Shown one piece after another: positions 1 through 35,381 of a stretch of 35,381 bases of DNA. The stretch covers positions 1 through 35,381 of the forward strand of contig JAFGHM010000027.1 of the NCBI GenBank assembly GCA_016930135.1, written 5' to 3'. Each line of letters opens with the position of its first letter. The first letter of the stretch is position 1. The notes under the pieces were generated by a model, which was not told the DNA's origin, made no database searches, and worked only from the letters and a program-made list of their open reading frames with translations. The stretch is from Thermoplasmatota archaeon (lineage in GTDB: Archaea > Thermoplasmatota > Thermoplasmata > UBA10834). The position numbers and the translations under genes were made by a program.

Positions 1-579
1 GCCGCCTTTGAGTATCGGGATGAGTATCGGGTCCTTCTCGGGGCCGGTCGCGATGGTCGTCACGTTCTTCGCATCTATCTCGAACCTCGCGAAGCTTACC
101 ATTATGTATCCAGCATGATTGATCCTGTTGTAGGTATTGTATGCGGAGTTCGGGTTGTAACCTATGCCGTAAGGGAAGGCATCGTGAATGACTGTGTCGC
201 CGTAGTTGATCTGCCTCTGCTCCCAGAACTCGCTCAGGCCGGGAGTGCTTCCGTGCCTGCCCATGGCGGACTCGCTGCTGTCCTTCAGATAGGACTCGCC
301 AATATGCGAAATGGTGTATGTCACCTCTCGCTCCCCAGCCTGTATGTAGGCAGGGACATCGTCCTCAGGGGCCAGCTGCTCGCCCACCTTCGGGGCAACC
401 AAAACGAATGCTGAGGCCGCCATGATTGCGACCATCACGATCGCTGCATACTTGCGCCACGTTGCCGAGGGGCCTCGACGGTAAATGGTTCTGCCGAGAA
501 TGGCCTCGCGCCTCTGCATTTCGCGCGCATGCCGTGTGTCATATCCTCTATCGAATGAAGAATACTGCGCAGGGGGCAA
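1..579 (-). CDS. Partial unrecognised membrane-anchored protein (5' part, runs off the left edge)
   Basis: An open frame of 193 codons runs from a TTG at 577-579 to the window edge. The TTG is preceded by GGAGG with an 8-nt spacer, and a TATA box lies at 600-607. The first ~45 residues are basic and polar (many Arg), then comes one membrane segment around residues 46-65 (AIVMVAIMAASAFVLVA), then a polar, probably extracytoplasmic, region rich in Tyr, Asn and Asp. This is the topology of a single-pass (type II or signal-anchor) protein. I do not recognise the family and assign no function. The 3' end is outside the window. An internal ATG (codon 21) is an alternative start, but the Shine-Dalgarno spacing favours the TTG. 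The 225 bp between this gene and the methyltransferase gene hold only its promoter and no convincing gene. Confidence 0.7.
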   Translation of the reverse strand, partial: MPPAQYSSFDRGYDTRHAREMQRREAILGRTIYRRGPSATWRKYAAIVMVAIMAASAFVLVAPKVGEQLAPEDDVPAYIQAGEREVTYTISHIGESYLKDSSESAMGRHGSTPGLSEFWEQRQINYGDTVIHDAFPYGIGYNPNSAYNTYNRINHAGYIMVSFARFEIDAKNVTTIATGPEKDPILIPILKGG

Positions 580-599
580 TGTACTATCCTCCTTCTGGC

Positions 600-607
600 A
601 TATAAAT
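600..607 (-). promoter_or_regulatory. TATA box of the membrane-anchored protein gene
   Basis: ATTTATAT on the minus strand lies about 25 bp before the TTG start at 579, the usual archaeal TATA-to-start distance. The predicted transcript start would fall close to the start codon, so the GGAGG between them may or may not be transcribed. Confidence 0.5.
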
Positions 608-804
608 GGGTGTAATGCTATATGAATGTTCTTCGCCCTTCTGGATGGTCGATACCGTGTGTGAGCTGTCCAACCTTGAACGTTGTGTGCCAGCATGTGT
701 TCTGAATGGAACATATCGGACCGCATATAATAATCTGCGACGCCATTCGTCAAGTCCATGGCAGGCATATCGGCATTATTGTACACTGCGATGCAGAACG
801 GGGT

Positions 805-2127
805 TCAGAGGGCCTCGTTCTGAGCTGACTTACGCCTCCTGAGAACGAGTATGTAATCCCTCTCGATCCTGCTGTCGTTCCATCTGGGTATGTCGAGATG
901 CCTGTTTATCACATCGTACATGTACGTGGTCTTGAGCTCGAAGCCGGAGTCGGCCGCGACCTGCGCTAGTATCCTGTAGGTCGGAATGCGGACGCGCCTG
1001 AAGGTATTCTCTCCGACAATCATGCAGTAGCTGCTGCCTCTAGCGAGCACACGGTTGACTTCATTGAAGTTCATCCTCATCTGGTCGAAGTACTTCCAGA
1101 CGACGTACGCGCTCTTCCTGTCCTTCTCCGTGAGCTGGCCCAGGACCTCGTTGAGGGAGCGTATCCTCGACTTGGGGTGCCAATCGCGATACTCGGACGA
1201 GTATGCGCGCGCAGACCCTATGATCTCTGCATCGAGATCCGCTGTGCCCTTGATCATGTCGAGCCAGAACATCTCAAGCTTGTGCACGCTGACGTAGTGC
1301 ACTGCACTGGCATATGGTGGAGAGGTCACCGCCAGATCTACTGATGAGTCCTCGAGGTCGATATCCCGAGCATCGCGTCCGATGATGTCGACGCGAGGCC
1401 TTTCACGATATCTGTCCATGACATCCCGGGATATCTTCCACAGATCCCTGACGTCCACGAGCCTGCTCCTGACGGAATTGTCGAACTTGGCGAACACATC
1501 GAAGGAGGTCTTGCCCTGCTGGTCCAGCTTCCTCCTGAAACTCGTGACCTCCGGTATGAGCGAGTCGCTGTCGGAGTTGGACAATCTGCGGATGACCGAT
1601 GAGAAACATATCTTGAAGAAGTCCTGTTGTGGACCCGGCCTCATCTCCCATATGTGCTTCTTGATTGTCCCCAGCTCCTGGAGCACCTTGGGCCGGAACC
1701 AGTGGTCTCTGTTGGGGATCTCCGGGATCCAGGCGTCATTGACTTCGTCATCTTCCCTTATCTTCCGGATCAGCTCCTCGGCCTCGCGCTCGAGAGGCCC
1801 GGGTTCGAGAGGCGTGGTCTTGACCTTCGCTATGAGGCGCGCCAGCGGGTGGATGTCTATTCCGTAGCAGCTCCTGCCCATGATATAGCTCTCCAGGAGC
1901 GTGGTCCCCGAACCCATGAAAGGGTCGAGCACGACGTCGCCTGCCTCTGAGAGCGACTTCAGGCAGAACCTGGGGATCTGCGGGATGAACTTCGCGGGAT
2001 ACCTGTGGATACCGTGAGTGGCGTAGCTGACCTGTCTTCCGATGTACTTCCGGAATTCGGCAGAGAGATCCTGAGCCTCAATGCTCTCTTGGTGTTCAGC
2101 GGCGTCTCCGTTAGATGACGGTCGCAT
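805..2127 (-). CDS. Solitary DNA methyltransferase (N4-cytosine/N6-adenine type)
   Basis: This 440-aa protein carries the two hallmark motifs of amino-methylating DNA methyltransferases. SAM-binding motif I is DPFMGSGTT at residues 68-76, and the catalytic motif IV is TSPPY at 268-272. An HRYPAKFIPQ stretch at 41-50 fits motif X just before motif I. About 190 residues separate motif I from motif IV, leaving room for a target-recognition region. TSPPY is typical of N4-cytosine enzymes, but base specificity cannot be read reliably. The start ATG lies 16 bp after the glyS stop, so it is the last gene of a five-gene operon. No restriction endonuclease lies in the window, so a regulatory or protective orphan methylase is more likely than half of a restriction system (inference). 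Confidence 0.9.
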   Translation of the reverse strand: MRPSSNGDAAEHQESIEAQDLSAEFRKYIGRQVSYATHGIHRYPAKFIPQIPRFCLKSLSEAGDVVLDPFMGSGTTLLESYIMGRSCYGIDIHPLARLIAKVKTTPLEPGPLEREAEELIRKIREDDEVNDAWIPEIPNRDHWFRPKVLQELGTIKKHIWEMRPGPQQDFFKICFSSVIRRLSNSDSDSLIPEVTSFRRKLDQQGKTSFDVFAKFDNSVRSRLVDVRDLWKISRDVMDRYRERPRVDIIGRDARDIDLEDSSVDLAVTSPPYASAVHYVSVHKLEMFWLDMIKGTADLDAEIIGSARAYSSEYRDWHPKSRIRSLNEVLGQLTEKDRKSAYVVWKYFDQMRMNFNEVNRVLARGSSYCMIVGENTFRRVRIPTYRILAQVAADSGFELKTTYMYDVINRHLDIPRWNDSRIERDYILVLRRRKSAQNEAL

Positions 2128-2143
2128 CTCTCTTCTCTGTCTC

Positions 2144-3853
2144 CTAGTCCTGCGGGCTTCTGAGCGACTCGAAGGAGGCCCCCGAGATCAACGCCTTCAC
2201 GACCTCAGCGACTTCCTCCTTCTTAACCCTGACCTGCTCCGCTGAGTCCCTGTCTCGGACGGTGACCGTGCCATCGGACTTCGTGTCGTAGTCAACGGTC
2301 ACACAGCACGGAGTGCCGATCTCGTCCATGCGGGCATATCTGCGTCCAATCGAGCCCGAATCATCGTAGTACGCAGCTATGCCTGCCTTCACGAGCGAAT
2401 CGAAGATGCTCGTGGCGATCTCACCGAGGCCGTCCCTCGCCATGAGCGGGAACACGCCGACCTTGATCGGTGCCACGAGCCCTTTGAGGCGCAGTACGAT
2501 GTATTCGTCCTTCTTCGAGTAGACGTGATCGAGAAGTGAGAAGAGAAGTCTGTCGACCCCGTACGACGGCTCGATGACATGCGGCACCAGCTTTCTTCCG
2601 GAGACCTTCTCCTTCCGCTTTGAGACCTCATAGCAGGACGATGGCACGACGAGCGCCTCACCCTCGACGTCGACTGTGACCTTGTCCTGGTCCTTCGCCG
2701 CTTCCGCGGGCAGCTTGGACAGCGCCTCGGCAATCAACTTCGATTTGTCCTTGAACAGCGGCCCCAGCGCCCCGAAGTTCGGTTTGACGACCTCCATCTC
2801 GACCTCCCTCGGCTCGTCATACCTCTCGAAGGACGTGAGGTCCGCGCCCGAATGGTCCAGATGAGCCTTGACGTCAAAGCAGCCTCTGTCAGCGACGCCC
2901 ACGAGCTCTGTCCAGCCGTAGCCTATCTCGGCTTCCAGGTCCCAGCAATCGGACGCGTAGTGGGCCATCTCGGTCGACTCGTGCTGTCTGAACCGGAGCC
3001 GCTTGGGGTCCAGGCCGATGTCCAGCGCGAACTTGTAGGTGAGCCACATGAAGTATGCCAGCACCTCGTTCCTTATCACGCCCGCCTTGACGGCCTCCTC
3101 CAGAGCCACCGAGGACGGAGGGCCCTTGTTCGGAACGAGCGGGACGACTTCTGCCCTCACATCCCTGAACTTGGGCCAGCTCTTGTCCTCTGGATGGACG
3201 AACAGCTCCGCCTCCATCATGTTGAGCTCTCTGAGGCGTATCAGCCCCTGCCGGGGGGAGATCTCGTTCCTGAAGGCCCTGCCTATCTGCACCGCTCCCA
3301 CTGGGAGCTTCTCGCGGCCATATCTGTAGACCTGCGAGAAGTTGACGAACATCCCCTGGGCCGTCTCCGGGCGCAAGTATGCTGTCTTCCCCCGGCCCGC
3401 GCCGATGGAGGTCTTGAACATGAGGTTGAACCTCTTGGGGGCCGTGAGTCCTCCCCCACATTCCGGACAGAGCACGCCGCTCTCCCTCAACATCTTCCCG
3501 AGCTCATCTTCGCCCAGGCTTGCAGGGTTGGCGTGAAGGCCGGCTGCGAGGTGGTCCGCCCTGAAGGTCTCACCGCACTTCGTGCACTCGACGTACATGT
3601 CGGAGAACGCGTCGACGTGTCCAGAGGCCTTGAAGACCGGCTCGGGAGCCACGATGGGGCAGCTGATCTCCTGGAACCCCTCCCCCTGGACGTAAAGACG
3701 CCTCCAGTGGTCCTCGATGTTGTTCTTCAGGGCGGCGCCCAAGGGGCCGTAGTCGTACAGCCCCGCGACGGAGCCGTATATGTCGTAGGCCGGCCAGAGA
3801 AAGCCTCTGCGCTTGCAGAGGGAGAGGAGCTCCTGGGGATCCATTCGCATCAC
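2144..3853 (-). CDS. glyS: Glycyl-tRNA synthetase, archaeal/eukaryotic dimeric type
   Basis: Class II synthetase that charges tRNA-Gly in the cytoplasm. At 569 aa it is full length. It opens with RRGFLWPAYDIYGSVAGLYDYGPLG, typical of the alpha2 GlyRS family. A zinc-binding pair CTKC and CPEC follows near residues 89-135. Motif 2 is seen as FRNEISPRQGLIRLREL and motif 3 as a PSYGVDRLLF segment. The C-terminal anticodon-binding domain begins around PIKVGVFPL. The frame opens with GTG at 3853, followed immediately by ATG at 3850. The CBS gene's TGA overlaps this ATG (TGATG), so translation is probably coupled and ATG 3850 is as likely a start as the GTG. It ends in TAG. Confidence 0.97.
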   Translation of the reverse strand: MMRMDPQELLSLCKRRGFLWPAYDIYGSVAGLYDYGPLGAALKNNIEDHWRRLYVQGEGFQEISCPIVAPEPVFKASGHVDAFSDMYVECTKCGETFRADHLAAGLHANPASLGEDELGKMLRESGVLCPECGGGLTAPKRFNLMFKTSIGAGRGKTAYLRPETAQGMFVNFSQVYRYGREKLPVGAVQIGRAFRNEISPRQGLIRLRELNMMEAELFVHPEDKSWPKFRDVRAEVVPLVPNKGPPSSVALEEAVKAGVIRNEVLAYFMWLTYKFALDIGLDPKRLRFRQHESTEMAHYASDCWDLEAEIGYGWTELVGVADRGCFDVKAHLDHSGADLTSFERYDEPREVEMEVVKPNFGALGPLFKDKSKLIAEALSKLPAEAAKDQDKVTVDVEGEALVVPSSCYEVSKRKEKVSGRKLVPHVIEPSYGVDRLLFSLLDHVYSKKDEYIVLRLKGLVAPIKVGVFPLMARDGLGEIATSIFDSLVKAGIAAYYDDSGSIGRRYARMDEIGTPCCVTVDYDTKSDGTVTVRDRDSAEQVRVKKEEVAEVVKALISGASFESLRSPQD

Positions 3854-4692
3854 TTCGTGAGCGTGGATACCACATCCAAGTCATAAATCATCGCAACGAG
3901 GTTGTCTTTCGAATCCCTCACGGGCAGTTGCCCGAAGTCCTGTTTCCTCATGATCCTCGCGGCATCTCCCACCAGGGTCTTCCTGAAGACAGTCATGGGG
4001 TTCTTGACCATTATCTCCTTCACAGTGAGCTTCGGGAGGTCGACGCGCGACACCTCGTACCAGAGCTTCATTACGTTCCTGAGGCCCTCCCAGGTCCAGT
4101 TGTCCTCGTCGTCGCCGATGCCGAGGTCGCTCATGACGACAGCGCTGTCGATCACGGTCTGGTTGAATATGTCTCTGTCCGTGATGATTCCCACAAGCTT
4201 CGCGTCGTCGTCCAGGACCGGAAGCGCAAGCACCTTGGCGGACTTGAACGTCGCGAGTGCGACAGTGAGGGGGGCGCCCGCGTATGTGGGTATGCAGGGG
4301 GAGCGCACGATCTCCTCGACCGTGACCTGAGGGTTGTCCCGCTCTACGACGATGAGAAGATCCGTCGGCGTGAGCAGCCCGACCAGCTTGGCTTTCTCCA
4401 CGACTGGAAGGTGGCTGAGGTTCCTTTCGACCATCAGACGCGCGGCATCCTTGACGCTCGCGTTCGGGCCGACCGTGGGCACGTCCCGCCTCATGACGAG
4501 GGCGAGCTGCTCCTCATCTGGCTTCGCGAAGATGTCCTGCCTGGTCACAAACCCCACGAGCGAGCCGTCGTCGGACTTGATCACCGGCATTCCCGTGATA
4601 TTGTTCTTGACCAGCCGTTTCAGCACCTCTGTCCGAGTGCCGGGAAGCTCCGCCACGATCGGGTTCTCGGTCATTATCTCCTTGACCTTCAT
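3850..4692 (-). CDS. Protein with four CBS domains (two Bateman modules)
   Basis: A 280-aa protein made almost entirely of CBS domains. The four repeats each begin with a KEIM- or EIV-type start and end with a LVG(F/L/I)(V/L/I)T..D-type strand: about residues 3-57, 63-118, 122-180, and 221-278. CBS pairs bind adenosyl ligands (AMP, ATP, SAM) and normally sense energy state. With no attached enzyme domain, this one probably regulates a partner. A gap of about 40 residues between repeats 3 and 4 holds the acidic, Trp-containing segment GIGDDEDNWTWEGL. Start ATG 4692 has a near-perfect Shine-Dalgarno GAGGTGATC. The UspA stop codon TGA lies inside that site, which couples the two genes. The pairing with UspA, another nucleotide-binding protein, fits a stress or energy-sensing role (inference). 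Confidence 0.92.
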   Translation of the reverse strand: MKVKEIMTENPIVAELPGTRTEVLKRLVKNNITGMPVIKSDDGSLVGFVTRQDIFAKPDEEQLALVMRRDVPTVGPNASVKDAARLMVERNLSHLPVVEKAKLVGLLTPTDLLIVVERDNPQVTVEEIVRSPCIPTYAGAPLTVALATFKSAKVLALPVLDDDAKLVGIITDRDIFNQTVIDSAVVMSDLGIGDDEDNWTWEGLRNVMKLWYEVSRVDLPKLTVKEIMVKNPMTVFRKTLVGDAARIMRKQDFGQLPVRDSKDNLVAMIYDLDVVSTLTK

Positions 4693-4699
4693 CGACCGA

Positions 4700-5152
4700 T
4701 CACCTCTTCTTGCTCCTCACGACGAGGACAGGGCATGGGGCGTACCTCGTAACGCGCTCAGCAACGCTGCCCATGAACAGCTTGGAAAGGGCGGACCTGC
4801 CCAGAGTCCCCAAGACGACCAGGTCGAAGTCAGCGGCAGTCTCGACTATCTTGCGCGTGGGGGACCCTTCGGCGACAACAGTCTCGACCTTTATTCCCAA
4901 GGACTCGCCCTCCTTCTTGACATCCTCTACCGCGCGCTTGCCCTCGTTCTCGAGAAGGGAGTAGACGCTCACGATAGACGAATCGATGGGGAAGCTCACG
5001 AAGGACGTCTGGTCGATGACGTAGAGGGCAGTCACCTCGGCTCCGAGCATCTTCGCGAAATGCAGCCCCGTTGAGACCGCCTCCTTGGTGTACTCGGAGC
5101 CGTCCGTCGCTATCAGGATCTTCCTTATCTCCTGCAAGTCTCCGCCCTCCAC
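4700..5152 (-). CDS. Universal stress protein, UspA family, ATP-binding type
   Basis: A 150-aa single Usp domain. The N-terminal strand KILIATDGSE and the C-terminal ATP-binding signature G-x2-G-x9-G-S (GTLGRSALSKLFMGS) are both present, so this is the nucleotide-binding branch rather than the UspA type that lacks ATP. The C-terminal strand CPVLVVR is typical. The start is GTG 5152, chosen because GGAGG sits six bases upstream. This makes the gene overlap the end of the amidohydrolase gene by 28 nt. The stop overlaps the Shine-Dalgarno of the CBS gene. Usp proteins are small cytosolic regulators; the target is unknown. Confidence 0.93.
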   Translation of the reverse strand: MEGGDLQEIRKILIATDGSEYTKEAVSTGLHFAKMLGAEVTALYVIDQTSFVSFPIDSSIVSVYSLLENEGKRAVEDVKKEGESLGIKVETVVAEGSPTRKIVETAADFDLVVLGTLGRSALSKLFMGSVAERVTRYAPCPVLVVRSKKR

Positions 5153-6216
5153 ACCTTTCCTCCGCGGACCACCGCATGGATGCGTTCCGACCTCGCCTCG
5201 GTCACGAGTTCCAGCATGGGGTCGTCGCCTGACACGCGTATGACCACGAGGTCTGAATCTGGTGCGCTATTCGTGAGTATCTTGCCCGTCGCATTTAATA
5301 CTTTGCGCCCGCCCGATGTTGCCAGTTCGACGACGTCTGTTGGTGAGAGAGCACCGGACAGCCGGCCCAGCCTGAACGCGGCCTTCATCTCCTCGATCAT
5401 GTCTGGAACAGAGATCATGCCGTTGTCCGTGCCCAGGGCCACGGTGACGCCGGACCGCTTCAACTCGGAAATCCTAGGCCTGAACCCGAAGAACTCGTTC
5501 GACCTAGGGCAGACGACTACGGGAACACCCGCTTCGGCACAGCGCGCATAGTCCGCATCTTCGGCCGCAGTCATGTGGACCAGGAAGGCTGGCTTCAAAT
5601 CCAAGATAGCATCGATATCCTCCCGTACGCACTCACTCGCATGCAGGGCGAATGCCTTCCCCGATGCGCGGGTCAAGGAGGCCATCTCTCTGAGCAGCCC
5701 CACCTCGAAATCCCTGGCTGCGCTGAGACCGAATCCGTCACAAGCATCGAGAACGGAAGAGGCTTCGCCACGCGGGTCTCCGAATCCGCTGGGCCGTCCG
5801 AGCACGACCGAGCGCACCGGAAGGCCGGACAGCGACTCGGCGAACTCCTTAAGGCCCTTCACGCCCTCCTCGCGGAAATCGATGAATCCCGATGTGCCCG
5901 TGTTTGCCATGTAGGTCGCCGCCTCGCGCATCGCCGCGAGCTTCCTCTCAGGCGGCGCAGACCGGAGCACCCTGTGTTTGTACCCGTCCGGAGGCGCGAC
6001 GATCTCCTCCACACGGCCTCTCGGAGCGGGGTATGCGAATGCATCACCTATGTGCGTGTGCGCGTTGATGAATCCTGGGATGACCAGCGCCTTCAGAGAA
6101 TCGCTAGGAGGCGCACCTTCGCAGATCTCCTCGAGGCCGTCCTCGCTCACCCTGAGGTAGCCCTTGCGGAGCCCCCAATCATCGAACAGCCATCGGCCCA
6201 TCGCCTCGTTTCTCAT
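5125..6216 (-). CDS. Metal-dependent amidohydrolase (cytosine deaminase/chlorohydrolase-like)
   Basis: A 363-aa TIM-barrel hydrolase of the amidohydrolase superfamily. The metal ligands are visible in order: HxH in PGFINAHTHIGD (about residues 46-57), a mid-protein LHASE His, LVHMT (fourth His), and the catalytic Asp in ALGTDNGM. The C-terminal LATSGGRKVLN and PDSDLVVI segments match the usual beta-sandwich return. Such enzymes deaminate or hydrolyse purines, pyrimidines, triazines or related rings; the substrate here cannot be deduced. It is the first gene of the operon that continues through UspA, CBS, glyS and the DNA methylase. A start at ATG 6201, with a nearby GAGGCG, is an alternative to ATG 6216. 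Confidence 0.88.
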   Translation of the reverse strand: MRNEAMGRWLFDDWGLRKGYLRVSEDGLEEICEGAPPSDSLKALVIPGFINAHTHIGDAFAYPAPRGRVEEIVAPPDGYKHRVLRSAPPERKLAAMREAATYMANTGTSGFIDFREEGVKGLKEFAESLSGLPVRSVVLGRPSGFGDPRGEASSVLDACDGFGLSAARDFEVGLLREMASLTRASGKAFALHASECVREDIDAILDLKPAFLVHMTAAEDADYARCAEAGVPVVVCPRSNEFFGFRPRISELKRSGVTVALGTDNGMISVPDMIEEMKAAFRLGRLSGALSPTDVVELATSGGRKVLNATGKILTNSAPDSDLVVIRVSGDDPMLELVTEARSERIHAVVRGGKVWRAETCRR

Positions 6217-6253
6217 CGTTGACGCAGGCTCGATATGGTTGTGGTCTCAAAAA

Positions 6254-6330
6254 ACCTGCCTAATCACATGCAGAACGCAGGTCCGCCCGTGTTCTCAGCT
6301 AGCCGCTTCTGGTAGCAACCAGATTTTTAT
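6254..6330 (+). other. Two stem-loops with T-run in divergent spacer
   Basis: The spacer between the amidohydrolase and ferredoxin genes contains ACCTGC/GCAGGT arms (6254-6259 and 6277-6282). It also holds a perfect 6-bp hairpin, TCTGGT-AGCA-ACCAGA (6308-6323), followed at once by TTTTTAT. On the plus strand the second hairpin has the form of an intrinsic terminator, although no plus-strand gene precedes it. It could end a small RNA, act as an operator, or lie in the 5' leader of the amidohydrolase operon. Confidence 0.35.
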
Positions 6331-6379
6331 CATTCGAATGAAGTTAAAATCGCGATAGAGGCCTGTTTGGTTGAGAATG

Positions 6380-6387
6380 TTTATATT
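6380..6387 (+). promoter_or_regulatory. TATA box of the ferredoxin gene
   Basis: TTTATATT lies about 50 bp before the ferredoxin ATG, predicting a transcript start near 6410 and a short leader that includes the GGAGGT ribosome site at 6420-6425. Confidence 0.5.
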
Positions 6388-6431
6388 GAGGGAGGTTTTC
6401 AGGCTGGCCAAGGACATATGGAGGTCTTCGA

Positions 6432-6611
6432 ATGCCAGCCAAGGTCAACAAGGATGAGTGTGTTGCTTGCGGTGCCTGCGTCGACGTGTGCCCTGAGGGT
6501 GCAATCACAGTCAACGATGTGGCAGTGGTCGACGAGAAGAAGTGCCTCGACTGCGGCGCCTGCGTGGATGAGTGCCCGAACAATGCCATTACGCTCGAGG
6601 AGAAGAAGTAG
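6432..6611 (+). CDS. 2[4Fe-4S] ferredoxin
   Basis: A 59-aa bacterial/archaeal-type ferredoxin. It has two complete CxxCxxCxxxCP motifs: C10-C13-C16-C20-P and C38-C41-C44-C48-P. Each should hold one [4Fe-4S] cluster, with each cluster taking its fourth Cys from the opposite motif. It is a low-potential cytosolic electron carrier. The start ATG has GGAGGT upstream with a six-base spacer and a TATA box at 6380-6387, so it is probably transcribed alone. The frame ends in TAG. Its partner enzyme is not evident. The LUD/FeS fusion nearby at 8113-10161 is a possible electron-transfer neighbour but is on the other strand. Confidence 0.96.
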
Positions 6612-6622
6612 AAACCGTTTCC

Positions 6623-6670
6623 CGCGTCCCGCATCACGAGCTGGATGAGCCGGTGCGGGCTCCATCTTTT
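6623..6670 (+). terminator. Possible terminator after the ferredoxin gene
   Basis: CCCGCA and TGCGGG arms enclose about 20 nt and are followed by CTCCATCTTTT. The T-run is short and the loop long, so this is a weak call based only on position and base pairing. Confidence 0.3.
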
Positions 6671-6745
6671 CACCGCGTTTCCAGGTTCAATTCCCTGTTC
6701 GCCAACTAGAAATACCGAATACATTCTGTCAACCGCGGTGAGCCC

Positions 6746-7504
6746 TTGGACCTGCGCGGTTTCGAGCTGATTGTGTTCGTACTCGCTGCGTTCGTCCCCT
6801 CCCTTCTGTACATGGTTTGGATAAGGAACACCGAGAGGTACGGCAGGGAGCCGTACGGAAGGCTGCTCCAGATATTCATCTTGGGAGCCACTCTTTCGGT
6901 AGTGATCGCAGTTGTCCTGGAACTCCTGCTGATGGTCTTCCTCGACACGAACATCGAGAGAGTCTACGAGATACTCGGGGAGGACCCGACCATAACGTCA
7001 GTGATCCTGGCAGTCATAATCGCCCCCCTGGTCGAGGAGCTCGCGAAGGCCCTCGGAGTGTTTAGGAAGCGCAAGTCCATCTCTGACATAGAGGACGGCA
7101 TTGTCTTCGGGGCCGCTGCCGGGCTGGGGTTCGCCGCCACTGAGAACCTCCTCTACGAGAGCAGCGCGTACTTCGGCAACGGCGCTGAGGCTTTCATCGC
7201 GACGACAATCGTGCGAAGCCTCTCGTCTGCCCTGCTGCACGCAACCGCCTCATCGCTGTTCGGCCTTGGCATCGCGAGAAGCGTCCGTCAACGGAAGAGC
7301 TGGGTCCCATACTACTTCGGGGCAGCACTGATACACGGTCTCTTCAACCTCGCAGCATCGTTTGGCCTTCTCTACGAAGGTGAGCTGGGAGCATCGGCGT
7401 ACCTCTTCGGGCTTGTCACGGCATTCATCATTGCACTCGTGGGCGTGAAGATGGTAAGGGGCAAGATCCGAGAACTCGAAAGAGGAGCGAGAGCCGCCCC
7501 GTGA
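6746..7504 (+). CDS. PrsW-family intramembrane protease
   Basis: A 252-aa polytopic membrane protein with about seven to eight hydrophobic segments. The PrsW/CAAX-protease-like signature residues are present: the paired Glu97-Glu98 in APLVEELAK, GFAATEN (Glu133-Asn134), His165 in SALLHATAS, and His197 in ALIHGLFN. In bacteria PrsW cleaves an anti-sigma factor; the archaeal substrate is unknown. The start is TTG at 6746, preceded by GGTGA. It begins 134 bp after the ferredoxin stop. The C-terminus is short and basic, probably cytosolic. Confidence 0.85.
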   Translation: MDLRGFELIVFVLAAFVPSLLYMVWIRNTERYGREPYGRLLQIFILGATLSVVIAVVLELLLMVFLDTNIERVYEILGEDPTITSVILAVIIAPLVEELAKALGVFRKRKSISDIEDGIVFGAAAGLGFAATENLLYESSAYFGNGAEAFIATTIVRSLSSALLHATASSLFGLGIARSVRQRKSWVPYYFGAALIHGLFNLAASFGLLYEGELGASAYLFGLVTAFIIALVGVKMVRGKIRELERGARAAP

Positions 7505-7555
7505 GGGCCTTCGGCAGTGAAAGACATATGAGCTGGCTAAGACAATAAGGCGCTC

Positions 7556-8116
7556 GTGAAGTTCAGGGCTTTCATCGCCGTGGACATCGAGCCGAGCGAG
7601 GATCTCAAGGCGGTCGTCCGTGAGCTGGCCCAGTCTCGCGCGGACCTCAAGATAGTCAAGCCTCAGCAGCTTCATGTGACCTTGAAGTTCCTCGGGGACA
7701 CAGATGATTCGCTTGTGGAGGAGATCCGTTCCCGGATGAGATCGTCCGCAGCGGGGATTCAGCCATTCACGATGAGGCTCGTGGGCATGGGGGCGTTCCC
7801 CTCTCTCTCGAACATCAGGGTCGTCTGGGTCGGGATCGAGGACGGGAAGCTGCTGAAGACTGTCGCAGATGAACTCGACAAGAGCCTGAGGACCCTTGGA
7901 TTCGAGAGGGACAGAAAGGGGTTCGTGCCGCACCTGACCCTCGCAAGGACGAGGAGTCCGAGGAACCTTGCCAACGTTCAGGAGATCATTCGGGGCAACG
8001 CGGCCACCGACTATGGAGAGTATCCCGTGGAGAGAGTCCTCCTGAAGAAGAGCGTCCTGAGCCCGCAGGGGCCCGCATACTCGATAGTGTGCGAGCACTC
8101 TCTCAGGAGCGACTAG
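7556..8116 (+). CDS. thpR: RNA 2',3'-cyclic phosphodiesterase / 2'-5' RNA ligase family
   Basis: A 186-aa member of the 2H phosphoesterase superfamily. The two catalytic HxTx motifs are intact: HVTL at 40-43 (followed by KFLGD) and HLTL at 126-129. ThpR enzymes open 2',3'-cyclic phosphates on RNA ends and, in vitro, ligate tRNA halves with 2'-5' bonds. Length and order match the archaeal family. The start is GTG 7556. The stop TAG shares the palindrome CTAG with the stop of the convergent LUD-fusion gene, giving a four-base tail-to-tail overlap. Confidence 0.93.
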   Translation: MKFRAFIAVDIEPSEDLKAVVRELAQSRADLKIVKPQQLHVTLKFLGDTDDSLVEEIRSRMRSSAAGIQPFTMRLVGMGAFPSLSNIRVVWVGIEDGKLLKTVADELDKSLRTLGFERDRKGFVPHLTLARTRSPRNLANVQEIIRGNAATDYGEYPVERVLLKKSVLSPQGPAYSIVCEHSLRSD

Positions 8117-10161
8117 CGCCTCGTGGAGCGCCGTCCCTCTGTCTCCGAGTGCACGGGTTTGAGCGCGGAATGGAGGACCTCGACCAGATCCATCACGCGG
8201 ACTGCGCTTGAGCCCTCCTGGCAATCCCGAAGATTCTGGACGCACCAGGGGCATGCGGTGACGAGCGTGTCCGCACCCGCCGCCTTCGCCAGGGCCAATC
8301 TGTCCCGGCCGATCTCCGCAGCCAGTGACGGGTAGGCGCTCTTGACCCCTGAGCCGGATCCGCAGCAGGCGCTCAGCTCACGTGTTCGTTCCATCTCCGT
8401 GACCCGAGCTCCGGTGGCGGTCTCGAGCAGCCTCCTCGGAGGATCGTACACCCCGAGCGCGCGTCCCAGATCGCAGGGGTCGTGATAGACGACTCGGCCC
8501 AGGCCGTCGAAGGGCGCGAGAGCCGACGGGGGCAAGTGCTCATCCAGGAACTGGGAGATGTGCTGTATCTTGACGCCGTACTTCTCAACGAGATCGGTGT
8601 AGTGGTTCAATGCCGAGGCGCATCCGGGACACGAGGTCACGACCGTCCTCGCACCTGCTCTCTGGAAGTCGGACAAACACTCTTCGGCCTTCTGCCTGGC
8701 CAGGTTCTCCTCCCCGAGCTTCCTGACAGTGGATCCGCAGCACTTCTCAGACGGGCCGAGGTACGCCGGATCGGTCCCACATGCGCGCAGAAGCCCCACG
8801 GTCCGTGCAGCGTTCTCAGGCATCACAAGGGATGTCGAGCAGCCCGCGAAGAAGACCAGCTCTCCCTTGGGCCTTAGTCCGAGCCCCTCGGACCACTTGG
8901 CCTTGGCGCGCTTCGGCGCCTGCCACGGATTGTCGTAGTTCCTGACGCTGGCCACGATCGCTGCCCGCTCGGGCGAGATGTCCTTTTTTAACATCCGAAA
9001 CTCATTCTTTATAGATGATAATCCCTTTTTGGTGTCAATGCTGGCGGGGCAGACCTCCGCGCACGACCCGCACGACGTGCAGAGGTACAGGCCTGCATCC
9101 AAGGATTCGTCCAGCTTGCCCCTCGAGCCTGCGAGGTAGACCCCCTGCCCTCCCTTGTGCCCGGCCGGTCCGAACTCCGGCCCGAGGACATTGTAAACGG
9201 GGCAGTGCAATAGGCACATTCCGCAGCCTATGCAGTACTGGGCCTCTTTGTCATCGGCCGAGAGCCTGCCATCGTCGACGAAGACGATGACCACCTCCTT
9301 GGGGCCGTGCATCCCTCTGTGCAACTGCTTCTCTATGTCAGCCGTGTAGCTCGGGCCCGTTATGACGTTGATGTATGAGCTGACGATCTTGCCCGTTGAG
9401 AGGTACGTCTGCAGCTTCACGACGTTCATGGCGTCTTCCAGGCTGGGGACGACCTTGTCGGGGGTCGTGACGACTATGTGCTTGTCCGGCCTCATCGCGC
9501 ACATGGCCGCGTTGCCCTCGTTGTGGACGACCACGACCGCGCCCTCGCATGCCGTTATCGCGTTAGTGCCCGTGATGCCCACCCTTGCCTTGGAGAGGAA
9601 TCCGGCGATCTCGTCGCGCATCAGACTGGTCAGCTCTTTCGGACCGTCCGAGACCCTCTTCCCAAAGTGCTCGCTGAACAGGCCGGCTATCTGTCCTCTC
9701 GTGAGATGGCATGCTGGGCCTGTGGGATGTGCAGCCTCGCAACCCGCGAGCTGTATTATCCTGTCCCCGAGGTCTGTCTCGACCACGTCGATGCCCCCTT
9801 CCGCGAGCCTCTCCGCAAGATGGAGCTCCTTGGTCACATTGGATTTCGACTTGACGACGAAGTCTTGACCTTCGAGTTCTCTGCTCACAGCACGGATTGC
9901 GTCCTCGGCGGTCTTCGCCACTATGACCCTGAAGCCGTTGTCATGTAACGTCGCCAGGGCCTGGCAGAAGAGCTCGTCGTTGCCGACCGAGGATTCCTTG
10001 ATCTTCCTCAGCCTGTCCTTCCTAGAGTCTATGTCGGGTATCCGGTGCGCGTTCTCTCGCTGCCTGTCCAGGATGGTCCTGAAGGACCGGCGCATCCCGT
10101 CGAGGGCCGACCTGTCCTTGGTCGCACTGTCGATGCGTGCCCTCGTTCTCTGCTCGGTCAT
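8113..10161 (-). CDS. LUD-ferredoxin-CCG fusion (LutB/LutA-like iron-sulfur oxidoreductase)
   Basis: A 682-aa fused cytosolic protein in three parts. Residues ~65-295 form a LUD (lactate-utilisation) domain. Two [4Fe-4S] motifs follow: C310-C313-C316-C320-P and C361-C364-C367-C371-P. Two CCG domains come last: C441...C474-C475...C511-C514 and C563...C599-C600...C637-C640. In bacteria, LutB has the LUD plus ferredoxin part and LutA the CCG part; here they are one chain. CCG domains also bind the active-site cluster in heterodisulfide reductase HdrB/HdrD. A role oxidising a 2-hydroxyacid, or in thiol-disulfide electron transfer, is plausible; neither flavin nor membrane segment is visible. It follows the unknown 10193-10567 gene by 31 bp and is probably co-transcribed. 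A 60-residue basic extension precedes the LUD domain. Confidence 0.9.
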   Translation of the reverse strand: MTEQRTRARIDSATKDRSALDGMRRSFRTILDRQRENAHRIPDIDSRKDRLRKIKESSVGNDELFCQALATLHDNGFRVIVAKTAEDAIRAVSRELEGQDFVVKSKSNVTKELHLAERLAEGGIDVVETDLGDRIIQLAGCEAAHPTGPACHLTRGQIAGLFSEHFGKRVSDGPKELTSLMRDEIAGFLSKARVGITGTNAITACEGAVVVVHNEGNAAMCAMRPDKHIVVTTPDKVVPSLEDAMNVVKLQTYLSTGKIVSSYINVITGPSYTADIEKQLHRGMHGPKEVVIVFVDDGRLSADDKEAQYCIGCGMCLLHCPVYNVLGPEFGPAGHKGGQGVYLAGSRGKLDESLDAGLYLCTSCGSCAEVCPASIDTKKGLSSIKNEFRMLKKDISPERAAIVASVRNYDNPWQAPKRAKAKWSEGLGLRPKGELVFFAGCSTSLVMPENAARTVGLLRACGTDPAYLGPSEKCCGSTVRKLGEENLARQKAEECLSDFQRAGARTVVTSCPGCASALNHYTDLVEKYGVKIQHISQFLDEHLPPSALAPFDGLGRVVYHDPCDLGRALGVYDPPRRLLETATGARVTEMERTRELSACCGSGSGVKSAYPSLAAEIGRDRLALAKAAGADTLVTACPWCVQNLRDCQEGSSAVRVMDLVEVLHSALKPVHSETEGRRSTRR

Positions 10162-10192
10162 GCTCCCCGTCCCTGGAACAGTCAGGCGCCCG

Positions 10193-10567
10193 TCACTCCT
10201 GTGCGCACCTGAGCTTGTCGTACTCGACGGTGTGAGGCACCCCTGCCTTCTTGAGGATCTTGCTGAGACGCTCTGTTATCCTCACGATCTCGGCAGTCTT
10301 GGAATCGGCGCGGATATAGAACTGCTTCCTGCCACTTGTGATCGGGAACACCATCTTGAACCTTCCACGCCTGTTGTAGCCTTCGGGCTTCCTGTTCTTT
10401 TCGATGTCCATCAGGTTGATCCTGAAGAACATCTGGAGGATCTCATCCTCGTCCGGCATTTGGTCCGTCTCGTCGAGGAAGACCACGAGCATCTCCTCCA
10501 TGCACTTGGATAGGTCCTTCCACCTGAACCTATCCTTGAAAATGATGTGGCCTGAGTCCGCTCTCAT
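10193..10567 (-). CDS. Unrecognised conserved-looking small protein, first gene with the LUD fusion
   Basis: A 124-aa soluble protein with no membrane segment and no Cys or His metal motif. The composition is balanced, with alternating charged and hydrophobic residues and a basic centre (KNRKPEGYNRRGRFK, about residues 57-71). The GRFKMVFPIT and KQFYIRADSKTAEIVRI segments look like beta strands followed by a C-terminal helix. I do not recognise the family. A TATA box at 10594-10600 lies about 29 bp before the ATG, so the transcript is probably leaderless. Position suggests co-transcription with the LUD-FeS gene 31 bp downstream; whether they act together is unknown. Confidence 0.75.
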   Translation of the reverse strand: MRADSGHIIFKDRFRWKDLSKCMEEMLVVFLDETDQMPDEDEILQMFFRINLMDIEKNRKPEGYNRRGRFKMVFPITSGRKQFYIRADSKTAEIVRITERLSKILKKAGVPHTVEYDKLRCAQE

Positions 10568-10593
10568 TGCGGGCGTTCCGATTGGCTACCGCG

Positions 10594-10600
10594 TATATAA
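10594..10600 (-). promoter_or_regulatory. TATA box of the 124-aa gene / LUD operon
   Basis: TTATATA on the minus strand, about 29 bp before ATG 10567. Between this and the opposite TATA element for thiDN lie TGCCA (10607-10611) and TGGCA (10632-10636), a loose inverted repeat that could be a shared operator. Confidence 0.55.
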
Positions 10601-10643
10601 CCCTAATGCCAGTGCGCATCTGAAGACGCGTTGGCACAAGTCA

Positions 10644-10649
10644 TTTATC
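10644..10649 (+). promoter_or_regulatory. TATA element of the thiDN gene
   Basis: TTTATC is centred about 26 bp before ATG 10673. This predicts a leaderless thiDN transcript and argues against the longer frame opening at 10631, which would include the promoter. Confidence 0.5.
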
Positions 10650-10672
10650 GGCATTACTCCATTGTGAGAGCC

Positions 10673-11998
10673 ATGGCCAATGCGCTGACAATCGCCGGTT
10701 CGGATTCGGTCGGCGGGGCTGGCCTCCAGGCTGACCTCAAGGCGTTCGAGGCCGTCGGGGTCCACGGGTGCAGCGTCGTGACGGCGATCACCTCCCAGAA
10801 CACCCAGGGAGTGTCGTCGATCTTCCCAGTGCCCGCTTCAGAGGTCGCGAGCCAGCTCAGGTCGGTGCTCGAGGACGTTGAGGTCGACGCCGTGAAGATG
10901 GGCATGCTTTTCAGCCCGGGCATAGTGAAGACGGTGGCTGGGATGCTCAAGAGGTCAAGGGCGCCGATAGTGGTCGACCCGGTCCTCGCTTCGACGACCG
11001 GAAGCAGTCTGCACGCGGAAGGGTTCGTCGACGCCCTCGTCACCCGTATGATGCCTTTGGCCACTCTTGTCACACCCAACATTCCAGAGGCCACGAGGCT
11101 CTCGGGAGTCAAGGTCAAGGACGAGAGATCAGCGAAGGCTGCGGGGCGAGAGATTCTCGAGTTTGGACCGAAGGCCGTGCTCGTCAAGGGAGGGCACCTT
11201 AGGGGATCCGAGGCGGCGGACTATCTGATTGATGGGAAGAGAACCGTCAAGATATCCTCCCCCAGGATCGAGACTGAGATTCATGGCACGGGGTGCGCCT
11301 TCGCATCGATGATCGCTGGTGGCCTCGCGCTCGGGCTGGGGCTCGAGGACGCAGTCAGAAAGGCGAAGGGCATGATGTTCAAGGCGATCCTTGCCAGAGA
11401 GACAGTTGGCGTCGGAGTCCCCTGCGCCAACCCGCTCGCAGTGCTGAGGATCGAGGCAGGCAAGCCGCAGATGCTGGAGGAGCTGGAAAGGGCTGGCAGA
11501 ATCCTCGAATCGCTAATGGACAGCCAGCTTCTGCCTGAGGTCGGCTCCAACATGGGCTATGCCGTTCTGGGCGCGCTCGACGAGGGGGAAGTCGCGGCCT
11601 TCGACGGCCGAATCACTCGCGTTGGAACCAATGCCAGGAAGGTCGGATGCGCCAGGTTCGGCGTCTCCAAGCACGTCGCAAGGATAGTGCTCGCCGCGTC
11701 CTCACACGACCCTGAGACACGCTGTGCCCTCAACATCAAGTACTCAGAGGCGAACCTCGCCGCATGCAGGAAGGCGAGGTTGCGCGTGTCCACGTTCGAC
11801 AGGACGAAGGAGCCGAAGGGCGTCTCGTCGATGACCTGGGGCGTGCACAAGGCGATAGAGGGTCGTGCTGAGGTCCCGGACATCATATTCGACGAGGGAG
11901 GAAGGGGCAAGGAGCCGATGATCCGAGTCCTTGGGAAGGATCCCCAGGAAGTCGTCTCCAAGCTCAGAATGATCATACAACGCGTCCCGGCGAGGTGA
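10673..11998 (+). CDS. thiDN: Bifunctional HMP/HMP-P kinase and thiamine-phosphate synthase (ThiD-ThiN)
   Basis: A 441-aa fusion for thiamine synthesis. The N-terminal ribokinase-fold ThiD domain (about 1-255) begins ALTIAGSDSVGGAGLQAD and has the catalytic anion-hole loop HGTGC at 204-208. It phosphorylates hydroxymethylpyrimidine and its monophosphate. The C-terminal ThiN domain (about 270-440) joins HMP-PP to the thiazole phosphate. ThiN replaces bacterial ThiE in many archaea; it is recognised here by GSNMGYA, RVGTNARKVG and MTWGVHKAIE. I chose ATG 10673, just after the TATA element, over earlier in-frame starts; GTG 10664 is an alternative. No TPP riboswitch is visible and there is little room for one. 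The GT4 gene follows after 4 bp. Confidence 0.95.
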   Translation: MANALTIAGSDSVGGAGLQADLKAFEAVGVHGCSVVTAITSQNTQGVSSIFPVPASEVASQLRSVLEDVEVDAVKMGMLFSPGIVKTVAGMLKRSRAPIVVDPVLASTTGSSLHAEGFVDALVTRMMPLATLVTPNIPEATRLSGVKVKDERSAKAAGREILEFGPKAVLVKGGHLRGSEAADYLIDGKRTVKISSPRIETEIHGTGCAFASMIAGGLALGLGLEDAVRKAKGMMFKAILARETVGVGVPCANPLAVLRIEAGKPQMLEELERAGRILESLMDSQLLPEVGSNMGYAVLGALDEGEVAAFDGRITRVGTNARKVGCARFGVSKHVARIVLAASSHDPETRCALNIKYSEANLAACRKARLRVSTFDRTKEPKGVSSMTWGVHKAIEGRAEVPDIIFDEGGRGKEPMIRVLGKDPQEVVSKLRMIIQRVPAR

Positions 11999-12002
11999 CT
12001 GC

Positions 12003-13157
12003 TTGAAGATAGCCATGTTCGCAGACTCTTTCCATCCCACAGTCGACGGGGCGGTCGTAGCGATGGAGACTGTCTCGAGCGGGTTGGAGCGGCGAGGACA
12101 CGAAGTCGTCATGGTCGCACCTGACCCCGGACGGCAGATGGACTACCGCAGGAAGGTCCACTATCTTCCCGCTCGCGAGTTCAAGAGCTACCCTGGATAC
12201 CGGGTCGTCCTGTCGCCTTCCGACATGCTGGAGTTCATACGCTCGGAGAAGATCGACATCATCCACTGCCACGGACTCGCATCGATGGCTATACTGAGCC
12301 TCACTGCGTCAAGGGCACTGAAGATCCCTCACGTGCTGACGTTCCACACGATGGCCAACGAGGCGATCAAGTACTACTCCCCGGTGCCAATACCCAGAGA
12401 GATCATGGAGAGGCTGGTTTGGATATACCTCAGGAACCTGCTGAAACGGCCGGAGGTCGTGATAGCGCCCTCGGCCCCTATCAAGGAGGAACTCCTGGGG
12501 AACGGAGTCGCAATGAAGTCGTGCGAGGTCGTTCCCACGGGAGTGGACTGCACACGCTATCATCCGGACAAGTACGACAAGTCGTTCCTCGGCACGTTCG
12601 GTCTTGATGGCAAGACCGTCCTCCTGCATGTGGGGAGGCTGTCGCTGGAGAAGCGGCTGGACATAGGCCTCAAGGCGATAGCCGAGCTCGCGCCCAGGTT
12701 GCCCGACCTCAGATTGCTCGTCGTGGGCAGGGGGCCGGCCGCAGAGCACTACAAGGGCCTCGCACGCGACCTGGGCATCTCGGACAGGGTCGTCTTCGCA
12801 GGTTTTCTCCCGGACGACGAGCTTCCGAAGGCCTACGCAAGCGTAGATGCTCTGTTGCTCGCCTCGACCTTCGAGACGCAGGGCCTCGTAGTCCTGGAGG
12901 CACTCGCATCAGGGACGCCGGTGGTTGGAATGAGATACCGTGCGATCCCTGAGTTCGTGACCGAGGGCAAGAACGGCTGTCTGTTCGATGAGGAATCGTG
13001 CGCCGAGGCGATCCTGAGATGCCTTGCACGTGCAGAGACCATGAAGATCAACGCAGTTTCAACCGCGAGAGAGTACTCGGTGGACGCCTGCACGGCGCAG
13101 CTGGAGAAGGCGTACGAGAAGGCGGGGAAGATACTCTCTGAGCTGCTCAGGGCCTGA
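12003..13157 (+). CDS. GT4-family glycosyltransferase
   Basis: A 384-aa GT-B fold transferase. The N-terminal acceptor domain starts KIAMFADSFHPTVDGA. The nucleotide-sugar domain has VGRLSLEKRLD, VGRGP and the E-x7-E motif in ETQGLVVLE, followed by ALASGTPVVG. These fit GT4 mannosyl- or glucosyltransferases that act on lipid acceptors at the membrane face (PimA/PimB-like or diacylglycerol glucosyltransferase). No membrane segment is seen, so binding would be peripheral. The start is TTG, 4 bp after thiDN, so transcription is shared although the functions differ. A link to the nearby GT-C-like and PAP2 genes in glycolipid or glycan assembly is inference. Confidence 0.92.
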   Translation: MKIAMFADSFHPTVDGAVVAMETVSSGLERRGHEVVMVAPDPGRQMDYRRKVHYLPAREFKSYPGYRVVLSPSDMLEFIRSEKIDIIHCHGLASMAILSLTASRALKIPHVLTFHTMANEAIKYYSPVPIPREIMERLVWIYLRNLLKRPEVVIAPSAPIKEELLGNGVAMKSCEVVPTGVDCTRYHPDKYDKSFLGTFGLDGKTVLLHVGRLSLEKRLDIGLKAIAELAPRLPDLRLLVVGRGPAAEHYKGLARDLGISDRVVFAGFLPDDELPKAYASVDALLLASTFETQGLVVLEALASGTPVVGMRYRAIPEFVTEGKNGCLFDEESCAEAILRCLARAETMKINAVSTAREYSVDACTAQLEKAYEKAGKILSELLRA

Positions 13158-13166
13158 GGCAGCCCG

Positions 13167-14300
13167 CTATCTCGGTCCGGCCCCGGCGCTGTCGTCCTCC
13201 TTCGCGGACGGCGAGGACGATCGAACAGTCTTGCTCGGTAGCCCAGCCTTCCTTCTATCGGCGAGTTCCCTGAGCCTCAGCGAGAGGAACAGCCCCGCGA
13301 CGGTGAGGGTGCCCAGGCTGCTCTTCACGGACACGAGCAGGAAGGCGACCATGACGAGCATGATCCTGTCGTACAGGTCCGGCATCCACATGCTCCCCAC
13401 GAGAGCTATTGCCACCACGGCCACTGCGATGTATGAGAAGTAGTCGCTCTCTGAGGCGATCTCGGCCAGGACGGTCCCCCCATACGACGTCCCCACCCTC
13501 GCCTCATCGCTCGTGTGGAAGAAGACCGCCGAGTCCATTACATTGGCGAATCCGAATGGCATGATGATGGCGAAGGCGATTGCGGCCGCCGCGCCCGATG
13601 CGACAACGGCGCTGCCGGTCCTCATCCAGTCCTTCTGCGTGAGCCCCCTCTGGAGCTCGAACAGGACCATAACTGCCAGAGGTACCACCGCGTACGCCTT
13701 GGTGAGGGCGGCGAGCGACATGAGCAGAATCCCCGTCACCGCTGGGAACCTCCCGAGGCGAGTGTAGGCGAACACGGAGAGGACCATGAGAAGCAGCGTG
13801 AGGGATGCGTTGTCGAACGAGTAGAAGAGCATCACCACACCTGCGAACGGAACATAGGACAACCATCGAATCCTCAGAAGGCTCTGCAGAAGGTACAAGG
13901 CGAGGCCCGAGAAGAAGAGATTGACAGCGACGAACCATACGGGCGACCCGAGGTTTCCGAGCAGATACCTCCCACCCGAGTAGACCAGCAGGTCCAGCGG
14001 TAGGTAGTTGTATGTTCCCATGGTCCAGGTGGTGTTCTCGTCGTACTTCTCCTTGAACCGAGGCACAACGGGCTCCCTGTACGGGTTGACGCCCTCCTCG
14101 ACAGCCGCCGCACCGCCCTCCACAGCTTCGTCTATATCGTGTATCTCATCGAGATAGCCGAAGTTGGTCACGAACGCAGCTGAGAACACAAGAAAGACGG
14201 CCCATAGAAACGCCGCCACCCAGACGCGGTGCTTCCTGAGGATGTCCACCAGCTTCGAGATGCCTTTGAGGCGAACGTTCCAGAGCCATAGGATGACCAT
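13167..14300 (-). CDS. Multi-pass membrane glycosyltransferase (GT-C / GT87-like)
   Basis: A protein of at least 377 aa with roughly eight to ten hydrophobic helices. The first extracytoplasmic loop contains GYLDEIHDIDEAV and GVNPYREP, resembling the acidic motif and the 'G-x-(N)PY' of polyprenyl-phosphate-sugar-dependent GT-C transferases. The C-terminal ~45 residues are polar and cytosolic. It probably transfers a sugar from a dolichyl-phosphate donor outside the membrane (inference). The start is uncertain. ATG 14300 has no Shine-Dalgarno, but the same frame extends 12 codons upstream to a CTG at 14336, directly after a stop codon and 8 nt after GGAGG. The added residues are hydrophobic and continue the first helix. 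It converges on the GT4 gene with 9 bp between stops. Confidence 0.82.
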   Translation of the reverse strand: MVILWLWNVRLKGISKLVDILRKHRVWVAAFLWAVFLVFSAAFVTNFGYLDEIHDIDEAVEGGAAAVEEGVNPYREPVVPRFKEKYDENTTWTMGTYNYLPLDLLVYSGGRYLLGNLGSPVWFVAVNLFFSGLALYLLQSLLRIRWLSYVPFAGVVMLFYSFDNASLTLLLMVLSVFAYTRLGRFPAVTGILLMSLAALTKAYAVVPLAVMVLFELQRGLTQKDWMRTGSAVVASGAAAAIAFAIIMPFGFANVMDSAVFFHTSDEARVGTSYGGTVLAEIASESDYFSYIAVAVVAIALVGSMWMPDLYDRIMLVMVAFLLVSVKSSLGTLTVAGLFLSLRLRELADRRKAGLPSKTVRSSSPSAKEDDSAGAGPR

Positions 14301-14441
14301 GAACCCGAGGATGCCGTTGTAGAACGGGTCGATCAGTCATGCCACCTCCCAGACACATAGCCTCAGGAGCCTCGGCCTTGTGCCCATGCCCGACGCTACA
14401 GACATGAGCACACAGGTCAGCCAATTGGCAACAATAGGAGC

Positions 14442-14449
14442 GTATAAAG
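14442..14449. promoter_or_regulatory. TATA-like element in the GT-C / PAP2 divergent spacer
   Basis: GTATAAAG on the plus strand (CTTTATAC on the minus). In the minus direction it could serve the membrane glycosyltransferase with a leader of about 80 nt. PAP2 probably uses AGTATTTC near 14532 instead, closer to its GGAGG at 14562-14566. Confidence 0.35.
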
Positions 14450-14572
14450 AGGTTTGCCAAGCTTCCATTCGGAGCGAGCCAGGGCGGACCAGCTCACAGG
14501 CTTCTCCGGCTCCGACACCTCGGCCTAGGAAAGTATTTCTATCGTCACAGCCGATGCAATCGGAGGGACAGG

Positions 14573-15469
14573 ATGGATCTATCCTACACTGCCTTCCTCG
14601 CGGTCTTCTTTCTCAGTCTCGTCGGTGCCATCGTAGTCGGGATCCTGATAACCGTGAGGTGGAGGAACCTGTTCGTGATGAAGGCACTCATGTCATTCAG
14701 GTACAACGTCCTGTACGTCGTGCTGATCCTGCTCTTCCCTATTGTGGTCAAGGTGATCGAGTACCTTCAGGGGAGGATATCTGACCCGACTAGCAGGTTC
14801 GACGAGGTCGTCTACACGAACTGGATATTCAGCCTAAGCGGTGGGACGATAAGGGTCCTGCAGGACAGGCTGAACAGCCGACTTCTGGCGGACCTGTTCA
14901 TAGTCGTGTACGTCTGGCTTTTCGCTTATGTCACCGCGTTCCCTTCGGTGCTGCTCTTCGCGAAGGACGACCGGGCCACGATGAGGAGGTACGCGATCGC
15001 AATGCTGTTCAACGGTCTGATACTCACCCCCTTCTACGCCTTCTTTCCGGTCAGCGTGACGAGCTCGCACCCGGAGTCCGGCATGACCCCCCTGCTCTAC
15101 ATAAGCGTCGACTGGGGCAGGATGGTGCTCAGCATAGACCCCCTCGACAACGACTTCCCGAGCGGGCATGTCAGCCTTTCGGTGACTACCTTCCTTGTCT
15201 TCGCGCTCGCTGGGTTCCGGTACAGGAGGGTTGCATACTTCTTCGGAATCGCGACAATCGCCATCATCTTCTCCGTGCTCTATCTCGGGATACACTGGCC
15301 GCCCGACGTCTTTGCCGGGTTCCTCGTGGGAGTGGCCGCGACGATGCTCTCCGGGGTGGATAGGATCCAGATGACTATCGACAGGTATGTCAGACTGGTC
15401 TCCGAGAGGCTGCTCGGCATCAGAGCTGATGAGGAGCCCAAACCTACGCAGGCAGAACGGTCAGGATAG
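14573..15469 (+). CDS. PAP2-superfamily membrane phosphatase / phosphotransferase
   Basis: A 298-aa integral membrane protein with about seven helices. Two of the three PAP2 motifs are clear: FPSGH at 195-199 (catalytic His199), and YLGIHWPPD ending in Asp245 with nucleophile His241. The first motif (K-x6-RP) is not obvious, which is common in the inositol-phosphotransferase/AUR1-like branch. Likely substrates are polyprenyl (pyro)phosphates or phosphatidic acid-type lipids outside the membrane. ATG 14573 has GGAGG six bases upstream. The 3' end overlaps the convergent FKBP gene by 26 bp. Next to two glycosyltransferases, it could recycle the lipid carrier (inference). Confidence 0.88.
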   Translation: MDLSYTAFLAVFFLSLVGAIVVGILITVRWRNLFVMKALMSFRYNVLYVVLILLFPIVVKVIEYLQGRISDPTSRFDEVVYTNWIFSLSGGTIRVLQDRLNSRLLADLFIVVYVWLFAYVTAFPSVLLFAKDDRATMRRYAIAMLFNGLILTPFYAFFPVSVTSSHPESGMTPLLYISVDWGRMVLSIDPLDNDFPSGHVSLSVTTFLVFALAGFRYRRVAYFFGIATIAIIFSVLYLGIHWPPDVFAGFLVGVAATMLSGVDRIQMTIDRYVRLVSERLLGIRADEEPKPTQAERSG

Positions 15470-16388
15470 TGATCTCGAAGAACAGGTCTCGCCCGCTAAT
15501 CTCTGCGTTGTACCCGGTCGTAGCGTCGCTCTTATGGACCTGGAATGTCTCGTTTGCCTCGTCGAAGTCCCAAAGCACGAACGTGTTGCCGTCCGCATCC
15601 GTTCCCTTGACATTGTACACATCAGACGAGGTTATGAGATGCCGGACCGTGACTGTCCCCTCCCCTCCGTTCGCGAGGGGGTCGTGCGCCTCGACCCTGA
15701 CATACCAGCCTGCTGGGTCGGTGCCGGATTCAGGGTCGCCGAACGGAGTCACAACCTGGCCTACGACCGGCTCGTGCCTGACTGTGACATAACCTCCGGA
15801 GACGCTGATCACCCTCACATTCCACTCCCAAAGATAGTGCGGCACTACCCGCATAGGTATGGGCTCTATGGCGAAGTAGCCTCGGAAGCTGGCCTCGGAC
15901 ATCGTCTCGGTGGCTGGGATGACCTGATTGAGATCGACGGTCATCAGCCGGTCCGGATCTATCGCGTATCCGTCCTCGGCCTCGACCGTTACCGTCTTCA
16001 CCTGCCCCGGATACATCCCCAAGACCCCGAGCGCGAAGCCCTTTATGGTCCCGCCAGGGCCGTAGAGACCTGCCGTCATGAGGAACGACTCGTAGGAGTC
16101 GTTGGACCTGCGAGTGAATGTGAGCGACTTCGGGTAGATGACGTCATCATAAGCGACCTCGAGAAGACTGGTGTCGAACACGCGTCCGTCAGCCAGCCTG
16201 CCGATGTAGTTCATAGTGACCGTGTCCCCGGAGGCGATTGCCCTCAGTTCCTGCGACTCCGAGACGAGGCTGCGCTCGTAGAGCACATAGCCTACTGCGG
16301 CGACTGACAGGATGATCGCGGCAACAAGGATCGCCATGATAATCTTCTGAGGGTCTCTCTGCTTGCTCGGCTTCGGGGCGCTCTCCAT
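15444..16388 (-). CDS. Membrane-anchored FKBP-type peptidyl-prolyl isomerase
   Basis: A 314-aa protein with a short cytosolic N-terminus, one membrane anchor at about residues 17-37, and an extracytoplasmic FKBP domain. The FKBP signature DTVTMNYIGRLADGRVFDTS and the GTIKGFALGVLGMYPGQVKTV segment are present. The sequence DGYAIDPDRLMTV to VRHEPVVGQVVTPFG matches the insert and second half of SlyD-like archaeal FKBPs. A further ~95 residues after the FKBP core, starting near PAGWYVRVEAHDP, have no assignment. It would help fold secreted proteins and may act as a chaperone. TATA-like CATATAAA (16421-16428) predicts a very short leader. Confidence 0.88.
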   Translation of the reverse strand: MESAPKPSKQRDPQKIIMAILVAAIILSVAAVGYVLYERSLVSESQELRAIASGDTVTMNYIGRLADGRVFDTSLLEVAYDDVIYPKSLTFTRRSNDSYESFLMTAGLYGPGGTIKGFALGVLGMYPGQVKTVTVEAEDGYAIDPDRLMTVDLNQVIPATETMSEASFRGYFAIEPIPMRVVPHYLWEWNVRVISVSGGYVTVRHEPVVGQVVTPFGDPESGTDPAGWYVRVEAHDPLANGGEGTVTVRHLITSSDVYNVKGTDADGNTFVLWDFDEANETFQVHKSDATTGYNAEISGRDLFFEITILTVLPA

Positions 16389-16463
16389 CCGGATTCCAGG
16401 GCGCGGTTATAGAGTGGGCTCATATAAAGATTGCCGCCAAGAACGTGGAGCCAGGACTCCGTC

Positions 16464-16745
16464 CTATCCCCCGGACACCGGAGGGAAGAGAGCCACATCG
16501 TCGCCCTCGTTGAGACGCAGATGGCGACCTCCTGCCAACTGCGCATTCCTACCGTTGACAAGAACCACGAGCCTGTTCTCGCCGCCGCTCGCCCGAGACA
16601 ACATCTCGCTCATCTTGCGGCCGAACCGCTGGCCCAGCGATTCGAGGAGCTCTTCCATGCTCGATGCCTCCAGCTCGACCTCGGAGGCTCCGGCGGCCTC
16701 CCGGACGGTCGCGAACATTCGCACCTTGATCCTGGCCATGACCAT
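16464..16745 (-). CDS. MoaD/ThiS-like ubiquitin-fold protein (SAMP-like), C-terminal Gly-Gly
   Basis: A 93-aa beta-grasp protein. It begins ARIKVRMFATVREAAGASEVEL and ends DDVALFPPVSGG. The exposed C-terminal Gly-Gly is the site adenylated and thiolated by an E1-like enzyme. Such proteins donate sulfur to molybdopterin or tRNA, or are conjugated to Lys as archaeal SAMPs. No MoaE, E1 or ThiF gene is in the window, so the choice is open. TATA element GTTTTATA (16768-16775) lies 26 bp before ATG 16745, giving a leaderless transcript; ATG 16739 is a possible alternative. Confidence 0.9.
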   Translation of the reverse strand: MVMARIKVRMFATVREAAGASEVELEASSMEELLESLGQRFGRKMSEMLSRASGGENRLVVLVNGRNAQLAGGRHLRLNEGDDVALFPPVSGG

Positions 16746-17186
16746 CCCCGATTATCGCCGAGTGCCGTATAAAACCGTCGCCGTGGGAGGACATGTCCTC
16801 CGGGTACCGACACGTGAGCACAAGTGACCAGACCCGAGTTCAAGGATGCTCGCGCATGGGACATCCAATGAGGGCTGACATGAGAAGACGAGCGCTCCAA
16901 AGGCTGCGGGTGTCCTCGCCATCGATTGAAATCGCCAGGCGCATAGCTGCTTCGAAGCAGACGATGCTCTGACCCGCGGAGGGTTCTTGAACGAGCCATG
17001 CAGACGATACATCTTATTAGTCATACTGGAACTGTTCATTTAGTATCTGATTCTTTTTTCGTTCAAGATAGAGAGCCCCCCCCTCCCCGCACGGGCACAA
17101 GGGCGCCAGAAGGTCCCAGCGAACAACGGGACAACTGATATGAGAGGCCGACTAAATTCTCAGGTCATCCGAAGGGAAGGTTGACA
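16746..17186. other. 440-bp spacer between MoaD-like and copA genes
   Basis: The left end holds the MoaD-like TATA box at 16768-16775. An AT-rich patch at about 17008-17060 contains TTAGTCATACTG and TTAGTATCTG (a near direct repeat) and the T-run TTCTTTTTTC. This is followed by a run of eight C residues at 17076-17083. The patch is a plausible regulatory region for copA. Short frames here (a 95-codon frame on the minus strand, about 38 codons on the plus) have no recognisable content and one overlaps the promoter. I see no RNA gene. Confidence 0.4.
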
Positions 17187-19634
17187 TTGGCCAAGCCGAA
17201 CATGCAGCGCCGAGAGGCGACCGTCAGAGTGAAGGGCATGCACTGCGCCACATGCTCCGAGACCGTACGCGAGGCGCTGGAGGCTCTGGATGGAGTTACA
17301 GACGCAAGGGTCAATCTTGCCACCGAGAAGGCGACCTTTGTCTACGATCCTTCGATTGTCAACATGGAAGACGTTGAGAGGGCCATCAGGGAGTCTGGGT
17401 ACGACGTCGCCAAGGACGAGCTCACCCTCACGGTCGGGGGCATGCACTGCGCGACATGCGCCATGACAATCGAGGATGCGCTCAAGGCGGTGCCCGGCGT
17501 CAAAGATGCGAAGGTGAACTTCGCCCTTGGCAGGGCGTCCGTGGACTACGATGCGGCAATCGCCTCCGAAGCGCAGCTGAAGAGCGCGGTCGAGGAATCG
17601 GGGTACAAAGTCCTCGAAGTCCAGGGCGTGCTGGCCGAGCAGATCGCCAGGAAGAAGGATCTCAAGGAGGGCTTCAGGGCGTTCGTGGTTGCCGCGGCGT
17701 TCGCCATACCCGTTGCCGTCATCAGCATGAGCTACGACTTCTGGCCCAAAGGTCTGATGGACGAGTCACTTCGCAACTTCGTGCTTCTGGCGCTCGCAAC
17801 GCCAGTCCAGTTCTATGCCGGCCTGAGGTACTACAGGGGCACCTACTGGGCGCTGAGGAACCGAAGGGCGAACATGGACACGCTGGTCGTGATGGGCACT
17901 TCCGCCGCCTGGGCTTACAGCCTGATAGTCACTCTGTTCCCGGACGCCGTTGGATCCATGCACGTCTACTTCGACACCTCCGCGGTGATAATCACGCTGG
18001 TCCTCGCAGGCAAATACCTCGAACTGAGGTCCAGGGGAGCGACGTCTGAGGCCATCGTGAAGCTCATGAACCTTCAGCCTCCGAAGGCCTCCGTGGAGAG
18101 GGGAGGGGCGGAGGTCGAGGTCGGCGCGGAGGAGCTTGTCGAAGGCGACCTCGTCATCGTGAGGCCAGGGGAGAGGATCCCTGTGGACGGAGAGGTCATG
18201 AGCGGCGAATCCGCGGTCGATGAGAGCCTCCTGACAGGAGAATCGATCCCGAGGGAGAAGGTCAATGGCTCCCAGGTCACAGGAGGCACGGTCAACATTG
18301 GAGGCGTCCTCCGTGTCAAGGCCACCAGGGTGGGGAGGAACACCACGCTCGCTCAGATCGTGAAGCTTGTTGAGGATGCCCAGAGTACGAAAGCGCCCAT
18401 CGAGCGGGTGGCGGACACTGTATCGGGGTATTTCGTGCCAGCAGTGATTGCAGTGGCTCTGTCATCCTTCCTCTTCTGGTACTTCTTGGGTTCGCAGCTC
18501 TGGGATATCGGTGACGCGCTGACCTTCTCTCTGACCGTCATGGTCGCTGTGCTGGTCATCGCATGTCCCTGCGCCCTCGGCCTGGCGACGCCGACCGCGA
18601 TAGTGGTGGGGACGGGACGAGGGGCTCAGATGGGCGTGCTCATAAAGGACGCCTCAGCGCTCGAGACCGCCCACAGGCTGACGACGGTGATCTTCGACAA
18701 GACCGGCACTCTGACCAGAGGTGAACCGAAGGTCGTCAGGCTGGAACCTGCTGAGGGTAGAACGACATCGGAGCTGCTCTTCCTCGCTGGCAGCGCTGAG
18801 AAGGGCTCAGAGCATGTGCTCTCGAGGGCGGTCATCTCAGCGGCCGAGGAGTCTGGAACATCGCTGGAGACGCCCCAGAAGTCCAGCGTCGTCCCCGGCG
18901 AGGGGATCACATCGGAGGTTCGAGGAAGGCTGGTCTCGGTCGGGAACCGCAGGATGCTAGACAGACTCGGGATCAAGACTGGGATCTTTGAGGCCAAGAT
19001 GCAGGACATGGAGGCCAATGGCATAACGGCAATGGCGTGCGCGGCAGACGGAGAGCTCATCGGGCTGCTGGGAGTCGCAGACACGTTGAAGCGGGATGCC
19101 AGAGAGGCCATCTCGCGCCTGAAGGCCATCGGGCTCAAGGTCGTCATGCTGACGGGGGACAACGAGAGGACCGCGAAGGCGATAGCGAGCCAGGCGGGCA
19201 TCGACGAGTTCAGGGCGCAGGTCCTGCCAGCCGACAAGGCTGGAGCTGTGGAGGCGTACCAGAACGCAGGGGAAGTCGTCGCAATGGTCGGCGATGGGAT
19301 CAACGACGCCCCCGCCCTGGCAAAGGCCGACATCGGCATCGCGCTCGGCTCAGGGACCGATATCGCACTCGAGTCTGGCAACATCGTCCTTGTCGGGGAG
19401 GACCTCAGAGGCGTGGCCAACGCGATCAAGCTGAGCAAGCAGACCTTCAGGAAGATAAGGCAGAATCTGTTCTGGGCTCTGTTCTACAACACGGCTTCGA
19501 TACCCATAGCCGCTGGTGTGCTCTATCCACTGACGGGCTGGCTTCTGAGCCCGATGATCGCAGCTGGGGCGATGGCTTTCAGCTCCATTTCCGTCGTGAC
19601 GAACGCATCTCTCCTGAAAAGGTACCGGCCCTGA
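17187..19634 (+). CDS. copA: Copper-transporting P1B-type ATPase
   Basis: An 815-aa heavy-metal pump exporting Cu(I) across the cytoplasmic membrane. Two N-terminal HMA metal-binding domains each carry GMHCATC (Cys20/Cys23 and Cys88/Cys91). Eight membrane segments follow the P1B pattern with the ion-binding CPC at 460-462 in [11 protein letters not shown]. The actuator has [15 protein letters not shown], the phosphorylated Asp504 lies in DKTGTLT, and the hinge is [13 protein letters not shown] plus two CxxC domains supports Cu+ rather than Zn2+. The start is taken as TTG 17187, six bases after GGGAAGG; TTG 17181 is the alternative. No copper chaperone or CsoR/CopR-type regulator adjoins it. 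Confidence 0.96.
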
Positions 19635-19707
19635 GGCCCTGAGGAGGCGCCAGGCCCGGCCAGCAGGCGGCCCGGCTCGTTCCCAGAGACCGAAATGTGT
19701 AGAAAAG

Positions 19708-19731
19708 GTTTATCTGGGCGCTTCCAGATAA
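19708..19731 (+). promoter_or_regulatory. TATA box overlapped by a perfect 8-bp inverted repeat (candidate operator)
   Basis: TTATCTGG (19710-19717) and CCAGATAA (19724-19731) are exact reverse complements separated by GCGCTT. The left arm overlaps the TATA element GTTTATCT upstream of the coiled-coil gene, so a protein bound here would compete with TBP. The predicted transcript start is near 19737, leaving a leader of about 105 nt. Confidence 0.55.
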
Positions 19732-19842
19732 CAACCTGGACACCTGAAGGATTGTGGGCGGCTCTAACGACCTGTTCGCTGCTATCTGCGAGCCCGCTCT
19801 CCGAGAACCCATTTCCGCGGTCCCCCATTCGGATGTGGTCTG

Positions 19843-22434
19843 ATGTTCGGAAAGAAGTTGACCAAAGGTTTCTTGGTAGACAGCAGTGGCAGACTGGTCA
19901 AGGAATTCATATTCAGCCCCAAAGCAGATGTCTCGTTCGACCAGGTCAAGCCGGCCGTGCAGGCGATCGGAAGCGCGGGCTCCCAGGGGTCTTTCGAGAT
20001 CGCCAAGAACACGGCGACGGTCGTGAAAGGTGACAAACTCCACTTCATATGCATAACCAAGGGACCTCCGGACGACGAGGATCTCGGGTTCTTCAGGGAG
20101 ATGCTGAACTCCGTCGAGCTGTCGCTCGGCACGGCGATTGAGGCGAGGATCAAGGTCGCGGAGGAGAACGAGCAGCGCGCGAAGAACGAGCTGGAGAACG
20201 TGAGGAAGGCCTCCCAGGACATGGACATGAACAGGAAGGGGCTTGCGCTCGAAGGCGTGGCGCTCGAGGAACTCAGGATGGACCTCGGCAACCTCAAGGG
20301 GGACATGGAGAAGTGGCAGGACGAGCTGCGCGAGTTCGAGGGGCAGGTCGAGGAGCGGCACGATATGATAGACGAGCGGGTCTCGCTCCTGCTGGAAAGG
20401 GAACAGATGCTTGTCAAGGCCCAGGAGGCCTTCGAGACGGTATCGGAGGCCAAGAGGGCGCTCATGAGGACGATGCAGGAGGGCATAGCGGACTCCCTCT
20501 CGTCCTACGAGTCTGGCCTCATGAAGTACGACACGGAGAAGAGGGCTCTCGAGGAGCAGAGGCAGTCCCTCGACACGAACATAAAGGACCTGCAGGAAAG
20601 AAAGGCCCAATGGGAGAAAGACATCGAGGACACCAAGCAGAGGCTGGAGGCGCTCGAGAACGACAGGAAGGCTCTGGAGGCCGATGCGGAACAGCTGAAG
20701 GAGCAGCGGAGACAGTTCGACGAAGAGAGGGCCGCTCTTGAGACCAGTAAGACGGAGTTCGAATCGATGGCCTCTCAGCTGGAGACCGATAAGAAGGCGT
20801 TCGCGGCGGAGATGGAGAAGAGCCGGGCCGAGATCAAAGAGACCCAGACGGCGCTTGAGGAGCGCGAGCGCGTAATCAAGGAGACTGAAGTCGGCCTCGA
20901 AAACAGAATACAGGAACTGGACAGGGCCGTCGCGGAGCTGAGCACGAAGCAGGAGACGCTCAGCTCGCAGACACAGGAGCTCGAGAGGCGCACGAAGGAA
21001 CTGGAGGCAAAGGAGGGGGACTTCGAGTCCGAAACGGAACATCTCAAAGAGGAGAGGACGCAGCTGGAGGGCGAGAAGGCTGCTTTCGAGACAAGAAGGA
21101 CGGATCTCGAATCCATGGTATCTCGACTGGGAGCGGACAGAAAGGCGTTCGCTGCCGAGATGGAGAAGGGTCGAGCGGATCTCGACGAAGGCCGAACGGC
21201 ACTTGAGAGGCGCGCAAACGAAATCGAGAAGACCGAAGCTGAGCTCGAAAACAGAAAGCAGGAGCTGGACAGGGCCGTCGCGGAGCTGAGGTCGAAGCAG
21301 GAGATGGTCAGCTCCCAGACCCAGGAGCTCGAGAAGCGGACGAAGGAGCTGCAGGAGAAGGAGGAAGGCCTCGAGTCAGAGAAAGCCGAGCTGGAGAAGA
21401 GACGCGCGGAGACCGAGAAGAACGCCGAGGCGCAGCAGCGCGAGCTGTCCGCACTGCTAGCCAGGATCGGGAAGGACAATGTGGTTCTCGCCGACAGGAC
21501 CGCTGAGCTCGATACTAGGGAACTGACGGTCCGCGACCGTGAGTCCAAGGTGTCGGAGGGAGAGGCTCGTGTCGAATCGCTCCTCAGAGACCTCGACAAG
21601 AAGGAGAAGGACACCGCGCGCAAGATGCAGTCGTTGAAGGAGGCTCAGGCCGCTCACGAGAAGGCACTACAGACCTTGGCCGAGCGGGAGGCGAGCCTGG
21701 CCGAGAAGGACAGGGCTCTCATGGCCAAAGAGGCTGCCGTGGCCGAGGCGAAAGCCAGCGCGGAGGCTGACTCCGAGGCAAATGCACTGGCGAAGCAGGA
21801 TCTCGAGAGGACGAGCGCAGTCCTCAAGAGCGAGCGCGAGGGGCTGGACGAACGGGCAAAGATAATGGACGAGCGGGACTCGAAGCTGCGGGACGAAGCT
21901 GCGAGCCTAGATCGGATGCGTGAGGAACTGACTGCGATGTCACAGGAATTTGAGTCCAAGAGGATCGCCATTTCCGAGAGGGAGAAGGCGCTGCACGAAG
22001 AGGCTGAGAACGCCAAAGCGAAGGTGGCCGAGGAGATGCAACGACTCGATTCTGAGCGGAAGCACGTCGCCGAGAAGCTCGCCGAACTCGAGGCGAAGGA
22101 GAATACGCTCAGAGATAGGCAGACAGCCGTTGCCGGCGCTGAGAAGGAGATCGAGGCGAAGGAGCTAGCGTTCAAAGAGAAGGTCGAGGATTACAACCAA
22201 CGGAGGGAGGGCCTTACCGCCGACATGGAGAAGGTCGCTCTCGAGAAGGCCAAGATAGAGAAGATGCGGGATCATCTCGACAAGCGCAGGGAGCTCATTG
22301 GCGGGCAGGTGGACAGGCTGGCCGAGGTCACGAAGAAGCTCGAGGAGATGAGGGCGAGGTCGAAGAAGAGGCTTGAAGAGGTCGCCGCATCAGAGGCCGC
22401 GTCCCCACCTGAGGAGCAGCAGCCTCCGCAGTAG
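19843..22434 (+). CDS. Long coiled-coil protein with N-terminal longin/roadblock-like domain
   Basis: An 863-aa protein. Residues 1-~105 look like a compact alpha/beta domain (GFLVDSSGRLVKEF, ATVVKGDKLHFICIT, FFREMLNSVEL). The pattern resembles longin or roadblock domains, but this is inference from strand/helix pattern only. From about residue 106 to 850 it is almost uninterrupted coiled coil, very rich in Glu, Lys, Arg, Ala and Leu. There is no Walker A or B motif, so it is not an SMC/Rad50 ATPase. A segment of ~116 residues is duplicated in tandem (about 20689-21036 and 21037-21384 in DNA). The C-terminus is short and Pro/Gln rich, with no membrane segment. A structural, tethering or cytoskeleton-like role is possible. 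Confidence 0.85.
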   Translation: MFGKKLTKGFLVDSSGRLVKEFIFSPKADVSFDQVKPAVQAIGSAGSQGSFEIAKNTATVVKGDKLHFICITKGPPDDEDLGFFREMLNSVELSLGTAIEARIKVAEENEQRAKNELENVRKASQDMDMNRKGLALEGVALEELRMDLGNLKGDMEKWQDELREFEGQVEERHDMIDERVSLLLEREQMLVKAQEAFETVSEAKRALMRTMQEGIADSLSSYESGLMKYDTEKRALEEQRQSLDTNIKDLQERKAQWEKDIEDTKQRLEALENDRKALEADAEQLKEQRRQFDEERAALETSKTEFESMASQLETDKKAFAAEMEKSRAEIKETQTALEERERVIKETEVGLENRIQELDRAVAELSTKQETLSSQTQELERRTKELEAKEGDFESETEHLKEERTQLEGEKAAFETRRTDLESMVSRLGADRKAFAAEMEKGRADLDEGRTALERRANEIEKTEAELENRKQELDRAVAELRSKQEMVSSQTQELEKRTKELQEKEEGLESEKAELEKRRAETEKNAEAQQRELSALLARIGKDNVVLADRTAELDTRELTVRDRESKVSEGEARVESLLRDLDKKEKDTARKMQSLKEAQAAHEKALQTLAEREASLAEKDRALMAKEAAVAEAKASAEADSEANALAKQDLERTSAVLKSEREGLDERAKIMDERDSKLRDEAASLDRMREELTAMSQEFESKRIAISEREKALHEEAENAKAKVAEEMQRLDSERKHVAEKLAELEAKENTLRDRQTAVAGAEKEIEAKELAFKEKVEDYNQRREGLTADMEKVALEKAKIEKMRDHLDKRRELIGGQVDRLAEVTKKLEEMRARSKKRLEEVAASEAASPPEEQQPPQ
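20689..21384 (+). repeat. Tandem duplication within the coiled-coil gene (two 348-bp units)
   Basis: Matching landmarks such as KAFAAEMEK (DNA at 20794 and 21142), ELDRAVAEL and SSQTQELE recur exactly 348 bp (116 codons) apart. The two units differ at many positions, so the duplication is old or under selection to diverge. No third clear copy is seen on either side. Confidence 0.75.
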
Positions 22435-22458
22435 TCCACAGAGACCGTGTCGACGATT

Positions 22459-23190
22459 TCAGTGAATCTCGGGCCAACCCCGCTCCAGCCCTCTCGCAGC
22501 CGCGACCAGAGTCCGTCTGAAGAGCGGCTTCTTCCTGGCATCGGACCGAAGGCGTTTCGATATGTGAGGTCGTACTTGCTCCTTGACATCGGTCCCGGAT
22601 GCGTTCTCGTAGCTCGAGAGCAGACGCAGGCAGAGGTCGAATTTTATCGGCGTGAAGAACGGCTCGCTCCCGAGGATGCAGGCGGAGACTTGTCCCAAAT
22701 CCTCGACGGGAGCCCCCAGTCGAGCGTCTTCGAGGTCGACGCAGAACAGGTTCTGCTCCGAACAGATGAAGTTGCTTAGGATCGCGTCGCCCAGGATCGT
22801 GTGACCCCTATCATCGAGCAGGCGTTCATGGAAGTCGGCGAGCCAAGTGCCGATCTTGTCCGCGATGTCGAATCTGAACAAGTGGTTTATCAGCCGGTCG
22901 CAGCCCTCGCCCTCGATGTACTCCTCGACAATGTACTCCTTGTCCTTCCAGAAAGGAAGCGGCACGAAGATGCCCCGAGCCCTAGCCCTGAGCAGCGTCT
23001 CGAACTCGGTCCCGGCCTTGCCCGTGAAGAAGCGCTTGACCACGACGGGCCTCACGTTTGTCTCGACGACCCACACCCTGTTGACGCCGCTGGGAAGCAG
23101 AGTGACCTTGTTGACGACCACTCTCTGGTTGAGTGCATTCTTGAGCGCCTCGAACCCAAGGGAGTCGAGGGCCGTGAAATCGCTCAGCAT
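22459..23190 (-). CDS. Small APH/RIO-like kinase-fold protein
   Basis: A 243-aa protein with a minimal protein-kinase-like fold. Lys52 in VVVKRF fits the ATP-anchoring Lys. GDAILSNF gives the catalytic-loop Asp135 and metal-binding Asn140, and VDLED (Asp152) fits the DFG-equivalent. The His or Arg usually before the catalytic Asp is Gly here (ILGD). These features resemble aminoglycoside-phosphotransferase/choline-kinase or lipopolysaccharide-kinase relatives; the substrate is unknown. The start ATG lies about 29 bp after a TATA box (23215-23224), so the transcript is probably leaderless. It converges on the coiled-coil gene with 24 bp between stops. Confidence 0.75.
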   Translation of the reverse strand: MLSDFTALDSLGFEALKNALNQRVVVNKVTLLPSGVNRVWVVETNVRPVVVKRFFTGKAGTEFETLLRARARGIFVPLPFWKDKEYIVEEYIEGEGCDRLINHLFRFDIADKIGTWLADFHERLLDDRGHTILGDAILSNFICSEQNLFCVDLEDARLGAPVEDLGQVSACILGSEPFFTPIKFDLCLRLLSSYENASGTDVKEQVRPHISKRLRSDARKKPLFRRTLVAAARGLERGWPEIH

Positions 23191-23214
23191 CGTATCACAA
23201 AAAGGTGGTTGTCA

Positions 23215-23224
23215 AGATAAATAG
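23215..23224 (-). promoter_or_regulatory. TATA box of the kinase-like gene
   Basis: CTATTTATCT on the minus strand is centred about 29 bp before ATG 23190. No ribosome site separates them, which fits leaderless translation. Confidence 0.55.
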
Positions 23225-23259
23225 CCTCTGACGTGGCAGGGCCGAGATCCGACCGCGCG

Positions 23260-24144
23260 CTAACGCCAGGAGACCGAGTCCTCTCTCAGGGAATCCATCA
23301 GCGCCTTGGTCACTCTAAGAGCCTCGTCTGGATCGTTGGATCTCAGAGACTGCATGGCGTTCTTGATCATCAGGACGTAAGAGGATATCTCGATGCCGAG
23401 TCCCTTCGCCTGAGTCAATATCTCCCTGGCCTTTGCGATCTCCGAGCGCACAAGGGTCGGTATGCTCGGGGCCACTATCTCCTCTGTCTGTCTCGCCAGT
23501 GCGGACGCGAGGTTCCAGTTGCCGTCCCTTGCAGCCTCCCAAGCGCCTCCAATCAGCCTGCGTGCTCTTGTCGTGTCGGTACCGAGAGCGCCGATATCCG
23601 ATATGAGGTGCTCGATCTCCTCGAGAAGCCTTGCAGATCCAGTGAAGCCCCTCAGCGCCTCCTTATGCAACAGGTCGCGCGAGGAGTCTCTCTGCCCCAG
23701 GAGACCGAAGAGGTCGAACTTCTCGGGCCTGACCATCGGCTCCCTTCTAACAGGCCTGTCGATCGTCGACTGCTCAGTCTCTTGCTTCTCGCTGACCGAC
23801 TCGGGCTCTGACTCCTCTGCCAGCGGTCCGTCCGCGAATATCGCGCCGCAGAACGGACAGTATGGGTCCGACTCCTTCACGATCATGTCGCATTCGGTGC
23901 ACTGAAACAGAGGGCCTTCGTCCTCGACGGCCGGGGTGGGGTTGACTAGCTTGGGTGATAGAGCTGCCTGCTTCATCGACTCGCTCATGCGCGGCTCAAC
24001 CGAGCCCACGCCGCCCGACAGCCCAGTCGTCCTGTTGTCCCGGCTCCGGAGTATCCTCTGCAGTTTCCTGCGATAGACATCCGATGCCGTGTCTGAGGAC
24101 CCTTGGGTGCCGGTGTCCTTTCTCGGAACCGATGTGCCTGCCAT
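23260..24144 (-). CDS. Zinc-ribbon protein with helical C-terminal domain
   Basis: About 294 aa from ATG 24144. A single zinc ribbon, CTEC...CPFC (FQCTECDMIVKESDPYCPFCG), lies near residue 80 after a basic, Ser-rich, probably disordered N-terminus. An acidic Glu/Ser linker follows. The C-terminal ~150 residues are helical, with heptad-like segments such as EALRGFTGSARLLEEIEHLI. No catalytic motif is visible and I do not recognise a named family; it may be a lineage-specific regulatory or scaffold protein. I chose ATG 24144 because the TATA box (24198-24206) lies inside the longer frame that opens at 24237, and GGAGTG precedes this ATG. Confidence 0.75.
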   Translation of the reverse strand: MAGTSVPRKDTGTQGSSDTASDVYRRKLQRILRSRDNRTTGLSGGVGSVEPRMSESMKQAALSPKLVNPTPAVEDEGPLFQCTECDMIVKESDPYCPFCGAIFADGPLAEESEPESVSEKQETEQSTIDRPVRREPMVRPEKFDLFGLLGQRDSSRDLLHKEALRGFTGSARLLEEIEHLISDIGALGTDTTRARRLIGGAWEAARDGNWNLASALARQTEEIVAPSIPTLVRSEIAKAREILTQAKGLGIEISSYVLMIKNAMQSLRSNDPDEALRVTKALMDSLREDSVSWR

Positions 24145-24197
24145 GCTCGTTTTCACTCCGTCAGTCAGTGTCTGCAGTATTATTTTGGCCGGCCGGC

Positions 24198-24206
24198 TAT
24201 AAGAAC
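24198..24206 (-). promoter_or_regulatory. TATA box of the zinc-ribbon gene
   Basis: TTCTTATAG on the minus strand, about 57 bp before ATG 24144, predicts a leader of about 30 nt that would include GGAGTG. Confidence 0.45.
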
Positions 24207-24268
24207 AGTGCCTCCTGGGTATCAGAGGCCGAAACACGGGGCTTCGGGGTCCGTCCCAGAAGACGAGG

Positions 24269-27993
<3,725 letters not shown>

Positions 27994-28098
27994 GCCGACC
28001 TCCCGACTCCGCTCGAAATCAGGGACGAATCCAATATAGGTTTCCATGCGATGGGGTGTCGCGGAAGCACTTATGTTTCATCCACGGCTCTCACTGGC

Positions 28099-28157
28099 CA
28101 TACTTATGCGTTATAGTTTTATATCATGTAGGATATGGTCATATCGCATTAGGTATG
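28099..28157 (+). promoter_or_regulatory. Promoter with two candidate operators for the HTH-nucleotidyltransferase gene
   Basis: A TATA box, TTTATAT (28118-28124), sits about 34 bp before ATG 28155. A perfect palindrome, GATATG-GT-CATATC (28132-28145), lies between TATA and start. In addition CATACTTATGCG (28099-28110) and CGCATTAGGTATG (28145-28157) are near-perfect inverted half-sites flanking the promoter. Autoregulation by the encoded HTH protein is the obvious guess. Confidence 0.5.
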
Positions 28158-28742
28158 ATTGACATGCTGTCGAAGGAGGTTCTGTCGATACTGGCTAAGA
28201 GCGGTCGCATCGATCTGATTCGGGCTCTGAGGTCATATCCGGACAAGGACCTCAGCGTGAACGAGCTTTCCCGGATCGCGGGTGTCCCGACGATGACGGC
28301 ATGGAGGGCGGTACGAGAGCTCAAAAAGGCGGGGTTTGTGAGGACGAGGAAGGTGGGGAACGCCCTGATCGTGAGAATCACGGACGACAGAGAGAAGCTG
28401 AGGACCCTCAGGCTGATTCCCGAGACAGACCCTCAGAGGAGCGCAACGCTGAGATTCGCCTCGGGGCTGGGTGAAAGACCTTGGCTTCGTGAGTGCAGGC
28501 TCTTCGGGAGCATAGCAAGAGGGGAGCACGCGCCAGGAGAGGAGGTCGATGTCGCGGTGATATACGACGATGCTGTGGTCTCGGAGGCAGAGGCGAGGGC
28601 CGAGGCATCTGAGCTGGCAAAGGCCATACTAGCCGAGACCAATGTCACGATCGTCCCGTTCACGATAGCGCTCAAGGAGATGGGGAGAAGAGGCGGTCTC
28701 GCAACGGAGCTGAGGGACAAAGAGGTCATCTGGAAGGCGTGA
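28155..28742 (+). CDS. Winged-helix DNA-binding protein fused to an MNT-type nucleotidyltransferase domain
   Basis: A 195-aa protein. Residues 1-~80 form a winged helix (LSVNELSRIAGVPTMTAWRAVRELKKAGFVRTRKVGN), typical of ArsR/MarR-like DNA binding. Residues ~100-195 resemble a minimal nucleotidyltransferase: LFGSIARGEHAPGEEVDVAVIYDD. The usual GS-x9-SDxD pattern has Glu-Glu-Val-Asp in place of Ser-Asp-hydrophobic-Asp, so one catalytic carboxylate may differ. No HEPN partner lies next door, so this is not a standard MNT/HEPN pair. I start at ATG 28155 because the longer frame from 28056 spans the TATA box; ATG 28164 is also possible. It converges on the beta-lactamase-like gene with 17 bp between stops. 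Confidence 0.82.
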   Translation: MIDMLSKEVLSILAKSGRIDLIRALRSYPDKDLSVNELSRIAGVPTMTAWRAVRELKKAGFVRTRKVGNALIVRITDDREKLRTLRLIPETDPQRSATLRFASGLGERPWLRECRLFGSIARGEHAPGEEVDVAVIYDDAVVSEAEARAEASELAKAILAETNVTIVPFTIALKEMGRRGGLATELRDKEVIWKA

Positions 28743-28759
28743 GCTAACTCCAGCCGCCT

Positions 28760-29803
28760 TCAGAACACCGGGGCCTTGGAGAAGTGGTCGTAGACTAGCC
28801 TGGCGATCTTCGCCTCTGCCAGCTGCGCTTTCTCGGGGCTCTTCTCGACGAGGTTCTTGAAGAAGACGCAGAGGACAACCCGGGACTTGGGGCTGACGTA
28901 TATGATGCCCGCGTTGTTGACCGTCCCTGCGGTTATGCCGGATTTGGAGGCCACGACGACATCGTCGGATAGATAGTGCGATGCCGAGGAATCCGACACG
29001 TTCCTCATCATCAGCGCGATTATCTGCGTGCCCGACTCGGAGGACACCGCCTCGCCATTCAACACCTTCTCGAGTATGAGGCCCATCTCCCTCGGGGTGC
29101 CCAGGTTGTCGAAGACCTGGTCGTACTCCCGCTGGGTCTTGAACTTCTTCTCCTCCTTGAGACCGTAGAGGTTCTCGTATCGCCGCCTGAACTCCTCGAC
29201 CGAGAGGTTCGCGTACTCGCGGTCTATCTCGTTGAGTATCTTCATGCGCTCTATGTCGCTCAGGCCCTTCCATATCCTCGCGGCCTCCTGGACGGACCTT
29301 CCCTTGAACGGGCCCATCCCCATCGTCAGCAGGAACCCCTCCCGCCAAGGGAGATAGATGGATGTCTTGGCGAGACCCAGTTCCCGGATCAGCATATTCA
29401 CCCTCTGGATGCCTATCCGCTTCCAGAGCATCTCCGAGGCCGTGTTGTCCGTGGCGATGATCATCAGGGTGAGGAGGTCCTTCACGGTCAGCTCGAGCCC
29501 GGGGCTGAGGTACTGAAGCACGCCCGAACCGATGCAGTAGTTGCGGCCCTCGAGTCTTAGCTTCTCGTCCATCGATATCAGGCCCTCCTCCGCCTGCCTG
29601 AAGACCTCGACCATGAGGGGTATCTTGAAAACGCTGCCGAGGGGGAATATCTTGTCACCGTCGATGGATATCTGCCTGCCGCTCTCCACATGCTTCATGT
29701 AGAGACCCATCTGGCCCTTGACATCCTTAGAGACCTTGATGATCTCGGCCCTCAGCTTAGCCATGCCTGGGTCCGTCGAAGTCTTCCCCTTCTCCGCCGT
29801 CAA
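28760..29803 (-). CDS. Class A beta-lactamase-fold serine hydrolase
   Basis: A 347-aa protein with the three active-site elements of penicillin-recognising serine hydrolases in the right order. SVFK (Ser57, Lys60) lies in PLGSVFKIPLMVEVF, TDN (118-120) replaces the usual SDN, and KSG (287-289) replaces KTG. The LTLMIIATDNTASEMLW segment is highly typical of class A (beta-lactamase2) proteins. About 70 residues of charged helical sequence (roughly 165-235) lie where the omega loop and following region fall. A standard Glu166 motif is not evident, so true beta-lactamase activity is doubtful. No signal peptide is seen, so it is probably cytosolic. The start is TTG 29803 with no clear ribosome site; ATG 29764 is an alternative. 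Peptidase or esterase activity is possible. Confidence 0.85.
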   Translation of the reverse strand: MTAEKGKTSTDPGMAKLRAEIIKVSKDVKGQMGLYMKHVESGRQISIDGDKIFPLGSVFKIPLMVEVFRQAEEGLISMDEKLRLEGRNYCIGSGVLQYLSPGLELTVKDLLTLMIIATDNTASEMLWKRIGIQRVNMLIRELGLAKTSIYLPWREGFLLTMGMGPFKGRSVQEAARIWKGLSDIERMKILNEIDREYANLSVEEFRRRYENLYGLKEEKKFKTQREYDQVFDNLGTPREMGLILEKVLNGEAVSSESGTQIIALMMRNVSDSSASHYLSDDVVVASKSGITAGTVNNAGIIYVSPKSRVVLCVFFKNLVEKSPEKAQLAEAKIARLVYDHFSKAPVF

Positions 29804-30016
29804 GTCTTAGACTCACTCTCCCAAGCGATGACGATTGCGCACTTGACCAGTGATACCAGGAGCACCGGCCCGGCTGCAACTGAACGCATCGGGATGATGG
29901 TATTTAGCGACTTCTATTCAACATCGTGCTCCCTCTGGGATCTGTCTGGGCTGCGCGTCTCACCAGCCGGAAAAGCCTTTAGGCATGTCCCGATTCCCCC
30001 AACGCCGAGGTGGGGT

Positions 30017-31483
30017 ATGTTGAGTTCCGCAGATTTCGAGAGGTTGAGCAATAGGAAGGTCGCGAGACAACTGGTCGACGGGGAGGCCTTCAAACGGATA
30101 CACGATGAGTCTATCGGAGTGCTCGAAGAGGTCGGGATCCGGATATACAGCCAGTCCGCCCTCGCTCTGCTCCGGGAACACGGGGCGAGCACCGACAACG
30201 ATAGGATGATCGCCAAACTCCCGAGGAACCTTGTCGAAAAGGCCCTCTCCACTGCCCCCAAAGGGTTGAGATTGCGTGCGAGGAACCCCAAGTTCGATCT
30301 TCTCCTGGACGGTTCGCACCTGTACTTCACATTCGATGGCTGTGGCGTCCAGACCATCGATATCGAGAGCGGCATGAGGAGGGCCGCTAGGAAGCAGGAC
30401 ATAGTCGACTGTGCGAGGCTGGCGAACGTCCTCCCCGGCGTTGGCTATTTCACACCCTCTGTTGCCCCCCAGGACGTGCCCCTCCACGCTCACGTGCTGC
30501 ACCAGATGGAGGCGGCCTATTCAAACACAGACAAGTTCGTGGTCTCGGAATCGACCACGACCGCGGCTGAGGCGAGGGCGCAGATAGAGATGGCGGCCGC
30601 GGTCGCCGGAGGAAGGGACGAGCTCAGAAGGAGTCCGACGCTATCAGCGATCATCTGCTCTGTGCCTCCCCTCAACCTGGATGGAGGGGGCAGCGAGGCA
30701 GCGATGGAGTTCGCCAGGGCGGGCGTGCCAGTGATCATGATGAGCATGGTCGAGGCCGGCGTATCCGGCCCCGTCACCCTCGCAGGAACCCTCGCTGTAA
30801 GCAACGCTGAGGTGCTCGCGATGCTGACCCTGATCCAGTGTGCCCGCAAAGGAGCGCCTGTGATATACGGCTCTGTGCTCTCCATGATGGAGCCCAGGAC
30901 AGGGGCGTACGTGTCGGGCTCGCCCGAGGCGGCGCTGCTCTGCTCTGCCGTGGTGGACCTCGGCAGGCACTACGGGATACCTACCCAGGCGGGCACCTTC
31001 GGGACCAACGCTGCGCTCCCCGGAAGCCAGGCTGCGACCGAGCACTGCCTGACCACGCTTCTCGCGGTGGGCGAAGGCGCGGAGATGGTCAACGGCTTCG
31101 GGCTCCTGGACGCCTCCACGGTGCTCTCATTCGAGCAGCTGCTGCTCGACTATGACATCGTCACTGAGATCCTGCATATGGCGAAGGGGATAGAGGTGAA
31201 CGAAGACACCCTAGCTCCAGGGCTTATCAGGGAGGTCGGGATAGGCGGGACATACCTTTCGAAGAGGCACACGCTCACGCACCTGAGGGAGGCCTGGCAG
31301 CCCATGGTCTTCGAGTACGGGAGCTATGACGAGTGGATGAGGAAGGGCGCAGTCGACCCCGTGAGACGCGCCAACGAGAAGGCGAAGGCCCTACTCGGGT
31401 CGGCCCCATCTGTCCCCCTGCCTACAGATACCAAGACGGCTCTCCAGCAGATCGTGGCCAGAGGCGAGAAGGAACTCAGATGA
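30017..31483 (+). CDS. MttB-family methyltransferase lacking pyrrolysine
   Basis: A 488-aa TIM-barrel protein of the trimethylamine methyltransferase (MttB) superfamily. Recognisable blocks are GVLEEVGIRIYS, TDKFVVSEST, a GPVTLAGTLAVSNAEVLA stretch, GSPEAALLCSAV, and TFGTNAALPGSQAATEH. In archaeal MttB a pyrrolysine (in-frame TAG) lies just before the GSPE block. Here that place reads SMMEPRTGAYVSGSPE (residues 289-304) with no amber codon. It therefore belongs to the non-pyrrolysine group, whose known members demethylate glycine betaine and other quaternary amines to a corrinoid protein. The substrate is unknown. The start ATG 30017 follows GAGGTGGGG; longer in-frame starts upstream are unsupported. 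No corrinoid gene adjoins it; the one at 34739 is 3.3 kb away on the other strand. Confidence 0.88.
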   Translation: MLSSADFERLSNRKVARQLVDGEAFKRIHDESIGVLEEVGIRIYSQSALALLREHGASTDNDRMIAKLPRNLVEKALSTAPKGLRLRARNPKFDLLLDGSHLYFTFDGCGVQTIDIESGMRRAARKQDIVDCARLANVLPGVGYFTPSVAPQDVPLHAHVLHQMEAAYSNTDKFVVSESTTTAAEARAQIEMAAAVAGGRDELRRSPTLSAIICSVPPLNLDGGGSEAAMEFARAGVPVIMMSMVEAGVSGPVTLAGTLAVSNAEVLAMLTLIQCARKGAPVIYGSVLSMMEPRTGAYVSGSPEAALLCSAVVDLGRHYGIPTQAGTFGTNAALPGSQAATEHCLTTLLAVGEGAEMVNGFGLLDASTVLSFEQLLLDYDIVTEILHMAKGIEVNEDTLAPGLIREVGIGGTYLSKRHTLTHLREAWQPMVFEYGSYDEWMRKGAVDPVRRANEKAKALLGSAPSVPLPTDTKTALQQIVARGEKELR

Positions 31484-31848
31484 GCTCTCCCGCTCACAAT
31501 GCAGGCATCGCACAGGCTGGACAGTGAAGAATCAGGATGGGAGACTGGATCGAGGGCACGGAACCGGTCAGGGGGAAAGGGGGGGAGGAGAGTTGCCGAC
31601 CAGGTCCAGAGAGAAAAACTCTTTTCCCTCTTCCAATCTCTCGGCCAGAGGATGGCTGGGCACGCCTCATATATGTGTTGTCCCTGGAATCAGCGGTGAT
31701 AACGACGTTTGGACCCTGCCAGGATGGATTCTGCGGCATGAGCGGCGATGACCACTAGATGAACGACACCCTGTCTCCTGCAGACCTGTCAAGGGGGTAA
31801 AGGTTTAACAGCAGGTACGGGATTCCGGCAGAGGCCCGGGGGCGTGCC
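31484..31848. other. 365-bp spacer between the MttB-like and HAD genes
   Basis: It contains a G-rich purine tract (31570-31592), a weak hairpin-plus-T-run, AGAG-AAAAA-CTCT-TTT (31610-31625), that could terminate the MttB-like transcript, and a weak TATA element, AAAGGTTTAA, near 31799-31808 for the HAD gene. Several overlapping 60-75-codon frames show no recognisable protein. Confidence 0.4.
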
Positions 31849-32556
31849 ATGTCCGCCAAGAAGAAGACCTTTTCTAGAAAGCCAAGCGCTGTCATCTTCG
31901 ACCTCGATGACACGCTCATAGTCTCGACGGTGGACTACGGCAAGTTCAAGCGGCTCGTGATCGACAGGATCGTCGAGGATGGAGAGCCGAGGTCGGACTA
32001 CAGCATGGAGGAGTTGATCGTCCCCACTCTGAGGAGGTACGAGGCCGCTCTGCGCTCCAGGGGAGTGCCGGAATTTGGAATCAGGAAGAGGCTGGCAGAT
32101 CTGGACACGATAATGGACATCGTCGAGCTTGAGAGAGTCTCTGAGACTACCGCAATCCCAGGCGCATCCGATATCCTCTCCCTCCTGCGGACCAAGGCCG
32201 TCAAGATCGGCGTCCTGACCCGTGGTTGCAGGGGATATGCCACTGCCGCGCTGCAGAAGACCGGCATGGACCAGCTCGTGGACGAGATAGAGTGCAGGAA
32301 TTCGACCTCGAAGCCGAAGCCCGACCCGGAAAGCTACCTGAAGCTTGCGAGGGCCCTTGGGGTGGGTCCGGCCGAAACCTTGTTCGTGGGGGACCACCCG
32401 ATGGACGCTCAATGCGCAGCCAATGCGGGAGCACCCTTCGTGGGCGTCATGACGGGAGATGTGTCTGAACAAGATCTCATCGCCGCCGGCAGCATCGCTG
32501 TCTTCAAGGACGTCGGTCACATGCGTTCGTGGCTCGAGGGGCTCCTCTCAGATTGA
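31849..32556 (+). CDS. HAD-superfamily phosphatase
   Basis: A 235-aa haloacid-dehalogenase-fold hydrolase, cytosolic. Motif I is FDLDDT (nucleophile Asp18, acid/base Asp20), motif II is GVLTRG, motif III Lys lies in SKPKPDP, and motif IV is VGDHPMD. The helical cap between residues ~25 and 100 makes it a C1-type, like phosphoglycolate phosphatases and pyrophosphatase PpaX. The substrate is unknown. A basic AKKKTFSRK start precedes the core. It stands alone between the MttB-like and DUF835 genes. Confidence 0.92.
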   Translation: MSAKKKTFSRKPSAVIFDLDDTLIVSTVDYGKFKRLVIDRIVEDGEPRSDYSMEELIVPTLRRYEAALRSRGVPEFGIRKRLADLDTIMDIVELERVSETTAIPGASDILSLLRTKAVKIGVLTRGCRGYATAALQKTGMDQLVDEIECRNSTSKPKPDPESYLKLARALGVGPAETLFVGDHPMDAQCAANAGAPFVGVMTGDVSEQDLIAAGSIAVFKDVGHMRSWLEGLLSD

Positions 32557-32609
32557 ATCCTAAAGTGCATTAACGAGTTTACTCTGACGATGATTGAACC
32601 GAAAAGAGG

Positions 32610-33158
32610 CTATCTCGAGCCGGTGTCGAGAAGCCTGAGCACGCCCACATCCCCGACATTTATGAGCGAATCGTCGTGTTGCTCGCCCTCGGCCTTCGGG
32701 ACTATGGGCTCCATGCATCTCTCCATCAATGCCAGCTCCCTCTGAGTCATGGTTCTTGGGTCCACGGGGACCAGCAGTATGCTCTCGTTCGTGACGACGA
32801 CGTCCCTCAGCTGATGCATGAACTGGAGCATCCGGTCGTATGTGTTCAGCGATATCAGGTATTCGAGTCCGTCCACGACGACCACGGTTCGAGGGTTGCC
32901 CTCGATGAAGGAGCGCATCTGCCCCATCAGGATGCCGATGGCAGTGGGGTTGATCCTCGACTCCCCAACCAGGTTAGTGAGCCATAGGACCCTGCAGTTC
33001 CCCAGTTCCTCCTCGCCTAAGAGCTTCTTGGGGAAGTCGCGCGTGACCACCATGCCGGCGTAGCCAGAAGATAGAGCTTGGTCGAACATCTCGAAGGTCG
33101 TCCTTGGCCTTCGCTCTTCGACAAGGTAGACATTGCCAGGCTTGGCTTCAGGCACCAT
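32610..33158 (-). CDS. DUF835-family protein
   Basis: About 182 aa from ATG 33158. It matches what I know of DUF835: it opens PGNVYLVEERRP, continues GYAGMVVTRDFPKKL and CRVLWLTNLVGESRINPTAIGILMGQMRSFIEGN, and has a hydrophobic VVVVDGLEYLI strand and a C-terminal helix. The fold resembles P-loop RecA-like proteins that have lost Walker A. In archaea it is often attached to or near sensory and signalling proteins; function is unknown. The start could instead be GTG 33188 or the frame opening at 33266. A strong TATA box, ATTATATAAA (33228-33237), argues against 33266. AGATA/TATCT arms (33212-33216 and 33224-33228) next to the TATA box may be an operator. Confidence 0.75.
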   Translation of the reverse strand: MVPEAKPGNVYLVEERRPRTTFEMFDQALSSGYAGMVVTRDFPKKLLGEEELGNCRVLWLTNLVGESRINPTAIGILMGQMRSFIEGNPRTVVVVDGLEYLISLNTYDRMLQFMHQLRDVVVTNESILLVPVDPRTMTQRELALMERCMEPIVPKAEGEQHDDSLINVGDVGVLRLLDTGSR

Positions 33159-33227
33159 GGAGGAGCCTGAGCTGACAGCTGGACTCACTGCCGCATCCCA
33201 TCCGTGGTAACAGATATACTGGGTATC

Positions 33228-33237
33228 TTTATATAAT
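33228..33237 (-). promoter_or_regulatory. TATA box of the DUF835 gene
   Basis: ATTATATAAA on the minus strand is the strongest TATA match in the window. It predicts a transcript start near 33207. Confidence 0.6.
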
Positions 33238-33351
33238 ACTGTTGGACAGGATAGCAGATGGCGCAACTGACCATCGGGTAGGATCGACCCCAGACTGTTT
33301 TCTCGCTCTGAGTCAAAGTGCCGGTCGAGGAGACACCTCAGCTCCCGCCGA

Positions 33352-34734
33352 CTACTCCTCTTCCTTGACCCTCAGGCCCATGCCAGCCACCTCTTTCTTG
33401 TACCTCTTGATTATGCCCCGGTACTCCTTCGTTGGCTTCCTGGCATCGGCATCCCAGCACTCGTAGAGGCTCTTTCCAAGTGGAGGAGCGTCGAGCTTCG
33501 ACTCGTACTTGGCCAAGAGCTTCTTGACTAGCTCGTTCGCGTCCTTCCTCTTCATCCCCGCGACCGCGTGGCCCACCTCCGCGGATATCCTGGGCTCGAC
33601 AGGGGTCGTCCTATCCTCGTGCTTGTTTGTGGCCACACCCACGGACTCGATGGACAGGCCGGCGGTAACAGCTGCGGTCACCGCTGCGGTGGTCTCGTAG
33701 AGGCACATGGGGGTGCAAGGTCCGGCAGTCGTGTAGTTGAGGTTGAGGCTCAGTATGTGCGTGTTCCTGCTGATCGCCTGGCCCATTGAGCTGATGACCC
33801 AGAGCATATCTCTCGGGCTGCTCGCGACATACTTCAGATGTATTGTGAAGGGCAGCAGCCAGCTCGACTGATATGCCAGCAGGCCCATCATGTGGTGGGC
33901 GACGTTCGAGACCGCTGTTCCCTCCGGGCCACCGGAGTAGCCCCCCAGAAGTGGCCCGAAGCACATGCCTATGTGTCCGCCAAGGGAGAGGGCCACGGCT
34001 ACCTTGTTCAGTCTGGCGAAGTCCACCTTCATGGGATCCATGCAGCAGATCATGTAGGCGTCCGACTGCCTCATGCCGAACTTGGGATGCAGCGCGGCCG
34101 CAAAGGCGATGTCGCTCTCTGCAGTCGCCAGTGAGTTCATGATCGGGATGCCCTGGCGTCCGACCCTGTTGCACGCTTCCCTGGCGAGCACGGCGTTCCT
34201 CATGGCTGCAAGCACCTCAAGCGGGGATGCAGGCCTGACCCTCATGCCCCCGACCCTCGTGATGGCCGGAGTCGTGATCCCGTTCGTCTCCGGTATCTCT
34301 GCGTATCCCTCGACCAGCGTGAGGAAGGACCTGTCGCTCGAGCACGCTCCTCCACCCGCGCCGAGCAGGCACCACGGCGGTGTCTTGTCCTCCACCTTCC
34401 TCGGAACCATGGCCTTTCTGTCCCTTCCCTCGCCGAAGTAGAGCTTGGACGGGGCCCGCTTGACGGCCTCCATGACCTCCGACTCCGTGAAGGAGATGAC
34501 CCTTCCGCTGCTCGTGCAGAAGGCGCCGACATCGACCAGCAGCTCCAGACCCGCCTGGAAAAGGTCATCTGCGAGTGCATTGTCCTCCGGGATGGGGTGC
34601 TCCGGGTCGTACTTGATCCTGTACTCCCTGACCTTCTCCTGTATCTTGGGGGCGAACAGTCGCAGCTGGTAGTCGGTCTCGCTCATCGGCTTGCCGTTCA
34701 GGGCCTTCTCCATGACGTCTAGGATCTGGACCAT
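33352..34734 (-). CDS. MtmB (monomethylamine methyltransferase) homologue lacking pyrrolysine
   Basis: A 460-aa full-length homologue of MtmB (about 458 aa). Diagnostic blocks are DNALADDLFQAGLELLVDVG, GGYSGGPEGTAVSNVAHH, AGPCTPMCLYE (337-347), and the C-terminal LAKYESKLDAPPLGKSLYECWD. In methanogen MtmB an in-frame TAG encodes pyrrolysine near residue 202. Here the matching stretch (about 205-228, SDIAFAAALHPKFGMRQSDAYM) uses only sense codons. Without pyrrolysine the enzyme probably does not use methylamine in the known way; a different methylated substrate is likely (inference). The gene follows the corrinoid protein gene after 4 bp, with GGGTGA before the ATG, so the two form a methyltransferase/corrinoid operon. 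It ends in TAG. Confidence 0.88.
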   Translation of the reverse strand: MVQILDVMEKALNGKPMSETDYQLRLFAPKIQEKVREYRIKYDPEHPIPEDNALADDLFQAGLELLVDVGAFCTSSGRVISFTESEVMEAVKRAPSKLYFGEGRDRKAMVPRKVEDKTPPWCLLGAGGGACSSDRSFLTLVEGYAEIPETNGITTPAITRVGGMRVRPASPLEVLAAMRNAVLAREACNRVGRQGIPIMNSLATAESDIAFAAALHPKFGMRQSDAYMICCMDPMKVDFARLNKVAVALSLGGHIGMCFGPLLGGYSGGPEGTAVSNVAHHMMGLLAYQSSWLLPFTIHLKYVASSPRDMLWVISSMGQAISRNTHILSLNLNYTTAGPCTPMCLYETTAAVTAAVTAGLSIESVGVATNKHEDRTTPVEPRISAEVGHAVAGMKRKDANELVKKLLAKYESKLDAPPLGKSLYECWDADARKPTKEYRGIIKRYKKEVAGMGLRVKEEE

Positions 34735-34738
34735 CGGT

Positions 34739-35381
34739 TCACCCTGCCTTGGCGATCTTGCTGGCCAGCTTGACCGCCTCGAGGGCGTTCATCCCGCAGC
34801 CATCCGCTCCTATCTCCTTAGCCCACTCCTTGGTCGTCGGGCCTCCGCCCACGAGGACCGCGTGCTTCCTCCTGTCCCCGGAAGAGACCAGGTAGTCCAC
34901 TATGTCCTTCTGCGAGCCGATCGTACTCGACATCAGGGCGGATGCGCCTATTATCCTGGCTCCTGCCTTCTTGGCCTCCTCGACGAAGGTGATCGTCTTC
35001 ACGTCGACCCCCAGGTCCATGACGTTGAACCCGCCAGCCATCAGCATGCTCGAGACGATGTTCTTGCCGATCTCGTGCACATCACCCTGAACCGTGCCTA
35101 TGATGACGGTGGCCTTGGTCCCTTTCGAACCCTTGGGAATCAGAGGCAGCAGGAGGGCGAGGGCGGACTTCATGGCATCGGCTGCAAGCATCAGCTCTGG
35201 CAGGTAGATCTCCATCTTCTCGAACTTGTCCCCTATCTGCTCGATCGCAGGCACCAGTCCCTCCTCGATGGCGACGAGAGGTTCGACTTTCTCTGTTATC
35301 GCCGCCTTGGCCGCTTTCGTGGCAGCTCCAGAATCATATCCCAGAACGGCATTCTGCAAGTCCTTCAACACTTTTTCCTTA
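34739..35381 (-). CDS. Methyltransferase corrinoid protein (MtmC/MtbC-like), probably cut by the right edge
   Basis: At least 210 aa. An N-terminal helical cap domain (EQIGDKFEKMEIYLPELMLAADAM) is followed by a Rossmann B12-binding domain with D97-V-H99-E-I-G102. His99 supplies the lower axial ligand to cobalt. GVDV, IIGASALMSST and VLVGGGPTT continue the standard fold. It carries the methyl group from the MtmB-like enzyme to a second methyltransferase (such as MtbA) or to methyl-H4MPT, neither of which is in the window. A GTG at 35371 could be the start, but the frame is open to the edge (Lys-Glu-Lys before it), so the true start may lie outside. Confidence 0.93.
   Translation of the reverse strand, partial: KEKVLKDLQNAVLGYDSGAATKAAKAAITEKVEPLVAIEEGLVPAIEQIGDKFEKMEIYLPELMLAADAMKSALALLLPLIPKGSKGTKATVIIGTVQGDVHEIGKNIVSSMLMAGGFNVMDLGVDVKTITFVEEAKKAGARIIGASALMSSTIGSQKDIVDYLVSSGDRRKHAVLVGGGPTTKEWAKEIGADGCGMNALEAVKLASKIAKAG

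Follow-up and report, generated by a model that had tools for sequence, protein, structure and literature searches.

A pyrrolysine-free MtmB homologue adjoining a corrinoid protein gene in a nonmethanogenic order of Thermoplasmata: a predicted substrate:corrinoid methyltransferase

What does a protein of the MtmB family do when it lacks pyrrolysine (Pyl) and its host lacks methanogenesis? The question is raised by a 460-amino-acid reading frame (positions 33352..34734, reverse strand) near the end of a contig from a sediment-dwelling Thermoplasmatota archaeon, the whole analyzed stretch of which, 35,381 nucleotides, is referred to here as the window. An earlier note, made from the sequence alone, had described the protein as an end-to-end MtmB match of a little-explored non-Pyl kind and had proposed that it and an adjacent corrinoid protein form an active methyl transfer module with a new substrate. 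The protein belongs to a real, separate, non-Pyl clade of MtmB homologues that is under purifying selection. We consider that it is probably a Pyl-independent substrate:corrinoid methyltransferase, probably for a quaternary amine, that works with a dedicated corrinoid protein and feeds the Wood-Ljungdahl pathway.

The Pfam profile MtmB (PF05369) matched the protein with an E value of 1.2e-95 and 321 bits (cut-off, 25) over profile positions 1 to 450 of 450, and the AGPCTPMCLYE block falls at residues 337 to 347, bearing out the end-to-end match. No match to PF06253 (MTTB; MttB superfamily, COG5598) was obtained, PF05369 being the only match. The closest solved structures by sequence, and those of the sole solved relative found in this way, were of M. 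barkeri MtmB1 (1l2q and 1tv2; 217 bits, about 31% identity). An AlphaFold model (pLDDT, 89.7; pTM, 0.92) had 1l2q as its best PDB match, with a TM score of 0.94 and an rmsd of 1.5 Å, so the barrel that holds the active site is intact; MttB structures gave TM scores of about 0.55. Between congeners, dN/dS is 0.07 to 0.14, indicating purifying selection on the MtmB homologue.

What stands at the Pyl site was read from 50 aligned sequences, to which two further Bathyarchaeota copies were added. The region matching the amber codon reads RQGIPIMNSLATAE, and no in-frame TAG or read-through stop occurs in the 33352-34734 reading frame, in agreement with the description of this region as sense codons throughout. 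The column of Pyl202 of M. barkeri MtmB1 is occupied by Met199 (ATG, 34138..34140, reverse strand), which the AlphaFold model places in barrel strand 198-200. This replacement is common to all 35 archaeal non-Pyl relatives, while the six Chloroflexi relatives all have Val and ten copies that appear to be Methanomassiliicoccales-like have TAG. Glu259, Gln333, and Tyr335 of MtmB are what we take to be the Pyl-contacting residues, and one of the three is kept in the window protein: Cys258 (33961..33963) stands in the Glu259 column, Leu332 (33739..33741) in that of Gln333, and Tyr334 (33733..33735) in that of Tyr335, all three codons being on the reverse strand. The substituted active-site residues lie on barrel strands 198-200, 254-259, and 328-333 of the AlphaFold model.

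The Glu259 column also distinguishes two paralogue clades within the host order. Cys is found in 18 of 19 proteins of clade A, to which the window protein belongs, and related proteins, and Asp in 11 of 11 proteins of clade B; Glu is kept in the Chloroflexi and two Bathyarchaeota proteins. Given this difference, the substrates of the two clades could differ. The Gln333 column holds Leu or Ile in Thermoplasmata, and the Tyr335 column, Tyr or Phe in all aligned sequences, has Phe in two.

In a maximum-likelihood tree, 39 non-Pyl sequences were split from Pyl-MtmB by a branch with 100/100 support, with the joining of long branches among the outer groups being uncertain. PylD was not detected above the cut-off in this genome (85% complete) or in 16 related genomes, the best score being about 23 bits, whereas two Pyl-using relatives gave 207 to 216 bits. 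Among 100 genomes searched, counting this one, non-Pyl mtmB was found in 19 further members of the order, and the one member without it was 55% complete; Pyl-type copies with one TAG were found in six genomes, all from one other family of the class. Genomes of the order usually carry two mtmB homologues, and the second copy here is 66% identical to the first. More distant relatives occur in Bathyarchaeota (52 to 54% identity) and Chloroflexi (37 to 41%), the latter adjoining class III aminotransferase genes (L056:5857-7224, L056:8236-9618, and L054:9454-10788). No relatives were found in plasmid and viral contig collections.

Directly upstream of mtmB lies a gene for an MtbC/MtgC-like corrinoid protein, presumably its cognate partner (34739..35381, reverse strand). 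Only 4 bp separate its end from the start of mtmB, and its first few codons lie beyond the contig edge, which cuts off the N terminus; the reading frames of relatives (for example, at locus L106) begin a few codons further out, and complete copies are available from, for instance, G007 and RBG_13_57_23. Both Pfam domains, B12-binding and B12-binding_2, are present, as is the DxHxxG motif (D100-V-H-E-I-G105), and the scores for TIGR02370 (182 bits) and MtgC (202 bits) are both below the cut-offs. A corrinoid gene occupies this place in front of clade A mtmB in 16 species of the order, mostly across gaps of 4 to 8 bp. The pairing from which the earlier note had argued for an active module is thus a conserved one; the new substrate that it had attached to the module fares less well, as discussed below.

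The wider neighborhood links the pair to the MttB family. In genus g3 the order of genes is mttB-mttB-mtxC-mtmB, two mttB genes preceding the pair, and in genus g1, as in the window, an MttB homologue lies about 2 to 3 kb downstream of the pair on the other strand; MttB homologues downstream of the pair were found in genomes G006 and G007 and at two further loci of the genus. The window copy (29690..31483, forward strand), which is non-Pyl and 1 of 18 in the genome, matches Pfam MTTB with 332 bits from residue 118 on, and its true start is probably near 30014, a little upstream of the matched part. A DUF835 protein (32610..33266, reverse strand; Pfam DUF835, 102 bits) is encoded on the strand of the pair and directly downstream of it, an arrangement found at seven loci of the genus. 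Among the annotated neighbors of the pair there was no quaternary-amine transporter or choline gene.

Two other features of the window deserve mention in their own right. A protein resembling class A beta-lactamases and carrying SVFK and KSG motifs (28760-29803, reverse strand) occurs in this archaeal host with synteny conserved across the genus, and it scores below curated beta-lactamase cut-offs. Overlapping genes (24269-26272 and 26269-28047, reverse strand) encode LigA, an NAD-dependent DNA ligase of the bacterial type, and a polymerase of the PolX type; the host is an archaeon, and the gene order is the same in its relatives.

The genomes of the order indicate where a methyl group could go. 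McrA was absent from all 17 genomes of the order, which rules out methanogenesis as its fate, and MtrH, which in Bathyarchaeota is encoded beside mtmB, was absent from the order and is thereby excluded as the acceptor enzyme there. RACo activators are present in 17 of 17 genomes. One cluster in this genome encodes a fused CODH-ACS (1378 amino acids), CFeSP subunits, a RACo (AcsV-like, below the cut-off), and an AcsE-like methyltransferase, and a second pterin methyltransferase (NF005719, above the cut-off) is encoded in relatives beside an mttB-mttB-corrinoid cluster and an Opp-type transporter. In this genome, methyltransferases of the AcsE/MetH type lie on contigs C40 and C52. The order appears to be, or to be close to, “Ca. 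Gimiplasmatales,” with the published account of which (PMC11264602) the acs genes agree. In the nine genomes of the order examined for MttB homologues (1.5 to 2.1 Mb), 12 to 27 were found per genome; nearly all of these genes lack an internal stop, which makes for an unusually large set of non-Pyl MttB proteins.

The kind of protein to which the window homologue belongs is already known. MtqB of Methanococcoides methylutens Q3c, ACT9XH_RS04775, is a non-Pyl MtmB homologue that demethylates tetramethylammonium and choline (Kashyap et al. 2026; PMC13044021). The recombinant enzyme methylated cob(I)alamin from tetramethylammonium, choline, and monomethylamine at 37, 42, and 11 nmol/min/mg, respectively, and had no activity from TMA or glycine betaine; by the same account, sulfur-containing and aromatic residues abound in its pocket, where a Met and a Cys are conserved (PMC13044021). 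Because Met199, Met257, Cys258, and Tyr334 of the window protein fit that sulfur-plus-aromatic description, a known type of substrate is a simpler guess than the new one that had been proposed. The agreement is with the text description of the MtqB pocket and not with an alignment.

These observations are consistent with a three-component transfer from an amine to the MtmB-like enzyme, from there to its corrinoid partner, and on to a pterin. The barrel mouth, lined by Met199, Met257, Cys258, and Tyr334, would hold the methylated amine, which is most likely quaternary (choline or tetramethylammonium, for example), and the methyl group would be presented to the partner protein's Co(I) corrinoid. 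Pyl is believed to give simple methylamines a positive charge; it would not be needed here because a quaternary nitrogen already bears one. The methyl-corrinoid may then be demethylated by a pterin-binding methyltransferase of the AcsE/MetH type, an acceptor suggested by the lack of both McrA and MtrH, and the methyl group would enter the folate/CODH-ACS pathway, with activators of the RACo/AcsV type resetting Co(II) to Co(I). An independent pointer to a pterin acceptor comes from Bathyarchaeota, where a non-Pyl mtmB whose product has Met in place of Pyl either overlaps mtrH or lies immediately before it, and RACo is next to them (L080:51-2382 and L081:1444-3756).

The alternative that survives best keeps the same kind of active methyltransferase and changes the substrate, for instance to a methylated amino acid, to a secondary or tertiary amine bearing an N-methyl group, or to a methylthiol. 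We regard this as a lesser but real possibility. The Glu259 and Gln333 columns are both replaced, the MttB homologues of each genome examined may already fill the quaternary-amine niche, and for most non-Pyl MtmBs no function is known (PMC13044021). Set against this, the sole characterized non-Pyl MtmB uses tetramethylammonium and choline and the description of its pocket fits, and the g3 pair is clustered with MttB homologues, a family in which the characterized non-Pyl members use quaternary amines.

Paralogue clade B bears on two further readings. No corrinoid gene accompanied clade B mtmB among the family f1 copies having at least 700 bp of upstream DNA, and this, with the loss of Pyl and two of its contacts, would suit a protein that has kept its fold, lost catalysis, and taken on another role, such as the binding or scaffolding of corrinoid proteins. 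Such a history is quite improbable for the window protein: clade A keeps its adjoining corrinoid gene in 16 species, the genomes encode corrinoid activators as well as pterin methyltransferases, and MtqB shows that an enzyme of this family can lose Pyl and still catalyze.

In six species of two genera, the gene directly upstream of clade B mtmB encodes a dimethylargininase-like protein (L042:7161-7928 and L091-L097) that has bacterial DDAH enzymes as its best solved matches and retains the FVED, His, and Cys regions; the DDAH gene of the window genome is on another contig (C98; L105:7707-8600). The product of such an enzyme would be methylamines, which for clade B only would favor a mono- or dimethylamine methyltransferase that works without Pyl. 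The weak activity of MtqB on monomethylamine (11 nmol/min/mg; PMC13044021) also speaks for such an enzyme. For the window protein this reading is very unlikely, since its gene is not next to a dimethylargininase gene in the window and clade A has lost the Pyl contacts Glu259 and Gln333. Pyl, moreover, is considered essential for simple methylamines. A division of labor, with clade A acting on a quaternary amine and clade B on mono- or dimethylamine derived from methylated arginine, is an unlikely though conceivable outcome; if true, clade B would be a simple-methylamine methyltransferase needing no Pyl. Our literature search found no archaeal study that connects dimethylarginine with methylamine methyltransferases.

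The weakest reading is that a Pyl-MtmB was wrongly sequenced or assembled at its amber codon, or that a Pyl gene is decaying here. Nothing was found in its favor, and it has next to no chance: Met fills the Pyl column in all 35 archaeal relatives, which come from numerous independent assemblies, the clade is separated at 100/100, dN/dS is 0.07 to 0.14, and PylD is lacking. The relatives and dN/dS rule out an error or pseudogene at this site, and the separate clade and absent PylD rule out membership in Pyl-MtmB. Neither of the conditions that the earlier note had named as refuting it, a place inside Pyl-MtmB with an error at the amber site or a loss of the barrel active site, was borne out.

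We return to the preferred reading, a Pyl-independent methyltransferase for a quaternary amine. Pyl-free MtmB is a stable part of a nonmethanogenic archaeal order, mostly paired with a corrinoid protein, and a plausible route for its methyl groups runs via pterin methyltransferases rather than coenzyme M. Should the substrate be confirmed, the anaerobic use of quaternary amines would reach beyond methanogens and acetogenic bacteria. The natural variants described here, with Met at the Pyl site and Cys, Asp, or Glu at position 259, offer material for probing the role of Pyl. As to novelty, this is a genuine non-Pyl homologue, but the view that such proteins are little explored is not supported as it was put, given the precedent of MtqB, a tree in which 1,061 MtmB sequences, with and without Pyl, include many uncharacterized non-Pyl members (PMC13044021), and an earlier annotation of mtmB in nonmethanogenic Thermoplasmata (PMC11264602). 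New are the well-supported clade with its conserved pairing, the two paralogue clades with Cys or Asp at the Glu259 position, the mttB-mttB-mtxC-mtmB cluster, the Bathyarchaeota mtmB-mtrH pair, the candidates for the acceptor enzyme, and the position of a dimethylargininase gene ahead of clade B, which lacks a corrinoid gene.

Four known systems place the window pair. Like MtqB, its mtmB homologue is non-Pyl and has its own adjacent corrinoid gene; the upstream corrinoid gene of MtqB, MtqC, is annotated as dimethylamine type, and the average length of the family is 459 amino acids (PMC13044021). Unlike MtqB, which operates alongside MtbA and coenzyme M in a methanogen, the window protein comes from a genome without McrA, in which the likely acceptor is a pterin. 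With Pyl-MtmB (M. barkeri MtmB1; 1l2q, 1nth, and 1tv2) it shares the full-length fold, Tyr335, the AGPCT block, and a corrinoid partner, but it differs in sequence (about 31% identity), in the changes Pyl202 to Met, Glu259 to Cys, and Gln333 to Leu, and in the absence of Pyl biosynthesis from the genome. The non-Pyl MttB superfamily (MtgB, acting on glycine betaine, and relatives; 2qne and 9yce), with its non-Pyl barrel, quaternary-amine substrates, and own corrinoid proteins, offers a model of how the pair may work, although it is another family (no Pfam MTTB match, TM score of about 0.55, about 12% identity). Finally, in “Ca. Gimiplasmatales,” nonmethanogenic Thermoplasmata with acsA-E, mtmB, mttB, and mttC have been annotated and methylotrophic acetogenesis has been proposed, with the second methyltransferase reported as missing (PMC11264602). 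Our analysis found pterin methyltransferases that could fill this gap, the AcsE-like and NF005719 enzymes being candidates for the missing step.
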